Below, in pieces: positions 1-52,445 of a stretch of 52,445 nucleotides of DNA (within the stretch, counting starts at the first letter, position 1; every line of letters begins with the position of its first letter). Below the pieces are notes generated by a model. It made no database searches. It saw only the letters and a program-made list of their open reading frames with translations, and had not been told where the DNA came from. Origin of the DNA: a virus; IMG/VR virus record IMGVR_UViG_3300044630_000786, positions 1 through 52,445 of that record; one strand, given 5' to 3'. Position numbers and translations under genes: made by a program.

Positions 1-574
1 CAGATTCAATTTTTGCATCATGTTTGGCATACTTTTCTCCAGGTTTATAAAAAATGTGACGTCCTATCTTTACAGTTTTATTTAGATGACGCCAGTTCGG
101 GTTCACATAGTCTGCGTGGTAATACAGCGCACCACCTGTATTATCTCTCAATGAATCAGAGTTAACATAGATGTCTAGAGCCAAGAAGAAAATATTTTGA
201 TATACTTCTTTTTGTCTATCTGACAGATTCTTTTCTTTATTGTATGCCATGTTCCTCTCACGATCTTGGCAGTACCAAGAGAACTGGCATGTTCTGTGAT
301 TCTTTTCTTTTACTACACCGCAAATATCGTTAGCGAAGACGCCAGAACGAACACGGTTTAATGTAACAACTGCCACTGCCTTTTGTCCTTCTACTGGCTC
401 ATAACCAGCTTCGAAGAAAATATTATCTGCTAAACACTCTACTTGCTTTTTAGCGTATGGTGTTAGTTGGTCAGCTGAAACACGAATTGGGAATAGTGCA
501 TTATTGTTTGCTACAACGATTGTTGTTACAGCGAATAGAATGCCTACTAAAATTAGAAAAATTGATTTACGCAA
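1..574 (-). CDS. SleB-like cell wall hydrolase, partial at window edge
   Basis: The reading frame is open from a TTG start at 574 to the window edge (191 codons seen). TTG is chosen because AAGGAG lies 6 nt upstream (581-586) and the protein then begins with a hydrophobic signal/anchor (RKSIFLILVGILFAV). The mature part has the SleB/Hydrolase_2 pattern: CLADNIFFEAGYEPVEGQ, in which the Glu of FFEAGYE is the likely catalytic acid, then VTLNRV and CQFSWYCQ. Such enzymes cleave peptidoglycan. In a phage this one could help lysis or entry; the export signal suggests action outside the inner membrane. The C-terminus is not in the window. Confidence 0.8.
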   Translation of the reverse strand, partial: MRKSIFLILVGILFAVTTIVVANNNALFPIRVSADQLTPYAKKQVECLADNIFFEAGYEPVEGQKAVAVVTLNRVRSGVFANDICGVVKEKNHRTCQFSWYCQDRERNMAYNKEKNLSDRQKEVYQNIFFLALDIYVNSDSLRDNTGGALYYHADYVNPNWRHLNKTVKIGRHIFYKPGEKYAKHDAKIES

Positions 575-597
575 TTTTATCTCCTTAAATTGATAAA

Positions 598-619
598 GGG
601 ATGTGTTTGTGCACATCCC
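598..619. terminator. intergenic hairpin, possible weak terminator
   Basis: An 8-bp inverted repeat (GGGATGTG/CACATCCC, 6-nt loop) lies between the 91-aa gene and the SleB-like gene. On the minus strand it is followed only by a short T-run (CCCTTTATC), so termination would be weak. It could also be an mRNA processing or stabilising hairpin. Confidence 0.35.
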
Positions 620-628
620 CCATCCCTA

Positions 629-904
629 TCAGGTGGACTTTTTGCTAATAGTCTTTGTATCTAGTGGGATATTGGAAACGAAGCCATTCAAGACCTGAGC
701 CTTTGCAATGATTTCGACCTCTGACGGATAAGCAGGGAATCCTGGATGATCAGGAATCGTGCCTCCATTGATTTTAGCAGTATCGACTTTCGTTTGCCAG
801 TCGTTGCTAATTTGTTCACGCTTACCGTAGTAATCATCAGCAAGCATGTCTTTCGCCATTTTTAGAAGTTCAAGGCGAATCTCGAACGGAGTCATATTTG
901 ACAT
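629..904 (-). CDS. small conserved T4-like phage protein (91 aa)
   Basis: Starts MSNMTPFEIRLELLKMAKDM, a pattern I recognise from small uncharacterised proteins of aquatic T4-like phages (MTPFEIRL...). A Shine-Dalgarno (AAAGGT) precedes the ATG at 904. There are no cysteines or membrane segments. The N-terminal half is predicted helical. It is preceded by a dual sigma70/late promoter at 978-1013. Function unknown. Confidence 0.7.
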   Translation of the reverse strand: MSNMTPFEIRLELLKMAKDMLADDYYGKREQISNDWQTKVDTAKINGGTIPDHPGFPAYPSEVEIIAKAQVLNGFVSNIPLDTKTISKKST

Positions 905-977
905 AGGTTATTACCTTTCTGTGTAGTGTGTAAAAAAAACGAAGGTTTTATTGGGATCCTTCAACCCACTGTATCAT

Positions 978-985
978 TATTTATA
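978..985 (-). promoter_or_regulatory. T4-type late promoter TATAAATA
   Basis: Minus-strand TATAAATA, the T4 late consensus, 74 nt upstream of the ATG at 904. It overlaps the -10 of a sigma70-like promoter (985-1013). Confidence 0.55.
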
Positions 986-1013
986 TAATACCTGATTGCT
1001 CAATATAAAGCAA
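985..1013 (-). promoter_or_regulatory. sigma70-like promoter TTGCTT-N17-TATTAT
   Basis: -35 TTGCTT at 1008-1013, 17-nt spacer, -10 TATTAT at 985-990. It sits over the 3' end of the radical SAM gene and would fire the 91-aa gene and the SleB-like gene. Confidence 0.5.
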
Positions 1014-2487
1014 GTTTATTTTCTATGTATTCTTTTGCAATTGGCATAATTAAATCAGTCTCTTTATCAATATCTTTTCTTGTTATTTTTGATTTTCTAA
1101 GTGATTGAATTGAAGTTCCACAAAAAGATGATGCACCCCAAAGATCCCAAGAATCTAAAAACGAACCATTGTAATCGCCACTGTTTATATTAGACCATTG
1201 AGTTGCAGTATCACGATTTCCATATTCATTTTTCCATTCTAAACTATATGGATATGCGCCTGATGAATTTTCTATATCAATCATCGATTCCTTTATTTCT
1301 TCATACCCATACTTAGTAAAGTCTTCACCCATAGCAGAAAGTTTAATTGTTCCATCTTGATTGGAGATCTTTTTTGTTATTGTTAATGGATAAAACACCC
1401 AGTGCTGATCCATCCAATTTTCTTTAAACCATTTAACACTATCGTTTAAAGAATCATAAGATTCTCTAGGCAATCCTGCAATCATAGAAATAGTTGATGC
1501 GTATAAACCAAGTTCTTTATTAAACAACTTTCTCATATCTAATGCTGTTTGTTTATTCTTATCTGGATGCAATCCTTTTCCAATTATCTTTCCGCTCTCA
1601 TGATTAAAAGTTTCTACGCCATAGTAATGACCCCAGACACGAGATTCTAATAATAGTTCTCTCTGTTCTACGTTACTATGAAGTAAATCTAATCTAACAA
1701 ATCCAGTAAAGTTTGGTTTGAACGATAATCGTTTTACAGCTAAAGAAAGTTTCTTTAGTTTCTCATCGTTACTATTAATCGTTTCATCTGCGATTGCGTA
1801 ATTGGTAATACCCCATTTATCATAGTTAGTTTGTAACTCACGATAAATGTCTTCTTCAGATCTAGATGTATCACCCTTTACTCCAAGGATTGGATATGAA
1901 CAATATTTACAATTAAATTTACAACCACGTTCTAATTCAATTGTTAATACATCAGTTGGGCAAAGAAAATCTCGGTCTTCATATTCTATTGAATAAGATC
2001 CATCAACAGTTTCTGGAGGATATGCAGGATACATATGTAATGCATTAATTAACCATCCTCTATTCAGAGGAATGCCTTTTAACTTACCATCAGAGAATGC
2101 ATGTTTTAAAACATCAACAACAGCAAGTTCTCCGTAACCATTAATAAAATAATCTGCGTCAAGATCTTTATAATAAATGTCTTGTCCACCCAATACAATT
2201 TTTATCTCTGGGTATTTTGTTCTTAGTAAAGATATTAAACTTCTATATGCGTTATACTGTGTCAACCACGTTATAGAAATCCCCACCCACTTGATATTAT
2301 TTTTAATGATCCGTGAATTTATAAGTTGGATTATCTGTGATTCTTCCCAGAAAGGAAGGCGATCTATTACCTCAACATCAATAGATAATGTTTTTCTTAA
2401 ATGGTGTGCTATTCTATATGCACCAGATGGTCTCTCCGCAGAATATTCCCAACCGAGAGAAGTAAAGATTAATCCATTTGCGATCAC
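1000..2487 (-). CDS. radical SAM protein with B12-binding-like N-terminal domain
   Basis: 495 aa starting at GTG (2487); no in-frame ATG precedes the conserved N-terminus IFTSLGWEY. Residues 1-130 resemble a cobalamin-binding Rossmann domain (VGISITW, IVLGGQD). The radical SAM core follows, with the CxxxCxxC cluster motif CKFNCKYC at Cys189, Cys193 and Cys196. The architecture is that of B12-dependent radical SAM enzymes (methylases, cyclases, unknowns); substrate unknown. It has no clear SD: its translation start lies only a few nt beyond the end of the tmRNA pseudoknot (2491), so it may be expressed from the tmRNA transcript or depend on that structure. Confidence 0.85.
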   Translation of the reverse strand: MIANGLIFTSLGWEYSAERPSGAYRIAHHLRKTLSIDVEVIDRLPFWEESQIIQLINSRIIKNNIKWVGISITWLTQYNAYRSLISLLRTKYPEIKIVLGGQDIYYKDLDADYFINGYGELAVVDVLKHAFSDGKLKGIPLNRGWLINALHMYPAYPPETVDGSYSIEYEDRDFLCPTDVLTIELERGCKFNCKYCSYPILGVKGDTSRSEEDIYRELQTNYDKWGITNYAIADETINSNDEKLKKLSLAVKRLSFKPNFTGFVRLDLLHSNVEQRELLLESRVWGHYYGVETFNHESGKIIGKGLHPDKNKQTALDMRKLFNKELGLYASTISMIAGLPRESYDSLNDSVKWFKENWMDQHWVFYPLTITKKISNQDGTIKLSAMGEDFTKYGYEEIKESMIDIENSSGAYPYSLEWKNEYGNRDTATQWSNINSGDYNGSFLDSWDLWGASSFCGTSIQSLRKSKITRKDIDKETDLIMPIAKEYIENKLALY

Positions 2488-2490
2488 TGG

Positions 2491-2673
2491 TCACCCAAAA
2501 ATAAAATGCCGACTGATTGGGTGATAAGGACAGTCGGCGAAACCTCAGCTATGCTTTAAGCAGCGATAGCAAATAACTCGTCGTTTGCGGTTATTGATTT
2601 TGCTTGATTTACGGTCATCGCCTACCGTGTTGCCGTCTCTACTATCTCACGCTGTCGAAACCTAGTCACCCCC
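2491..2673 (-). ncRNA. ssrA: tmRNA coding piece with terminal pseudoknot
   Basis: The 5' end at 2673 is GGGGGTGACTAGGTTTCGACAG, a typical tmRNA 5' half; after the tag stop comes an H-type pseudoknot. Its stem 1 is GCCGACTG/CAGTCGGC and its stem 2 TCACCCAA/TTGGGTGA (2491-2498 and the loop of stem 1). Stem 1 followed by ATTTTATTTTT could also act as terminator. Confidence 0.85.
2556..2588 (-). other. tmRNA proteolysis-tag reading frame (ANDELFAIAA)
   Basis: GCA resume codon at 2588-2586 preceded by AATAACC, comparable to AATAGTC in E. coli tmRNA. It encodes A-N-D-E-L-F-A-I-A-A then TAA (2556-2558). The E. coli tag is ANDENYALAA, and the -AA end is what ClpXP-type proteases recognise. Confidence 0.9.
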
Positions 2674-2759
2674 ATCATAAGAATACGAATAGAATTAAAA
2701 CTATAATAGCAAAGCCAATTATAAATCTTGTCAAGTCATCATCCATATCAATCTCCTTA

Positions 2760-2825
2760 TGGTGGAGGTGGGGAGAATCGAACTCCCGTCCAACATGCCT
2801 TCGTTTCGAAGGGATTACAACAATA
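2760..2825 (-). ncRNA. ssrA: tmRNA acceptor piece
   Basis: Encodes the T arm, the 3' acceptor strand CACCTCC (2764-2770), A73 (2763) and CCA (2760-2762). CATGTTG just before the T arm can pair with CAGCGTG of the coding piece to start helix P2. A CCTTCG-AAA-CGAAGG hairpin lies near its 5' end. The 5' limit is approximate and abuts the ahpD stop codon at 2826. Confidence 0.85.
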
Positions 2826-3332
2826 TTAACTATTTAGGACTTTAGCGATACTGTTCATAACAGCAGCAATGCGACCGATGTCACGTAGTTGCTCAACAGT
2901 ATAACCCATTTTCTTTAGTCCATCATAATGCGCTTTAACACAGAAGTGACAATTACCAACAATAGAAGCAGCAAGTGAGTATGACTCAAATCGTTCTTTA
3001 GTAGTACCACCGTGCGTTGCGATTGCGTTCATGCGAAGTTGAGCAGGTAGACCAGCAAGAGCAGGGTCTTCTGCCATTTCAACGTAAGGATACCATACGT
3101 TATTTTGTGCCATTAAACTGGCAGCAGTCATCGCTGCATTTGCATCTACTGGCGCATCTGCTAAGAGAGCACCCAATAGTTTACCGTTACCAGTCGCAGC
3201 TAACGCAGCAACAGCACAGCCGATTGCTTCATCAGGATCTAGAGTGCTGCGCAAAAGCACAGCATCTAAATTTAACTTTGCGTCTTTTGCGTATTCTGGT
3301 AAAACATCTTTAACAGAATCAATAAAAGCCAT
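2826..3332 (-). CDS. ahpD: AhpD-like alkylhydroperoxidase
   Basis: 168 aa, the usual AhpD length. The active-site pattern is present: Glu116, Cys128-x-x-Cys131 (GNCHFC) and His135, with the spacing of mycobacterial AhpD. AhpD acts as a thiol reductant or adaptor that recycles oxidised AhpC and has weak peroxidase activity itself. The ATG overlaps the ahpC stop (TAATG at 3332), so the two are translationally coupled. Presence of the pair suggests protection of the infected cell from peroxide. Cytosolic; no signal peptide. Confidence 0.9.
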   Translation of the reverse strand: MAFIDSVKDVLPEYAKDAKLNLDAVLLRSTLDPDEAIGCAVAALAATGNGKLLGALLADAPVDANAAMTAASLMAQNNVWYPYVEMAEDPALAGLPAQLRMNAIATHGGTTKERFESYSLAASIVGNCHFCVKAHYDGLKKMGYTVEQLRDIGRIAAVMNSIAKVLNS

Positions 3333-3874
3333 TATAGAGTCTCCCCACCAACTTTACGGTTGCATGCGCAAAGTTCGCCAGTTTGCAACGCATCAAGGAT
3401 ACGTAGAGTTTCATCTGGGCTGCGACCAACATTCAAGTTGTTAACCGTAACGTGTTGAATGACATTCTCTGGATCAACGATGAATGTAGCACGAAGTGCT
3501 GCGCCAGCAGGTGCATAGAACACACCCAACTGCTCAATCAAAGATTTATCCCAATCACGAGATGTGTCAGCGAACTGAATGTGTTTGATTTTCTTTAGAT
3601 CTTCGTGAGCATTTTGCCATGCCACTTTACAGAACTCATTGTCAGTACTACCTGTCAATAAGACTGCATCACGATCGGCAAAATCTTGGAATAGTTTATC
3701 GTACGCAACAATTTCTGTTGGGCAGACAAAGGTGAAGTCTTTTGGATAGTAGACGATTACTTTCCACTTTCCTTCAAAAGACTTTTCTGTAATATCGAAA
3801 AAAGCATCTGCTGGTTGTCCAGGTTTGACACCAGTAACAACAAACGCTTCTAATTTATCACCAACTGTTTTCAT
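3332..3874 (-). CDS. ahpC: AhpC-type 2-Cys peroxiredoxin
   Basis: 180 aa. The peroxidatic Cys51 is in FTFVCPTE. The C-terminus carries CAC (Cys169, Cys171), the double resolving cysteine of the mycobacterial-type AhpC that partners with AhpD rather than AhpF. It reduces H2O2, organic peroxides and peroxynitrite. SD GGAAAT precedes the ATG at 3874. First gene of the ahpC-ahpD pair, downstream of a possible promoter at about 3910-3945. Confidence 0.93.
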   Translation of the reverse strand: MKTVGDKLEAFVVTGVKPGQPADAFFDITEKSFEGKWKVIVYYPKDFTFVCPTEIVAYDKLFQDFADRDAVLLTGSTDNEFCKVAWQNAHEDLKKIKHIQFADTSRDWDKSLIEQLGVFYAPAGAALRATFIVDPENVIQHVTVNNLNVGRSPDETLRILDALQTGELCACNRKVGGETL

Positions 3875-3979
3875 TTAAATTTCCTTTCAAATCAAAATTT
3901 AGGGTTATCCCTATAATACTTAGTCATAACTAACATCAATCGTACATCTAATTCTCATAATATTTTTAAATGAGTTTCA
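3875..3979 (-). promoter_or_regulatory. intergenic leader of ahpCD, possible promoter
   Basis: 105 nt without a gene. On the minus strand it holds TATTATAGGGATAACCCTA: a -10-like TATTAT and a small AGGG-TTAT-CCCT palindrome just upstream of the ahpC SD. No good -35 at 17 nt is seen (nearest TTGATG is at 15 nt), so assignment is weak. Confidence 0.35.
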
Positions 3980-4633
3980 TTAGCGTTTATTAATGCTTCG
4001 GTACTGCTCTCTTACTTCAATAAATTTGTTGATCCACGTATCACGTTTCTCTTTAAAGATAAGTGGCTCATGGTCATCAACTGCCATAATAATAACTAGA
4101 TGTCCAACAGGTATTCCTGTTCGTTCTTCAAAAGCTACAGCATATGCAGCACACTGCATAAAGTAGTTATGAATATCGTCCCTTGATTTTACTCTCTTTG
4201 ATGTCTTGAAGTCAATCACAGATAACTTGGAATCATATTCTGCAATACAGTCAACTGTTCCTGCAACTTCTAAATGGTCAGAGTAAAGTGGTGTTTCGAG
4301 TGCGTGGACATTGTTAATCTTTGACAACTCAGGTAAGATTGAATTCCACGTGTGGTGGTCAAACATGTCGGGTTCAGCGGATTCATTCTTGAGAAACGAT
4401 TCGCAAAGTGAATGGATGCGAGTTCCTCTGTTAGCTGCTGCTGTTGAGATTCTGTTTGCTTCGGCTTCTCCGACTCGTTTTCTCCATGCGATGATTGCTG
4501 CTTTTCCAAGCAATCCTGTGACGGTTGTGACGGAAGGATAGGATTTACCCGATGGAGTCGCATATACTCTGGATCCATCGGGAGCGGTGATACGTTCAAG
4601 TTTGGGAATATCATGACGAATATGTGTAATCAA
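3980..4633 (-). CDS. PD-(D/E)XK (RecB/Cas4-like) exonuclease
   Basis: 217 aa from a TTG start (4633) with SD TAGGAT just upstream, overlapping the endolysin stop region. Motifs in order: a His74 region (GTRIHSLCE), Asp128 (AGTVDCIAEY), Asp141-x-Lys143 (VIDFKTSK), then Gln160 in the QCAAYA helix. This is the order seen in phage RecB/Cas4-type single-domain nucleases. Likely a DNA exonuclease for host DNA degradation or recombination. No Fe-S cysteine set is present, unlike Cas4. Confidence 0.8.
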   Translation of the reverse strand: MITHIRHDIPKLERITAPDGSRVYATPSGKSYPSVTTVTGLLGKAAIIAWRKRVGEAEANRISTAAANRGTRIHSLCESFLKNESAEPDMFDHHTWNSILPELSKINNVHALETPLYSDHLEVAGTVDCIAEYDSKLSVIDFKTSKRVKSRDDIHNYFMQCAAYAVAFEERTGIPVGHLVIIMAVDDHEPLIFKEKRDTWINKFIEVREQYRSINKR

Positions 4634-4635
4634 TT

Positions 4636-5478
4636 TTATCCTAACATTTTCTTAATAGTCGCTGGACCAACAATACCATCAGCTGTCAAACCATTGGCTG
4701 CTTGCCATGCCTTAACTGCTTTCTCTGTTCCTGGACCAAAATCACCATCAGCAGTTAAGCCAAGTTTCTCTTGGATCAATTTAACTGTAGCGTTCTTGCT
4801 TCCAATCTTACATAGTTCTAAGACAACTTCAGTAACTGAATCGTCAGCTGGCGCAGGTGCATGTCCACCACCAAGAACTGCTTTGTTGTGTTTGTAGTGA
4901 TTAGTGCGATCCTCAAGACCAATAGTACCACCATTGATACGCTTAGTCATTAGAACGATATCGTCTTTATCACAGATCTCGTTTAGACCATTTGTCTTCC
5001 AGAACCAGCAAGCAGATTCAATAGCACCATCAAGTGTTTCTAGGTATGCAATGGTTTCATCAATAGACTTACCGATTGCTGCTGCGAATCTAGTGTAGTT
5101 GTCTTTACCAGTCAACTGAATAGCGCCACGTCCACGGAATTTAAAACCTTCGCCTGATGCTTCATCACCATTACCCATGCGACTTGCGTATACACGGTTG
5201 GCAATCATCTCTGGCTTACGTTCATATTTTAACGCAGTAGCTTCGTCTGGGAAATACTTCTTAAATGTTCCCATCAAACCCTTTGCGCCATAATTCAAGT
5301 TCTCTTTTAATGTAGTAAAGTCCATTGACTCGTGACCACACTGAGCAAGAAAACCTGCTAAACGGTTTGTTGTATTGATTTGATATTTGTCAAGCACTTT
5401 GTTAAGAGCAGCAGCAAGATCTGCTGGCGCTTTATTGTTCTTACAAGTTTGCTTAATCAGGTCGGCTGTTACTTGCAT
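4636..5478 (-). CDS. endolysin: GH19 chitinase-like lysozyme with C-terminal peptidoglycan-binding domain
   Basis: 280 aa. Residues about 20-200 are a GH19-type muramidase/chitinase domain: CGHES places the catalytic Glu at 50, followed by RGRGAIQLTGK and NGGTIGLEDR. Residues about 215-280 form a PG_binding_1 repeat (IQEKLGL..DGDFGPGTEKAVKAWQ..NGL..DGIVGPAT). Cleaves the glycan strands of peptidoglycan at lysis. No signal peptide, so export needs a holin; the best holin candidate is at 46900-47202, far upstream. Confidence 0.92.
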   Translation of the reverse strand: MQVTADLIKQTCKNNKAPADLAAALNKVLDKYQINTTNRLAGFLAQCGHESMDFTTLKENLNYGAKGLMGTFKKYFPDEATALKYERKPEMIANRVYASRMGNGDEASGEGFKFRGRGAIQLTGKDNYTRFAAAIGKSIDETIAYLETLDGAIESACWFWKTNGLNEICDKDDIVLMTKRINGGTIGLEDRTNHYKHNKAVLGGGHAPAPADDSVTEVVLELCKIGSKNATVKLIQEKLGLTADGDFGPGTEKAVKAWQAANGLTADGIVGPATIKKMLG

Positions 5479-5480
5479 TT

Positions 5481-6269
5481 CTACCCCTTTTGGTTTTCGA
5501 TTTTATCTTCGTATTTAAGTTTCGCAACAATATAGTCTTTGACTAAACTACTGCGGACGATGTCGTCTGGAGAAAATTCAATTCGGGTAAACGCACCCAT
5601 ATGCATAGCGATATCAAAAAATTTTAGAATGCCAGACATATCATTCTTCTTTTTATTTAGATCGGTTTGGCGATAATCGCCACACCAAATAATCTTCGAG
5701 CGATAACCAACACGTGTCATAACTGTATCGATTTCTTCGTATGTTAAGTTCTGCATTTCATCAACAATAATGATAGCATCATCAAACGACATACCTCGAA
5801 TAAATGATGTAGAAATAAACTCAATGTGTCCTTGTTCTTCTAATCTATTATACGCTTCTTTGCGACCAAATAATGTTTCGCAAATCTGCTGATATGGTTG
5901 TCTGTAGATTTCAGTTTTTTCATCAAGATCTCCTGGTAAATGTCCAACCTCTCTTGAAGGAACAGCAGATCTAACAATAATAATTTTGTTAAAAGGATTA
6001 CTCTTATCTAATACTTCTTCAAGTGCTTTATACAAAGCAATAAATGTTTTACCAGTACCTGCTACACCATGTAATGCAACAAAATAATCACCACGCTTAT
6101 ATGCGTCATAAAATAATTTTTGATTTGCGGTAAGTGGCGCAAAGGTTTTTAAATCATCTATTCTTATTCTTAAAGAATTATTCACCGTTTTTAATCTTGC
6201 GTCTGGCTTATTATTATCTTGAAGTACAAACTCTTGGTCCGATGGAGCTTGTGGTGCTCTTTTTGCCAT
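5481..6269 (-). CDS. phoH: PhoH-like ATPase
   Basis: 262 aa. Walker A GVAGTGKT at about residue 70 and Walker B IIIVDEMQN, with the LTANQKLFYDAY entry motif that marks PhoH/RecD-like P-loop ATPases. Very common in aquatic tailed phages. Its role is not settled; RNA-related helicase/ATPase activity has been proposed for the family. Sits directly upstream of the endolysin with a 2-nt gap. Confidence 0.9.
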   Translation of the reverse strand: MAKRAPQAPSDQEFVLQDNNKPDARLKTVNNSLRIRIDDLKTFAPLTANQKLFYDAYKRGDYFVALHGVAGTGKTFIALYKALEEVLDKSNPFNKIIIVRSAVPSREVGHLPGDLDEKTEIYRQPYQQICETLFGRKEAYNRLEEQGHIEFISTSFIRGMSFDDAIIIVDEMQNLTYEEIDTVMTRVGYRSKIIWCGDYRQTDLNKKKNDMSGILKFFDIAMHMGAFTRIEFSPDDIVRSSLVKDYIVAKLKYEDKIENQKG

Positions 6270-6280
6270 TGTTGAATCCT

Positions 6281-6523
6281 TTAAATATTTCCGTTATTTT
6301 TTAACTGACTTCCTGGTGATCGTTCGTGAATGTTTTTGAGAACCTCCTTAAAACCTGAAGGTGGACGCAGACCACCTAGACGAATGGGATCGACTAGATT
6401 TGGTGCTGCGAGAACACTTTCGATATGGGGATTTGTTTTTAGATATTCTTCTCGTTCGCTAATTTTCATCAGCTTATCGAAGACTTCTCCAGTTTTGGTA
6501 TCTTTAAATGTGTAAGTTGGCAA
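6281..6523 (-). CDS. FmdB-like small phage protein lacking zinc cysteines
   Basis: A TTG start at 6523 is preferred: SD GAGGAG sits 7 nt upstream and the product then begins PTYTFKDTKTGEVFDKLMKI, matching the PTYxF start of FmdB-type proteins. The cellular family has a CxxC zinc ribbon; here it is absent. 80 aa, conserved in T4-like aquatic phages, function unknown. The frame stays open up to 6538. Confidence 0.65.
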   Translation of the reverse strand: MPTYTFKDTKTGEVFDKLMKISEREEYLKTNPHIESVLAAPNLVDPIRLGGLRPPSGFKEVLKNIHERSPGSQLKNNGNI

Positions 6524-6534
6524 ACAACTTCTCC

Positions 6535-7167
6535 TCACATAAGTTCAGTTGACATTGATATAATTCTATTACGTTTCGTATCATGCTCTATGTAACACGC
6601 TTCATTAATTTTATTTAGTCCTTCGCTGAACCAAGAAGGCATAGGACGATTAGTCCACTTAGCAAAAAGTCGTTTCTTTTCAATGTAATACTTTTGATAT
6701 GATGCCAAAGAATCACCAGCAACTTTGCAATCATCTGGCATAGCAGGGGTCGGTTCAGTAAACTCACCAATAGGTAGATTTTTTGGAAAGTTGTTCTTAA
6801 GCGACTGCATCAAACCTGACTGCTCAACGCTGTGAACCTTTCCATAGCGATGTGTATATTCAGCGCAGCACCACTCTAACAGTTCAGCAAGCCACATATA
6901 GTTTTGAACATTGGCTCGGCACCAGATAGCAGATGGGTGGCTAACATGCGACGCTTTAAATAAAAGAGTTTCTAGATTATGGTTGTCAAGTTTCCATCGT
7001 TTAATTTTACGTCCACCTTCAGTCAACGCTTCATAAACTTTCCCATCAAGGATTCGATGAGCAGTTGAAAGAAGTTGAGCATACTCAAGAATCATCTTAA
7101 CACAGTGTTTGTCTAGATGTTCCTCAGCACATTGTTTAGGGTTTTCGTTTAGATAAAAGATGTTCAT
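6535..7167 (-). CDS. conserved phage protein, MNIFYL...DKHxVKM family (210 aa)
   Basis: Starts MNIFYLNENPKQCAEEHLDK and continues HCVKMILEYAQLLSTAHR, a pattern widespread in aquatic phages, with later histidines (SHPSAIWCR). Some annotators link related proteins to pyrimidine-dimer glycosylase, but I see no Endonuclease V signature and leave the function open. Ends 4 nt inside the upstream end of the FmdB-like frame. Confidence 0.7.
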   Translation of the reverse strand: MNIFYLNENPKQCAEEHLDKHCVKMILEYAQLLSTAHRILDGKVYEALTEGGRKIKRWKLDNHNLETLLFKASHVSHPSAIWCRANVQNYMWLAELLEWCCAEYTHRYGKVHSVEQSGLMQSLKNNFPKNLPIGEFTEPTPAMPDDCKVAGDSLASYQKYYIEKKRLFAKWTNRPMPSWFSEGLNKINEACYIEHDTKRNRIISMSTELM

Positions 7168-7168
7168 A

Positions 7169-7369
7169 TTATAAATGTGTCACAAAGAAATTAGCAATAA
7201 TAAAAAAGCAAGTTATAATATGTATTATAACCCAAAACGTCTTTAAAAGCAAGGCAATCTTTGCTTCTCGCAAAGTTAAAATTGGAACATCTGGTTTGTC
7301 ATCATCAGTATGACCCATCAGATGTCCCGTAGCTCTAGCCCATATTAACCAGAATCTAACTTTTTGCAT
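7169..7369 (-). CDS. small single-pass membrane protein
   Basis: 66 aa. Residues about 42-62 form a hydrophobic helix (KTFWVIIHIITCFFIIANFF) and the N-terminal 40 residues are hydrophilic. Overlaps the upstream HAD-like gene by 14 nt. Function unknown. Confidence 0.6.
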   Translation of the reverse strand: MQKVRFWLIWARATGHLMGHTDDDKPDVPILTLREAKIALLLKTFWVIIHIITCFFIIANFFVTHL

Positions 7370-7862
7370 TGATTGCCTTCAACTGCAAGACAAGACTATC
7401 TAAAGTTGCAAGTGTTTTATCCATATGCTTATCATCATGAAGAATACCATGACCACCTGCTTCCGTAAAAGGTAATGCGCAGTCAGGTCTATCATCAATC
7501 AGAATAGACATAGGTGTAGCGTATTTCTTTTTCTCACTAAACATCTTCACAAAGTTTGGATGATAGTCAATACCATGACGCTTCAACCAAACAGTCTTTT
7601 GTCTTGCTGCTTCTGCGCCTTGTTCAGTACGAGGTGTACCTACTGAGGTAAGCATCTCAACTTTAACACCCTGTAGTGTGCGAACGTGGTTGATCAATCG
7701 CCTACCGTTTGGCATCCAGTTTAGATCCTCAAAGATCTTACCTTCCATAACTGCTTTAGCAAAAATGTCTTTGTCGTATTTAACTCCAGCTGGTTTGAGA
7801 ACCTCAAACTTTTCCTGAAAGTTACAGACGACTCCGTCCATGTCCAAGTAAACCGTAATCAT
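7356..7862 (-). CDS. HAD-like 5'(3')-deoxyribonucleotidase
   Basis: 168 aa. The N-terminal DMDGVV gives the nucleophile Asp7 and Asp9; LTSVG follows as motif II, KKKYA as the Lys motif III and LIDDRPD as motif IV. This order and size match 5'(3')-deoxyribonucleotidases, which dephosphorylate dNMPs, or related small HAD phosphatases. Four-nt ATGA overlap with the SGNH gene upstream suggests coupling. A nucleotide salvage role fits the neighbouring MazG-like gene. Confidence 0.8.
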   Translation of the reverse strand: MITVYLDMDGVVCNFQEKFEVLKPAGVKYDKDIFAKAVMEGKIFEDLNWMPNGRRLINHVRTLQGVKVEMLTSVGTPRTEQGAEAARQKTVWLKRHGIDYHPNFVKMFSEKKKYATPMSILIDDRPDCALPFTEAGGHGILHDDKHMDKTLATLDSLVLQLKAINAKS

Positions 7863-8272
7863 TTTGTTGCTTCACCTATAATCTTATAACCCTTACCAGT
7901 AGGATGAATTTTATCTGTACTCATATGATCTTCTGGTCGTGGGATAATAGTATCACCATATTCAGCAGCAATCTTTGTGATAGCTGCCATCTGTTCTTGT
8001 TTGCGATCTTTGCCAAGACTAATCCAAAATACACGATCCGCTTTAACAGTAGATCTCATCTTGCGTAGTTCCGCTTCTGTCTTCACACCCTTGTGGTCAT
8101 TGGCACCAAGCGAAATGATTAGTGTCTTCGCTGGTTGACTAGATGCCTTGGTAAGATAATCTTTATTCCACTGCCAACTATTCCAACCACCCTTAGCATA
8201 GGAAACACATTCTTTACGTGCCATTGAAGTTCCAACAGCAATGCTGTCTCCAATAATCATGCAGTCAATCAT
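7859..8272 (-). CDS. SGNH/GDSL-type hydrolase
   Basis: 137 aa, a compact SGNH fold. Block I IIGDSIAVG (Ser nucleophile), block III SLGANDHKG (Asn) and block V DKIHPTGKG (Asp/His) are all present. Members are esterases, lipases or carbohydrate deacetylases; the substrate cannot be told here. No signal peptide. Confidence 0.8.
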   Translation of the reverse strand: MIDCMIIGDSIAVGTSMARKECVSYAKGGWNSWQWNKDYLTKASSQPAKTLIISLGANDHKGVKTEAELRKMRSTVKADRVFWISLGKDRKQEQMAAITKIAAEYGDTIIPRPEDHMSTDKIHPTGKGYKIIGEATK

Positions 8273-8274
8273 AA

Positions 8275-8652
8275 TTACCTCACAAATTTGGTGAAGTCTG
8301 GTGGTTGCCAGCCTTCTGGTTTAAGGATCTTACCATCTTCTCTACGGATAACCTTACCTGTATTCACATCAATTTTGGCAAGGTTAGATTTTGCGCCCTC
8401 ATCCCAAGCGAGATGTGGATTCCATCCACGTGCATACATGTATCCAACAATAACCCAAATCATATCGAAGCAAGCATCTAATTGTTCAGCATCATCACTT
8501 GCTGCTTCCGCTTCCCAAAATTCTTCAACTTCTTCTTTAATAAGTTTCTTATAGAGTTCTGCTAATTCAGAAACCTTTGGGTCTGCTTGCGTTGGATAGT
8601 TTTGCCCACACGCTTTTAAAAATACACTTACGTCTGTAAAAACTTTGCTCAT
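8275..8652 (-). CDS. MazG-like nucleotide pyrophosphohydrolase
   Basis: 125 aa from the ATG at 8652 (MSKVFTDVSVFL), which follows the stop of the upstream gene directly. The metal motif LIKEEVEEF plus EQLDACFDMIW fits the ExxE...ExxD signature of all-alpha NTP pyrophosphatases. Such phage enzymes hydrolyse (d)NTPs or alarmones to monophosphates. A second MazG-like gene lies at 43815-44108. Confidence 0.75.
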   Translation of the reverse strand: MSKVFTDVSVFLKACGQNYPTQADPKVSELAELYKKLIKEEVEEFWEAEAASDDAEQLDACFDMIWVIVGYMYARGWNPHLAWDEGAKSNLAKIDVNTGKVIRREDGKILKPEGWQPPDFTKFVR

Positions 8653-8653
8653 A

Positions 8654-9334
8654 TTAATCCCACAATCCTTGATAGTATTTACCAAACAGACGGAGTCCGT
8701 TGTTGATTCTTAGTTGATGTTTTTCCATACCGTCACGATCAATCTTGAAAGTATGCTTTGGTCCTTCTTTCATTTGATACGTTGCTTCTTCTTTTCCTGT
8801 ATCTGGATTTGGATAAGTCTTATCAGTCTTAACCCAAGAAGTATCATGCTCACCAGAATAATATTGTTCTTCCCAATCATAGTCAGGATGAAGTTGTTCG
8901 AATGTCCAAATAAGTTCATCCATTACCCAGTCCCAACGCTTGAAATGGTTACCGTCAGTATCCCATTCATTTTCTTTTGCTCGCGCAGAAGTGCTGCGAA
9001 GTTCTTCGGGAACATCCTCATCATCAACCAAAGGCGAACCATGTTTAGTTGCTTGAAGTTGTTTTAACATTGGTAGAATAATTCTAGACAATGTACCATC
9101 CATATTCCATGTATCCCATTTATCAATTTTCACATAATCAATTTTTGGGTGAATGGCATCAAGAACTTTCTGCACTACTTGCATAGGTTTAACCAACCAG
9201 TCAGTATACTTGTCGTTCTTATCATCATATAGATCGAACTCTGGGTCAGTCCACTTTTTCCAGAACAGCACCTTCTCCATAATTGTATAAGGAGAAAGCC
9301 AGTGGTATCTATAATTGTTTATGTAAACTTTCAT
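8654..9334 (-). CDS. conserved phage protein (226 aa)
   Basis: Starts MKVYINNYRYHWLSPYTI, with internal KIDKWDTWNMD and LPMLKQLQATKHGSP blocks that recur in unrelated large phages. Rich in Trp, Tyr and acidic residues, no membrane segment. No function is established that I know of. Confidence 0.7.
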   Translation of the reverse strand: MKVYINNYRYHWLSPYTIMEKVLFWKKWTDPEFDLYDDKNDKYTDWLVKPMQVVQKVLDAIHPKIDYVKIDKWDTWNMDGTLSRIILPMLKQLQATKHGSPLVDDEDVPEELRSTSARAKENEWDTDGNHFKRWDWVMDELIWTFEQLHPDYDWEEQYYSGEHDTSWVKTDKTYPNPDTGKEEATYQMKEGPKHTFKIDRDGMEKHQLRINNGLRLFGKYYQGLWD

Positions 9335-9576
9335 TTATTTCTATCTTCGTCAAAATAAAAACCAGAGTGTTGTACTGGTTCAGGTTCATCAACAACAAAG
9401 TCAAGATGTCCTTCAAACCCAAACCCAGATCCCTTTAGAAAATCCTCAAACCTTTCTAACAGTTGAGCAAGGTTTAAATCTCCATTAATTTCCATTGTTA
9501 CTGTAGATGGTGGACTTGAATATGACAAGCCAGAAAAACCTGTATACTCTTGTTTAAAGGTGTACTTAGTAGTCAC
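9331..9576 (-). CDS. small conserved phage protein (81 aa)
   Basis: A GTG start at 9576 is preferred to the far upstream ATG because GGGAGAG lies just before it and overlap with the next gene falls to 11 nt. The core (MEINGDLNLAQLLERFEDFL) is typical of small T4-like phage proteins of unknown role. Confidence 0.6.
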   Translation of the reverse strand: MTTKYTFKQEYTGFSGLSYSSPPSTVTMEINGDLNLAQLLERFEDFLKGSGFGFEGHLDFVVDEPEPVQHSGFYFDEDRNK

Positions 9577-10012
9577 GTTTCTCTCCCTCTTTGGTGAAGA
9601 ATACTTCAACTTTCTTTTCGTCATCCCAAGATCTAGAGTAGTCGTTATCTTGGTCGCAAATCTGCAACGCTTCTTCCTCTGTCACAATACGGTGACTAAA
9701 GATTTGCTCAGGTAACGCTTCTTGCGAAAACTCTTTCGCTTCATTCATAGTAACAGTATCTAGTGCCCATTCAGGATTAGATGCTGGCGCTTGAACCATA
9801 TAGCGCATACGATAAGATTGAATGCAATCAACCATTACCCAAACTTTATCTTCTTTCTTTGTCAAAGTCCAACTCCCATCGCCATTGTCTTTCCAATCAA
9901 GTTCGTCTCCAATTTTAAAACCAGATTGTTCTAGACAATCTTCAGGTAATTGAATGAAGTACTCACCGTCTTCTGCTTGTTCAACTTCAAGAAGCCAACT
10001 ATTTTTACTCAT
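9566..10012 (-). CDS. AbrB-like N-terminal domain protein
   Basis: 148 aa from ATG 10012. Residues 1-50 (YFIQLPEDCLEQSGFKIGDE, then GDGSWTL) resemble the swapped-hairpin AbrB/SpoVT-type domain found in many phage proteins. The C-terminal 90 residues are acidic and unassigned. Might bind DNA, but AbrB-like folds also occur in non-binding proteins. Confidence 0.55.
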   Translation of the reverse strand: MSKNSWLLEVEQAEDGEYFIQLPEDCLEQSGFKIGDELDWKDNGDGSWTLTKKEDKVWVMVDCIQSYRMRYMVQAPASNPEWALDTVTMNEAKEFSQEALPEQIFSHRIVTEEEALQICDQDNDYSRSWDDEKKVEVFFTKEGEKRDY

Positions 10013-10200
10013 GGTAATACCCAATCCTCTGCAAAGTTTTCTGCGTCTTCACGATTATCAAAGTGCGCAGTATAAGTTGTTCCAGTGTCGCTCTTAACGA
10101 CAACATTATAACTACCTGTCACAATATGTTTGTAGACGGTAGCAGTTTTCCTTGCTGATTCATCAGAAAGAAAAAACGATTGCTCCAATAACTCAGTCAT
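10009..10200 (-). CDS. small hypothetical protein (63 aa)
   Basis: ATG at 10200 with SD GGAGATTAATT. Sequence (YNVVVKSDTGTTYTAHFDNR) suggests a small beta-rich protein. Overlaps neighbours by 4-8 nt on both sides, as expected inside an operon. Function unknown. Confidence 0.55.
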   Translation of the reverse strand: MTELLEQSFFLSDESARKTATVYKHIVTGSYNVVVKSDTGTTYTAHFDNREDAENFAEDWVLP

Positions 10201-10528
10201 AATTAATCTCCAACCAGTTAGTTTCTTCAGATAGAACAACACATGTGCCACCTGCTCGTTCAACCTTGTCGATCAGATTGTTTAAAATTCCCTGACCATA
10301 CATATTTGTTCCATAACTATTTTTATGGCACTCATAAACAGATCCAGAAGAACCCTCGAAGAAATAAGAATTTCCTTCGAGGATTACTTTGGTAATGCCA
10401 CTGTTTAACTTCCATGAGTCAGCACCTGCCCACCCACCATACCAACAAGCAAATACTTTATAGACAGGCGCAAATTTATCGCTGGTAATTTTTACCACTA
10501 CCCATTTGTCTGGTGTATACTCACTCAT
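10193..10528 (-). CDS. conserved hypothetical phage protein (111 aa)
   Basis: ATG at 10528 (MSEYTPDKWVVVKI), downstream of GGGTGGG; an ATG one codon earlier is equally possible. Aromatic- and glycine-rich (CWYGGWAGADSW). Overlaps the end of the small membrane gene at 10521-10661. Function unknown. Confidence 0.6.
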   Translation of the reverse strand: MSEYTPDKWVVVKITSDKFAPVYKVFACWYGGWAGADSWKLNSGITKVILEGNSYFFEGSSGSVYECHKNSYGTNMYGQGILNNLIDKVERAGGTCVVLSEETNWLEINYD

Positions 10529-10661
10529 CATTCCCACCCTTCATACAATCGCATTCACGACCTTGTTTGCAATTACCAGTGCATGAAGATTCAAAACTAG
10601 AGATTGCCCATAGCATCGCAGCAAGACAAACAACACCTAAGATAATGAATCCCCAAAGCAT
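10521..10661 (-). CDS. small membrane protein with Cys-rich tail (46 aa)
   Basis: A short frame starting MLWGFIILGVVCLAAMLWAI: one hydrophobic helix followed by a tail with four Cys (SSCTGNCKQGRECDC). SD GAGGTATAAT precedes the ATG at 10661. The stop overlaps the next gene. The Cys tail could bind metal or form disulfides if outside the membrane. Confidence 0.65.
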   Translation of the reverse strand: MLWGFIILGVVCLAAMLWAISSFESSCTGNCKQGRECDCMKGGNDE

Positions 10662-10662
10662 A

Positions 10663-11538
10663 TTATACCTCAACGTATTTTAAAAAGAAATTGTCTGCAA
10701 GTTCTTCGTAACCAATATATCCACGAGGGTTGCAAACAACACGACACCCTCCAATCAAATAATCAAACACTTCATGTGTATGACCATGTGTCCACAAGCT
10801 GATTCTTGGACGATCCAAAATAAACTCAGACAAGTCACTATGATAACCACCATTCATAACCTGATCGTCTTTATATCTGGGATGACAAGAAGCATGAGAT
10901 GGAGTGTGGTGTCCAACAACAACCATCTTCTTTTCAGCTGGAAGATTTTCATAAACAACACGAATATAATCCAACATCTTCTTATGTTCTTCAACAGCAT
11001 CCTGCGGAGAGAAACGTGCAACTCTAGTTCTAAAGGTTGGCTTCTCTGGATTCTCAGGATCGTCAAATGTTTTAAAGGTAACTTCTCGATTACCATTATC
11101 TACGCAACGGAAGTCGTTCATCATACGTGTCATCATATGAAGTGTTATTGGGTCTTCCTTGTTCATATCAGTCCAAAGAGTGCCACCAACAAACACCACA
11201 TCATCAAGTTCAAAAACTTCTCTTTCAAGGATGTGTAAATTTTCTAGATACCCAAGTCGTTTCTTTAAATCAGATACGGTATATTTAAAGTCTCCATGAT
11301 AGTGCTCATGATTGCCAGCAATATAAATCACATGCGGGAATCTTGCACAGCATTCCTGGAAAAATTGGTGATACCTCGCAGACTTACCAAAGTCAACGAT
11401 ACCGTGAGGGTCGTGTTCCATAAGATCACGTGCAACACAGATATCTCCAGACAGAATCAGAACGTCCGCATTGTCAGTGTTATCTAACGACAACTGACCA
11501 AACTCTAAGTGAACGTCTGAGGTTACAGCAACTTTCAT
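10663..11538 (-). CDS. calcineurin-like metallophosphoesterase
   Basis: 291 aa. Motifs in order: SDVHLEF, SGDICV, AGNHEHY, GHHTPS and HGHTHEV, the full set for a two-metal phosphoesterase. Substrate could be a nucleotide, a nucleic-acid end or a phosphoprotein. Coupled (4-nt overlap) to the phosphatase gene upstream, so the two may act together. Confidence 0.85.
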   Translation of the reverse strand: MKVAVTSDVHLEFGQLSLDNTDNADVLILSGDICVARDLMEHDPHGIVDFGKSARYHQFFQECCARFPHVIYIAGNHEHYHGDFKYTVSDLKKRLGYLENLHILEREVFELDDVVFVGGTLWTDMNKEDPITLHMMTRMMNDFRCVDNGNREVTFKTFDDPENPEKPTFRTRVARFSPQDAVEEHKKMLDYIRVVYENLPAEKKMVVVGHHTPSHASCHPRYKDDQVMNGGYHSDLSEFILDRPRISLWTHGHTHEVFDYLIGGCRVVCNPRGYIGYEELADNFFLKYVEV

Positions 11539-11993
11539 TTATATTCTCCATCGACTGGACGTGTTGCGTCCAAGTCATAAGTCCATTCAAGGATCTTCAT
11601 CATTTTATGTTTCACACGAAGATTAGGCTGACGATACTTTTCGCAATCATTAAATCCCATCATCGTGGCAACTTCGACCACAGCACCAGAACGACAGATA
11701 CCTGCCATACAATGAACGACAACATTCATATGTTTGTCTAGTGCGTGTTGTAACAGTTCAACAAGTTTCTGTGCTTGCTCATCGCTGATTTTCGCTTCGT
11801 CAGGAAAACCATCTTCATCTTCAGCATCGAGAAACTCGAAGTCGTGTCTTTCTTTAAAATTAAATTTTGGGGTTGGACGCCACCCAGCAGGATCAGTAAT
11901 ACTGATTAGCATGGAGTTCGGTCCTGGATCCATGTGATGTCCGTTTGTAACATCAACAGCAGCAACATTCTCAATAAAACGAACAACACTCAT
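11535..11993 (-). CDS. dual-specificity / tyrosine phosphatase-like protein
   Basis: 152 aa with the Cx5R signature VHCMAGICRSG in a single small domain. A general acid Asp is likely in the acidic DAEDEDGFPDE stretch. Such enzymes dephosphorylate proteins, nucleic-acid 5' ends or lipids. Rare in phages but seen in some large ones. Confidence 0.75.
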   Translation of the reverse strand: MSVVRFIENVAAVDVTNGHHMDPGPNSMLISITDPAGWRPTPKFNFKERHDFEFLDAEDEDGFPDEAKISDEQAQKLVELLQHALDKHMNVVVHCMAGICRSGAVVEVATMMGFNDCEKYRQPNLRVKHKMMKILEWTYDLDATRPVDGEYK

Positions 11994-12002
11994 AATATTT
12001 CC

Positions 12003-12293
12003 TTACATAATCATACGTATCAAACCAAATGTATCAATAGCAGTTAACAGGATGTAGTTAGCAAGCATGCCAAAAGATTTCCTAGTATAAGCAGCCCAAG
12101 CATAGATAGCACACCCAGCGATCCAAACAGGATAAAGAGCCAAGAGGGGAGGGTTTGGGACAGTGAGTGCCATTGTGATCGAACACCCAATACTAATAGC
12201 CCAAGCAAGAAGCTCGGCAATAAAGCGAAAAGGATTAGAATTCCAGTCATCACGAATCCAGTCAAAAGTCGGTTTTAATAAATCAGTCATCAT
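12003..12293 (-). CDS. small membrane protein, leaderless start
   Basis: 96 aa from ATG 12293 (MMTDLLKPTFDWIRDDW), with two to three hydrophobic segments (LLAWAISIGCSITMAL, LALYPVWIAGCAIYAW, LLTAIDTFGLI). The frame is open further upstream, but the promoter -10 at 12300-12305 ends only 6 nt before this ATG. The transcript should therefore start at or next to the ATG. Function unknown. Confidence 0.65.
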   Translation of the reverse strand: MMTDLLKPTFDWIRDDWNSNPFRFIAELLAWAISIGCSITMALTVPNPPLLALYPVWIAGCAIYAWAAYTRKSFGMLANYILLTAIDTFGLIRMIM

Positions 12294-12299
12294 AAGTAA

Positions 12300-12328
12300 A
12301 TTATACACCTTTTTATAATTAAAGTAAA
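12300..12328 (-). promoter_or_regulatory. sigma70 promoter TTTACT-N17-TATAAT
   Basis: -35 TTTACT at 12323-12328, -10 TATAAT at 12300-12305, exactly 17 nt apart. Drives the small membrane gene at 12293 and probably the operon below it. Confidence 0.8.
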
Positions 12329-12363
12329 TACCCATTTACCCTCTGGGATAGAGTGTTGCAAGA

Positions 12364-12933
12364 TTACAAATTCCAATATTGCTTTTCTATTTCCATAACA
12401 CCTGTGATGCGCCAATCGTTTCCAAGATTTTTCATGTAGTGTTGGATGAATTCGCCATTGAAAGTTCTAAACTCTCCAGTCTTCCAAACTTTCTCTTCAC
12501 CATTAAACACTAAACATTGCTTCTCTGGTTCAGGAATGTGTATTCCAAAGGAAGTAGTAAACCCTTCCATTTTCTTTCCCATAGATTTTGATATCCAGTC
12601 CCACACATATTGATCGTTGTGTACTGGTAGCATTTTTCCAGGACGAATAAAGTTGATACACATATCAATCATTCCTGGACAATTGAACGCTTGTTCTATT
12701 GTTCTTTCCCACCCAGTAGACCATGGTTGTTGCGCAATGCGTGCATCAATAATAGGCAATGCCATAAATCCCTTTGCGTTTTCTGGTGGCATATAATAAC
12801 GTGTAGCTGCATCAACTCCCTGAGTATCGATATCATATTTCTGTTTCCACTCAGCATAATCAAGAATCATACACTCCATCAACTTCTGCAGTTGTTCGTA
12901 GTGCTTATATTGTACTGGATCACCCAACCACAT
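12364..12933 (-). CDS. aspartyl/asparaginyl hydroxylase-like 2OG-Fe(II) oxygenase, copy 1
   Basis: 189 aa. Third of three tandem paralogues in transcription order. Facial-triad pattern: INFIRPGKMLPVHND gives the HxD, and FIQHYMKNLGNDWRI gives the distal His and the Arg that would hold 2-oxoglutarate. Shares the N-terminal pattern MW..xYKHYxxL with its two neighbours. Members hydroxylate Asp/Asn side chains in proteins or free amino acids; substrate unknown. Confidence 0.75.
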   Translation of the reverse strand: MWLGDPVQYKHYEQLQKLMECMILDYAEWKQKYDIDTQGVDAATRYYMPPENAKGFMALPIIDARIAQQPWSTGWERTIEQAFNCPGMIDMCINFIRPGKMLPVHNDQYVWDWISKSMGKKMEGFTTSFGIHIPEPEKQCLVFNGEEKVWKTGEFRTFNGEFIQHYMKNLGNDWRITGVMEIEKQYWNL

Positions 12934-13522
12934 TTTCCCACTCCGTTTCAGCTAAGTCAATAACACTACTTACACGCCAGTTGTCGCATAAGTTCCAAAC
13001 GCTGTGCGTATAGTTCCTACCATCAAAGGCTACGATTTCTTTGTTACCATATGATCTAATTTCATCACCAAATTGAATTGCTTGTTTAGTTGTATCTTGT
13101 GGTTCTAACATGTCTATACCAAGCGCAGCAGTATAACCTTTTGGATTGGGAAAATACTGAGAGATCCTTTGCCATGAACCATAATCTACATGCGGTGGCA
13201 ACTTACCACCATTTGGTCTGATGAAGTTTATAATTTGTTGATACATCCCAGGAAGAGATTTTGCGATCTCTTTTGTTCTCAACCAGTGATTAGGATACAT
13301 TTGTTGATCGATCTTTCCGTCAACAAAAATAGGAACAGCCCACCAGTCATCCTCATAATCCAATTTTTTGGTTTCTAATTCTGGGTACTCAAATTTAAAC
13401 ACACAGATATGTTTACGTGGATCTGGATGGTCTTTAATAAACTCATCGTAATCTAGTTTGAGCGCATCTGCCATCTGCACTAACTTATCATAGTGCTTGT
13501 ATTTTTTAGCGTCAACGAACAT
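12920..13522 (-). CDS. aspartyl/asparaginyl hydroxylase-like 2OG-Fe(II) oxygenase, copy 2
   Basis: 200 aa from ATG 13522 (MFVDAKKYKHYDKL), chosen because AGAGGAAAG precedes it and its N-terminus then aligns with both paralogues. HxD in KLPPHVDYG and distal NYTHSVWNLCDNWRV. All metal ligands are intact. Overlaps both neighbouring copies by 11-14 nt, pointing to one transcript. Confidence 0.75.
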   Translation of the reverse strand: MFVDAKKYKHYDKLVQMADALKLDYDEFIKDHPDPRKHICVFKFEYPELETKKLDYEDDWWAVPIFVDGKIDQQMYPNHWLRTKEIAKSLPGMYQQIINFIRPNGGKLPPHVDYGSWQRISQYFPNPKGYTAALGIDMLEPQDTTKQAIQFGDEIRSYGNKEIVAFDGRNYTHSVWNLCDNWRVSSVIDLAETEWENVVG

Positions 13523-14216
13523 ACATACTTTCCTCTCGTGACCAAATGTCATTGAGTCGTTCAGAGAATCCTTCTAGATTAAATTCACTGGCTTGAATAT
13601 CCACTACGGCAGCAACTCGCCAATGGTTAGTAAGATTCCATGCTGTGTGTCTACAGTTCCTACCTTCAAAGACAACCCATCCTCCGTTTACTTGTCCTCT
13701 TGACTCGCCATCAAATTCAAGACCACACATCTTTGGATCTGATGAAGGAATGTCAACACCAATAGAAACCGTAAAGCCACGTTGTAGTTTACCTGTCCAA
13801 CGATCGATACGTTCCCATCCTCCACGGTCATCATGTACAGGAAGCACACCTCCTGGTTTAATAAAGTTGACCATCATCTGTAACAGTCCAGGAATCTGTG
13901 GAACATACTCAGCAGTTGTTTTCCAGTTATCTTTAAAGCGATCTGAAATTTTACCATCTAGATAAATTGCTTCACCATACCAGACTTCTCTTGGGTTAGG
14001 TTTATCTTCCCACGCTTCTGGGTGGTGATACTCAGCAGAATTATTCGCAAACTGAAGTTCTGGGTAAACATCAGGATACTCAAACTTTAAAATCTGACAA
14101 GCAGTCTTAATAGGATCGTGTCCTTGAATGCGTAGAGTATTAAGGTCGCTGCGTAGTCGACTGGCAAGTTCTTCTAAAACACCTTCGTGTTTATATCGAT
14201 CTGAATCAATCCACAT
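13512..14216 (-). CDS. aspartyl/asparaginyl hydroxylase-like 2OG-Fe(II) oxygenase, copy 3
   Basis: 234 aa, ATG 14216 with SD AAGGAAGG. HxD in VLPVHDDRGGW and distal NCRHTAWNLTNHWRV. This copy is first in transcription order and 34-45 residues longer than the others, mainly in the N-terminal third. Directly follows the amidinotransferase gene (11-nt overlap), so its substrate may be an arginine- or guanidino-type compound. Confidence 0.78.
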   Translation of the reverse strand: MWIDSDRYKHEGVLEELASRLRSDLNTLRIQGHDPIKTACQILKFEYPDVYPELQFANNSAEYHHPEAWEDKPNPREVWYGEAIYLDGKISDRFKDNWKTTAEYVPQIPGLLQMMVNFIKPGGVLPVHDDRGGWERIDRWTGKLQRGFTVSIGVDIPSSDPKMCGLEFDGESRGQVNGGWVVFEGRNCRHTAWNLTNHWRVAAVVDIQASEFNLEGFSERLNDIWSREESMYVR

Positions 14217-15294
14217 TTACTACCTTCCTTCTTTCTCCTCTACGCTTTACGTCTAGCGTGAGGCAATGAATACCACCATCCCAAAAGTGATTGTGGCGTA
14301 TTGGCGATACATGGCAAGTTATACCACGCTTATCTAGCATTTCTTGTAACTTAGGTTGCTCGTTGCTAATAAAGATATTCTTACTGTCTACAACCAGCAC
14401 ATTAAAGTCAAAGGCAACTTCCTGCACATAACCCTTCCACTCACTCATCCACTGGTTCAAATAGTCATAGGAAAACTTACCTTGACTCTGAGTAAACGCA
14501 TGGTCATAGTTAGCGAAGTCGGGTGTGTCCACCACATCATGTAGATAGATAACTTCTTTGTTTTTAGTCAGCCATGCTGGTGCCCAAAACTCTTTCTCAG
14601 CAAATACAGTTTCGTCATCTGTCATAAAGAACCCATGGTCAATATGTCCAAGGTCGTCTTGTACTGTTGCCTTATTATGTAGGATTCTTGCTTCTGGATA
14701 TTGACGACGCATCCACTCTAAACCTAAATCATTTCCTGGACCACGTGTGTTAGTAATCAACGCATCGCCACACTTGAACATTGTAGCAGTATGCCAGAGT
14801 AGGCGATCTTTCATTACATTATGATAACGACCAACGCTGTCGCTATACCAAATGCTATTGTCAGGAAAGTTCTCAAGAAGGGGAGGGGGCATGCTGTTCC
14901 ACTCAAACCCTTGTTCAAACAGTTCACGAAAGATGTCATAGTAGGCAAGTGATTCTAGCCAACGATCAGGCATCGATGTGTAGGTCTGAACAATCTTCTC
15001 ACCATACACAAGGTACTGGTCACGTGGAACAATTGGTGCTACAGGATTCTTAACTTTAAATCCAGCAATGTCAATGCCACGTTCAAAGGGTAGATTCTTT
15101 GGTCGGTAAACCTTGACACCCATCTTCTCGAGGGAAGCTGAAAGTGTGTCTAGATCCTCACGTGTTTCACGGAGGATCGTTTGAAGTAGCGGAAGGCTAC
15201 GTTCATCTTGAATTACATTGTCATAGAAGTTTTCTGGTGGACAGGTGCCAACAATGATTTCTTCTAGTGGATCCCACTCAGTCCAGATTGCCAT
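14206..15294 (-). CDS. amidinotransferase (glycine/arginine amidinotransferase-like)
   Basis: 362 aa, close to the usual length. N-terminus WTEWDPLEEIIVGTCPP is the family start. Catalytic candidates are His217/His220 (DDLGHIDHGFF) and the nucleophile Cys344 (GGIHCLTLDV near the C-terminus). The family transfers an amidino group from arginine to an amine, or hydrolyses it. With SpeD upstream and three hydroxylase-like genes downstream, a polyamine or guanidino product is possible but inferred. SD GGAGAAGATT. Confidence 0.85.
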   Translation of the reverse strand: MAIWTEWDPLEEIIVGTCPPENFYDNVIQDERSLPLLQTILRETREDLDTLSASLEKMGVKVYRPKNLPFERGIDIAGFKVKNPVAPIVPRDQYLVYGEKIVQTYTSMPDRWLESLAYYDIFRELFEQGFEWNSMPPPLLENFPDNSIWYSDSVGRYHNVMKDRLLWHTATMFKCGDALITNTRGPGNDLGLEWMRRQYPEARILHNKATVQDDLGHIDHGFFMTDDETVFAEKEFWAPAWLTKNKEVIYLHDVVDTPDFANYDHAFTQSQGKFSYDYLNQWMSEWKGYVQEVAFDFNVLVVDSKNIFISNEQPKLQEMLDKRGITCHVSPIRHNHFWDGGIHCLTLDVKRRGERRKVVNVD

Positions 15295-15730
15295 AATCTT
15301 CTCCTAGTATCTCACGCAGATAACTGTCTTCCCAATATGTATAATAGTTTGTTTTACGGAGTGCTGCTCGAGCATCTTTCAGTTTCTGCTTTGGCTGACA
15401 TAGAAGAATATTGTGCTTACCATTATTAGTCTGGACGCCATTGATAGTTGTATGACGATCCTTATGGTCAGGTAGGAATATTAAATCCGTGTACTTAGCG
15501 TTTAGATCCACACAGAGATCGTTCATGGACTCAAAGGAAATTTCCGTTGGGAGTAGATAGATGATAATATCAAAGTTCCTATCCTCAGGTGGAATGATTT
15601 CGCCATTGACACGAATCATGGTGAAACGACTGGCAAGTTTCGCAAATGGACAAACTGAGTGTCCACCCAGATTATCCTGCGGTACACCCAGTGCTTCAAT
15701 CCATTGGTTTAAATCAGATATCTCGTTCAA
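15278..15730 (-). CDS. DUF1415-like small protein with CPFA motif
   Basis: 150 aa from a TTG start (15730) inside the end of speD. The N-terminal WIEALGVPQDNLGGHSVCPFAK resembles the W...GLNLCPFA start of DUF1415 proteins; the match is short and by eye. Further Cys and His residues (LPDHKDRH, LLCQPK) might bind metal. Placed between SpeD and the amidinotransferase with overlaps on both sides. Confidence 0.5.
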   Translation of the reverse strand: MNEISDLNQWIEALGVPQDNLGGHSVCPFAKLASRFTMIRVNGEIIPPEDRNFDIIIYLLPTEISFESMNDLCVDLNAKYTDLIFLPDHKDRHTTINGVQTNNGKHNILLCQPKQKLKDARAALRKTNYYTYWEDSYLREILGEDYGNLD

Positions 15731-16070
15731 TTATATCATACTCCAGTTCGGCAGGGCTGAAGTAATAGTTAATACATCCCAGCACTGCTTGTTCGTCAAA
15801 TTGCTTACAGGAAAAAAGATCCAGAAAGATCTTACCATTATCACAGAAGTGAACGACAAGAGAACTGGTTGTAATCAACTGAACCAGTGTCCATCCATTC
15901 TTTTCTTCCAAGTCTTCGAAGTAGGTGAGTTGTGGTTCACCATGACGAATCATTTCTATATTATCGCATAGATCTCTATTAAAGGCAAGGATGGCTTCCT
16001 TGTCCTTACAGTTTGGACTGGCACCAGATATGTTTACAATCATCTGCCAACCCCATGGTGTCTTTCGCAT
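15714..16070 (-). CDS. speD: S-adenosylmethionine decarboxylase proenzyme
   Basis: 118 aa, the SpeD size. Ser69 in TTSSLVVHF is the likely self-cleavage and pyruvoyl site, with His74 and Cys88 (LDLFSCK) at the spacing of bacterial SpeD (Ser63/His68/Cys83 in Thermotoga). Produces decarboxylated SAM, the aminopropyl donor for spermidine. speD is a known auxiliary gene in aquatic phages. Here it begins an overlapping cluster with the amidinotransferase and oxygenases. Confidence 0.85.
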   Translation of the reverse strand: MRKTPWGWQMIVNISGASPNCKDKEAILAFNRDLCDNIEMIRHGEPQLTYFEDLEEKNGWTLVQLITTSSLVVHFCDNGKIFLDLFSCKQFDEQAVLGCINYYFSPAELEYDIIERDI

Positions 16071-16090
16071 TTTAATTCCTCAAAGAATAC

Positions 16091-16098
16091 TATTTATC
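16091..16098 (-). promoter_or_regulatory. possible late promoter variant GATAAATA
   Basis: One mismatch from TATAAATA, 21 nt upstream of the speD ATG. It overlaps the end of the upstream gene; low certainty. Confidence 0.35.
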
Positions 16099-16435
16099 GA
16101 CTGACACGAATCTCTGCTTCAGGATTGTCAAGACAGGCAGAATGGTACTTCTTTACAAACTCAATCAAACCATCATAGGATCCCCACCCATTAGATGGAT
16201 TTAAGGTCTTATACTTTTCGGGGTATCGCACCAGTTCAACCAATCCTTCACTCAATAGTGAAACGATCTCAATTGCCTTGGTATACTCATGTTCATCAGG
16301 TCGCCACAACACATCATAAAGTGTCTTACCATTAGACAACTCTACAGCCATAGCCATCTTATTCAGATTGTGAGTGATATTACCCGAGTAAACCGAGCAG
16401 GGCTGAACCACCATTAAATCAACATCAAGACTCAT
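16094..16435 (-). CDS. conserved phage protein, SANITHNLNxM family
   Basis: 113 aa. Blocks SGNITHNLNKMAMAV, LWRPDEHE, LNPSNGWGSYDGL and a C-terminal EIRVSR are found in a protein spread across very different phages, including actinophages. No function is assigned to the family to my knowledge. Confidence 0.75.
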   Translation of the reverse strand: MSLDVDLMVVQPCSVYSGNITHNLNKMAMAVELSNGKTLYDVLWRPDEHEYTKAIEIVSLLSEGLVELVRYPEKYKTLNPSNGWGSYDGLIEFVKKYHSACLDNPEAEIRVSR

Positions 16436-16739
16436 CCTTCATACCTTCCCACTTATCCATCAGTTCCTTGACTTCCCTATTATACTCTTCCGTATCTTTA
16501 GGATCATAGTCTTCCAAGAACATCTCCATATACTTTATTGCTTCCTCTGCTTCAGATTCGGCGCACGCATATATCTCCATAATTACAGCGACTCTCTCGG
16601 GGGCATCGCGATCCAATATCTCCTGAACATCCTCAACAGGAATATCAAAGGTCTTGTCCATAGAATACCATAGACTTAGACAGCCATTCACATTATAGAA
16701 GGCATACCAGCAAGAATTACTCCAACGTGCATAGGACAT
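16425..16739 (-). CDS. hypothetical acidic protein (104 aa)
   Basis: Trp/Tyr-rich N-terminus (RWSNSCWYAFYNVNG) then a strongly acidic helical region. Overlaps the next gene by 11 nt and lies one base from the upstream gene. Not recognised. Confidence 0.6.
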   Translation of the reverse strand: MSYARWSNSCWYAFYNVNGCLSLWYSMDKTFDIPVEDVQEILDRDAPERVAVIMEIYACAESEAEEAIKYMEMFLEDYDPKDTEEYNREVKELMDKWEGMKDES

Positions 16740-16740
16740 A

Positions 16741-16995
16741 TTAGTTCATCTTCTTCTTATAGTCTGGATCATCCTCACGATCCAAAGAATCGGTGTATTG
16801 CTTGAGTAGAATCTCAGCCATTTCGGGATCTTCTTCCATGAGGGAATCAATATCAATTGGCTTAGAATTCTCCATAAACTCACCACTCTCAAACTGTTTA
16901 GTGATCTCGGCAATCAACTCATCCAGTTCTTCCTGAGTGCCTTCAAAGTGATCAAAGCATCCAGGGGCGAATTCAATCTTTAGTTTCTTTGTCAT
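16741..16995 (-). CDS. hypothetical acidic protein (84 aa)
   Basis: Short acidic helical protein (IEFAPGCFDHFEGTQEELDE). A similar motif, G.F..FEG.QEE.D, occurs in other T4-like phage small proteins. Function unknown. Confidence 0.6.
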   Translation of the reverse strand: MTKKLKIEFAPGCFDHFEGTQEELDELIAEITKQFESGEFMENSKPIDIDSLMEEDPEMAEILLKQYTDSLDREDDPDYKKKMN

Positions 16996-17003
16996 ATACG
17001 TCC

Positions 17004-17120
17004 TTAAAAGAATCCTGATACAAATACCGCAATGGCAAATACGAGAATACTCACCATGAGCAGTCGAAGAAGGATGAAGGTTAGTGCATCACCAATGTCT
17101 AATAGAGTCTTAAATTTCAT
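17004..17120 (-). CDS. tiny membrane protein (38 aa)
   Basis: Short frame starting MKFKTLLDIGDAL and ending in one long hydrophobic helix (ILLRLLMVSILVFAIAVF). The ATG overlaps the stop of the gene before it (ATGA), so translation is probably coupled. Confidence 0.6.
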   Translation of the reverse strand: MKFKTLLDIGDALTFILLRLLMVSILVFAIAVFVSGFF

Positions 17121-17278
17121 TTCTTTTCAAACCAGTTAGGATCCAACATATCGCCATGAATATCTACCGTAGAGGTGTCGAGTTTGGATACCTCTACAAC
17201 AACTGCCGTAGGTTGCTTAGGTGGTTCAAAGAGGGGTGAAGCCTGACTCATTGCAAATAACATTAATACTATATCCAT
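17117..17278 (-). CDS. small protein with hydrophobic N-terminus (53 aa)
   Basis: ATG at 17278 is preferred (MDIVLMLFAMSQASPL, AAAAGG upstream). The frame extends to a GTG at 17374, which would run through half of the inverted repeat at 17360-17426. Possibly exported or anchored; function unknown. Confidence 0.5.
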   Translation of the reverse strand: MDIVLMLFAMSQASPLFEPPKQPTAVVVEVSKLDTSTVDIHGDMLDPNWFEKK

Positions 17279-17510
17279 ATATGTGAACCTTTTGAAATTA
17301 AAAAATTTTTCCAGGATTTTTTTTTCGAGAATCCCAAAACGATTTGTGTCTAGAATTTCCATATCGAAGTACACTAGGTCAAATAGAAGTACCTTAGTAT
17401 AAACTCCTCCAGCATACTTCGATATGTAAAGTCTAGGAAAGAGAAAAATAGACTGGTGTCTAAACCCCCAGTTTCACATGCCGACCCCATTCCAAAATAT
17501 AAAGTTGAAT
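17279..17510. other. intergenic region with 12-bp inverted repeat
   Basis: 232 nt with no convincing gene. Holds a perfect 12-bp inverted repeat, CATATCGAAGTA at 17360-17371 and TACTTCGATATG at 17415-17426, and A/T tracts (17300-17330). The repeat could fold in RNA or serve as a paired operator. No sigma70 pair with 17-nt spacing is evident. Confidence 0.5.
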
Positions 17511-17738
17511 TTACCGCATGAGCCACCGACCCACTGCTCGCTTCACATCAGTCACCGAACCTACCTTCTGACCATTGAGTCTTATGTCATACATACTACG
17601 TATACGCAAAGTTCCCATTTCTGTTTCTATCTCATAGCCATTGGCATCTTTGGTCCATTCTTTGAAGTTCATACCAGAGAAGAACAGTGTTTCCTTCAGT
17701 TCTTCCTTAGCTGTCTTCCTGCTAAACCAGATATTCAT
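17511..17738 (-). CDS. hypothetical basic protein (75 aa)
   Basis: Starts MNIWFSRKTAKEEL, with SD GAGGATG. Ends in a basic segment (DVKRAVGRWLMR). Own promoter candidate at 17760-17788. Not recognised. Confidence 0.55.
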   Translation of the reverse strand: MNIWFSRKTAKEELKETLFFSGMNFKEWTKDANGYEIETEMGTLRIRSMYDIRLNGQKVGSVTDVKRAVGRWLMR

Positions 17739-17759
17739 ATATCATCCTCTACACCGTCC

Positions 17760-17788
17760 ATTATACGCTTTGTCAAGTTTGGAAGCAA
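17760..17788 (-). promoter_or_regulatory. sigma70-like promoter TTGCTT-N17-TATAAT
   Basis: -10 TATAAT at 17760-17765 and -35 TTGCTT at 17783-17788 with 17-nt spacing, the same -35 type as at 1008-1013. About 22 nt upstream of the 75-aa gene. Confidence 0.55.
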
Positions 17789-17790
17789 AT

Positions 17791-17997
17791 TTATTTTGTT
17801 ATTTGGATATCGAACACATGCTTCCTCATCTTTCCATCATATATGGTCATGGTACTACCTATACCCACTGCATTGAACATGTTACTATACAGTTGGAAGA
17901 TGGCTTCATTTAGATTAGTATTGTCACCCACCTCACGACGCTTAATACGTGCCTCTGTAGTGTAGAAAGAAATACCGTTTGCAATAACACGAATCAT
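17791..17997 (-). CDS. hypothetical protein (68 aa)
   Basis: MIRVIANGISFYTTEARIKR start, predicted alpha/beta. Lies 13 nt below the AAA+ ATPase gene stop and likely shares its transcript. Function unknown. Confidence 0.55.
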   Translation of the reverse strand: MIRVIANGISFYTTEARIKRREVGDNTNLNEAIFQLYSNMFNAVGIGSTMTIYDGKMRKHVFDIQITK

Positions 17998-18010
17998 AGT
18001 GGGTCTCCTA

Positions 18011-18949
18011 TTAAGCAGTCAACATGTATGTAGCGAGGTCTTTCCAATCATCGTTTGCAGCACGAACCTTGGAAACAGAGATCAGGGTACGGAGGGAGAT
18101 TTCCTTCACGTCATCCTTGATTTCACGAATCAGAGCCAACGCATCCTGAACGATGGTCTTATCATACTCAGGCAGAAACTCTTCAGCCATAGCGATGGTC
18201 TCCATACGCTCGATCTTCTGATCGGTGTTCATAGACAGGTCAATCATCATAGAACGACTACGGATGGCTTGGTCAATGCGACCTTCGTCCAGGTTAGAAA
18301 TAAAGATAACACGACCTTCAAAGTTGAAGCTACGTGGCAGGTCATCTTCACGCATATCAGCATTCCAGCTAATAATACGCTTACCGTAAGAGTCAAGAGC
18401 CGACTTCAGAATGTTCAACGCAACTGGGTCTTTCAGAACAGAGTCACAGTCATCAAACACGATGATACCCTTGTTGTTTTCAAACAGAGTGCGGTACAGA
18501 CCTTTCGGGGTAGAGTAACCCTTAACGAAAGTGAAGCATTTACGCATATTGATGATAGAACCGACCTGGAATTCAGCCAAGTCAGAGATGTCTTTATAGC
18601 CAGACTTCTCAAGAGTCTTAGTCACAGTATATGTCTTACCCAAACCACCTTCACCAGTGATCACAGCAGAGGGCTGAACACCAGAAGCAACCATGGTAAC
18701 CAGTTTTTCAACGAAGTCGAAACGCTGATTGATACCAAATTTCTCAGATTTCGGCTCAGCAGCAATGTTAGAACCCATAATCATGTCGAAGGACTTCTTG
18801 ATACCAGTCAACTTCTTGTAGTGAAACTCAACCACTTCCTCCAAACCACGACCAGTCTTGCCAGTACGGACAATCTTGTCACCAATGAAGATTTCAGAAC
18901 GACCAGTACGCTTTTCGGTATTGATTTTAATGGAGATTTGGTTAGACAT
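18011..18949 (-). CDS. AAA+ ATPase (312 aa)
   Basis: ATG 18949 with SD AAGGAAAAG. Walker A GEGGLGKT and Walker B IIVFDDCD, sensor-1-like VIFISNLD and an Arg-rich AIRSRSMMID block. The protein resembles AAA+ ATPases found in T4-like aquatic phages, where function is unknown; ATP-driven remodelling is the safe statement. First gene after a strong sigma70 promoter (18986-19014). Confidence 0.8.
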   Translation of the reverse strand: MSNQISIKINTEKRTGRSEIFIGDKIVRTGKTGRGLEEVVEFHYKKLTGIKKSFDMIMGSNIAAEPKSEKFGINQRFDFVEKLVTMVASGVQPSAVITGEGGLGKTYTVTKTLEKSGYKDISDLAEFQVGSIINMRKCFTFVKGYSTPKGLYRTLFENNKGIIVFDDCDSVLKDPVALNILKSALDSYGKRIISWNADMREDDLPRSFNFEGRVIFISNLDEGRIDQAIRSRSMMIDLSMNTDQKIERMETIAMAEEFLPEYDKTIVQDALALIREIKDDVKEISLRTLISVSKVRAANDDWKDLATYMLTA

Positions 18950-18985
18950 TTTCTTTTCCTTTACAATTTCTATCACAATAAGACA

Positions 18986-19014
18986 ATTATGCCTGAATTG
19001 TGAATTATTGTAAA
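18986..19014 (-). promoter_or_regulatory. sigma70 promoter TTTACA-N17-CATAAT
   Basis: -35 TTTACA at 19009-19014, -10 CATAAT at 18986-18991, 17-nt spacer. Lies 13 nt below the hairpin at 19028-19052. Confidence 0.8.
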
Positions 19015-19027
19015 GACATTTGTGTGA

Positions 19028-19052
19028 AAAACCCTACATTTTGTAGGGTTTT
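19028..19052 (-). terminator. CCCTAC-type hairpin terminator
   Basis: 11-bp perfect stem AAAACCCTACA/TGTAGGGTTTT with a 3-nt loop; on the minus strand it ends in five Ts. Ends the upstream operon just before the promoter at 18986-19014. Confidence 0.8.
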
Positions 19053-19092
19053 GGGGTCTCGAGGGCTGGATTTTACTGGATTTCTGGGATTT

Positions 19093-19380
19093 TTACTCAT
19101 CTGAGACCCAAAAATCCCCATCCACTACCTCGCCACCATGGTCCACTGGGGGTTTTATATGCCAGTCCAGGTCTCTACCCTTGGCATATTGCTGTAGCAT
19201 GTACTTATGTTCCTCGCCTTCGTCTGTCAGCATACGTTTTGCCTGTCCAGATGATAACTTATCTCGGTATGTGTCATCAAATGTGCGCTTATTACCACAT
19301 GAGCGAGAGCAGTATTGTCCTCTCTTACGGTGTTCTGTGCCACATGTGGGGCAGTTTTTCTTTCTGTAAACCCCAGCCAT
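19093..19380 (-). CDS. zinc-finger protein (95 aa)
   Basis: ATG 19380 follows the upstream stop directly. N-terminal treble-clef-like cysteines: NCPTCG and YCSRSCGNKR. The rest resembles phage HNH-associated or DNA-binding small proteins, but no HNH motif is seen. Likely nucleic-acid binding. Confidence 0.6.
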   Translation of the reverse strand: MAGVYRKKNCPTCGTEHRKRGQYCSRSCGNKRTFDDTYRDKLSSGQAKRMLTDEGEEHKYMLQQYAKGRDLDWHIKPPVDHGGEVVDGDFWVSDE

Positions 19381-19381
19381 T

Positions 19382-19699
19382 TCAGTTACGCATAAATAGC
19401 GATTTCCAAGACACGCGATCACTACCCTTCTCTGTCAACCCCACACCAAGAATACACGACACTTCTGGGTTCATCTTAAGCAATGTCCATGTTCCCTCTT
19501 TATCGTTTACCCATAGACTATACGTAGAGTAGTCATTTATATGGTTACCAGCCCAAGTCAGTTCCTCTTTGTAGTCTTCTCTTAGACTATTCATTAATGT
19601 TTGTGTATCATCACATGGTATTGTATAGTCATATTCAAAGGGAGCAGCATGTATGCTTAGACTATAAGTAAGCAGGGTAAGGATTAGTAGTTTTTTCAT
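19382..19699 (-). CDS. exported protein with signal peptide (105 aa)
   Basis: ATG 19699 (MKKLLILTLLTYSLSIHAAP) gives a clean signal peptide with an AHA-like cleavage site (HAA). The mature part has two Cys and resembles periplasmic proteins of unknown function. Confidence 0.65.
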   Translation of the reverse strand: MKKLLILTLLTYSLSIHAAPFEYDYTIPCDDTQTLMNSLREDYKEELTWAGNHINDYSTYSLWVNDKEGTWTLLKMNPEVSCILGVGLTEKGSDRVSWKSLFMRN

Positions 19700-19712
19700 T
19701 CCCGTATTCCCC

Positions 19713-19916
19713 TTAGAGTTTTTCATAGACAGTTAGATATTCCCGCATGTCCAATATGAGTAATCTTACCTGTTCTGAATCCATGTATTCTGGATTGAAT
19801 AGACCTCCATTGGTCAGGTAGTCTTCGATTCTCATTAGGATTATAGACCTCTTGCGATTCTTTGTAAATTCTAAGAATCCTCTATCATCGAAGGGTACTG
19901 TTGTGTCCTCTACCAT
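19713..19916 (-). CDS. hypothetical protein (67 aa)
   Basis: Acidic, helical, no membrane segment. Overlaps the gene before it by 7 nt. Not recognised. Confidence 0.5.
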   Translation of the reverse strand: MVEDTTVPFDDRGFLEFTKNRKRSIILMRIEDYLTNGGLFNPEYMDSEQVRLLILDMREYLTVYEKL

Positions 19917-20107
19917 GATTCGTGTCCCCAGATTTCGACTCTGAATTCCCCTTCGAGATCGTTAACTGTAGTTGGAAGTATCATGTGGCCAGTCGTGCCT
20001 ATGCCAGAGTGGGCGATTATCTCTAGTTCAAAGCTACCTGCATTTGGAAACTTCTCAAGGACTTCAAGGATTTTATAGATGTCCTCTCGGTGGAAGTGTT
20101 GTTTCAT
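19910..20107 (-). CDS. hypothetical protein (65 aa)
   Basis: MKQHFHREDIYKILEVLEKF start, beta-rich second half. Two nt from the upstream gene. Not recognised. Confidence 0.5.
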   Translation of the reverse strand: MKQHFHREDIYKILEVLEKFPNAGSFELEIIAHSGIGTTGHMILPTTVNDLEGEFRVEIWGHESW

Positions 20108-20109
20108 GG

Positions 20110-20316
20110 CTACTCACAATCGGTGACCCAGACGGTCTTTCGTACTGGATCTTTGTTTTCCTTGGCTGGAATATCCATCCATCGATGGGCTTCCTCTTCG
20201 CTATTAAAGTATGGGCTGACGATTCGTTTCTCCGAGCTTACCCAGAAGTATGTATAGGTTGGCATTCCTGCATCCCTGTATTTTACAAGTTCATAGGTAA
20301 ACACGGTGTTACTCAT
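20110..20316 (-). CDS. hypothetical protein (68 aa)
   Basis: Aromatic-rich (YTYFWVSSEKRIVSPYF). ATG overlaps the stop of the 44-aa gene (ATGAGTAA). Not recognised. Confidence 0.5.
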   Translation of the reverse strand: MSNTVFTYELVKYRDAGMPTYTYFWVSSEKRIVSPYFNSEEEAHRWMDIPAKENKDPVRKTVWVTDCE

Positions 20317-20443
20317 TGTATGGCTCCACTGAAATTAGATAGTAGCCCAACTCAGCTGCGAACTGATTGGCTACGTGTAAGTTTGCAAATACTTTGAAGT
20401 GTTCGGTACTTGATCCTTTGATTCGATATGTAACTTTGTACAT
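20309..20443 (-). CDS. small hypothetical protein (44 aa)
   Basis: Frame MYKVTYRIKGSSTEHFKVFA with SD GGAGAAAG before the ATG at 20443. The stop overlaps the next gene. Predicted beta-alpha; function unknown. Confidence 0.6.
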   Translation of the reverse strand: MYKVTYRIKGSSTEHFKVFANLHVANQFAAELGYYLISVEPYNE

Positions 20444-20452
20444 GGCTTTCTC

Positions 20453-20635
20453 CTACATATGGCCAATGAAAATACAATTGGCACTTAGTCTATAATTGTC
20501 AATGTGAATGGCTTTGGTGATTTGTTCCTTTGCCTTCAGGCATTGTTCCTGAGATCCAAACTTGGCGCTGATGCTACCCTTGCTAGTATGTGCACTAGGA
20601 ATAGTACTGAACAACGCAATCACCAATACCCACAT
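20453..20635 (-). CDS. small exported protein (60 aa)
   Basis: MWVLVIALFSTIPSAHTS is a short signal peptide; the mature part has two Cys (EQCLKA, ANCIF) able to form a disulfide. SD AGGAGA. Function unknown. Confidence 0.6.
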   Translation of the reverse strand: MWVLVIALFSTIPSAHTSKGSISAKFGSQEQCLKAKEQITKAIHIDNYRLSANCIFIGHM

Positions 20636-20644
20636 TTCTATCTC

Positions 20645-21751
20645 CTAGAAAGCCAGCCAGTTGTAACTTTGTGTTCGCTCACGCTTCAATGTCACAATCA
20701 CACCCTCATTGTTAGCATAGGTAAATTCCCCTGTCACATTGTCCACACGCTTAATATCATTGGGTGTGAAGCGAACATTGTGCCAGTCACCATCCTCGTC
20801 AACGTCACTTTCCATCATCTCGTTGGCGACCACAGCCAATCCTGTAATTGCATTGGCAGTTTTCATCCAGTACTCAACATTGACCACATCAGTCAATGGG
20901 TTACCTCGCCACTTCTTTTCCCAGTTTTTAGGTGGCTGACCCATGATAGAAACTGCTACATCGAACACGTCTTTGCTGGCATATTCTGGCTTGGCATTCA
21001 GCATTCTTAGTGCTTCGGTTGGACTCTCATTATATCTATTCATTTCCTCAACTAATGCCTTCAGCATGTCGAAGTTGAAGGAATCAAACATTACGGCAAT
21101 ATTGATAATCCGCTCGATGTGTTCCTTTTCTTTTAGATTATCCTCACAGTACTCACGAATAAATTCTGCTTCTAAACCTTTGAAGTCCAGCATGTAGTAG
21201 ATCCGTCCTGGACGATTACGCATATGCTCATTGACTCGCCACTTATCATTACAGGTGATAATGAACAGTTTCTTGGAAGGGAACACACCATCCAACAGCG
21301 TCAATGCTGCTTCCTGATGGTCGCTGTCATAAACCTTCTCAAACTCATCAAAGAGAATAATGCAGGGCTGCTCAATATCTTGCAAAAACTTATTAAACAC
21401 ATCACCAACGTATGGGTGATTGATAATGATTGTAGGGATAGCCCACTGGTCTGCTGCGTTCAAAGACAGAACCTTTGCAAGTAATGTCTTACCACTGCCC
21501 TTCTCGCCATTCAACATCACACCTGTACTGTTTGGGCGATCAAGGAATGTACTAAGAATTTTCTTAGCATTCTTTTCGGTGTCGCCATACAGCTTGGTTG
21601 GGCGAGGGAAGGTATCAACCATCTCTAGGAACAGATTGCCATACATATCTTCCTTGATAGTATAGTTCCCTACTGGTAGCGTCTGGTGAAGGTCTACTGA
21701 TTCTTCAGAAGCAACTTTCCAAGTGTTACCGTTACGCAAAAAATAAGACAT
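20645..21751 (-). CDS. AAA+ ATPase (368 aa)
   Basis: Walker A GEKGSGKT, Walker B CIILFDEFEKV, sensor-1 LFIITCNDKWRVN, Arg finger region RNRPGRIYYML. Similar AAA proteins are conserved in aquatic T4-like phages near early genes. The C-terminal 110 residues are unassigned and may mediate partner binding. Strong promoter at 21795-21823 and SD GGAG just before the ATG. Confidence 0.82.
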   Translation of the reverse strand: MSYFLRNGNTWKVASEESVDLHQTLPVGNYTIKEDMYGNLFLEMVDTFPRPTKLYGDTEKNAKKILSTFLDRPNSTGVMLNGEKGSGKTLLAKVLSLNAADQWAIPTIIINHPYVGDVFNKFLQDIEQPCIILFDEFEKVYDSDHQEAALTLLDGVFPSKKLFIITCNDKWRVNEHMRNRPGRIYYMLDFKGLEAEFIREYCEDNLKEKEHIERIINIAVMFDSFNFDMLKALVEEMNRYNESPTEALRMLNAKPEYASKDVFDVAVSIMGQPPKNWEKKWRGNPLTDVVNVEYWMKTANAITGLAVVANEMMESDVDEDGDWHNVRFTPNDIKRVDNVTGEFTYANNEGVIVTLKRERTQSYNWLAF

Positions 21752-21794
21752 TACAACTCCATAAAAAAAGGGATAAAACTCAACTCGGTAACCA

Positions 21795-21823
21795 ATTATA
21801 CACCCATTAGGTATATAAGTAAA
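21795..21823 (-). promoter_or_regulatory. sigma70 promoter TTTACT-N17-TATAAT
   Basis: -35 TTTACT at 21818-21823, -10 TATAAT at 21795-21800, 17-nt spacer; 44 nt above the AAA+ gene start. Confidence 0.8.
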
Positions 21824-21827
21824 GTTG

Positions 21828-22037
21828 CTAATCAGACTTCCAAGCCCAGTGTAGTATGGTCCAGTCGTCTATACAATCTTGCTTGGAATAGTTTGCATCT
21901 ACGTGTTCTTTTCCAAACTTCTCACACATCTTTCCGTACCAGTAATTCCAATACTGATTTAGAATGTCGTCTTCGGACAGCGTTTCATAGACTGTCTCGT
22001 CTTTCTCATTGGGATAGCATATAGTCCAGTAATTCAT
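21828..22037 (-). CDS. hypothetical Trp-rich protein (69 aa)
   Basis: MNYWTICYPNEKDETVYETL start. The C-terminal half contains repeated Trp/Tyr (DDWTILHWAWKSD). ATG overlaps the upstream stop (ATGA). Function unknown. Confidence 0.55.
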   Translation of the reverse strand: MNYWTICYPNEKDETVYETLSEDDILNQYWNYWYGKMCEKFGKEHVDANYSKQDCIDDWTILHWAWKSD

Positions 22038-22213
22038 TTGCTTCTTGCTAGGTTTAAAAAATCTATAATCTTTGGTATGGCTTTGCCATCAAAACTTACA
22101 AAGACTTTCTGAGGATCGTAATTGTGTAGCTGCATTCTTACAATGTTTTTATCGCTTTGGTAATACAGCGTGATGTACTTCCTACCATCCTCAGTAAAAA
22201 TCGTTTCTTGCAT
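22034..22213 (-). CDS. hypothetical protein (59 aa)
   Basis: Frame MQETIFTEDGRKYITLYYQS with SD GAGGTGG; starts in a TAATG overlap with the basic protein upstream and ends in an ATGA overlap with the next gene. Not recognised, but the tight coupling supports it. Confidence 0.6.
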   Translation of the reverse strand: MQETIFTEDGRKYITLYYQSDKNIVRMQLHNYDPQKVFVSFDGKAIPKIIDFLNLARSK

Positions 22214-22428
22214 TAACCACCTCGCCCTGCTGCTTTCTTCATTGGCTTATTGCTTGCGATGCGATTCATTGCATTCTTCACCAACCTGTTTGCAAGAGAT
22301 TTATCAAATCCCTGCTGCTCTAACTTCTTACGTGCTTTCTTCTTGCTCTTCTTAAGCAACATGGCACGTTTCAGTGGACTTAATTCCTCAACAATCTCTA
22401 CTGCTTGCTGTTCGTTTTCTTCGTTCAT
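22213..22428 (-). CDS. small basic protein (71 aa)
   Basis: Acidic first 15 residues then Lys/Arg-rich helices (LLKKSKKKARKKLEQQG), ending KPMKKAAGRGG. Could bind nucleic acid. Function unknown. Confidence 0.55.
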   Translation of the reverse strand: MNEENEQQAVEIVEELSPLKRAMLLKKSKKKARKKLEQQGFDKSLANRLVKNAMNRIASNKPMKKAAGRGG

Positions 22429-22616
22429 TTGTTCTCCTTTACATTACGATGTTTGTTAAATTGTTCTAATGCTTCAAAGGCATCATCCTCATACTTGGCT
22501 TGGTCAATCTCTTCTGGTGTTTTCTTACGGAAGATTGCATCATAGCGATCCCCATACTCTTTTGAACTGATTTTTGACTGAATTGAATCGCCTGTGATAT
22601 CGTTCTTTGCTACCAT
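22425..22616 (-). CDS. small conserved T4-like phage protein (63 aa)
   Basis: ATG 22616 (MVAKNDITGDSIQSKISSKE) with SD GAGGAAAG. The KNDITGDSI start is typical of a small protein shared by aquatic T4-like phages, role unknown. Overlaps the ketosynthase end by 7 nt. Confidence 0.65.
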   Translation of the reverse strand: MVAKNDITGDSIQSKISSKEYGDRYDAIFRKKTPEEIDQAKYEDDAFEALEQFNKHRNVKENK

Positions 22617-23800
22617 AGTTCTTTCCTCACTTCTATGATTTGAGAAGCACACTTACCTCCAAAACCAAAGCTGTTGTTCAGTGTGCGTAAGACCAACTGC
22701 TCCGTATCCGTAAAGTATTTGTTCTCACGGACTACACACTGTAGGTGCTCATCGTCCATTGTGAGTTTCTTAGAATTATGTACGTGTGGGATAATTCCCT
22801 TTCTCATTGACTCGATAGCATAGATCGTTTCAATGATACCTGCGCCAGCAAGTGTATGTCCAATCTTAGACTTGGGCGCATAGATCGGTACGTTTCCAAA
22901 ATAACTGGTAATAGTATCATACTCAATCACATCACCCACTGGTGTGCTAGTAGCATGCGCTGACACAGCATTGAACATAGGTTTACCCATAGTGGCTTTC
23001 TCTAGTGCTAGTCGTGCACCACGTCCATCCTGCGCTGGTGATGTTTGATCAAATGCGTCACTAGCCAGTCCAGCTGGATAAAGTGTAGCGTAAGCTGTTG
23101 CGCCATATTTCTGTAGACTCTTTTCTGATGCTAGGATTAATACACCAGCCCCATCACCCATGACAAATCCTTCACGTTCGTCATCGAATGGTTTGCTATG
23201 ATTACCCAACGCACCAATAGCATTGAAGTATTTTAGTGCTACCTTGAATGTGCCAGCGTCACCTGCTCCACAAACAACATAGTCATACTCATCGAGTAAA
23301 CGCATGCAGTAGTCGATAGTCAAAATACCTGTAGCACATGAAGCAAAGAGCGATGTGCTTACACCCATAAATTGCCAGTAGCTGCTGATGTGTGCGCATG
23401 CCATGTCTGGTATACGATTGACTACCACACGTGGATTGATTCGTTTGTTGGAAATTAACCTTGGAAATGATTCTTCCAAAGTTTCAGTATCATTCGAGCA
23501 TGTCGAAAATAATACTGCTACGTTAGACGATGGTGGTAAACCTGCCATGTCTAGTGCTTGCTTTGTGACATGCATTGCCATACGCTGGAGTTTGGTTGTG
23601 CCTTTGGTATCCCAACCCTCAGGTAGTATAAGATTCTGTTCGTCAACTACATAGCCAAGATGAATCTTATGATTCTCTTCTACCATGTGCGGTAGTTCGC
23701 TGCTGTAATCATTATCATCTAGCATGCGAGCGAAGCATTCACTAGGATTATTACCTAGTGCATCAATCAGCCCATAGCCAACCACATATGCATTTTCCAT
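22610..23800 (-). CDS. FabF-like beta-ketoacyl synthase
   Basis: 396 aa, full length for a condensing enzyme. The catalytic triad is intact: Cys155 (ASCATG), His282 (AHATSTPVGD) and His315 (KSKIGHTLAGAG), plus the C-terminal NNSFGFGGKC loop. It should catalyse decarboxylative condensation of malonyl-ACP with an acyl thioester. No acyl carrier protein is visible nearby, so it may use the host ACP. It follows five overlapping oxygenase-like genes and shares their ATGG-type junction, suggesting a common product. Confidence 0.9.
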   Translation of the reverse strand: MENAYVVGYGLIDALGNNPSECFARMLDDNDYSSELPHMVEENHKIHLGYVVDEQNLILPEGWDTKGTTKLQRMAMHVTKQALDMAGLPPSSNVAVLFSTCSNDTETLEESFPRLISNKRINPRVVVNRIPDMACAHISSYWQFMGVSTSLFASCATGILTIDYCMRLLDEYDYVVCGAGDAGTFKVALKYFNAIGALGNHSKPFDDEREGFVMGDGAGVLILASEKSLQKYGATAYATLYPAGLASDAFDQTSPAQDGRGARLALEKATMGKPMFNAVSAHATSTPVGDVIEYDTITSYFGNVPIYAPKSKIGHTLAGAGIIETIYAIESMRKGIIPHVHNSKKLTMDDEHLQCVVRENKYFTDTEQLVLRTLNNSFGFGGKCASQIIEVRKELW

Positions 23801-24369
23801 TATGATTCCTCAATCAAATCGCCCAATAAATTTATAGCATCATCCCAATCAAGTTCACCATTCTCATACTTCCATGTAAGAGAAAGTGCTTTTCTGTGAC
23901 TGTTAGTTCTGTTCTTCATACCATGCGGTATGCCAATGTTTACCAGCGTTGGTTGTTGTACTTCAACTTCTGCTAGAAAATCTACTTCGTCTTCTGTCCA
24001 CCCAAGAGCATATGGTGTTGTTGTTATTCCATAGGCATCTTTCTGCGCTGATGGATCAACTACCTTTGCTTCCTCGCTTTTAGGTTTCCACCACTGCATC
24101 ACTGAACCCTTTTCTTCACAGTATGCCCAGTTGATAGCCACATTATTATTTAATGCTATGCCATCTACGTGAATACCAAGTTCAAATCCAGGAGGAGAAC
24201 AAAACACATCAGCGTTTTTAATTCGTATACCACGACTATACATAAACTCAATCAATTCAGGATTGATGTAACTTGTATTTATTGGTACATGACCTTTCTC
24301 TGGTAACTGACTCATTAGAGATAGATCTAGTACAGGTGGTATTGTTAATTTAAGGTGTTTGTAATACAT
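23800..24369 (-). CDS. putative Fe(II)-dependent oxygenase, array B copy 1
   Basis: 189 aa. Family pattern: VFCSPPGFELGIHVDG (His67-x-Asp69), INWAY, then a distal NIGIPHG (His149) and an Arg (Arg159) in HRKALSLTW. This HxD...H...R order fits 2-oxoglutarate/Fe(II) cupin-fold oxygenases. Last of five tandem paralogues in transcription order, its stop abutting the ketosynthase ATG. Confidence 0.65.
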   Translation of the reverse strand: MYYKHLKLTIPPVLDLSLMSQLPEKGHVPINTSYINPELIEFMYSRGIRIKNADVFCSPPGFELGIHVDGIALNNNVAINWAYCEEKGSVMQWWKPKSEEAKVVDPSAQKDAYGITTTPYALGWTEDEVDFLAEVEVQQPTLVNIGIPHGMKNRTNSHRKALSLTWKYENGELDWDDAINLLGDLIEES

Positions 24370-24904
24370 AGCCCATTGTCATTTCTTTTCCATCAGAAGT
24401 AAAAGGTATAAAGGAAATGCATACACGATGACTTGTTGTAGTAACACCGTGTGGTATACCCACATTAACTTGGGCTACCTTTATCGTTTCGCTGTGCACC
24501 TTGTCAACCTCATCAAACTTAAACCAGTAATGCGCAGGGTTTTCGATTGATGATTTATTATCATAAGATGTATATATTGTTCGCTCCGCAGCATTCCATT
24601 TTTCTGTTGGTTCATACCAATCCATTGTGTGTGATTGTTCGCTGAAGGCAAAATTTATCTTAGCATAATCACCAAAGTAAGCATCGTCACAGTGCGGTGG
24701 CATTGTATAATTGGGTGGACAACAGAATACTTCTATCTCATAGTAGGGTAGATTGTTATGTTGTAAAAATGTTTTCATCTCTTCTGATGCCTTATCAGAA
24801 TCGATGCTATACTTTACGTATCTATCTTTAGGTAGCGTGTCAATCCATGACATATCCTTTAATGGATCAAACTGTATATTTAAATGTTTACAGTACGTAG
24901 TCAC
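24350..24904 (-). CDS. putative Fe(II)-dependent oxygenase, array B copy 2
   Basis: 184 aa, GTG start at 24904 with GGAAG upstream. HxD at His71/Asp73 (MPPHCDDAYF), core INFAFSE, distal VNVGIPHG and RVCISF. All likely metal ligands intact. Shares the CKHLNIQFDPL start with copy 1 (YKHLKLTIPP). Confidence 0.65.
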   Translation of the reverse strand: MTTYCKHLNIQFDPLKDMSWIDTLPKDRYVKYSIDSDKASEEMKTFLQHNNLPYYEIEVFCCPPNYTMPPHCDDAYFGDYAKINFAFSEQSHTMDWYEPTEKWNAAERTIYTSYDNKSSIENPAHYWFKFDEVDKVHSETIKVAQVNVGIPHGVTTTSHRVCISFIPFTSDGKEMTMGYVLQTP

Positions 24905-25475
24905 GTAGCACTTCCTTTAATTCATCATACTGTATACCCCAATCTTTTAATTGTGGTACAGTTCCTTTTTTAAAAACAGTAACAGAAATGCTTTTACGTG
25001 GATGCGTTGTTGTTATAACACTATGTGGTTGACCAGAGCAAACTGCAGTTGGATTATGTAACGTGCATCTATCTATCTCATCAACTTCTTCTGGTTCAAA
25101 CACAAAACTATAATCATCTAAGACGCCATCGTCTTGTTGTTCTGCTGTTGATTTTCTATCCCAATTACTTTTCGGTTTGAACCATGTATTATAATGCTCT
25201 CCGTCAGAATATGCCCAATTCAGTTTACACTTCTCTTGGAAATATTCACCATCAACATGTATCTGCAGTTGATAGTTTGCTGGCATAGAAAATACTTCAC
25301 CATCAAAAATATACAAACCAACTGAGTCCAACCATTCTTTTAATTCATCAGAGAAATATCCATTAGGAATATTTACGTGGCATTCTTCTGGTAATGTATC
25401 AAACCAAAGTTGCCCAATTTCTGATAGTGGGTGCTTTACTGGTACATCTTTTAAATGGAAGTAGTATCTTGACAT
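24888..25475 (-). CDS. putative Fe(II)-dependent oxygenase, array B copy 3
   Basis: 195 aa from ATG 25475 (MSRYYFHLKDVP), with AAGGA 6 nt upstream. HxD in LQIHVDGEYF, core LNWAYSDGEH. The distal site is SGQPHSVITTTHPRKSISV rather than GIPHG, but His and Arg are kept. Confidence 0.65.
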   Translation of the reverse strand: MSRYYFHLKDVPVKHPLSEIGQLWFDTLPEECHVNIPNGYFSDELKEWLDSVGLYIFDGEVFSMPANYQLQIHVDGEYFQEKCKLNWAYSDGEHYNTWFKPKSNWDRKSTAEQQDDGVLDDYSFVFEPEEVDEIDRCTLHNPTAVCSGQPHSVITTTHPRKSISVTVFKKGTVPQLKDWGIQYDELKEVLRDYVL

Positions 25476-26071
25476 ATACAATCCTTGAATATCTCTACAG
25501 CTTCATCCCACTGTAAAAATGGAACAACCGTATTATCATCTATATGGTCTGGTACTTCGCTTTGTTTGACCATGACAAGAGAAATACATATTCTTGCTTC
25601 ATTAGTCATGTTGACTACGTTATGTGGCTTACCCACATTGACTAATGATGGTGTTGCTATTTCGTGCTCATAAACCATAGTAGTATAGTCTGGTAGCCAG
25701 TTGCGATATAAACCACCAGCATTACCACGTATCTGCGAATCTTCTTCCTTAGCATCAAACCAACACATTTTATTGTATCCTGTGCCAATACAGTAGGAAA
25801 AGTTCATCTTAGTAGCATTATCAAATACATCGTGCTGGTCAATATGTATGTGCATTACATATTGTGGTGGCTGTATAAAAATATCATAGTATGGAATGTG
25901 TATACCCCTCTCCTTAAACCACTGTAGTAAATGTGGATTTAAGCCAGAGGGAGGTAGGTCGGTATGATGCCATGTTGACCTAACAGTTTTGTCAGGTCGT
26001 GGTAAAGCATCAAATTGTTCTTTTGATGCTAGAGGATAATCCCATGGAATTTTTAGGTCGGTTGCGTACAA
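25451..26071 (-). CDS. putative Fe(II)-dependent oxygenase, array B copy 4
   Basis: 206 aa, TTG start at 26071 with GAAGGAA upstream. HxD in MHIHIDQHDVF, core MNFSYCIG, distal VNVGKPHNVVNMTNEAR. Ligands intact. Overlaps copy 5 by 19 nt and copy 3 by 25 nt. Confidence 0.65.
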   Translation of the reverse strand: MYATDLKIPWDYPLASKEQFDALPRPDKTVRSTWHHTDLPPSGLNPHLLQWFKERGIHIPYYDIFIQPPQYVMHIHIDQHDVFDNATKMNFSYCIGTGYNKMCWFDAKEEDSQIRGNAGGLYRNWLPDYTTMVYEHEIATPSLVNVGKPHNVVNMTNEARICISLVMVKQSEVPDHIDDNTVVPFLQWDEAVEIFKDCICQDTTSI

Positions 26072-26658
26072 AGTATTTCCTTCGCACCATCAAACGTCAT
26101 ACCATTTACTGCAGGAAGAATTTTACTGCTTTCATCTATACCAATAGTAAATAGTTTTGCTCTTGCTTCGCTGGTTACTTTTAGTGTGTGAGGTATACCA
26201 GCATTCACCAAAACAGCTTCACCTGCTTGTATAATTTCTGATCCAGCAACTTTTAGAACATCTGGGTTTACTACCCATCCTGTTGGTGGATCATTCCATT
26301 TAGATTCTTCATAGTCGCCTGGATTTACTAACAAGTTATCTTGATTTTCTACACCTAATGGTTCAACAATATCATACCATGTATATTCGACAGGAACATC
26401 ATATACCCAAATTAACTTTGCGTGGTTATCTATCTCGCACCATGGTGCATCAACAAATAATGGTGGGGATTTTTGTGAGAATACAGTTAGCATGTTGCAG
26501 CTGATTGGCTTTAGACCAGCTGTATCTAACCATTGTAAAACATCGTTAGAGAGATGATGTCTCAATAATTTTATAGAATTATATTCATCTCCGAACTTGT
26601 CCCAGTCAACTTTCGATGACCAAGGATTGAATGATGGGAGATTTAGTTTCAGTAACAT
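26053..26658 (-). CDS. array B copy 5, oxygenase-like with altered metal motif
   Basis: 201 aa from ATG 26658 (MLLKLNLPSF). It aligns with the other four, including the distal VNAGIPHT, but the proximal HxD is replaced by PLFVDAPW: Phe where the His should be. It may be inactive, use another ligand, or act as a partner subunit. First in transcription order; about 36 nt below tRNA-Arg(TCT). Confidence 0.6.
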   Translation of the reverse strand: MLLKLNLPSFNPWSSKVDWDKFGDEYNSIKLLRHHLSNDVLQWLDTAGLKPISCNMLTVFSQKSPPLFVDAPWCEIDNHAKLIWVYDVPVEYTWYDIVEPLGVENQDNLLVNPGDYEESKWNDPPTGWVVNPDVLKVAGSEIIQAGEAVLVNAGIPHTLKVTSEARAKLFTIGIDESSKILPAVNGMTFDGAKEILCTQPT

Positions 26659-26693
26659 ATAGTACCTTTTCAATTGATAGTATATGTATTTAG

Positions 26694-26768
26694 TGGCACG
26701 GCATGGAGGAATCGAACCACCATTCTGAGTTTAGAAGACTCATGTCCTATCCGTTGAACGAATGCCGT
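26694..26768 (-). tRNA. tRNA-Arg(TCT)
   Basis: Anticodon loop CTTCTAA, reads AGA. 7-bp acceptor ACGGCAT/ATGCCGT, G73, CCA encoded at 26694-26696. One T-T mismatch in the T stem. Confidence 0.93.
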
Positions 26769-26773
26769 ATTAT

Positions 26774-26856
26774 TGGTGCCCCAAGAGAGACTCGAACTCT
26801 CACGCACTAGGCACTGGCTTCTAAGACCAGCGTGTCTACCATTCCACCATCGGGGC
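26774..26856 (-). tRNA. tRNA-Leu(TAG)
   Basis: Anticodon loop CTTAGAA, reads CTA/CTG. Class II with long variable arm, acceptor GCCCCGA, A73, CCA encoded. Confidence 0.93.
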
Positions 26857-26857
26857 A

Positions 26858-26989
26858 TTATCTAGTAATTTTTCGTAGCAACTTATACCAGTAATATTTG
26901 AAACCTCTAACAATCTCGAAGTCAAAGTGTAGGTTCACCTCTCTAGGTATAGAACCATATACTTTATCGAGTGTATCTTTAGGTTTCAT
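26858..26989 (-). CDS. small hypothetical protein (43 aa)
   Basis: Frame MKPKDTLDKVYGSIPREVNL fills the gap between bS21 and tRNA-Leu(TAG). Its ATG (26989) directly follows the bS21 stop (TAGATG), so it is probably translated by coupling. C-terminal part basic and aromatic. Not recognised. Confidence 0.55.
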   Translation of the reverse strand: MKPKDTLDKVYGSIPREVNLHFDFEIVRGFKYYWYKLLRKITR

Positions 26990-27235
26990 CTAATACATTT
27001 TCTTTTGTAGTTTCTGTGAAGATAATTTCTTTAACCATCTTTTCCTAGCAGAGTTCTTTGCGATTTTTCTTTTCACTGATGGTTTGACATACTCTTGTCG
27101 TTCTTTTACTTCTTGAAGCAACTTAGCATTTTCTACCTTGCGCTTCAACTGTCGTAACGCTTTTTCTATATTACCATCACATTCAACAGCCAATCCAAAT
27201 TTCTTTTCTCTCTTAGGTTTTCTGGTTTTTATCAA
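26990..27235 (-). CDS. rpsU: ribosomal protein bS21 homologue
   Basis: 81 aa from TTG 27235 (GGGAG 5 nt upstream); an upstream TTG at 27253 is also open. The core VECDGNIEKALRQLKRKVEN, then LLQEVKERQEYVKPSVKRK, matches bS21 (one or two helices of basic residues, then ...R..Y.KP...RK). bS21 sits on the 30S platform near the anti-SD and affects mRNA start selection. Phage-encoded bS21 is known in aquatic phages and may exchange into host ribosomes. It sits between tRNAs, in a late-promoter context (27270-27277). Confidence 0.85.
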   Translation of the reverse strand: MIKTRKPKREKKFGLAVECDGNIEKALRQLKRKVENAKLLQEVKERQEYVKPSVKRKIAKNSARKRWLKKLSSQKLQKKMY

Positions 27236-27269
27236 ATTATCTCCCTTTCGCAATTTATAGTTAAACTTT

Positions 27270-27277
27270 TATTTATT
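27270..27277 (-). promoter_or_regulatory. possible late promoter AATAAATA
   Basis: AATAAATA on the minus strand, 35 nt above the bS21 TTG and touching the 3' CCA of tRNA-Met. Confidence 0.4.
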
Positions 27278-27351
27278 GGTGGTGACAATAGGATTTGAAC
27301 CTATGACCTGTTCCGTATGAAGGAAATGCACTACCACTGTGCTATGTCACC
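27277..27351 (-). tRNA. tRNA-Met(CAT)
   Basis: Anticodon loop TTCATAC, acceptor GGTGACA/TGTCACC, A73, CCA encoded. No GGG/CCC anticodon-stem pairs, so not an initiator. A lysidine-type Ile tRNA cannot be excluded. Confidence 0.85.
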
Positions 27352-27353
27352 AA

Positions 27354-27427
27354 TGGAGCGGAATATCGGAATCGAACCGATGACTGAAGTTTGGAAGACT
27401 GCCGTTTTACCATTAAACTAATCCCGC
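27354..27427 (-). tRNA. tRNA-Gly(TCC)
   Basis: Anticodon loop CTTCCAA, reads GGA/GGG. T73 as usual for Gly, CCA encoded. Its own sigma70 promoter lies just above (27437-27465). Confidence 0.93.
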
Positions 27428-27436
27428 AATGTCATT

Positions 27437-27465
27437 ATTATACAGTAGAAATATCTTAAAGTAAA
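27437..27465 (-). promoter_or_regulatory. sigma70 promoter TTTACT-N17-TATAAT
   Basis: -35 TTTACT at 27460-27465, -10 TATAAT at 27437-27442. The -10 ends 9 nt before tRNA-Gly(TCC), so the primary transcript would start almost at the mature 5' end. Confidence 0.75.
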
Positions 27466-27479
27466 GTATTTCCAATATT

Positions 27480-27554
27480 TGGTGGACCGTGGGAGAGTCG
27501 AACTCCCTACTCCTGCGTGCAAAGCAGGTGTGTTCCCAATTATACCAACAGCCC
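27480..27554 (-). tRNA. tRNA-Ala(TGC)
   Basis: Anticodon loop TTTGCAC. Acceptor GGGCTGT/ACGGTCC with the G3-U70 alanine identity pair, A73, CCA encoded. Confidence 0.93.
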
Positions 27555-27560
27555 AAAATT

Positions 27561-27635
27561 TGGTGCTCGGTGAGAGGGTTGAACTCCCGACCTCTTCCTT
27601 GTAAGGGAAGCACTCTACCACTGAGTTAACCGAGC
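27561..27635 (-). tRNA. tRNA-Val(TAC)
   Basis: Anticodon loop CTTACAA, acceptor GCTCGGT/ACCGAGC, A73, CCA encoded. Confidence 0.94.
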
Positions 27636-27641
27636 ATGATG

Positions 27642-27715
27642 TGGTAGGGGTACTAGGTAATGCTCCTAGTTTTACTGGTTAAAAGCCAGTTACTTCACTT
27701 TAAAGTTTTACCCCC
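27642..27715 (-). tRNA. tRNA-Lys(TTT) with non-canonical D and T loops
   Basis: All four stems pair (GGGGGTA/TACCCCT with G1-U72; ACTT/AAGT; ACTGG/CCAGT; CTAGG/CCTAG) and the anticodon loop is CTTTTAA. But the D loop TAAAGTG lacks GG and the T loop AGCATTA lacks TTC, so the usual elbow contact cannot form. A73, CCA encoded. Confidence 0.75.
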
Positions 27716-27716
27716 A

Positions 27717-27794
27717 TGGTCTCGGTGGTAGGATTCGAACCTACGACCCTCTGCTCCCAAAGCAGATGCGCTAACCAGACTGCGCTACACCGAG
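27717..27794 (-). tRNA. tRNA-Pro(TGG)
   Basis: Anticodon loop TTTGGGA, acceptor CTCGGTG/CACCGAG, A73, CCA encoded. Begins at the base right after the groES stop codon. Confidence 0.94.
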
Positions 27795-28058
27795 TTAATC
27801 TAATACTGCGACAATATCTTCTTGCTTGATGATAACACGCTGAGAACCATCAATGGTAACTACAGCAGCTTTCGCCCACTCAAGCATAATCTTATCGCCA
27901 ACTTTTACTTCAGTAACCAATGGACCAATTGCTAACACGGTACCAGTTTTTGATTCTCCTAGACCTTGCGCACTTTCGATAACAATGCCAGAAGCTGTTG
28001 TGTTCTCACGTTTATTTTCTGCAACTAATACTTTGTCTTTCAATGGTACTACATTCAT
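27795..28058 (-). CDS. groES: GroES-like co-chaperonin
   Basis: 87 aa from ATG 28058 (MNVVPLKDKVLVAENK), SD AGAGG. Mobile loop NTTASGIVIES with the SGIV tripeptide that docks on GroEL, then VGDKIMLEW and KQEDIVAVLD as in GroES. Slightly shorter than bacterial GroES. T4 gp31 plays the equivalent role, remodelling the host GroEL cage for capsid protein. Embedded between tRNA-Thr and tRNA-Pro with no spare bases at its 3' end. Confidence 0.9.
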   Translation of the reverse strand: MNVVPLKDKVLVAENKRENTTASGIVIESAQGLGESKTGTVLAIGPLVTEVKVGDKIMLEWAKAAVVTIDGSQRVIIKQEDIVAVLD

Positions 28059-28088
28059 TAGGTATACCTCTCTCGTCATTAAAAATTA

Positions 28089-28162
28089 TGGTGCCCCTAC
28101 ACAGAATCGAACTGCAAATTACGGATTACAAAACCGTCGTTATACCATTTAACTATAAGGGC
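28089..28162 (-). tRNA. tRNA-Thr(TGT)
   Basis: Anticodon loop TTTGTAA, acceptor GCCCTTA/TAGGGGC, A73, CCA encoded. Confidence 0.92.
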
Positions 28163-28577
28163 GCAAAACATTTTTGAGAGTACTGTTATGTGTTTAGTTG
28201 GCAGCTTTAAATACCTGCCACCAGATCCTCAAGCATTTCAATCTATGTTGGGTTATCATAGATTCTCTCCGAATAAAGGACGCTGTTTTGACTGGCGATT
28301 ATCTTCCCTAACAGTTGGGATGCCCATTCTTTTGCTCACACTCTCAAAAATGCTTCCTGTCCGTCGTGGTAATTATAGTACATCAAGAGCCGAGAATCCC
28401 CAACCCCATCACGCATACCCTCCACCCACTCGCCACGGACAGAACTCTCGTGTCGCCAACGCTGGTTAGGTAGACCCATGATTTTACTCATGCCCTATTC
28501 AAAGGGAGAACCATCCTACTGATCGCCAATCAGTTTCTCTCATGCGGATCACATTAGCAGTGGTTAGCTGCGGGTCT
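28163..28577 (-). ncRNA. structured noncoding RNA segment between tRNA-Asn and tRNA-Thr (about 415 nt)
   Basis: No credible reading frame or tRNA. A perfect 13-bp inverted repeat (CATTTTTGAGAGT 28169-28181 with 28340-28352) closes one domain, inside which AATCTATG/CATAGATT and GGCAG/CTGCC hairpins are seen. An 8-bp repeat (CTGTCCGT 28357-28364 with 28435-28442) closes a second domain. The remainder to 28577 shows CATGA/TCATG, CTGAT/ATCAG, GCAG/CTGC hairpins and a possible AGACCC/GGGTCT closing pair. Flanking tRNAs would set its ends through RNase P and 3' process cuts. Large ornate RNAs near phage tRNAs (GOLLD, ROOL) are the nearest known precedent; identity is not established. Confidence 0.6.
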
Positions 28578-28653
28578 TGGCTCCGAAGGGTGGGATCGAA
28601 CCACCGACACGATGATTAACAGTCATCTGCAACTACCTCTGTGCTACTTCGGA
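28578..28653 (-). tRNA. tRNA-Asn(GTT)
   Basis: Anticodon loop CTGTTAA, acceptor TCCGAAG/CTTCGGA, G73, CCA encoded. Confidence 0.94.
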
Positions 28654-28659
28654 ATATCT

Positions 28660-28735
28660 TGGTAGCGGGAGCAGGAATCGAACCTACCTCATTCAAGCGT
28701 ATGAAACTTGCTAGTTCCCAGAACTATATCCCGCA
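28660..28735 (-). tRNA. second CAT-anticodon tRNA (Ile2 or Met)
   Basis: Anticodon loop TTCATAC. Acceptor 2-71 to 7-66 pairs are intact but 1-72 is T-T. A73, CCA encoded. With another CAT tRNA at 27277, one of the two may carry lysidine and read ATA as Ile. Confidence 0.82.
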
Positions 28736-28742
28736 ATCAATC

Positions 28743-28817
28743 TGGCGGTCTCAAGGGGTAACGATCCCCTTCTTTATGCGTGACAGGCATATGTGCGTCC
28801 ATGAACACTTTGAGACC
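28743..28817 (-). tRNA. tRNA-Asp(GTC)
   Basis: Anticodon loop CTGTCAC, acceptor GGTCTCA/TGAGACC, G73, CCA encoded. T loop ATCGTTA has A54 and T58 swapped relative to TTCGAAT. Confidence 0.88.
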
Positions 28818-28823
28818 AAAATT

Positions 28824-28908
28824 TGGTGGAGAATACTGGGATCGAACCAGTCGTACCCGAAGGTGGCGGATTTACAGTCCACTGCATCACCATTGATGCT
28901 TCTTCTCC
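28824..28908 (-). tRNA. tRNA-Tyr(GTA)
   Basis: Anticodon loop CTGTAAA, long variable arm, acceptor GGAGAAG/ATTCTCC, A73, CCA encoded. Confidence 0.94.
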
Positions 28909-29279
28909 ATGGTATTAGTTTTGCTGACGCACTGTTTGCTATGACTCATATGCTTTACTCGAGTTTACATCTTATCGTCATAGTTAGTCAGGCATGATCA
29001 AACCCATCGCTTACATCAGCAAAACTAATACCACATTTAATTGCACTGGGATGTTCAGCAACAATCCACTCTGGGCTAACCACGTAGTCGTCCTACGACT
29101 GGTCGCTTCTCACATTACAGTCCAAGTTGTTCCAGCGTGACCACCGTATCCGCATCAACATTCTACCTAGTAGAACTCCACTTCGTTTCCATCTTTCCTG
29201 ACACATGACGCACCCACACTCGGCAGTGCAGCTAATGCTCATACATCCTACTGGCTTGGTAACCCAATGCAATTAAATC
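28909..29279 (-). ncRNA. structured noncoding RNA segment between tRNA-Glu and tRNA-Tyr (about 371 nt)
   Basis: Two abutting domains fill the tRNA gap almost to the base. Domain I is closed by an 18-bp perfect inverted repeat (28910-28927 with 29016-29033) and holds an inner CTATGAC/GTCATAG helix. Domain II is closed by a 16-nt helix with one mismatch (29035-29050 with 29263-29278), with inner hairpins such as TTCTAC/GTAGAA and GTCG/CGAC. No reading frame of note. It should be freed by processing of the flanking tRNAs. Could belong to the GOLLD/ROOL type of large phage RNAs or be new. Confidence 0.65.
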
Positions 29280-29355
29280 TGGTACACGGTACGGGAATCG
29301 AACCCGTCTTCCTAACGTGAAAGGCTAGTGTCCTAAACCGATAGACGAACCGTGC
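29280..29355 (-). tRNA. tRNA-Glu(TTC)
   Basis: Anticodon loop CTTTCAC, acceptor GCACGGT/ACCGTGT (G1-U72), A73, CCA encoded. First tRNA after the boxA leader at 29356-29541. Confidence 0.93.
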
Positions 29356-29541
29356 ATTGTTGGTTGTTTCAAACGTCTCCCGACGTGACGGACAACCATA
29401 ACCGTATTCAATTTTTAAAGAACAATAGAACTAACAAGGTGCTGACTGTTACATGGTGCCGAAGTCATTACCACACCAAAACCTTGTCAAACTCTTCTCA
29501 GAGCCAGATCGTTCACTTCTGTTTATCAACTCAATATAGTA
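29356..29541 (-). promoter_or_regulatory. structured tRNA-operon leader with boxA
   Basis: Untranslated leader between the promoter at 29542-29570 and tRNA-Glu. Contains ACAAGGT/ACCTTGT and TGGTTGT/ACAACCA helices (the latter enclosing ACGTC/GACGT) and the boxA-like element at 29410-29423. The arrangement resembles rRNA operon leaders. Confidence 0.6.
29410..29423 (-). promoter_or_regulatory. boxA-like antitermination element GTTCTTTAAAAATT
   Basis: Minus-strand GTTCTTTAAAAATT resembles bacterial rRNA leader boxA (consensus close to TGCTCTTTAACA), bound by NusB/NusE. 55 nt before tRNA-Glu. A 13/14-identical copy is at 31358-31371. Confidence 0.6.
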
Positions 29542-29570
29542 ATTATACACCAACTTCTAATTAAAGTAAA
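29542..29570 (-). promoter_or_regulatory. sigma70 promoter TTTACT-N17-TATAAT of tRNA operon
   Basis: -35 TTTACT at 29565-29570, -10 TATAAT at 29542-29547, 17-nt spacer. Preceded by the hairpin at 29588-29604 and followed by the boxA leader. Confidence 0.8.
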
Positions 29571-29587
29571 GCACTTTCTTTGGAAGC

Positions 29588-29604
29588 CCCTACTATCAGT
29601 AGGG
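29588..29604 (-). terminator. CCCTAC-type hairpin
   Basis: 7-bp stem CCCTACT/AGTAGGG, 3-nt loop, between tRNA-Cys and the next promoter. Weak T-tail on the minus strand. Confidence 0.55.
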
Positions 29605-29607
29605 TTA

Positions 29608-29683
29608 TGGAGTGGGTGACAGGACTCGAACCTGCATTGAACTGATTTGCAATCAGCTACCTAACCATTCAGTGCACACCCAC
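29608..29683 (-). tRNA. tRNA-Cys(GCA)
   Basis: Anticodon loop TTGCAAA, acceptor GTGGGTG/CACCCAC, T73 as expected for Cys, CCA encoded. Its 5' 15 bases overlap the end of the HNH gene. Confidence 0.92.
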
Positions 29684-30235
29684 ATAATCTCTTACTCTAC
29701 TGTTCTTAGGAACACCACTCATCAAATATTCCATTTGGTCAGTCAGAATATTTCTGTTAGACAAAATCATATTCTCATAGTGATTTGGTTCGTAAGGAAC
29801 ATACAACAACTTCATGTTGATATCCTCAAGCAACCTACGTCCCTTTTTCATGTTACAAGGTTTGCATGCAGTAACTACGTTAGTCCACGCATCCTTACCA
29901 CCTTCGCAACGTGGTATCACATGGTCTCGTGATAGATGACTAACTGAAAAATTGTTACCGCAGTAAGCACACAAATGTCTGTCTCTAGAAAAAAGAGTTT
30001 TGTTTGTCAACGCAACTCTACCAAATTTGTCAAGAGACGATGTACCTCGAACAGCAATTATAGAAGGAACCTCGATGCGAGATTCAATACCATCATTGTT
30101 GATACCACCACGGAAGATTTTCAATGTTTCACCTAGCGACCAGATTACCATCTCTTTTGCTTGATAACTTACCGCATCTTCAAAGTTTATCCACTTGCGA
30201 GGTAAACCTGCTGCGTCTAGTGCTAGAACATTCAT
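29669..30235 (-). CDS. HNH endonuclease
   Basis: 188 aa from ATG 30235 (MNVLALDAAGLPRKWINFED), SD AAAGGAAAG; the frame further upstream runs through tRNA-Leu and is not coding. Core: HLCAYCG, then SRDHVIPRCEGG, DAWTNVVTACKPCN, the CxxC..DH..N..CxxC form of HNH enzymes common in large phages. Probably a DNA-cutting enzyme, homing-type or host-directed. Its 3' end overlaps tRNA-Cys by 15 nt, so RNA processing would destroy the mRNA end. Confidence 0.88.
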   Translation of the reverse strand: MNVLALDAAGLPRKWINFEDAVSYQAKEMVIWSLGETLKIFRGGINNDGIESRIEVPSIIAVRGTSSLDKFGRVALTNKTLFSRDRHLCAYCGNNFSVSHLSRDHVIPRCEGGKDAWTNVVTACKPCNMKKGRRLLEDINMKLLYVPYEPNHYENMILSNRNILTDQMEYLMSGVPKNSRVRDYVGVH

Positions 30236-30252
30236 TTTCTTTCCTTTCTTAT

Positions 30253-30336
30253 TGGTACGAGGAGCGGGACTCGAACCCGCACGACTTTCGTCGGGAGATT
30301 TTAAGTCTCCTGTGTCTACCATTCCACCATCCTCGC
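30253..30336 (-). tRNA. tRNA-Leu(TAA)
   Basis: Anticodon loop CTTAAAA, class II variable arm (CGAC/GTCG), A73, CCA encoded. Confidence 0.94.
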
Positions 30337-30344
30337 ATACTTTA

Positions 30345-30373
30345 ATTTTACCCTTACACCTATTTAATGTCAA
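30345..30373 (-). promoter_or_regulatory. sigma70 promoter TTGACA-N17-TAAAAT
   Basis: -35 TTGACA at 30368-30373, -10 TAAAAT at 30345-30350. Would transcribe tRNA-Leu(TAA) and the HNH gene. Confidence 0.6.
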
Positions 30374-30384
30374 GTAAAATTTAT

Positions 30385-30462
30385 TGGTACCCCTACTCCG
30401 ATTCGAACGGAGAGAACTGCTCCTTTTGAGAGAGCCGACTTTACCAATTTGTCCATAGGGGC
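30385..30462 (-). tRNA. tRNA with CAA anticodon (Leu codon TTG) but short variable loop
   Basis: Anticodon loop CTCAAAA on stem GCTCT/GGAGC. Acceptor GCCCCTA/TAGGGGT, A73, CCA encoded. Variable region is short, unlike every normal Leu tRNA; D stem has one mismatch. Confidence 0.8.
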
Positions 30463-30472
30463 ATCAAACCTT

Positions 30473-30567
30473 TGGTACTCCCGACAGGATTCGAACCTGT
30501 ATCATCCCCTCATCTAGAGGCATCGCCGAGGTATAAGCTCGGAGTTTTACCATTAAACTACAGGAGC
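30473..30567 (-). tRNA. tRNA-Ile(TAT) with long variable arm
   Basis: Anticodon loop CTTATAC on stem CCGAG/CTCGG reads ATA. Acceptor GCTCCTG/CGGGAGT, A73, CCA encoded. About 25 nt separate the anticodon stem from the T stem, with a CCTC/GAGG arm; Ile tRNAs normally have 5. Confidence 0.82.
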
Positions 30568-30570
30568 AAC

Positions 30571-30662
30571 TGGCAGAAGGTATGGGATTCGAACCCATGA
30601 GCCATCTTTCAATGACTGACAGTTTAGCAAACTGCTGATTTAAGCCACTCATCCAACCTTCT
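30571..30662 (-). tRNA. tRNA-Ser(GCT)
   Basis: Anticodon loop TTGCTAA, class II variable arm, acceptor AGAAGGT/ACCTTCT, G73, CCA encoded. Confidence 0.94.
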
Positions 30663-30668
30663 AAACTA

Positions 30669-30743
30669 TGGAGCAGAGTATCGGATTCGAACCGATGACA
30701 TTTTCGTTGGCAACGAAACATTCTACCACTGAATTAACCCTGC
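30669..30743 (-). tRNA. tRNA-Gly(GCC)
   Basis: Anticodon loop TTGCCAA, acceptor GCAGGGT/ACTCTGC, T73, CCA encoded. Confidence 0.93.
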
Positions 30744-30749
30744 ATAATT

Positions 30750-30843
30750 TGGCGGAGAGCAGAGGAGTCGAACCCCATCCGATTTTAGTCAGAACCCAGT
30801 TTTCAAGGCTGGTCGGCGCACCAACGCACCTGCATTACTCTCC
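30750..30843 (-). tRNA. tRNA-Ser(TGA)
   Basis: Anticodon loop CTTGAAA, long variable region, G73, CCA encoded. D arm is enlarged (GGTGCG/TGCGCC). Confidence 0.9.
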
Positions 30844-30849
30844 ATAACT

Positions 30850-30924
30850 TGGCACCCCATGATGGAATCGAACCACCATCCCGACGTTCGTAGCATCGTA
30901 TCCTATCCATTGAACGAATGGGGT
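30850..30924 (-). tRNA. tRNA-Arg(ACG)
   Basis: Anticodon loop CTACGAA; A34 would need TadA deamination to inosine to read CGC/CGA. Acceptor ACCCCAT/ATGGGGT, G73, CCA encoded. Confidence 0.92.
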
Positions 30925-30932
30925 AATATTCT

Positions 30933-31007
30933 TGGTACCTATGGGTGGGAACGATCCACCGACCCTCGCCTTATCAAGACGATGCTCTACCACTGAGCTA
31001 CATAGGT
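30933..31007 (-). tRNA. tRNA-Ile(GAT)
   Basis: Anticodon loop TTGATAA, acceptor ACCTATG/CATAGGT, A73, CCA encoded. T loop ATCGTTC has the same A54/T58 swap as tRNA-Asp. Confidence 0.9.
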
Positions 31008-31009
31008 AT

Positions 31010-31085
31010 TGGTGCAAGCGACAGGAATCGAACCTGTTTCCGAAGCTCTTCAGGCATCTGCTATGACCACATCAGCTACACTTGC
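31010..31085 (-). tRNA. tRNA-Phe(GAA)
   Basis: Anticodon loop CTGAAGA, acceptor GCAAGTG/CGCTTGC, A73, CCA encoded; one T-T mismatch in the anticodon stem. Confidence 0.92.
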
Positions 31086-31094
31086 ATTAACACT

Positions 31095-31168
31095 TGGCAT
31101 CCCGAGAGGGATTTGAACCCCCACTTACAGTTTTGGAGACTGCAGTGCTGCCGTTACACTATCGAGAT
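31095..31168 (-). tRNA. tRNA-Trp(CCA)
   Basis: Anticodon loop CTCCAAA, acceptor ATCTCGA/TCGGGAT, G73, CCA encoded. Confidence 0.93.
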
Positions 31169-31180
31169 ATAAAATTTCTT

Positions 31181-31254
31181 TGGGGTGACTAGTGGGAGTT
31201 GAACCCACACGAAGAGAATCACAATCTCTGATGCTACCATTACATCATAGTCAC
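31181..31254 (-). tRNA. tRNA-His(GTG)
   Basis: Anticodon loop TTGTGAT, acceptor GTGACTA/TAGTCAC, C73, CCA encoded. The base at -1 is T, not the G that normally pairs with C73. Confidence 0.92.
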
Positions 31255-31268
31255 ACCAAAGAAATCTT

Positions 31269-31342
31269 TGGCAGAGGGTACAAGAATCGAACTTGTGCTA
31301 CTTGAGTCAAAGTCAAGTGTGCTACCGCTACACCAACCCCCA
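31269..31342 (-). tRNA. tRNA-Gln(TTG)
   Basis: Anticodon loop CTTTGAC, G73, CCA encoded. 1-72 is T-T, in keeping with the weak first pair of Gln tRNAs. First tRNA of the upstream unit, 16 nt below a boxA-like element. Confidence 0.92.
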
Positions 31343-31357
31343 ACATGTTTAACTATA

Positions 31358-31371
31358 AATTTTTAATGAAC
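31358..31371 (-). promoter_or_regulatory. second boxA-like element GTTCATTAAAAATT
   Basis: Matches the element at 29410-29423 at 13 of 14 positions and has the same position, just ahead of a tRNA unit. Confidence 0.5.
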
Positions 31372-31395
31372 GAATGGGACGATGCCCTAAAACAA

Positions 31396-31427
31396 AAAAC
31401 CCTCTAACTTTTCAGGTAGAGGGTTTT
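31396..31427 (-). terminator. intrinsic terminator at the end of the leader RNA
   Basis: 11-bp stem AAAACCCTCTA/TAGAGGGTTTT with a 10-nt loop, followed on the minus strand by TTTTTTG. Its 5' arm also pairs with an upstream segment (see 31396-31574), so termination may be conditional. Confidence 0.8.
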
Positions 31428-31574
31428 GGTAAATAGACCTTGTAGTCTTACATCTGCTTACCAAAACCCCCAGAATCATTCTCAATCGCATATCCAAATG
31501 TTGGACGTGAGCATGACCAGCCACTTAGTAGTGGGAGATGCTGTTTCGTCAACGATATGGATTGTCTTAACATA
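31396..31574 (-). ncRNA. structured leader RNA with mutually exclusive terminator/antiterminator
   Basis: Starts about 6 nt below the -10 at 31580. A long bulged stem builds up stepwise: CAATC-CATATC with GATATG-C-GATTG, then GTTGACG with CGT-C-CAAC, AGCAT with ATGCT, CCACT with AGTGG. After it, GGGTTTTGGTAA pairs over 12-14 bp with TTACCAAAACCC, whose end is also the 5' arm of the terminator. A 41-codon frame (MLRQSISLTK..) overlaps but has no SD. Leads into the tRNA-Gln unit. Could be a riboswitch, an attenuator or a stable RNA such as T4 RNA C/D. Confidence 0.65.
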
Positions 31575-31579
31575 AAAGA

Positions 31580-31608
31580 ATTATACACCTTTTCTGAATT
31601 ATTGGCAA
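31580..31608 (-). promoter_or_regulatory. sigma70 promoter TTGCCA-N17-TATAAT
   Basis: -35 TTGCCA at 31603-31608, -10 TATAAT at 31580-31585, 17-nt spacer. Drives the structured leader and the upstream tRNA unit. Confidence 0.78.
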
Positions 31609-31630
31609 GCAATTTTCTTGCTTACCTTTT

Positions 31631-31638
31631 TATTTATA
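31631..31638 (-). promoter_or_regulatory. T4-type late promoter TATAAATA
   Basis: Exact consensus between the desaturase stop and the sigma70 promoter; would let the tRNA locus be transcribed late too. Confidence 0.5.
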
Positions 31639-31649
31639 ACAAAAATTCA

Positions 31650-32408
31650 TCACTTTCGTAGTTCTGCTAAATTATTTTTCTCAAGCCACTCAATCACAGT
31701 AGCAGTGGGATCTGACCCACACACTGTAAACCTATAAGCACCTGGAAAACTGTGATGGTAACTATGATAGTTCTCACCAAAATTTAGCCAACTCATCTTA
31801 GGTAAGTCCACTATTTTACCTCGACTTTCGCCATAATGGCAAACTGCATTTGCAACACCGAAGGCATGAAAAGCGAACACACCAGCAACACCAATCACGA
31901 ATAAACCAATTATACCACAAACCAAATAAAATGTCAACCAGATTGCAAGAGTTAACCAAAGATAATTCTTGTGGAAGAACTGCAATTCTTTGTTAACGAT
32001 AATATCTCGACACCCAGCGATGTCAATCTTCTTCTCGTCAAGCTGCCACAGATGACAGTAGCTTCTTAGGAAACCAATCTGCCATGGACTATGAGGATCT
32101 CCCTCTTGGTCCAAGTTCTTGTGATGCATTCTATGCACTATCGCCCAACCAAGTGGAGTGCCAATCAAACTGAATAGAGAAAAGAACAACAACCCTTTCC
32201 TTAGCCAAGCATGTTTGATTGTGAAAGTTCTATGCGCAATAGATCGATGTAGGAAACCTGTGACAGCAAACCCACCAAGCATGATAATAGGGATAGCAAA
32301 CAAGATTGCGATCCATTCACCACTCATTATCATCATAATCACAAAGATATGACAAAGAATGCTGAGTGTCGTTCTTGCTACTAACATTGCTTCACTTCGA
32401 TATTGCAT
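31650..32408 (-). CDS. fatty acid desaturase (acyl-CoA delta-9 type)
   Basis: 252 aa with four to five hydrophobic segments and the three His boxes: HRSIAH (54-59), HRMHH (92-96) and ENYHSYHH near the C-terminus. These bind the di-iron centre that inserts a double bond into acyl chains in the membrane. The start is either ATG 32408 or ATG 32387; the second gives a shorter overlap with the dCMP deaminase gene. Late promoter TATAAATA at 32464-32471. Could change membrane fluidity of the infected cell. Confidence 0.85.
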   Translation of the reverse strand: MQYRSEAMLVARTTLSILCHIFVIMMIMSGEWIAILFAIPIIMLGGFAVTGFLHRSIAHRTFTIKHAWLRKGLLFFSLFSLIGTPLGWAIVHRMHHKNLDQEGDPHSPWQIGFLRSYCHLWQLDEKKIDIAGCRDIIVNKELQFFHKNYLWLTLAIWLTFYLVCGIIGLFVIGVAGVFAFHAFGVANAVCHYGESRGKIVDLPKMSWLNFGENYHSYHHSFPGAYRFTVCGSDPTATVIEWLEKNNLAELRK

Positions 32409-32836
32409 TTTTCTAAAAACTCCAATCCATCATTGTCACGATAAGTGTTGCGGTAATAGAAGGTATTTATACCAGCACCATAAATGATTTTAGCGCATTG
32501 TATGCAAGGTGCGTGAGTACAAAACATGGTAGCACCAGCTGCTCGTTCACCATCACGTGCAAGTTTCGAAATAGCATTTGCTTCAGCATGAATAACCTCG
32601 TCTTTCGTTTTCAACTCTTTAGTAAAATGTTCATAGTTATATCTTGGATCACTTGGATTGACATTAACTATATGTTCGCATTCATTTGACCATCCAGCTG
32701 GCATACCATTGTAGCCAATAGAGATGATACGGTTGTCTTTCACCACTACTGCACCAACTTTTAGACGGATCGCAGAACTCAATTCAGCAAACCTCTCAGC
32801 TGTGTCCATGAAGGCACTAATCCATTTCTGTTTCAT
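32381..32836 (-). CDS. dCMP deaminase
   Basis: 151 aa. Zinc site HAEANAI and CTHAPCIQCAK; substrate region GYNGMPAGW. Converts dCMP to dUMP for dTTP synthesis, as T4 gene cd does. Overlaps the desaturase by 28 nt and the upstream exported protein by 4 nt. Confidence 0.9.
   Translation of the reverse strand: MKQKWISAFMDTAERFAELSSAIRLKVGAVVVKDNRIISIGYNGMPAGWSNECEHIVNVNPSDPRYNYEHFTKELKTKDEVIHAEANAISKLARDGERAAGATMFCTHAPCIQCAKIIYGAGINTFYYRNTYRDNDGLEFLEKCNIEVKQC
32464..32471 (-). promoter_or_regulatory. T4-type late promoter TATAAATA
   Basis: Exact consensus inside the 3' part of the dCMP deaminase gene, 56 nt above the desaturase start. Confidence 0.5.
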
Positions 32837-33834
32837 CGCAAGTATACCTGTACGCTTTCAAGTTGTTTAACCAAATCATTACTCACAGCAAACTTAACTG
32901 GTAGTGAATGTTTCTCGTTTTCAAAAATTACAAGGGCAGGTTGGTTGTATGTAGTTTTGAAGTTTGGTAGAAACCTGTTACTTCTATACTCACCAGCATT
33001 CACAAACTGATACATCCTTGTGTCCTCTAGATACTGTTCGTGTAAGAAAACATCTTGACCACGAACCTTACCAATAACCACGATCTTTGGATTCCTTGGC
33101 ATAGTCATGTCAACATCGAGATTAAAACAATCTACGCTTGAACGAATATACATTCCAAAGCAAACCATCATGTTGTCTTGCAACTGTATTGGATCAGGTT
33201 TTGTTGCTTCCCAACCAATCGCACCTAAAATTGGACTCACACCAAACAGATAAGTTGACAACCCACCAGCAAGACTTTCTCTAGTATTAGAAGTAGTCTT
33301 ACCCTTCTCGTTAATAGTAGAAGTAAACAACTTCATATCAGACAACCACTTCTGTTGCCAACTGAGTTCTATGTTTGTTGAAATTATCGTTTCTTCTCTT
33401 CCGATTTTAGTTTGTGGGTTTGCTATGTTAGCATGGATTGCTTTACCCACATCATCCAATCTTTGAACGACACGTTCACGTTTTTCATATTCCTCAAAGC
33501 CAATATTAAATGGGGTAGTAGTTCGCTTCTGAGTATTATTCTTAGGAACAACATCAGCAACAATCGTTACCTCATAACCCATTGCGGTAGATCTATGTTC
33601 AATAATACTGTAAGATTTAATCACACCACCATTGTACTGGTCAATCTTTTCCTCAACTCTACCATTTCTGGCATTAGATTCAGCAATGATGAAGGTGCTT
33701 GCTCCCTTTTCTAGCGCAGATGTTTTTGCGTTCTCGAGGGCAGCATGGTAATTCGCACCATACCCTGTTACCTTAACTTCACCAGCAAAAACTGATGAGC
33801 AAACAAACAGTAAAGCAAGCAAACTCTTTTTCAT
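32833..33834 (-). CDS. exported protein with signal peptide (333 aa)
   Basis: ATG 33834 (MKKSLLALLFVCSSVFAGEV) gives a typical signal peptide with cleavage after FAG/VFA. The region after it (VTGYGANYHAALENAKTSAL) resembles envelope proteins with LPP20-type domains. Two Cys (MVCFG, VDCFN) could form a disulfide. Follows a lipoprotein gene; together they may act in the periplasm. Function unknown. Confidence 0.65.
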   Translation of the reverse strand: MKKSLLALLFVCSSVFAGEVKVTGYGANYHAALENAKTSALEKGASTFIIAESNARNGRVEEKIDQYNGGVIKSYSIIEHRSTAMGYEVTIVADVVPKNNTQKRTTTPFNIGFEEYEKRERVVQRLDDVGKAIHANIANPQTKIGREETIISTNIELSWQQKWLSDMKLFTSTINEKGKTTSNTRESLAGGLSTYLFGVSPILGAIGWEATKPDPIQLQDNMMVCFGMYIRSSVDCFNLDVDMTMPRNPKIVVIGKVRGQDVFLHEQYLEDTRMYQFVNAGEYRSNRFLPNFKTTYNQPALVIFENEKHSLPVKFAVSNDLVKQLESVQVYLR

Positions 33835-33835
33835 A

Positions 33836-34510
33836 TCAGAACCCATTCATCTGCGTTCTGATAGAAGCAGCAGCATTCATACTTTTCTTGGAGACCATAA
33901 CAGTAACCGCAACCATGTTGTTTTCACGTGTAACTTCACGTTTAGCAACATACGCACCCTTCAGGATAAACTGAGAGTTGTCGCGGATGGTTTCAGTAAC
34001 TGACTGCGCAATCTTACTTGCACGTTGACGATCTTCTTCACTGTACATACCACCTGTTGTATCACCATCGCTACCGAAGAGAGAATTACTATCTTCTTTC
34101 TTACTATCACGACGACGGTCTTCAGTGTTTTTGTTTGTTACCATATCACGCATGGCTGTCTTAGTTACATTTTCAGCAACCTTGCCAGACTTCACATCAT
34201 TGGTAAGAAACTCTACCAAGTTACGTTTGGCTCGCATAGTAGCAAGCATGAACGCATCCTCACGACCTTGCGGATGATTAAAGTTGACTGGTGCAGTACC
34301 TGTCGTTTTAATCACCAACCAGTCACCAGCTTCAGAAAACTGAAGTTGAACAGTTCCAGTTGCTTCAAGAAACTCTGCTTCTGCTTTCTTAATATCAGGT
34401 GTTTGCTCCAATTTATTTTCTACTTTTGTAGGGGATGGAGGTGAACCCTTTGTTGCACAGCCAACTGTAAACACAGCGACTAGTGCCATTGCTAATGCAC
34501 TTTTCTTCAT
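33836..34510 (-). CDS. lipoprotein with LPP20-like domain (224 aa)
   Basis: ATG 34510 (MKKSALAMALVAVFTVGCAT) has a lipobox ending at Cys18. Middle region FMLATMRAKRNLVEFLTND resembles LPP20-type domains; the C-terminal part (VAKREVTRENNMVAVTVMVS) is alpha/beta. A Ser/Asp-rich linker lies between. Probably sits on the inner leaflet of an envelope membrane. Unusual in phages. Confidence 0.65.
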   Translation of the reverse strand: MKKSALAMALVAVFTVGCATKGSPPSPTKVENKLEQTPDIKKAEAEFLEATGTVQLQFSEAGDWLVIKTTGTAPVNFNHPQGREDAFMLATMRAKRNLVEFLTNDVKSGKVAENVTKTAMRDMVTNKNTEDRRRDSKKEDSNSLFGSDGDTTGGMYSEEDRQRASKIAQSVTETIRDNSQFILKGAYVAKREVTRENNMVAVTVMVSKKSMNAAASIRTQMNGF

Positions 34511-34521
34511 AGTAAATTTCC

Positions 34522-34653
34522 TCATTTAGATTTAACCCATTCACCTGCTTTTTTAAGGTCATCTCCTGCGCCAGCGAGAGTCCCCCCAACAGTACCACAA
34601 CCTGTCACAGCAACGCAAATAGCCAGTATAAGTATCACAAATACAAACTTCAT
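34522..34653 (-). CDS. entericidin-like small lipoprotein (43 aa)
   Basis: Starts MKFVFVILILAICVAVTGCG: a lipobox, then GTVGGTLAGAGDDLKKAGEW, the pattern of bacterial entericidins (EcnA/B). Those lipoproteins have been linked to lysis or toxin-antidote behaviour. The start overlaps the stop of the gene before it. SD AAAGGAAA. Confidence 0.65.
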   Translation of the reverse strand: MKFVFVILILAICVAVTGCGTVGGTLAGAGDDLKKAGEWVKSK

Positions 34654-34781
34654 TTCACATTTTCCTTTATTACAATTTTAGCCTGTTCAGCCTTACCATC
34701 AACATAAGATGCAAAGTTGCTTACACCAACTGTTGCGACAACGAATCCCAAGATAAAACCTACAACGACATTACCCATCAT
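34650..34781 (-). CDS. small membrane protein (43 aa)
   Basis: MMGNVVVGFILGFVVATVGV is a single hydrophobic helix, followed by a polar tail (SYVDGKAEQAKIVIKEN). SD GGAG. ATG overlaps the upstream stop; stop overlaps the entericidin-like ATG, so three genes are coupled. Confidence 0.65.
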   Translation of the reverse strand: MMGNVVVGFILGFVVATVGVSNFASYVDGKAEQAKIVIKENVK

Positions 34782-35017
34782 CGTTTCTCCATGATTTTCG
34801 ACAGAGCATCGTTTGCTTCACTCAAATCTGTCAGTTCTGTTGCTTGGTCAACTAATTCTAACTTTGCCATTTCAAGCAACTCAAAGGCATAGTCAATATC
34901 GTCTGGCTCTACTGTATTGAACCAATCAACGATAACTTCAGTAGATGCGGTAAGCAAAAACTCAAGATTGTCGAGGTCTCGCTCACTCATATCGCTGTTG
35001 CGGAAACGATTCATCAT
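34778..35017 (-). CDS. small acidic protein (79 aa)
   Basis: ATG 35017 (MMNRFRNSDMSERDLDNLEF) just after the upstream stop. Strongly acidic helical protein (VEPDDIDYAFELLEMAKLEL). Similar proteins occur in aquatic T4-like phages. Function unknown. Confidence 0.6.
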   Translation of the reverse strand: MMNRFRNSDMSERDLDNLEFLLTASTEVIVDWFNTVEPDDIDYAFELLEMAKLELVDQATELTDLSEANDALSKIMEKR

Positions 35018-35021
35018 TATA

Positions 35022-35249
35022 TTAACCCCAATCTTTCTTGTCGCCATACTGCTCGTTATAGTCATACCCAGCATGGTATGCTTCAAGTTCTGCTTCAGTC
35101 GCAGCAGCGATGCGAGGACCTGAATCTCCACCTACGCCACCACGATGTGGGTTGCGAGGACGATCGTAGTAAGAATCAGCCGAACCACGATCAAAGAATG
35201 AGCCATGCTCAGAATCATAGGTTTTACCGTTGTATTCACCGTAACGCAT
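35022..35249 (-). CDS. conserved T4-like phage protein, MRYGEYNGKTYDS family
   Basis: 75 aa: MRYGEYNGKTYDSEHGSFFD, RGSADSYYDRPRNPH, and an acidic tail AYHAGYDYNEQYGDKKDWG. This small Tyr/Gly-rich protein recurs in aquatic phages; function unknown. Confidence 0.75.
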   Translation of the reverse strand: MRYGEYNGKTYDSEHGSFFDRGSADSYYDRPRNPHRGGVGGDSGPRIAAATEAELEAYHAGYDYNEQYGDKKDWG

Positions 35250-35488
35250 TATTCGTCTCCGTAGTAACCATAATCTTCATCGGTACCAAACCCTGCGGAA
35301 GCAAGTGCCTCAGCATCATACGTGCTGTCGTCTGGCTCGTCCATATCATAGTTACCTTCCTCAAATTCGGAGATAACTTTAACAACATCGGTAAGTGATG
35401 CGCCAGTGATTCTAGCGATAGATTTTGGCTCAAGACCCTCTTCATAGAGTTCTAGGATTTGAGTCTGCAATTCAGAAAAGTATCCCAT
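35249..35488 (-). CDS. small HTH-like acidic protein (79 aa)
   Basis: MGYFSELQTQILELYEEGLE then PKSIARITGASLTDVVKVI, a possible helix-turn-helix, and a Tyr/Asp-rich tail. TAATG-type overlap with the gene after it. Might be a small regulator; conserved among T4-like phages. Confidence 0.65.
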   Translation of the reverse strand: MGYFSELQTQILELYEEGLEPKSIARITGASLTDVVKVISEFEEGNYDMDEPDDSTYDAEALASAGFGTDEDYGYYGDE

Positions 35489-35500
35489 GAAAATCTCCTA

Positions 35501-35671
35501 TTACTTAAACTCAGAACGATTCATAGCATTCACACCTGAGAACATAAGTCCCAGACCGATAACTGCGCCAGCCAGCTGGTAGTAAAAGTCTTCAGCAGGA
35601 CCAACATCCATGCCACCGACAGCACCAAACACCAACAAAAAGCCAATAACCATACGGATAGAACCCTTCAT
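35501..35671 (-). CDS. small two-helix membrane protein (56 aa)
   Basis: ATG 35671 (MKGSIRMVIGFLLVFGAVGG) is used because the frame further upstream overlaps the promoter. Two hydrophobic segments separated by a short acidic loop. First gene after the promoter at 35701-35729. Confidence 0.65.
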   Translation of the reverse strand: MKGSIRMVIGFLLVFGAVGGMDVGPAEDFYYQLAGAVIGLGLMFSGVNAMNRSEFK

Positions 35672-35700
35672 TTTGTTTCCTTTTTCAATCATCATAAGAC

Positions 35701-35729
35701 TATTATACAGGAATATTGAATTAATGTAA
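35701..35729 (-). promoter_or_regulatory. sigma70 promoter TTTACA-N17-TATAAT
   Basis: -35 TTTACA at 35724-35729, -10 TATAAT at 35701-35706, 17-nt spacer; one mismatch from full consensus. Confidence 0.85.
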
Positions 35730-35742
35730 AGCACTAAATTAC

Positions 35743-35768
35743 AAAACCCTACGGTCAGTAGGGTTATT
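35743..35768 (-). terminator. CCCTAC-type hairpin terminator
   Basis: AACCCTAC...GTAGGGTT stem (outer limits approximate), with Ts on both strands (TTTTG on minus, ATTTTT on plus). Ends the operon of the 114-aa gene just before the promoter. Confidence 0.7.
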
Positions 35769-35820
35769 TTTGGGCTTTTGGAGGGGTTTTTGGAGAGTTT
35801 TGGGGAGTTTTGGAGAGGGT

Positions 35821-36165
35821 TTAATCAGGGTCTACAAACCCTATCTGAAGGTGAATTTTGGGGTCTCCATACTGTCCTCCAACCCCAGCTGTAGTAGGGT
35901 GCATCATCTGGCGAACATGGTCTAGGTTGCAAAGAGCTTCCCAAATAGCCACCTTGTGATTGTAACTTCTAACGACGTTGCAAATATCATCAATGGTTGT
36001 TGTAATCACAAGGGTTTCGCCATCAGTGAGTCCTGGGAAAAAGATGTTCAGTTTCCTATCACGTTTGATGGTGTAAAGTTCCGCACCTTCCCTTAGAGCA
36101 TTGAGTCCATCTGCAGGTTCTTTGTATTCTGGCGCTGGTTTAAATTTATAAACATTGTCACTCAT
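35821..36165 (-). CDS. hypothetical protein (114 aa)
   Basis: MSDNVYKFKPAPEYKEPADG start, a predicted alpha/beta protein ending IHLQIGFVDPD. Overlaps the upstream gene by 4 nt. Last gene before the terminator. Not recognised. Confidence 0.6.
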   Translation of the reverse strand: MSDNVYKFKPAPEYKEPADGLNALREGAELYTIKRDRKLNIFFPGLTDGETLVITTTIDDICNVVRSYNHKVAIWEALCNLDHVRQMMHPTTAGVGGQYGDPKIHLQIGFVDPD

Positions 36166-36404
36166 TTACTTACCTTGATTGTCACATCATTCATAGTCTT
36201 GTCAAAGGTATAGTCTGATTCAAACTTACCGTCTGTTGAGATCCACTTGTCATCTTTCCAAAGAAACTCAGCAGCAGTCAAATGACCACTCGCAAAATCA
36301 CGATGAAGGACTACCATCTTTTCTTTTTCAGTATAAGTGCGTACCTCAGCTGGTGATGGAACACCCGAATCAATGTTAACAATAGTTGCGATTCTTTTAT
36401 CCAT
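36162..36404 (-). CDS. hypothetical protein (80 aa)
   Basis: Beta-rich small protein (MDKRIATIVNIDSGVPSPAE). Overlaps both neighbours (4 and 8 nt). Not recognised. Confidence 0.55.
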   Translation of the reverse strand: MDKRIATIVNIDSGVPSPAEVRTYTEKEKMVVLHRDFASGHLTAAEFLWKDDKWISTDGKFESDYTFDKTMNDVTIKVSK

Positions 36405-36798
36405 TTATGTATCCTGCTTCCGTTACAGCTTTCTTAGTAATTTTTTTGTAAAGTTTTTGTAGTTCCTGATTCTTGACAGCAAGTAGCAACTTTGCTTCAT
36501 CTTTTGCTACACCCTCGAGAAGTTGGATAAACAAACTCTCTCTTCGAATCTTCTGTAAGTCTTCACGTGTAAAAATGTAAAGACGACGCAGTTCTGTATA
36601 TAAGTTTGTCGCTGGCATAGTTTCATGAGCAGCATCTTCCTTGTAAGGTGGATCTGTTTCAGGTAACTTAAACTTATGTTCTTCTAAGAATGCATGTTTA
36701 AAAATAATACCCAACGCAGCATTATTAGCGTAGGTGGTTTTCAACAAGGTAGGATCCTCGTTGATTTCTTTTAAAATATCTGGTATACGTTTAGCCAT
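36397..36798 (-). CDS. DUF6433-like T4-like phage protein
   Basis: 133 aa. The segments FKLPETDPPYKE, NLYTELRRLYIFTR and RRESLFIQLLEGVAKDEAKL match a family conserved in T4-like phages (DUF6433 type). Its one-base overlap with the RNase H-like gene suggests a shared role in replication or recombination, but function is unknown. Confidence 0.7.
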   Translation of the reverse strand: MAKRIPDILKEINEDPTLLKTTYANNAALGIIFKHAFLEEHKFKLPETDPPYKEDAAHETMPATNLYTELRRLYIFTREDLQKIRRESLFIQLLEGVAKDEAKLLLAVKNQELQKLYKKITKKAVTEAGYING

Positions 36799-37679
36799 TA
36801 AAATTCCTCAAGTTCATCAAGTAACATTCTACAACGATGAGCAATCAAATAATTCATGACTGACTGCTTATCACCCTTTGGTTTATTATTTATATATGAG
36901 TCCCAGATACCTTGTTTCAAATCTTCTGGGATCAATTTAAAGTCAACCAAGTGTTGGTTACGTTGCCAGTTACGTTTCTCTTCATCGTTGCGACAAGCAT
37001 CAATGCCCTTCTCAAGAAACTCAGTAAGACGTTTTGCGCTCACAGGGGTTTGACGAACACCTTGCACAAAGCAATCATCCTTACTCAGAATGTTAGGGAT
37101 ACCATCACCAGCATCACCCTTTACAATATGCTCAACGATTTGATGTTTGATTTCATCGTGTTTGCTTACAACTGCTTTTTTCTGCATTGGTGACCACTGC
37201 TTCACATTATTGAAGACATGTAGTTGCTTAAAGTCTTTGTCGCTAGAAACGATGATGACTGGTTGTCCTGCTACCTGTGAACCAAACTCGTCAGTAAGAT
37301 ATACAAGAGAAGCGATAATGTCATCAGCTTCAGCACGATCGATGTGAAGTACTTTGTATGGAAAGTGCTCAACCAAATCTTGACGGATCTCGCTCAGCGT
37401 ATCAAATATTAGATGCCAGTCGAGGTCGCTGTTGTCACGTGCTTTCTTGCGCCCAGCCTTGTAGTACTCAAAGTGTTCACGACGCCAGTACTGACGACCA
37501 TCACAGCAGATGACAAGTTCTCCATATTCTTTGCCATACTTTTTCTTGTAGTATTTCAAAGTAGAGATGGTTGCATGACGGATAAGGTTTTTCACTTCCT
37601 CAGGTGTTGAAGTTTTCAACTCACGTTGGAAGGATAAGATGTTGCTTAGAGCAACTTGTGAATAGTCAATTAGAATCAT
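36798..37679 (-). CDS. rnh: RNase H / FEN-type 5'-3' exonuclease (T4 Rnh-like)
   Basis: 293 aa from ATG 37679 (MILIDYSQVALSN). Acidic active-site blocks are in order: ILIDYSQ, VICCDGRQYWR, DRAEADDIIASL, IVSSDKDFKQL, then the HhH-like VKGDAGDGIPNI. This set marks the FEN/T4 RNase H family, which removes RNA primers and flaps in lagging-strand synthesis. Contains an internal late-promoter match at 36887-36894. Confidence 0.9.
   Translation of the reverse strand: MILIDYSQVALSNILSFQRELKTSTPEEVKNLIRHATISTLKYYKKKYGKEYGELVICCDGRQYWRREHFEYYKAGRKKARDNSDLDWHLIFDTLSEIRQDLVEHFPYKVLHIDRAEADDIIASLVYLTDEFGSQVAGQPVIIVSSDKDFKQLHVFNNVKQWSPMQKKAVVSKHDEIKHQIVEHIVKGDAGDGIPNILSKDDCFVQGVRQTPVSAKRLTEFLEKGIDACRNDEEKRNWQRNQHLVDFKLIPEDLKQGIWDSYINNKPKGDKQSVMNYLIAHRCRMLLDELEEF
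36887..36894 (-). promoter_or_regulatory. possible late promoter TATAAATA inside rnh
   Basis: Exact consensus 89 nt above the DUF6433-like gene start. May be chance in AT-rich coding sequence. Confidence 0.35.
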
Positions 37680-37680
37680 A

Positions 37681-38769
37681 TTAATACACCGCCATGATAA
37701 CACACTCTTCATTCACACGACCATTTGGCGTAGAAGGTTTAGTCTTCAAATCTTTGAACGTAGTATTCAAAGCACGTTTACCCAACTTGGCATAGTCTTT
37801 CACCAACTCTGGTTTACGTAGAGTCTTAGATAATGAAGTAGTAGTGTTGTAATTTAGAATAGTAGTACCTTTGACAGTAAGAGTGTCATTGTCTACAGAT
37901 TTATATACTTGCAGCTTCTTGTACTTAGTATTGAATACCCACACTTCAGAAGCACCGATAATCTTGTATGGCTGAACCGAAGTAATTCCATAGGTTTCAT
38001 CGGTAGCCTTGTACTTCATACGCTTCACAACCTCAGCTGCAGGTTTTGCTTTGCGAGCACGTGGTTTGCGGAAGACAGTTTTCTTAACTTGCTCAGCTTC
38101 ACCGATGAGTGTATCAAGCAAGGCGATAAATCGTTTCAACTGGATCTTAGTAAAGTTGCTGTAGCCCTCAACTAATTGTGGGTCTTTGCCTTCAAGCACT
38201 TCCTCAAGTTCTTTCTTTTGTCTAGAATAGAAGTTGGAGATGTGTTTTGCGATGGGTGCGCTCAGTGCTTTAATTGCTACTGGGATCTGATAATCCTTAG
38301 GACAACCAGCAAGCACAAAATCGTCAATGCTGCCATCAATTTCTCCAGAGATTTCACGTGCTTTCTCAAGAATGCGATCTTGAATAGAAATTACGTTGGT
38401 TGGTTTTTGCTCAGCAACCTGAGTAACAGGTGCAGGTACTAGAGATCTCAGTTGCTCAAGACGATTAACCATCCAAGCAATTTCTTTTTCACGTAGTTCA
38501 TTACCACGCATCAAAATCCTAGCAAGTGTACCGTATGAACGAAACTCATAGTCCGCATCAATTTTATTGAGTTCGGTAGCAAGTTTCTTATCGGTTTTTG
38601 TGAGATAAGACAAAGCCCACTTACGCTTTTCTTTATTCTCGTGTTGCTCGTTATAATAATTCAACGCAGCATGCAGAGACGACTGATAATTTTCTGTATC
38701 GATTGTCGGCTCAGAACCCTTCTGAGATTCAATAAATGCTTTACGTTGTTCAGTGTTCATTTTAGCCAT
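37681..38769 (-). CDS. conserved phage protein (362 aa)
   Basis: MAKMNTEQRKAFIESQKGSE start with SD GGAGGT. Helical N-terminal two-thirds with a basic stretch (RKPRARKAKPAAEVVKRMKY), then a beta-rich C-terminal third (VWVFNTKYKKLQVYKS). I recognise related proteins of this size in marine T4-like phages, without function. First gene after the promoter at 38796-38824 and upstream of rnh, so an early replication-linked role is possible. Confidence 0.65.
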   Translation of the reverse strand: MAKMNTEQRKAFIESQKGSEPTIDTENYQSSLHAALNYYNEQHENKEKRKWALSYLTKTDKKLATELNKIDADYEFRSYGTLARILMRGNELREKEIAWMVNRLEQLRSLVPAPVTQVAEQKPTNVISIQDRILEKAREISGEIDGSIDDFVLAGCPKDYQIPVAIKALSAPIAKHISNFYSRQKKELEEVLEGKDPQLVEGYSNFTKIQLKRFIALLDTLIGEAEQVKKTVFRKPRARKAKPAAEVVKRMKYKATDETYGITSVQPYKIIGASEVWVFNTKYKKLQVYKSVDNDTLTVKGTTILNYNTTTSLSKTLRKPELVKDYAKLGKRALNTTFKDLKTKPSTPNGRVNEECVIMAVY

Positions 38770-38795
38770 AGGTATATACCTCCATTAGAACTATA

Positions 38796-38824
38796 ATTAT
38801 AACATATTCCTGAATTAAAGTAAA
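38796..38824 (-). promoter_or_regulatory. sigma70 promoter TTTACT-N17-TATAAT
   Basis: -35 TTTACT at 38819-38824, -10 TATAAT at 38796-38801, 17-nt spacer. Confidence 0.82.
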
Positions 38825-38840
38825 GCATTTTGTTGCAGAT

Positions 38841-38861
38841 AACCCTATGGTCTGTAGGGTT
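38841..38861 (-). terminator. CCCTAC-type hairpin overlapping a stop codon
   Basis: 7-bp stem AACCCTA/TAGGGTT. The stop codon of the 66-aa membrane gene is inside the hairpin arm. T-tail strong on plus, weak on minus strand. 17 nt above the promoter -35. Confidence 0.6.
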
Positions 38862-39060
38862 ATTTTTTACTACGGAAAGTCAACCCACTACCAGAGATAA
38901 CCGCACTCAACACAAAGGCAGCGAGCCAAGTATCAAAAGAATAGGGGATAGTAAGAGTAAACAGAGTATTCAATGACCAAATGGCTGCAAGTGGCATGAA
39001 CACAATAATTGCAGCGACAACTGCAAGCGCAAACAAAATAACAGACAGATCTTTAGTCAT
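38860..39060 (-). CDS. small two-helix membrane protein (66 aa)
   Basis: Two hydrophobic segments (ILFALAVVAAIIVFMPLAAI; TWLAAFVLSAVISGSG) with short polar ends. Overlaps the DsbA-like gene by 8 nt. Function unknown. Confidence 0.6.
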   Translation of the reverse strand: MTKDLSVILFALAVVAAIIVFMPLAAIWSLNTLFTLTIPYSFDTWLAAFVLSAVISGSGLTFRSKK

Positions 39061-39313
39061 TGTTCACCACACTTTCATACAGGGTTTCAAACTCTTCATG
39101 ATTAGCCACTTCCTGTGGGAAGTTTTGCTTATGATATACTTTTGCCATTTTAGACAATGTTCGCTTTGATAATTGGAACTGATCAGACATGTCCTTAATA
39201 GTTTCACGAATTAGATCTTTCTCGGCATCAATTCGTGTCATGCTGTTGCTGATCTCAGCAAGCATTTTCTTAATCTTCAGACGATCCGCTGGGTTGCTGA
39301 TTTGATTCATCAT
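39053..39313 (-). CDS. DsbA-like dsDNA-binding protein of T4-like phages
   Basis: 86 aa from ATG 39313. The C-terminal part (LSKRTLSKMAKVYHKQNF, then EEFETLYESVV) matches T4 DsbA-type proteins (late-promoter dsDNA binding) and their aquatic-phage relatives; a coiled-coil N-terminus precedes it. A role in late transcription fits the TATAAATA promoters. Assignment by short motif match only. Confidence 0.65.
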   Translation of the reverse strand: MMNQISNPADRLKIKKMLAEISNSMTRIDAEKDLIRETIKDMSDQFQLSKRTLSKMAKVYHKQNFPQEVANHEEFETLYESVVNND

Positions 39314-39551
39314 ATTTCTCCGTTTGTTCAAATTTTTGCTCTTGAATAGTTTTTTCTTTAAAAACTTTTCTTGGGTTACCACACATAACACACTTAGGAT
39401 TGCCACAGTTCATAGCATGGTGCTTGGCAAACTTATGTGGTTCTTTTACATTTACTCCGTATTCTTTTGCAATCTTTACTTGTCGTTTGATTGCTGCTTC
39501 TTCTTTGTGAAGACGCTTAGAATGTTTTACTTTATCGTTTTCGCTAGACAT
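39270..39551 (-). CDS. small zinc-binding-like phage protein (93 aa)
   Basis: ATG 39551 with SD GGAG. Cluster KFAKHHAMNCGNPKCVMCGN carries three Cys and two His, likely to bind zinc, followed by NPRKVFKEKT. This short motif recurs in aquatic T4-like phages. Overlaps the DsbA-like start by 44 nt. Confidence 0.7.
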   Translation of the reverse strand: MSSENDKVKHSKRLHKEEAAIKRQVKIAKEYGVNVKEPHKFAKHHAMNCGNPKCVMCGNPRKVFKEKTIQEQKFEQTEKYDESNQQPSGSSED

Positions 39552-39564
39552 AGATACTCCTATG

Positions 39565-39900
39565 TTATGCGAGTTTACTCCATTCAATGCGAGTTAAACC
39601 CGAGAGATTGAAACTACGCCATTCGTTTTTCTCAAGATCAAATACTGGAACAGCATCTGTTTGGCTCGTAGATTTTGAATTTGTTGGATGTTGATCAACT
39701 GGAATTTTGCCGATGTCACGTGTGCAATTCATGCGTCTCTTCTCACCGTTCTTCTTGTTAAATTCTACGGTAATAGTATTCTCACTCAAATACTCCATGA
39801 ACCATTCTTTGAATTCTGGCTCCTTAATAATATCCATTGGATCATTACCTGCTGCTTTAGACAAAGCAATAAAATCTACGCCACTGTTACTTGTAATCAT
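39565..39900 (-). CDS. WYL_2/Sm-like SH3-fold phage protein
   Basis: 111 aa. The segments VEFNKKNGEKRRMNCTRD and VPVFDLEKNEWRSFNL match phage proteins labelled as SH3-like/WYL_2 (DUF2693). They are thought to bind nucleic acid or nucleotides, but the role is not shown. Confidence 0.7.
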   Translation of the reverse strand: MITSNSGVDFIALSKAAGNDPMDIIKEPEFKEWFMEYLSENTITVEFNKKNGEKRRMNCTRDIGKIPVDQHPTNSKSTSQTDAVPVFDLEKNEWRSFNLSGLTRIEWSKLA

Positions 39901-40112
39901 TTCAAATCACTCCTCATATTTCCATTAATTGTATTAAAAAATTCTACAAATTTATCAAACTCACTATTCTCTAAAAACATTTCAAATTTAGAGTGATAAG
40001 ATGTATCATCAATCTTTTGCTGTAGCGTTACATGATGCATACCTGTTACCATACTATGCGATACGGTAGCAGTATAATCAGTTCCATTAGTTTTGAAGAC
40101 GCAGGTTTTCAT
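39897..40112 (-). CDS. hypothetical protein (71 aa)
   Basis: Beta-rich start MKTCVFKTNGTDYTATVSHS. Four-nt overlaps on both sides. Not recognised. Confidence 0.55.
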   Translation of the reverse strand: MKTCVFKTNGTDYTATVSHSMVTGMHHVTLQQKIDDTSYHSKFEMFLENSEFDKFVEFFNTINGNMRSDLK

Positions 40113-40300
40113 GCTAAACTCACCTTTACTTTTACGGTATCTCTAGTGATACCTTGGTTATAAAAAGTTATCGATGCTGGATTATCCCTACCAATCTTAT
40201 ACCAATCAACCAAAGTCACAAACCCAGTTTTAGATTTTTGTGTTTTGGTAATCTCAGCTTCACGTGGTCGTGGTCTTAACAATGCAGCAACTTGTGTCAT
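40109..40300 (-). CDS. hypothetical protein (63 aa)
   Basis: MTQVAALLRPRPREAEITKT start, beta-rich C-terminal half. Coupled to both neighbours. Not recognised. Confidence 0.55.
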   Translation of the reverse strand: MTQVAALLRPRPREAEITKTQKSKTGFVTLVDWYKIGRDNPASITFYNQGITRDTVKVKVSLA

Positions 40301-40653
40301 ACATTTTCTCCAGTGGTTTTTGAAATCTTGGCAACTGCTTTGGCAGCAACCCTACAAGCATATTCTAACTCATCATTGTTTTTACGTAAAGTTTCTGCAC
40401 GATCGCACGCTTTACGATAGTTCTCATAAAGTTCTTCAACGTCTTGTTTGAGTTGATTATAGACAGCCATTGATGTCATTTGACGACCCCAAGAACCGTC
40501 TGGTTGTTTTTGCCAACCATTTTTCTCACGCAATTCATCTGTCCAGTTTGGACCTTGGATATATTTTGGTGCAGGTTCAATAAAATCTTCAACTGCAAAA
40601 AATGTTGCTACCTGTTCAAACTTCTTATGGATATCTTCGTGACCAAAAAACAT
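40297..40653 (-). CDS. hypothetical protein (118 aa)
   Basis: Helical C-terminal part (LKQDVEELYENYRKACDRAE) likely coiled coil. Shares one base with the upstream stop. Not recognised. Confidence 0.55.
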   Translation of the reverse strand: MFFGHEDIHKKFEQVATFFAVEDFIEPAPKYIQGPNWTDELREKNGWQKQPDGSWGRQMTSMAVYNQLKQDVEELYENYRKACDRAETLRKNNDELEYACRVAAKAVAKISKTTGENV

Positions 40654-41243
40654 TATTCTCCCTCCAGTTCTTCATACTCATATTCTTCGCTGCGACCATT
40701 CATCTCTGCGTGAATATCACACAGTGTTTGGTGCCATCCGTCAGTGTACCTTTTACCTGGAGAACCACATACCTCACAAGTTTTATAACTCATAGATTCT
40801 GCGAAAGAAATGTAGCTGTAGATTTTATCAGTTGCGCCATTCACATAAAAGCGCAGACCACCAAACTTTTCTTTAACCTGAGTAGCAATAACCTGCCCAT
40901 GTTCTGGTGGGACATCTCTTGGCTTTTCCTGCGAAATAGTTTCCATCTTAGCTGCTCGACCTGCATCGGTTGTCCAAGAGTAGTACTCGTTGAAAAGACG
41001 ATAGTCGCCATGCGCACAATCTTCTAGCATTTGATTCCACTTGATTGCACGTTCACGATCTTTATTTGCATTGTCAATTGTACTTTGAATCATACCGCAA
41101 AGTGTATCGATAATATTATACCAACCATCACCACACTCAAATCCCCAGCACATGGCAGTGTGTTGCATATTACCATGGCGATCGACAAATATCTTAGGGT
41201 ACTTCGCCACTAGTGCTTCATCAAGTTCTTTTCTCACGGACAA
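40653..41243 (-). CDS. conserved phage protein with zinc-like cysteines (196 aa)
   Basis: Conserved blocks VKEKFGGLRFYVNGATD, FAESMSYKTCEVCGSPG and GWHQTLCDIHA form a CxxC...CxxH cluster. The same blocks occur in many unrelated phages. Function not assigned. Confidence 0.72.
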   Translation of the reverse strand: MSVRKELDEALVAKYPKIFVDRHGNMQHTAMCWGFECGDGWYNIIDTLCGMIQSTIDNANKDRERAIKWNQMLEDCAHGDYRLFNEYYSWTTDAGRAAKMETISQEKPRDVPPEHGQVIATQVKEKFGGLRFYVNGATDKIYSYISFAESMSYKTCEVCGSPGKRYTDGWHQTLCDIHAEMNGRSEEYEYEELEGE

Positions 41244-41470
41244 CCTCCAAATGCATCAATAAGTAAATTGCATGCTGTAATAAATGTTTTATTGTTTACA
41301 ACATCATCAGGGTGTAGCCAATATCCATCTGGATTCAACACACTCTTTGGGTTTGCTTCCCACGCAGCAAGTTCTTCTTGAAGGTAGTCACGCCATTGCG
41401 TTATGTTTGCTACAGTAATTGCATCTGCTGCTTCTTGGGGGATGTTAAATTGTGTCATGCTGTGATCCAA
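41234..41470 (-). CDS. hypothetical protein (78 aa)
   Basis: MDHSMTQFNIPQEAADAITV; a later ATG (MTQFNIP) is also possible. Helical, acidic. Overlaps both neighbours. Not recognised. Confidence 0.55.
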   Translation of the reverse strand: MDHSMTQFNIPQEAADAITVANITQWRDYLQEELAAWEANPKSVLNPDGYWLHPDDVVNNKTFITACNLLIDAFGGCP

Positions 41471-41811
41471 TAATCGTTTTCTTTGTACTCGATAGACTCG
41501 CTACCATCATACTCGTTGATTTTAAACAAAGTTCCTTTTGGTACCCAAACAATCTCAAGATCGTCTACGCCACCACAGTATACATTACCTTCGCCAAAAA
41601 CTTTATCGCAATATGCAGAAACAAGTTGATAGTGTTGGTCGGCAGTAATTTCACCAAGATCACGTTGAATAGTCAACGCAACGATATTGCTGTCAAACAA
41701 CAACTGGTCAGAAGTAACTCCATCACGGATAGAGTTCCATGTAGACCAACCTGCACCAAATCCTGGAGAGATTAGTACAGCGACCTTATCATTTTCAATT
41801 ACTCTGTTCAT
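41455..41811 (-). CDS. hypothetical protein (118 aa)
   Basis: ATG 41811 (MNRVIENDKVAVLISPGFGA) with SD GAGGAAG; the core AGWSTWN and YCDKVFGEGNVYCGGVDDLE appear in other phage proteins. Function unknown. Confidence 0.62.
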   Translation of the reverse strand: MNRVIENDKVAVLISPGFGAGWSTWNSIRDGVTSDQLLFDSNIVALTIQRDLGEITADQHYQLVSAYCDKVFGEGNVYCGGVDDLEIVWVPKGTLFKINEYDGSESIEYKENDYWITA

Positions 41812-42307
41812 CTTCTTCCTCTTGATTTTCAACCCAGTCTTCGTGATGTTGACGAAGGTTACCAAACTCAATCAAATCTTCTGGCAACTGCTCGATACTT
41901 TCGAGATCTGAAATGTCATACTCAAAATAGTCATCATTACCGTTGTCGAACACACCAGCGAAACCCATACCACCTTCATGGTATAGCGCATATACCTCAA
42001 ACTCTTCTTCAATCAAGTGATAGTACAACTGAGTAGGTGGCGACCATGCTGTCTCATAATAAACTGTGATGGCATTATCATCGTCACGATTCCAGTCAAT
42101 AATAGAAGCATCCCACTTAGTACCCCAGTTTTGTATATTCCAATCATACCAATTTTCTTCTTTGTCAGCAGGGCGAGGACGCAAAGTGTTAAAGAGTTGA
42201 CAATCACCTTTACCATTATCCCATTTCATCAACTCCATCTCGATGACATCGATTTTGGTTTTATCTTCGTGTTTAATAGTTACGCTGTTATCACACCAAT
42301 TAGGCAT
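41795..42307 (-). CDS. MPNWC phage protein (Api92/DUF1281-like)
   Basis: 170 aa from ATG 42307 (GGAGT 7 nt upstream; the ATG two codons earlier is too close). Starts MPNWCDNSVTI, the defining motif, with TKWDASIIDW, YETAWSPP and YHEGGMGFAGVF later. Widespread in phages and plasmids; function unknown. Ends in an acidic tail. Confidence 0.78.
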   Translation of the reverse strand: MPNWCDNSVTIKHEDKTKIDVIEMELMKWDNGKGDCQLFNTLRPRPADKEENWYDWNIQNWGTKWDASIIDWNRDDDNAITVYYETAWSPPTQLYYHLIEEEFEVYALYHEGGMGFAGVFDNGNDDYFEYDISDLESIEQLPEDLIEFGNLRQHHEDWVENQEEEDEQSN

Positions 42308-42449
42308 TGTCATACTCCTTCATAATTTTAAATTCGCTGATACGTGCATACTCTTTCTTAGAACGAACAACACGCATACGGTACTTCGGTGTGCGTAGAT
42401 CCTTCGCAACTAAGTTACGTGGCTTCTTAGGTTTAAGTTTAGTTTCCAT
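42300..42449 (-). CDS. small basic T4-like phage protein (49 aa), leaderless start
   Basis: Frame METKLKPKKPRNLVAKDLRT continuing PKYRMRVVRSKKEY; the KPRNLVAKDLRTPKYR block is typical of a tiny basic protein of T4-like phages. The promoter -10 (42456-42461) ends 6 nt before the ATG at 42449, so the mRNA should begin at the start codon. Likely binds nucleic acid; role unknown. Confidence 0.72.
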   Translation of the reverse strand: METKLKPKKPRNLVAKDLRTPKYRMRVVRSKKEYARISEFKIMKEYDNA

Positions 42450-42455
42450 AGTATT

Positions 42456-42484
42456 ATTATACAATATGTTCTAATTTAAGTAAA
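42456..42484 (-). promoter_or_regulatory. sigma70 promoter TTTACT-N17-TATAAT
   Basis: -35 TTTACT at 42479-42484, -10 TATAAT at 42456-42461, 17-nt spacer; 6 nt from the ATG of the 49-aa gene. Confidence 0.82.
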
Positions 42485-42495
42485 GTAGTTCCAAG

Positions 42496-43818
42496 TTACT
42501 TTATACTCTTGCTAGTGTCTGCTTCAGTTTTGTCTTCACGCACCTCAAGAAAGATTGGAAGAAATAGACTCTCAGCTCCAAGTTTATTCTTAATTCTAGC
42601 ATTATACTTGACAGCCACAATCTTGCCAACCAAATCTTTCTTGGTAAGCGTCTTACGATGTACATCATTGAATCCGCTCCCAACTTTAACATTTACAATA
42701 CCATCTGCTGATTCGCAAATAATTGCTCCCAGCATTCCCTCGTACTTACCTGTACCATCTTCAACATCAACAATCCTCAGGTCACATTCCAACTCACCTT
42801 TAAATTTAATTTGATGCTTGGCACGTTTGTCTTCCCATGGACCGTTTCCGTCTTTTAGGATGATACCTTCCAATCCTTGTGAAAGATATTTCTCAAAAAT
42901 TTCATTGGCTTCTTCTTGCGTCTCTACAATATCACTAGCAACCAACCAGATTTTCTTTTGTGTTTTGAATGGCGCAACATCCAAAATTGTTTTCAATCTA
43001 GAGAACCTAGTGCTGTAAGGTGTACCGCAATAAGAATCTACAAACAGAATATATGGAATAGCATCCCAAACTGAAGCATGAACCATGTCCGCTTCTTTCG
43101 CTGAGATAGTTCCCTTAACAGCTTTGTTCAAAATACCATTACCTGTTTGGCGATCCATAAACTGACAACCATCAGGATCCATTACCATCAACTCGCCATC
43201 AAACACCATGTCTGAGCCAGCAGCAATCATAATGAATTGATCTTTCAAATCTGTATCTAACAGAATTTCTTTACCATTACGGCTACGGAATTCACACTTA
43301 CCATCTCTGACGATAGCGTTGAAGCGCATCCCGTCCATTTTCAGCTGGACGTAGGCTGGGAATTTTATTTTGTCTACCAGTTTCTGTTCGAACTGGCTGC
43401 AAAGCATTACTGGATATTCGCTCACCAAACCAGTCCACACTGCGTTTGCTGTCGATACGCTGACCCCACATTTTAGATCCTTTTGAATAATGCGTTCAAT
43501 AACCTTTGCGTCGTCTGGTTCCAAACCAGAAAGAATCGCACGTAGATGAGCAATGGCTGCGTTACCTGTTACCTCACGATTAGAGAGATAACTTAAATTC
43601 TCGATTGCCATCTCTAGCGATGTTTGGTGCTCAGAATCTTTACCAACAAATTCATACTCAGGAATTTTTCTCTGATAGAATTGAGTGAAAGGATCCAAAG
43701 CAAGACGAACAACTTCTCTCAGTAGCACGTTGCCTTTGTTTTTATTCAGCTGTTCTAGTTTAAAGTTCCTAGAATTATCACTAGCCAAATCGTCAAGGAA
43801 TTTATTTATATTCATCAT
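42496..43818 (-). CDS. ATP-dependent DNA ligase (T4 gp30-like)
   Basis: 440 aa. Adenylation motif KMDGMRFN with Lys160; further motifs VFDGELMVM, EGIILKDGNGPWEDKR and the C-terminal KYNARI. N-terminal domain resembles T4 ligase. Seals nicks in replication and repair using ATP. ATG 43818 or 43815 overlaps the MazG-like stop by 4 nt. A TATAAATA match at the 5' end is explained by coding (N-I-N-K). Confidence 0.93.
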   Translation of the reverse strand: MMNINKFLDDLASDNSRNFKLEQLNKNKGNVLLREVVRLALDPFTQFYQRKIPEYEFVGKDSEHQTSLEMAIENLSYLSNREVTGNAAIAHLRAILSGLEPDDAKVIERIIQKDLKCGVSVSTANAVWTGLVSEYPVMLCSQFEQKLVDKIKFPAYVQLKMDGMRFNAIVRDGKCEFRSRNGKEILLDTDLKDQFIMIAAGSDMVFDGELMVMDPDGCQFMDRQTGNGILNKAVKGTISAKEADMVHASVWDAIPYILFVDSYCGTPYSTRFSRLKTILDVAPFKTQKKIWLVASDIVETQEEANEIFEKYLSQGLEGIILKDGNGPWEDKRAKHQIKFKGELECDLRIVDVEDGTGKYEGMLGAIICESADGIVNVKVGSGFNDVHRKTLTKKDLVGKIVAVKYNARIKNKLGAESLFLPIFLEVREDKTEADTSKSIK

Positions 43819-44108
43819 TTAAAAATTCCTGACCAAGTTTGCAACTTCATCAGTTTCTCATTCTTTGCTGTCATTACAGCAGATTCACTCAACATACCGT
43901 TGTCAATCATCAAGTCAATCATGCACATGAGATCGCCAACTTCTTCTTCAAGACGTTCACGATTGCTTCTACCTTTGTGCTCAGACTCCATACCGAAGCG
44001 GAAAACCTTGCTGATGGCTTGCGTAACCTCAGCACACTCTTCTTGAGTAATCAGCAGAATTTCTTTGTTCTGCTCATTCTCTTTTTTCACTTGTTCAAAT
44101 TTGTTCAT
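43815..44108 (-). CDS. MazG-like nucleotide pyrophosphohydrolase, second copy
   Basis: 97 aa from ATG 44108. EECAEVTQAISK and ERLEEEVGDLMCMIDLMID give the ExxE12-28ExxD MazG-type metal site. May hydrolyse dNTPs or (p)ppGpp-like alarmones, as proposed for phage MazG. Coupled to the ligase. Confidence 0.8.
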   Translation of the reverse strand: MNKFEQVKKENEQNKEILLITQEECAEVTQAISKVFRFGMESEHKGRSNRERLEEEVGDLMCMIDLMIDNGMLSESAVMTAKNEKLMKLQTWSGIFK

Positions 44109-44311
44109 AGTACATCCCATTCAGAAACTTCAATTGCATTTTGCCCCGACTCATCTTCATAGTAACAGTCGTTATCTTCTTCAGCTGTCAAGCCAGCGTA
44201 CTCAGCAATTTCTTGAGCACGTTCAACTGCTTTCGCTTCAGTTGAGTAAACACCATCAATGGTGGTTTCACCACAATCATAAACTCTAATTACCCAAACT
44301 GTTTGATTCAT
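44105..44311 (-). CDS. hypothetical acidic protein (68 aa)
   Basis: ATG 44311 (MNQTVWVIRVYDCGETTIDG), SD GGAGAAG. Alpha/beta start, acidic middle. Four-nt overlap with the MazG-like gene. Not recognised. Confidence 0.6.
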   Translation of the reverse strand: MNQTVWVIRVYDCGETTIDGVYSTEAKAVERAQEIAEYAGLTAEEDNDCYYEDESGQNAIEVSEWDVL

Positions 44312-44323
44312 AATCTTCTCCAA

Positions 44324-45019
44324 TTAAACCACAAACCCAGTGGCGTCTTTCTTCGCTTTACCCTTTGCTTTCAAACCGACGATAACATTCTTGTCGTCAA
44401 GGAATCGCAAGTCGGTTTCATCGCCATTGATAACAGGACGACCAAGGAAAGTAGTAGGAACAACCTTAAATACCACAGCTACATTCATGCCTTCGTTAAC
44501 AGCCAAACGAACATCGAGATCGTTGCCATCAGCCTTGCTGAAAGTCAGGTGGTAGTTTGTGAGTTGTTTTACTTTGCGATTGCGCATCTTTGTATAATCA
44601 TAGAATTGCACTTCAGGGAACATTTGAAAAATATTGCGACCATCTAGGATCTCATACTTTTCCCACGCAATGTCTGAAGTACCATTCAAACGGAAGACAG
44701 GTGTCAAACCTTTCTTCTCGGCATACTTGATGGCGTTGTTGATATCCTTGAGTAGTTTGCTCATAAACTCAGGACGATTTTCGAAAAACATTTTTGTTTT
44801 GCGGATGCGTGCTTGCTGAATCACGTTGGTGGTTTCACCTTTCTTGAAGATGCCACCACGACCTGCAGTGTTCAAACATGCACTGGTGCAACCAGCTGTA
44901 CGTTTGGGGCAGGTTTCATAACCAGACAAATCTGCTGGCGCAAGGTGGAGGACAAAAGACAAGAAACCTTTCTTCTCGCCCTTCATCAACTTTGGGTTTC
45001 CAACTGTTAGCAGTTCCAT
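44324..45019 (-). CDS. phage gene product 88-like protein
   Basis: 231 aa. CPKRTAGCTSACLNTAGRGG, VFRLNGTSDIAWEKY and YDYTKMRNR are the marks of the gp88 family (PF17338-type), common across phages. Contains conserved Cys that may hold a metal; enzymatic nature suspected, not shown. First gene after promoter 45052-45080. Confidence 0.82.
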   Translation of the reverse strand: MELLTVGNPKLMKGEKKGFLSFVLHLAPADLSGYETCPKRTAGCTSACLNTAGRGGIFKKGETTNVIQQARIRKTKMFFENRPEFMSKLLKDINNAIKYAEKKGLTPVFRLNGTSDIAWEKYEILDGRNIFQMFPEVQFYDYTKMRNRKVKQLTNYHLTFSKADGNDLDVRLAVNEGMNVAVVFKVVPTTFLGRPVINGDETDLRFLDDKNVIVGLKAKGKAKKDATGFVV

Positions 45020-45051
45020 AACAAAGATCCTTTTCTAATCATCATAAGATA

Positions 45052-45080
45052 ATTATACAGGAATATTGAATTATTGTAAA
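45052..45080 (-). promoter_or_regulatory. sigma70 promoter TTTACA-N17-TATAAT
   Basis: -35 TTTACA at 45075-45080, -10 TATAAT at 45052-45057, 17-nt spacer; nearly identical to the promoter at 35701-35729. Confidence 0.85.
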
Positions 45081-45096
45081 GCGATATTTTGCAATC

Positions 45097-45113
45097 CCCT
45101 ACACTTTGTAGGG
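45097..45113 (-). terminator. CCCTAC-type hairpin
   Basis: 7-bp stem CCCTACA/TGTAGGG, 3-nt loop, 12 nt below the aminotransferase stop and 16 nt above the promoter -35. Confidence 0.6.
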
Positions 45114-45124
45114 TTATTTTGGGT

Positions 45125-46282
45125 CTAAAATAGGCTCTGGAGACGTGTTTTTAGCTCTCCAAAGTACTCTGAATCGGCGATCAGGGGCGATATTACCTTG
45201 ACGCAGTTGACTCCTGGGATGGTCGCTGCCATACCCTTCTCGGACAATTCAGCGAGGGTTATGAACCTTGGAGTATCAAAGCAAGCGAATAGACCATCAC
45301 CACGATATCCTAAGCCAAGTGAGTCTGCGATACCTTTCAACTCTGCTTGAATCGTTGGAGCACGAGATAGAAGGGTTTCAATTTTCTTTGTAGATGCGAG
45401 GGCTGCAGCGACTCCCTGCATGTTTGGTGCCCAAGTATGTCCGTGATCCCAAGACCTACGTGAAAGCATGTCGCTCACTCGCTTATTACAAACAGCAGCA
45501 CCTAGTGGTGAGTAGCCACCTGTCAATGCTTTACCCAACGCTGAGATGTCTGGTTGAACACCATATGCTTGGTAGCCAAACATAGTTCCCATCTTACCCC
45601 AACAAAGAGCAACGTCGTCAACAATCATTAGAACACCAAACTCATCACAAAGATTTCTAATAGTCTGCCACCAGTTTTGACTGTAAGGTGAAATGTCGCT
45701 TACCCATGGCATAGTTTCCATGATGATACAACCAATGTCAGGATTGGTTTCTAGTGTTTGTCTTACATTGCGTAGAGCCAAACCTTCAACATCATCTCTG
45801 TCTGCTAAGTTGCGCCACATTGGAGCACTGACAATCCTAGCACGATTTAGATAACCATACTCACCACGTAGATGCTTTGCGAGCATAGTTGTGCCGTGGT
45901 ATCCTGGAGCAAAACAAAGAATTTTATTCTTTTGAGGATAGCCACTATATTCCCAGTAAGAATCATTCATAGCAATTGCTGCCTCAACAGCATCACTACC
46001 ACTGACTGCCCAAGCAACAGATTCCCAGTTACCTTTCTCGCAAATATATTTTACGAGTTGTTCATTCTGTTCGCTAGTCTCTCCACTATTTCCACGCAAG
46101 AAATGAACGGATTGCTCACGCATCGCATTAAGCACATCACCATCATTATAACCAAGAACATAAGCTGCGTTACCACACTGAATATCAAGATGCTTTTCAT
46201 TCTCATAGTGTACCCAATATCGTGTTGTCCTAATAACTTGCTTACTTCTCTCGCTCATTGACCACTGTTTTAATTCGCTCAT
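45125..46282 (-). CDS. class III PLP-dependent aminotransferase
   Basis: 385 aa. PLP lysine Lys251 in ALGKALTGGYSPLGA, with the Asp motif at 222-223 (IVDDVALCWGKMG, diverged from the usual DEVQTGFGR), and VSGSDAVEAAI near the N-terminus. Related enzymes transaminate omega-amino acids, amines or sugars; substrate unknown. Coupled to an SDR gene (4-nt overlap). A perfect sigma70 promoter lies 142 nt upstream inside the SDR gene. Confidence 0.88.
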   Translation of the reverse strand: MSELKQWSMSERSKQVIRTTRYWVHYENEKHLDIQCGNAAYVLGYNDGDVLNAMREQSVHFLRGNSGETSEQNEQLVKYICEKGNWESVAWAVSGSDAVEAAIAMNDSYWEYSGYPQKNKILCFAPGYHGTTMLAKHLRGEYGYLNRARIVSAPMWRNLADRDDVEGLALRNVRQTLETNPDIGCIIMETMPWVSDISPYSQNWWQTIRNLCDEFGVLMIVDDVALCWGKMGTMFGYQAYGVQPDISALGKALTGGYSPLGAAVCNKRVSDMLSRRSWDHGHTWAPNMQGVAAALASTKKIETLLSRAPTIQAELKGIADSLGLGYRGDGLFACFDTPRFITLAELSEKGMAATIPGVNCVKVISPLIADSEYFGELKTRLQSLF

Positions 46283-46809
46283 CTTATCACTATATCAATT
46301 ACTTGATACTTCTCCTTATTTGCTACATGGAAATAAATTAGTTCCGCAAGTTCATTGGGATTAATCTTGAACCCTTCGATTTGACTTGCAAGTTGTGTAT
46401 CTACCCACGAAGGTCTAACATTCATTATATAAGGAAACCTGCTTATTGTCAAGTCTTTACAAAGATTGTCTAACATTCGTTTGTGTTGGAAGTATCCCGC
46501 AAATTCTGCAGGGTGGTTGTTTTCGTTGTAGAGATAGGTGACTGCGCTTGACAGATTAACAATAACCTTGTTCTTGCCAAGCCACAAGTCGTGGACTTTA
46601 TTTAAAAGATATACTTGATTTGGTAAAGCATTGTTGATGAATACATCAGAAGATTGACACTCGAGCAATAGTTCTTCTACTACTCGAGTGTCAGTTACGT
46701 CTTTACCGTTTTGAATATCATAGCCAACACATTGCGAACCGTTGTTGTTAAATGTTTCAAAAATCGCTTTACCAATACCAGATACATGCCCAGTTATAAC
46801 AACTTTCAT
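46279..46809 (-). CDS. short-chain dehydrogenase/reductase
   Basis: 176 aa from ATG 46809 (GAGGTGATA before it). GHVSGIGKAIF gives the GxxxGxG cofactor motif, then FINNA, VNLSSAVTYL (Ser) and YFQHKRM (YxxxK). All catalytic parts are present, though it is shorter than usual SDRs (about 250 aa). Uses NAD(P)H on an unknown carbonyl or sugar substrate. Pairs with the aminotransferase. Confidence 0.82.
   Translation of the reverse strand: MKVVITGHVSGIGKAIFETFNNNGSQCVGYDIQNGKDVTDTRVVEELLLECQSSDVFINNALPNQVYLLNKVHDLWLGKNKVIVNLSSAVTYLYNENNHPAEFAGYFQHKRMLDNLCKDLTISRFPYIMNVRPSWVDTQLASQIEGFKINPNELAELIYFHVANKEKYQVIDIVIR
46424..46452 (-). promoter_or_regulatory. intragenic consensus sigma70 promoter TTGACA-N17-TATAAT
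   Basis: -35 TTGACA at 46447-46452, -10 TATAAT at 46424-46429, 17-nt spacer, all 12 consensus bases, inside the SDR gene; would fire the aminotransferase gene. Confidence 0.6.
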
Positions 46810-46896
46810 TATCACCTCATTTTGACGTCATTCCAATTATTTTATAGGGAGCGAACCATGCTTCAAGAAACAGGTACACCCACAAATCGATTATCA

Positions 46897-46904
46897 TATT
46901 TATT
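46897..46904 (-). promoter_or_regulatory. late promoter AATAAATA
   Basis: 88 nt above the SDR ATG, at the 3' end of the holin-like gene. Confidence 0.45.
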
Positions 46905-47202
46905 CTGATTTGTCAGAATCCATTGCTGCGGTCTTTTCTTTAGTGCGACCATACGCAGCGATACCTAGAACAGCACCCATAGCGATATGGAAGAATCCTG
47001 CACCTTGTAAAGAGATTGGTGCCCATTGCATTTTAACTTCGCCACCACCAATTACCTGAACAAGAGACCATAGAATTGGCGCTACGATAAAGTCGAAAAT
47101 ACATACTGCCATGTATGTCCAACCCATCGCAGGACGCCACTTCTTAGTCATCCAATCTTCTTGCTTGCCATTCACAGCAACATCTGTAGAAACTTCTGGC
47201 AT
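46900..47202 (-). CDS. putative 3-TM holin
   Basis: 100 aa. KKWRPAMGWTYMAVCIFDFI then a second and third hydrophobic segment (APISLQGAGFFHIAMGAVLG, IAAYG), charged C-terminal tail. The RPxMGW start and WxPxxLxGAGxxxxxGA pattern fit the three-TM holin family (GTA_holin_3TM type). It would form membrane lesions to release the GH19 endolysin encoded at 4636-5478. Confidence 0.7.
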   Translation of the reverse strand: MPEVSTDVAVNGKQEDWMTKKWRPAMGWTYMAVCIFDFIVAPILWSLVQVIGGGEVKMQWAPISLQGAGFFHIAMGAVLGIAAYGRTKEKTAAMDSDKSE

Positions 47203-47247
47203 TTTAAACTCCTTGTATTAATAGTTATATGGAGGAAATGGATATAC

Positions 47248-47811
47248 TTAGAAGAACAGGAAAACACCCTGCGCTGAAAGTATTAAACCAATACCTGCTA
47301 CTGCAAAACTAGCCCAGAACATTGACATACTTACAGCAAGAATACTTGCTGACAATACAACAATCGCTAATTGATATGCTGTACTTGCATAACCAATCCA
47401 TGGACTACCTTTTTTGGCTTCATCACGTAGACGTTCCATTTCACGTGCTTTTGCCATAATTTCTTTTTTGTCATCTTCCATACGCTTCTGTTCAGAAGCA
47501 AATTCTTTTTTCAACGCAGGGTCGCTAGTTGTCTTAGAAGCAATCTCATAACTTACACCACGACCATTCTTTGCTTGGTAATATGACCATGCGTTGTTTG
47601 CTCCTAGTGTATTGTTTAAAATTGTACTAGACAATTTACCACCATACCAACTGTTGACTGCTAAGAATAAAGCAAAGACAGAAATAACCATACCTGCTTT
47701 GTCTTTAATCTTCGCTTCCCTTTCGCTACGTGAGCCAGCTGGTGGCTTTGGTGCGTCAGGATCTTTTGGTTCCTTGTTGATTAACTTTAGAATTGAGTCA
47801 TGAAGTGCCAT
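47248..47811 (-). CDS. DUF4337-like membrane protein (187 aa)
   Basis: TM segment at about 40-56, a NNAWSYYQAKNGR motif, a long charged helix (KKEFASEQKRMEDDKKEIMA), then two TM segments at the C-terminus. The layout matches DUF4337 membrane proteins, function unknown. Late promoter AATAAATA at 47843-47850. Could take part in lysis. Confidence 0.65.
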   Translation of the reverse strand: MALHDSILKLINKEPKDPDAPKPPAGSRSEREAKIKDKAGMVISVFALFLAVNSWYGGKLSSTILNNTLGANNAWSYYQAKNGRGVSYEIASKTTSDPALKKEFASEQKRMEDDKKEIMAKAREMERLRDEAKKGSPWIGYASTAYQLAIVVLSASILAVSMSMFWASFAVAGIGLILSAQGVFLFF

Positions 47812-47842
47812 CTCTTTTTCCTTATAGAATAATAACTTACCT

Positions 47843-47850
47843 TATTTATT
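47843..47850 (-). promoter_or_regulatory. late promoter AATAAATA
   Basis: 32 nt above the DUF4337-like ATG, at the end of the upstream gene; good late-promoter spacing. Confidence 0.55.
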
Positions 47851-48325
47851 TTCCTGCAAGAGGATTATCCAATGCTTTTTGAATTTTCGAATCAATTTCT
47901 TTTCTTAAATTGCGAACATCTTGCTCAGTTTCACGTTGAGATGTTTTACTGCTTCTCTCAACTTGTTCAACAACACCCTCTAAACGACGAATGTCATTCT
48001 TTAGGTCGTTCTTAATATCACGTGTATAATCGGTTGTCTTTTGACTATTCTCTTCGATAACTGCTAGACGTTTGTCGAATGCAGATAAGTCTGGTGCTAC
48101 GTATTTTGCGATTCTTTCTTTCATGCTTTGATAGTCTTTGTAGACTTCAAATGCACCATAAAGACCACCAAGAATTGATGATACTAACGTAAATGCTACC
48201 ATCAATTTAGCTGGTGTAAACTCATACCCACCAATACTAATTACTGTATCTTTGCTTGCATACTTTTTAACTGCTGCCTCTGCCTCATCTATCTTAGCAT
48301 TGACGTCTTTGATTTCTTCTGCCAT
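47846..48325 (-). CDS. membrane-anchored coiled-coil protein, copy A (159 aa)
   Basis: N-terminal helix, one TM segment (KLMVAFTLVSSILGGLYGAF), then about 90 residues of coiled coil (LKNDIRRLEGVVEQVERSSK). Clearly homologous to the gene just upstream (identical KKYASKDTVISIGGYEFTPA block). Possibly a structural or envelope protein; function unknown. Confidence 0.7.
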   Translation of the reverse strand: MAEEIKDVNAKIDEAEAAVKKYASKDTVISIGGYEFTPAKLMVAFTLVSSILGGLYGAFEVYKDYQSMKERIAKYVAPDLSAFDKRLAVIEENSQKTTDYTRDIKNDLKNDIRRLEGVVEQVERSSKTSQRETEQDVRNLRKEIDSKIQKALDNPLAGK

Positions 48326-48345
48326 CTATTACTCTACTTTCTCCG

Positions 48346-48963
48346 TTAATTATTTAATGGATTGTCTAGTGCCTTTTTAATTTTAATGTCAACCTCACTA
48401 CGTAAGGCACGAATTTCTTGTTGTACTTCTTTTTGGTTTCTAGCCATCTCTTGTTGAGATCTTGTAATTTCTTGGTTTACTTCTTTTACTGATTGGTCTG
48501 AGTAGCGACGAACTTCTTTTAGTGTTGCATCGTTCTCACGCTTAATTTCTTTAACAGACAAATCGGTTTCACGCTGAGCAGCTTTACTGCTTCGCTCAAC
48601 ATTTTCTACAACACCTTCTAATCTGCGCACATCATCTTTTAGATCTGTCTTGATTGATGATGTGTATTCAACCATTTTATTAGTGTTGGCATCCAAGACT
48701 TCCATCTTCTTATAGATTTCGGTTAAGTCTGGTGTAACATATTTCGCAATCTTGTCCTTCATATTCATGTAGTCTTTGTAAACTTCGAATGCACCATAAA
48801 GACCACCTAGTAAAGAAGATACGATAGTAGCTGCTACCATCAACTTTGCTGGAGTAAACTCGTACCCACCAATGCTGATAACAGTGTCTTTACTAGCATA
48901 CTTTTTAACATTAGCGTCAAGATTATCGATTGCTTTGTTGACGTCTTTGATTTCTTCTGACAT
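48346..48963 (-). CDS. membrane-anchored coiled-coil protein, copy B (205 aa)
   Basis: Same architecture as copy A: KLMVAATIVSSLLGGLYGAF anchor then coiled coil, with about 45 extra residues of charged heptads (YSDQSVKEVNQEITRSQQEM). Both end in a KALDNPL motif. A tandem duplication in which the coil length has changed. Confidence 0.7.
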   Translation of the reverse strand: MSEEIKDVNKAIDNLDANVKKYASKDTVISIGGYEFTPAKLMVAATIVSSLLGGLYGAFEVYKDYMNMKDKIAKYVTPDLTEIYKKMEVLDANTNKMVEYTSSIKTDLKDDVRRLEGVVENVERSSKAAQRETDLSVKEIKRENDATLKEVRRYSDQSVKEVNQEITRSQQEMARNQKEVQQEIRALRSEVDIKIKKALDNPLNN

Positions 48964-48974
48964 TTTACTACCTC

Positions 48975-51209
48975 TTATTTTGTGAGATTAAATTGACTTT
49001 CTACCATTTGATTATGTGTTTTATCAGTAGCACCAAATAATCCTCTGCCAGCATTTCTATTATCTACATTGACACCACCATAAATGGTGACAGGTTTGTA
49101 GAACGTATTGTCTATCATTCTAAAATGCGAGTATGTATCAAACCCTGGAGTAAATCCCATTGCTTGTATCACAACATTCTGTATTTGCTTCTGCGATTCC
49201 ATATCAGCGACCTTACCCATTTCGTTAGCAAGGTCTTTACCTTTAGCAACAGCTTCTGCTTTTGCTGCTGCTTCTCTTCTTGCTTGTAATTCTTGTCTAG
49301 CAGTTGGTGCTGGTCTTGCGCCTTCAGTATCTTTACCTTGCGCTTGTTGTGTTCCACCTGCAGGTTTATCACCACCCTCTGCTTTTCTTTCACCACCTTC
49401 TCGATTATCGCCACCACCTTTAGCAGCAGGTGGAGGTGGAGCAGCAGGTGGAGGTGGAGCTTGCACTAACTGAACTGGAGCAGATGGTGCAGCAGATGAA
49501 TTAGTAGTTGGTGCTGGCGCAGCAATAACTTTATCTACGTTAGTATCACCAGTTTTAGATACACTTGCTGAAACTGTACCATCTGAACTTATAGATGTTG
49601 ATGCAGTTGTAGTAGATTCTTTTGGTGCGTTCTGAGCGATAACACCAGCAGTTGCTACAGTAGAAGCAATTCCTTGTTTTTCAAGTACCATTTTCTTAGC
49701 GTATGCTTCAGAATAATTTGGACAAGTTCTATCATACAAACCATTTAAAGAACATTGTTGTGAAAAATATGCCTGAGCATATCCAGAACATGAAGTTGAA
49801 TATAGAGCATTTAAAGAACATTGCTGATTAAAATATGCTTGTTGATAACCATCGCAAGTTGTAGAATAGAGTGGGTTTGCTGAGCACTGTTGTTGTAAAT
49901 ACGCAGCAGCATATCCAGGGCATGCCTGACTGTATAACTGATTTGCGTTACATTGTTGTGTAAAGTATGCTTGCTCATATCCTGGACATGAAGGACTATA
50001 CAAAGGATTTGCTGAGCATTGTTGTGTTAGATATGCTGCTGCGTATCCTGGACATTGTGTATCATATAATGGGTTTGCTGTACACTGTTGAGTCAAATAA
50101 GCTGCTGCGTATCCAGAACAAGATGTAGATGACAATGGATCTGTCAAACATGGATCTGCTGTATATAATGCTCTACTATACATATTTGTGATACTAGCAT
50201 TGCCACTAGTCCATGGTGACATAGCGAAACCACCTAAAGTAGACAACAGTCTAGAAGAACTAAACCTAAATTGTCTATTAAATGTTCCTGACATACCATA
50301 ATCGCCACCATTGTGTGTATGAGATGTACTTTCTAACACAGCTCCAGTATTAGATGTAATTGCAACACCAACTCCCGCATCTGAATAGTTCCAACCTGAC
50401 AAACAAAAACCAAATAGATCCCATATAGCACATTGTCTTCCAGCTACGCTGTAGTTATATCCATAATTAAACCCATGGATTGTTGCGCCTGAACCTGCAA
50501 AAGACAACGCTTGATTAATCGCATATGCTTGTGATCCAGTCATACCAGAAAACAAGTTATCGCTAATCGACACAGTATTATAGTTTGGGCATGATGGACT
50601 GTAAGCAGGATTAGACATACAAGGATCAGTTGTATAGTTAAGTGTTAGAGATGGCTCTCTAACTTGCGGTCCATAGTATCCTGCCCAGAATCTACTATCT
50701 TTACCAGTGAATGATAATTGTATTGCGTCTGTCGCCAGCAAACTATGTTCACTAGCAAAGTTTTGTGTTCCAGTTTTTAATTCAAATCCATTTGTTACAG
50801 CATTATAATTATACGTATAAGTTTCAAGAGGACTTGTACCTCTCATCAATTGAACTTGTCCACTCAATGTTCCTGATTGTTCACCAGAGTTATTGATTTT
50901 CCAAGAGTAGTTATATCCTTGGATTTTGATACCAGAGTTTGATAGATCTAATGCTTGTTGAATAGCAAATGCTTCAGCGTTTATTCTTTGTGTTGCAGTA
51001 GAAGTTGTATATCCAAAAATAAGCGTATCTGTTGTAGAATTATATGCTGGTCCATTACCCCCACCACTAAACCCACCATTCTGACCTGGAACTGACCCAA
51101 CCCAAGAATTAACTGATGGTGTTAGAATGTTATTAGAGATAATTGATTGTGCATGTGCTACTGAATAACTCAGTATTAACCCAAGCCAAACTATCCACAA
51201 CTTTTTCAA
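48975..51209 (-). CDS. large exported protein with Cys-rich 22-residue repeats
   Basis: 744 aa. Signal peptide MKKLWIVWLGLILSYSVAHA. Residues about 30-345 are beta-rich and hold paired Gly/Ser segments (DNLFSGMTGSQAYAINQAL). Residues about 350-500 hold six to seven tandem repeats of about 22 residues with two Cys each (C.aNplYs..CpGY..AYf.QQ). Then a Pro/Ala and Gly/Lys-rich linker (APPPPAAPPPPAAKGGG), a charged helix and a C-terminal domain ending NQMVESQFNLTK. Likely secreted or on the virion surface; no function known. Confidence 0.75.
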   Translation of the reverse strand: MKKLWIVWLGLILSYSVAHAQSIISNNILTPSVNSWVGSVPGQNGGFSGGGNGPAYNSTTDTLIFGYTTSTATQRINAEAFAIQQALDLSNSGIKIQGYNYSWKINNSGEQSGTLSGQVQLMRGTSPLETYTYNYNAVTNGFELKTGTQNFASEHSLLATDAIQLSFTGKDSRFWAGYYGPQVREPSLTLNYTTDPCMSNPAYSPSCPNYNTVSISDNLFSGMTGSQAYAINQALSFAGSGATIHGFNYGYNYSVAGRQCAIWDLFGFCLSGWNYSDAGVGVAITSNTGAVLESTSHTHNGGDYGMSGTFNRQFRFSSSRLLSTLGGFAMSPWTSGNASITNMYSRALYTADPCLTDPLSSTSCSGYAAAYLTQQCTANPLYDTQCPGYAAAYLTQQCSANPLYSPSCPGYEQAYFTQQCNANQLYSQACPGYAAAYLQQQCSANPLYSTTCDGYQQAYFNQQCSLNALYSTSCSGYAQAYFSQQCSLNGLYDRTCPNYSEAYAKKMVLEKQGIASTVATAGVIAQNAPKESTTTASTSISSDGTVSASVSKTGDTNVDKVIAAPAPTTNSSAAPSAPVQLVQAPPPPAAPPPPAAKGGGDNREGGERKAEGGDKPAGGTQQAQGKDTEGARPAPTARQELQARREAAAKAEAVAKGKDLANEMGKVADMESQKQIQNVVIQAMGFTPGFDTYSHFRMIDNTFYKPVTIYGGVNVDNRNAGRGLFGATDKTHNQMVESQFNLTK

Positions 51210-51211
51210 TT

Positions 51212-51700
51212 TTAATCCTTACTTTTGACTTTTTGTGGAGCACGACGTTCTCTTTCTGGAAGTAGTTTATCTTCTTCCCAGATAACTTTCGCTGCTTCAC
51301 CGATCTTTCCGTCTACTGGACAAGGTGTTCCTGCATTCATCATAGCAGTAAATACACGTTCGTCCTGACATAGTGTAGCAACTGCTGCTACTTTCATTCC
51401 CATGTCAAATAAGGTTTTAGATAGTTTAAGTCTTTCACAATTTTTGTCTACGAATGTAGAGCCAATTGCGATACCCAAGATTTGGGTTTGGGCTGCGCCA
51501 GATACACCGACAGCACAAAGATCGTTATTGATACTTGTGATTGCTGGCGCCACTGCTGTTGGTGGTGGCGATTTGATGGTTGTTGTTGATTCTGATGTCG
51601 TACTGCTTCTAGATGTCGAGTCGGTTACGATGGGATCTGCTGCCACCGCAAGAGATATATCCATGACCAAAAGAAGCAGGATCGCTGCTTTTTTAATCAT
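51212..51700 (-). CDS. exported phage protein with four conserved Cys (162 aa)
   Basis: Signal peptide MIKKAAILLLLVMDISLAVA, a Ser/Thr linker, then NDLCAVGVSGAAQTQILGIA, KNCERLKLSKTLFDMGMKVA and TLCQDERVF, GTPCPVDG. The Cys blocks resemble small exported proteins of aquatic T4-like phages, located in the late region near structural genes. Late promoter at 51742-51749. Confidence 0.7.
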   Translation of the reverse strand: MIKKAAILLLLVMDISLAVAADPIVTDSTSRSSTTSESTTTIKSPPPTAVAPAITSINNDLCAVGVSGAAQTQILGIAIGSTFVDKNCERLKLSKTLFDMGMKVAAVATLCQDERVFTAMMNAGTPCPVDGKIGEAAKVIWEEDKLLPERERRAPQKVKSKD

Positions 51701-51740
51701 TTTACTTCCTTTGTTTTGTTTTTATAGTTTTATTGCAACA

Positions 51741-52445
51741 CTATTTATATTTGTCAGGTCTGCCATTTGTTGGCTTTGATAAAACTTCCTGAATATCAGA
51801 GTTAATAGTAAACTCGGTTTCCTTTGCGGAAAATGGCGACTCCTGTTGCAACTCTATCGTTGGAGTCGGTTCGATAGGTTGGATTGGTTGTTGTTTAATT
51901 TCTTCAACTACCGCAAGAAAATCTTCAGTTTTCTTAGGAACAGGAACATCAGCACGTTTATATAACTCTGGTTCCCAGTCCTCAGGTTTTACCTCTGGCT
52001 CTTCTTGCTTTACTGGTTCTGGTTTATACACCATAGGACCAACTGAATCAACCCCTGGAACTTTCCATACCCATGGTTTCTTCAGATAAGCATATTTATC
52101 AATTTCAGGTTCTACCTTAACATCTTCTTTAACTTTTTCAGGTAGGGGTTCACCTTTATCTAATGCTCTAGCAACTTCTTTCCCACGATCAAAAAATGAT
52201 TTAATTCCTGGATCATCGAACGGATCTTTTTTCTTCTGTTCTCTATTCCAAGCCATAAGCAATAACACTGCTAATGGATCGAAGACTAGCACAATCATGA
52301 TGATAACTATACGGACAGCACTTTCAAGTAAGTTGTCGTCTAGTGTATCACCATAAAGTAGTGCTGCAATATATTTTATCGGACCGACTTCGGCTTCGAC
52401 TTTACGGACTTCGCTGGCGATTGGCGCACGCTCTTGGTTGAGTTT
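51741..52445 (-). CDS. phage membrane protein, C-terminal part (gene enters the window)
   Basis: The frame is open from 51741 through the window edge (234 codons seen); the ATG at 52298 is internal to it. The in-window part starts KLNQERAPIASEVRKVEAEV, then a TM segment (AVRIVIIMIVLVFDPLAVLL) and a Pro/Glu-rich hydrophilic tail. The VGPIKYIA...DPLAVLLLMA block resembles large late proteins of T4-like aquatic phages. Function unknown; N-terminus outside the window. Confidence 0.7.
   Translation of the reverse strand, partial: KLNQERAPIASEVRKVEAEVGPIKYIAALLYGDTLDDNLLESAVRIVIIMIVLVFDPLAVLLLMAWNREQKKKDPFDDPGIKSFFDRGKEVARALDKGEPLPEKVKEDVKVEPEIDKYAYLKKPWVWKVPGVDSVGPMVYKPEPVKQEEPEVKPEDWEPELYKRADVPVPKKTEDFLAVVEEIKQQPIQPIEPTPTIELQQESPFSAKETEFTINSDIQEVLSKPTNGRPDKYK
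51742..51749 (-). promoter_or_regulatory. T4-type late promoter TATAAATA
   Basis: Exact consensus 42 nt above the ATG at 51700, overlapping the stop of the upstream gene. Confidence 0.6.

Follow-up and report, generated by a model that had tools for sequence, protein, structure and literature searches.

The element and its genomic setting

The window, i.e. the whole stretch of 52,445 nucleotides that was analysed, carries on its minus strand 27 tRNA genes arranged as an array, in which all 20 amino acids are represented. This array is preceded by a promoter, a short ORF and an intrinsic terminator, with an alternative helix that overlaps the terminator:

31580-31608 (-), sigma70-type promoter: -35 TTGCCA at 31608-31603, 17-nt spacer, -10 TATAAT at 31585-31580
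31448-31573 (-), leader ORF of 41 codons plus TAA, MLRQSISLTKQHLPLLSGWSCSRPTFGYAIENDSGGFGKQM
31521-31534 (-), mid-ORF hairpin (helix 1), CCACU-ACUA-AGUGG, coding for LPLLSG
31457-31469 (-), arm 2, the 5' arm of the antiterminator, within the last codons of the ORF, GGGUUUUGGUAAG
31421-31433 (-), arm 3, the 3' arm of the antiterminator, UUUACCAAAACCC; its AAAACCC doubles as the base of the terminator stem
31396-31427 (-), intrinsic terminator (helix 3:4), AAAACCCUCUACCUGAAAAGUUAGAGGGUUUU, with further U after it
31376-31387 (-), boxB-like hairpin between terminator and array, GGGCAUCGUCCC
31360-31371 (-), boxA-like site, GUUCAUUAAAAA; in relatives GUUCUUUAACAA, GUUCUUUUACAA and GUUCUUUAAAAA
26694-31342 (-), array of 27 tRNA genes, beginning with tRNA-Gln(UUG) at 31342-31269
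27645-27715, tRNA-Lys(UUU) of the array, from Rfam and sequence reading
28827-28908, tRNA-Tyr(GUA) of the array, from Rfam and sequence reading
about 30757-30845, tRNA-Ser(UGA) of the array, read by eye

The other 24 tRNA genes of the window were found by ARAGORN. A fatty acid desaturase gene (31650-32408, minus strand) lies directly upstream of the element. Within the array, on the same strand, there are a GroES-like co-chaperonin gene (27795-28079) and an HNH endonuclease-like frame (29669-30373), possibly a mobile endonuclease, which overlaps tRNA-Leu(UAA).

A first-pass annotation, made from the letters alone, had recognized a strong promoter, a long helix and a strong terminator at this place, and all three are real. 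The promoter (TTGCCA-17-TATAAT) has 11 of the 12 consensus bases, and the predicted fold of the 190-nt RNA is at -56.3 kcal/mol (z = -3.51), none of 200 shuffles being as stable. When the parts are taken separately, z is -4.2 for helix 2:3, -5.1 for the terminator and -2.2 for the structure upstream of them; the corresponding means for 40 relatives are -4.54, -5.19 and -1.65. The proposed link with the neighbouring tRNA unit is likewise supported, except that the array lies not upstream but downstream of the promoter, where the window coordinates are lower.

Homologues were sought in several collections. A scan of IMG/VR with the sequence of helix 2:3 returned 40 loci (39 homologues), and scans with terminator and peptide motifs raised the total to 143 homologous loci with the ORF, all in uncultured phages, which encode 95 distinct complete peptides. 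It should be noted that the helix and terminator search patterns impose no selection on peptide composition. Among the INPHARED phages, BLAST and tblastn revealed no true homologue, nor did a pattern scan of genome_contigs. Nine relatives of 160-170 kb each contain one copy of the leader and a gene for a T4 gp23-type capsid protein; these near-complete genomes are T4-like. At one locus (L123, about 5850-6075) the element is decayed, with a shortened leader devoid of Arg, no terminator, and a tRNA-Leu-like sequence soon after.

The genomic position of the element is invariant: tRNA-Gln(UUG) is the next gene on the same strand at all 126 loci with enough flanking sequence, while the remaining 17 end too soon. 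Where at least 6 kb of downstream sequence is available, 22-31 tRNAs are present. One of these arrays (L029, 1924-1998, minus strand) includes a tRNA with a CUA anticodon, classified as tRNA-Pyl by ARAGORN, which is a possible amber suppressor.

The linker between the terminator and tRNA-Gln is short (median 53 nt) and devoid of promoter-like matches at 78 of the 126 loci, including the window, whereas one or more extra promoter matches follow the terminator at the other 48. In L004, L005, L021, L031, L040 and others, one to four tandem promoter units (TTGACT...TATAAT) are found there, each often preceded by a CCCTAC...GTAGGG hairpin. Promoter-like sites occur also within the array of the window. 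Because of these additional promoters, the control exerted by the leader on the array must be partial.

Composition of the leader peptide

In the window, the ATG is located 6 nt past the -10 box, so that the start codon falls at or beside the expected transcription start; the message is therefore probably leaderless. The same distance is 6-7 nt in 112 of the 126 loci that have no Shine-Dalgarno sequence, and an AAGGA start is found instead at 17 loci. Start, stop and frame are kept across the 95 distinct complete leaders, and the non-synonymous fraction of the changes is 0.53, compared with 0.76 expected.

All 20 amino acids are present in 66 of these leaders, which are only 33-46 residues long, and 19 in the remaining 29 (the window leader, which lacks Val, is among the latter); no leader has fewer. 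For comparison, 41-residue windows of proteins from the same contigs contain 16.15 different amino acids on average, with a probability of 0.57% for all 20 and of 4.8% for at least 19. Since the leaders are homologous, however, what has to be tested is active maintenance of the inventory. When alignment columns were shuffled among 33 leaders sharing less than 80% identity, the mean inventory dropped to 18.15 (sd 0.15) from the observed 19.67, which was reached in 0 of 2000 shuffles. Simulation of independently evolving sites along the tree gave a mean of 18.43 and a maximum of 19.26 in 300 runs, against 19.69 observed; peptides with fewer than 19 amino acids numbered 0 in the real set, against a simulated minimum of 14. 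The rarest residues are held at exactly one copy (Tyr in 33, His in 32 and Cys in 29 of the 33 leaders), even though each of them is spread over five alignment columns.

The choice among synonymous codons is also broad. The leaders of 41 representatives cover on average 24.6 of 26 isoacceptor classes, compared with 23.06 in usage-weighted shuffles (0/300). The coverage extends to AUA, AGA and UUA, and AUA makes up 44% of the Ile codons of the leaders as opposed to 15% in genes of the same contigs. In the window, the leader contains cognate codons for 25 of the 26 distinct anticodons of the array, Val being the sole gap, so that the control codons form a near-complete match to the anticodons of the array under control. 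Val is absent from the leaders of a whole subgroup, to which the window belongs, and the readable arrays of this subgroup do carry tRNA-Val; accordingly, codons missing from leaders show no pattern of correlation with tRNAs missing from arrays. Taken together, the most strongly maintained feature of the element is the composition of its peptide, not the fold of its RNA.

All the leaders are homologous to one another. An independent case was looked for upstream of the tRNA clusters of ten tRNA-bearing phages (KVP40, S-PM2, CcrColossus, XacN1, Atu_ph07, GAP32, PA5oct, S-CRM01, phage G and DC31), and none of them has a pan-amino-acid leader with this layout of promoter and terminator. The few ORFs with 19 amino acids found there occur at chance rate; one is directly before the first tRNA of S-CRM01.

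The alternative helices and their modelled switching

Arms 2 and 3 pair as a helix of 13-15 bp, and the stop codon of the leader is just beyond arm 2. Among 39 representatives, helix 2:3 is paired at 92.3% of positions, with a covariation of 0.149 as compared with 0.112 in shuffled alignments (0/500); a shift of the register by one brings the pairing down to at most 64%. In the terminator, 97.6% of the positions are paired, and double-change cells number 41, against 15.6 in shuffled alignments (0/500). Covariation among relatives, which the first-pass annotation had named as a check of its proposal, is thus present in both helices, and the attenuator logic it had suggested holds: the two helices are mutually exclusive, both covary, and they are always located upstream of the tRNA array. 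The segment they share is indeed there, but the exclusion is limited to AAAACCC and does not extend over the whole terminator.

In several lineages, arm 2 is shorter by one or two U, and arm 3 has lost the corresponding A. These compensatory indels preserve the helix while shifting the frame at the end of the peptide (GFGK becomes GLDKK, GLASR or VRVRQVN). A further peculiarity concerns A2 columns 49/84, corresponding to the wobble base of a GGN codon in arm 2, where U-A (13), A-U (3), A.C (13) and C.A (9) are found and other mismatches almost never; this suggests either an A+.C wobble pair or a selected weakening of the helix.

The region upstream of the antiterminator had been interpreted as a long bulged stem of four successive helices. 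It is, for the most part, the ORF (31573-31448), and a single 5-bp hairpin is conserved inside it; the four-helix aptamer was consequently dropped. All five pairs of this mid-ORF hairpin are present in the same register in 28 of 41 representatives, with variants such as CCACU/AGUGG, CCGUU/AACGG and CCAUU/AAUGG, and 89% of its cells are paired, compared with 85% (maximum 88%) in shuffled alignments. As it ends at about nt 50-56 of the ORF, it may possibly serve as an RNA polymerase pause hairpin.

One might regard the ORF as an ordinary small gene for a conserved 41-residue phage protein, with a promoter and a terminator to itself, whose place beside the array is fortuitous and whose hairpin is incidental. 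The coding constraint on the ORF, the conservation of promoter and terminator, and the other promoters that serve the array at 48 of 126 loci would agree with this, yet we consider it very improbable. What is conserved in the peptide is its inventory and isoacceptor coverage rather than its sequence, the rare residues shifting from column to column at one copy, and the codons diversify beyond what the peptide would require. Moreover, the C-terminus has been frameshifted in several lineages by the very indels that preserve helix 2:3, and it is always the tRNA-Gln of the array that adjoins.

The competition between the two helices was modelled with and without a ribosome. When the footprint of a ribosome was placed on the stop codon, 93 of 93 cases were predicted to form the terminator and 0 of 93 the antiterminator. 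As long as arm 4 is not yet transcribed, the predicted partner of the shared CCC is arm 2, with a probability of about 1, whether the RNA is free or carries a ribosome that has stalled 15 codons upstream. When the modelled A site is at least 11 codons before the stop, the antiterminator is kept in nearly all cases, and it is lost at 8 codons or fewer. A ribosome stalling in the last 8 codons or so before the stop would therefore itself mask arm 2, and a few residues near the end would be poorly sensed; upstream of this masking zone, 17-20 amino acids are present in the leader. In these models, it is the position of the ribosome that decides which helix forms.

At equilibrium, the CCC of the free RNA is contested, with medians of 0.38 for arm 2 and 0.62 for arm 4, which implies that in many relatives the switch must be kinetic. 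The window is an exception, with 0.96 for arm 2 and 0.04 for arm 4. Because the antiterminator holds without a ribosome, the array is predicted to be ON in the absence of translation.

This default could also be exploited by a more general sensor of translation status, responding to the availability of ribosomes or initiation, or to one or a few key tRNAs, with the composition of the peptide as a by-product: a failure of initiation would by itself be enough to turn the array on, and a single codon for each rare amino acid gives, in theory, low sensitivity to each (PMC1183508). There is, however, very little chance that this is the explanation. Such a sensor needs no special composition, whereas all 95 leaders hold 19-20 amino acids, in excess of both the shuffle and the tree nulls, and their coverage reaches even the AUA, AGA and UUA isoacceptors.

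It is extremely unlikely that the upstream structure is the aptamer of a ligand-binding riboswitch or of a protein-binding leader, with the ORF incidental: two mutually exclusive helices do precede the terminator, and the upstream part is slightly stabler than shuffles and has a conserved hairpin inside, but the supposed aptamer is a conserved, translated-looking short ORF that has a start codon, shows frame-preserving variation and is under an extreme constraint on composition, which an aptamer does not need, and Rfam provides no matching family. The first-pass annotation had found no known riboswitch consensus to match, in agreement with a scan of the window and five relatives against Rfam 15, which gave no riboswitch at gathering score and no families at all other than tRNA and tmRNA; the sub-threshold matches (PyrR, rimP) are noise.

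Proposed mechanism and known systems

The element is very probably a ribosome-mediated transcription attenuator of the phage tRNA array, whose leader peptide tests nearly every tRNA. On the level of sequence comparison, the ORF, the constraint on its composition, the diversification of its codons, the covariation of the helices and the position before tRNA-Gln are established; ribosome-dependent switching is what the modelling predicts. RNA polymerase would start at the promoter, and a ribosome would load on the 5'-terminal AUG. With all the aminoacyl-tRNAs available, the ribosome would read to the UAA and cover arm 2, leaving arm 3 to pair with arm 4; the terminator would form and only an RNA of about 180 nt would be made. 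If any one charged tRNA were missing, the ribosome would stall upstream, arm 2 would pair with arm 3 ahead of the synthesis of arm 4, depriving the terminator of its base, and the polymerase would enter the tRNA genes, possibly helped by the boxA-like site. As to the trigger, we infer that starvation, decay of the host tRNAs or a tRNA-cutting defence might each cause such a shortage. The early suggestion that sensing could concern a tRNA was thus a good guess, although the likely sensor is the translating ribosome, which would test nearly all the tRNAs.

According to attenuation theory, sensitivity comes from many repeated control codons (PMC1183508). With one codon per amino acid, a low sensitivity to mild starvation is predicted; the leader should react when any single tRNA is severely depleted, a behaviour that would fit tRNA destruction better than fine nutritional control. 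Phage tRNAs can stand in for tRNAs cleaved by defence nucleases of retron, PrrC and other types (PMC11555353, PMC10264068, PMC12409363). It is conceivable, albeit in our judgement somewhat less than an even bet, that the leader, with codons for practically all the tRNAs of the array, is a universal tRNA alarm, in which the depletion or destruction of any tRNA, also by host anticodon nucleases of whatever specificity, induces the full replacement set. If this were true, the phage would possess a sensor of tRNA attack with no need to know which tRNA is cut.

A boxA-like string is found in 114 of the 126 linkers (the window copy deviates), and an element similar to the boxB-like hairpin of the window is present in the short-linker relatives. 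The string resembles the rRNA antitermination site, and it is a possible, putative site for rRNA-type Nus antitermination. As in the boxB-boxA region of rrn leaders, a boxA-like GUUCUUUAACAA and a small hairpin stand right before structured stable-RNA genes; in contrast, the putative phage site follows an attenuator and precedes tRNA and not rRNA genes. At rRNA operons, boxA antitermination involves the SuhB/Nus system (PMC4807359).

Leaders of the his and thr operons repeat the codons of one amino acid, and that of ilvGMEDA the codons of a few (Ile, Val, Leu). The phage element shares with the enterobacterial trp, his and thr attenuators a short leader ORF, alternative antiterminator and terminator helices, an outcome that is predicted to depend on ribosome position, and an early leader hairpin that could pause the polymerase. 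However, those attenuators control biosynthesis genes, while the phage leader contains 19-20 different amino acids at about one copy apiece and would govern tRNA genes. In addition, trp superattenuates without translation, whereas the phage element is predicted to be ON by default. The T-box also reads tRNA charging and switches a terminator, but it binds one uncharged tRNA directly and has an Rfam model with T-box motif and specifier stem (which produced no hit here, either at gathering score or at E <= 10); the reader of the phage element would be the ribosome.

A leaderless short ORF acting as an attenuator has a precedent in the polycysteine ORFs of mycobacteria (Canestrari et al., 2020, PMC8764745, cited in PMC9094748); these are single-amino-acid sensors of operon expression, with no tRNA array and an unrelated sequence. 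For the tRNA regions of phages (tRNA-Tyr of T5 and SP15), expression from a strong promoter has been described, with no mention of attenuation or of a leader (PMC11555353); a theme that our element may share is the replacement of host tRNAs destroyed by defence nucleases (PMC11555353).

The mechanism of ribosome-mediated attenuation is known; what sets the element apart is its target, i.e. tRNA genes, and its breadth of 19-20 amino acids and about 25 of 26 isoacceptor classes. Known attenuators sense one or a few amino acids, and this one would respond at the same time to nearly the full set of amino acids and isoacceptors; no description of a pan-amino-acid leader was found in the literature available as open-licence full texts. 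The element also provides a clear case of selection acting on the amino-acid inventory of a peptide instead of its sequence. The reason for which phages maintain large tRNA arrays, and the control of these arrays, have long been in question. For a widespread group of uncultured phages of the T4 type, our results suggest that the array serves as an inducible replacement kit, which is called upon when almost any aminoacyl-tRNA runs short. The leader would also provide a general sensor of translation failure that is ready-made.

The window also encodes a permuted tmRNA of the betaproteobacterial type (2465-2872, minus strand; tag ANDELFAIAA; Rfam beta_tmRNA and tmRNA_permuted), which adjoins a gene for a radical SAM/B12-binding protein (1000-2487). 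Such a gene for ribosome rescue would suit a phage that has to live with stalled ribosomes.
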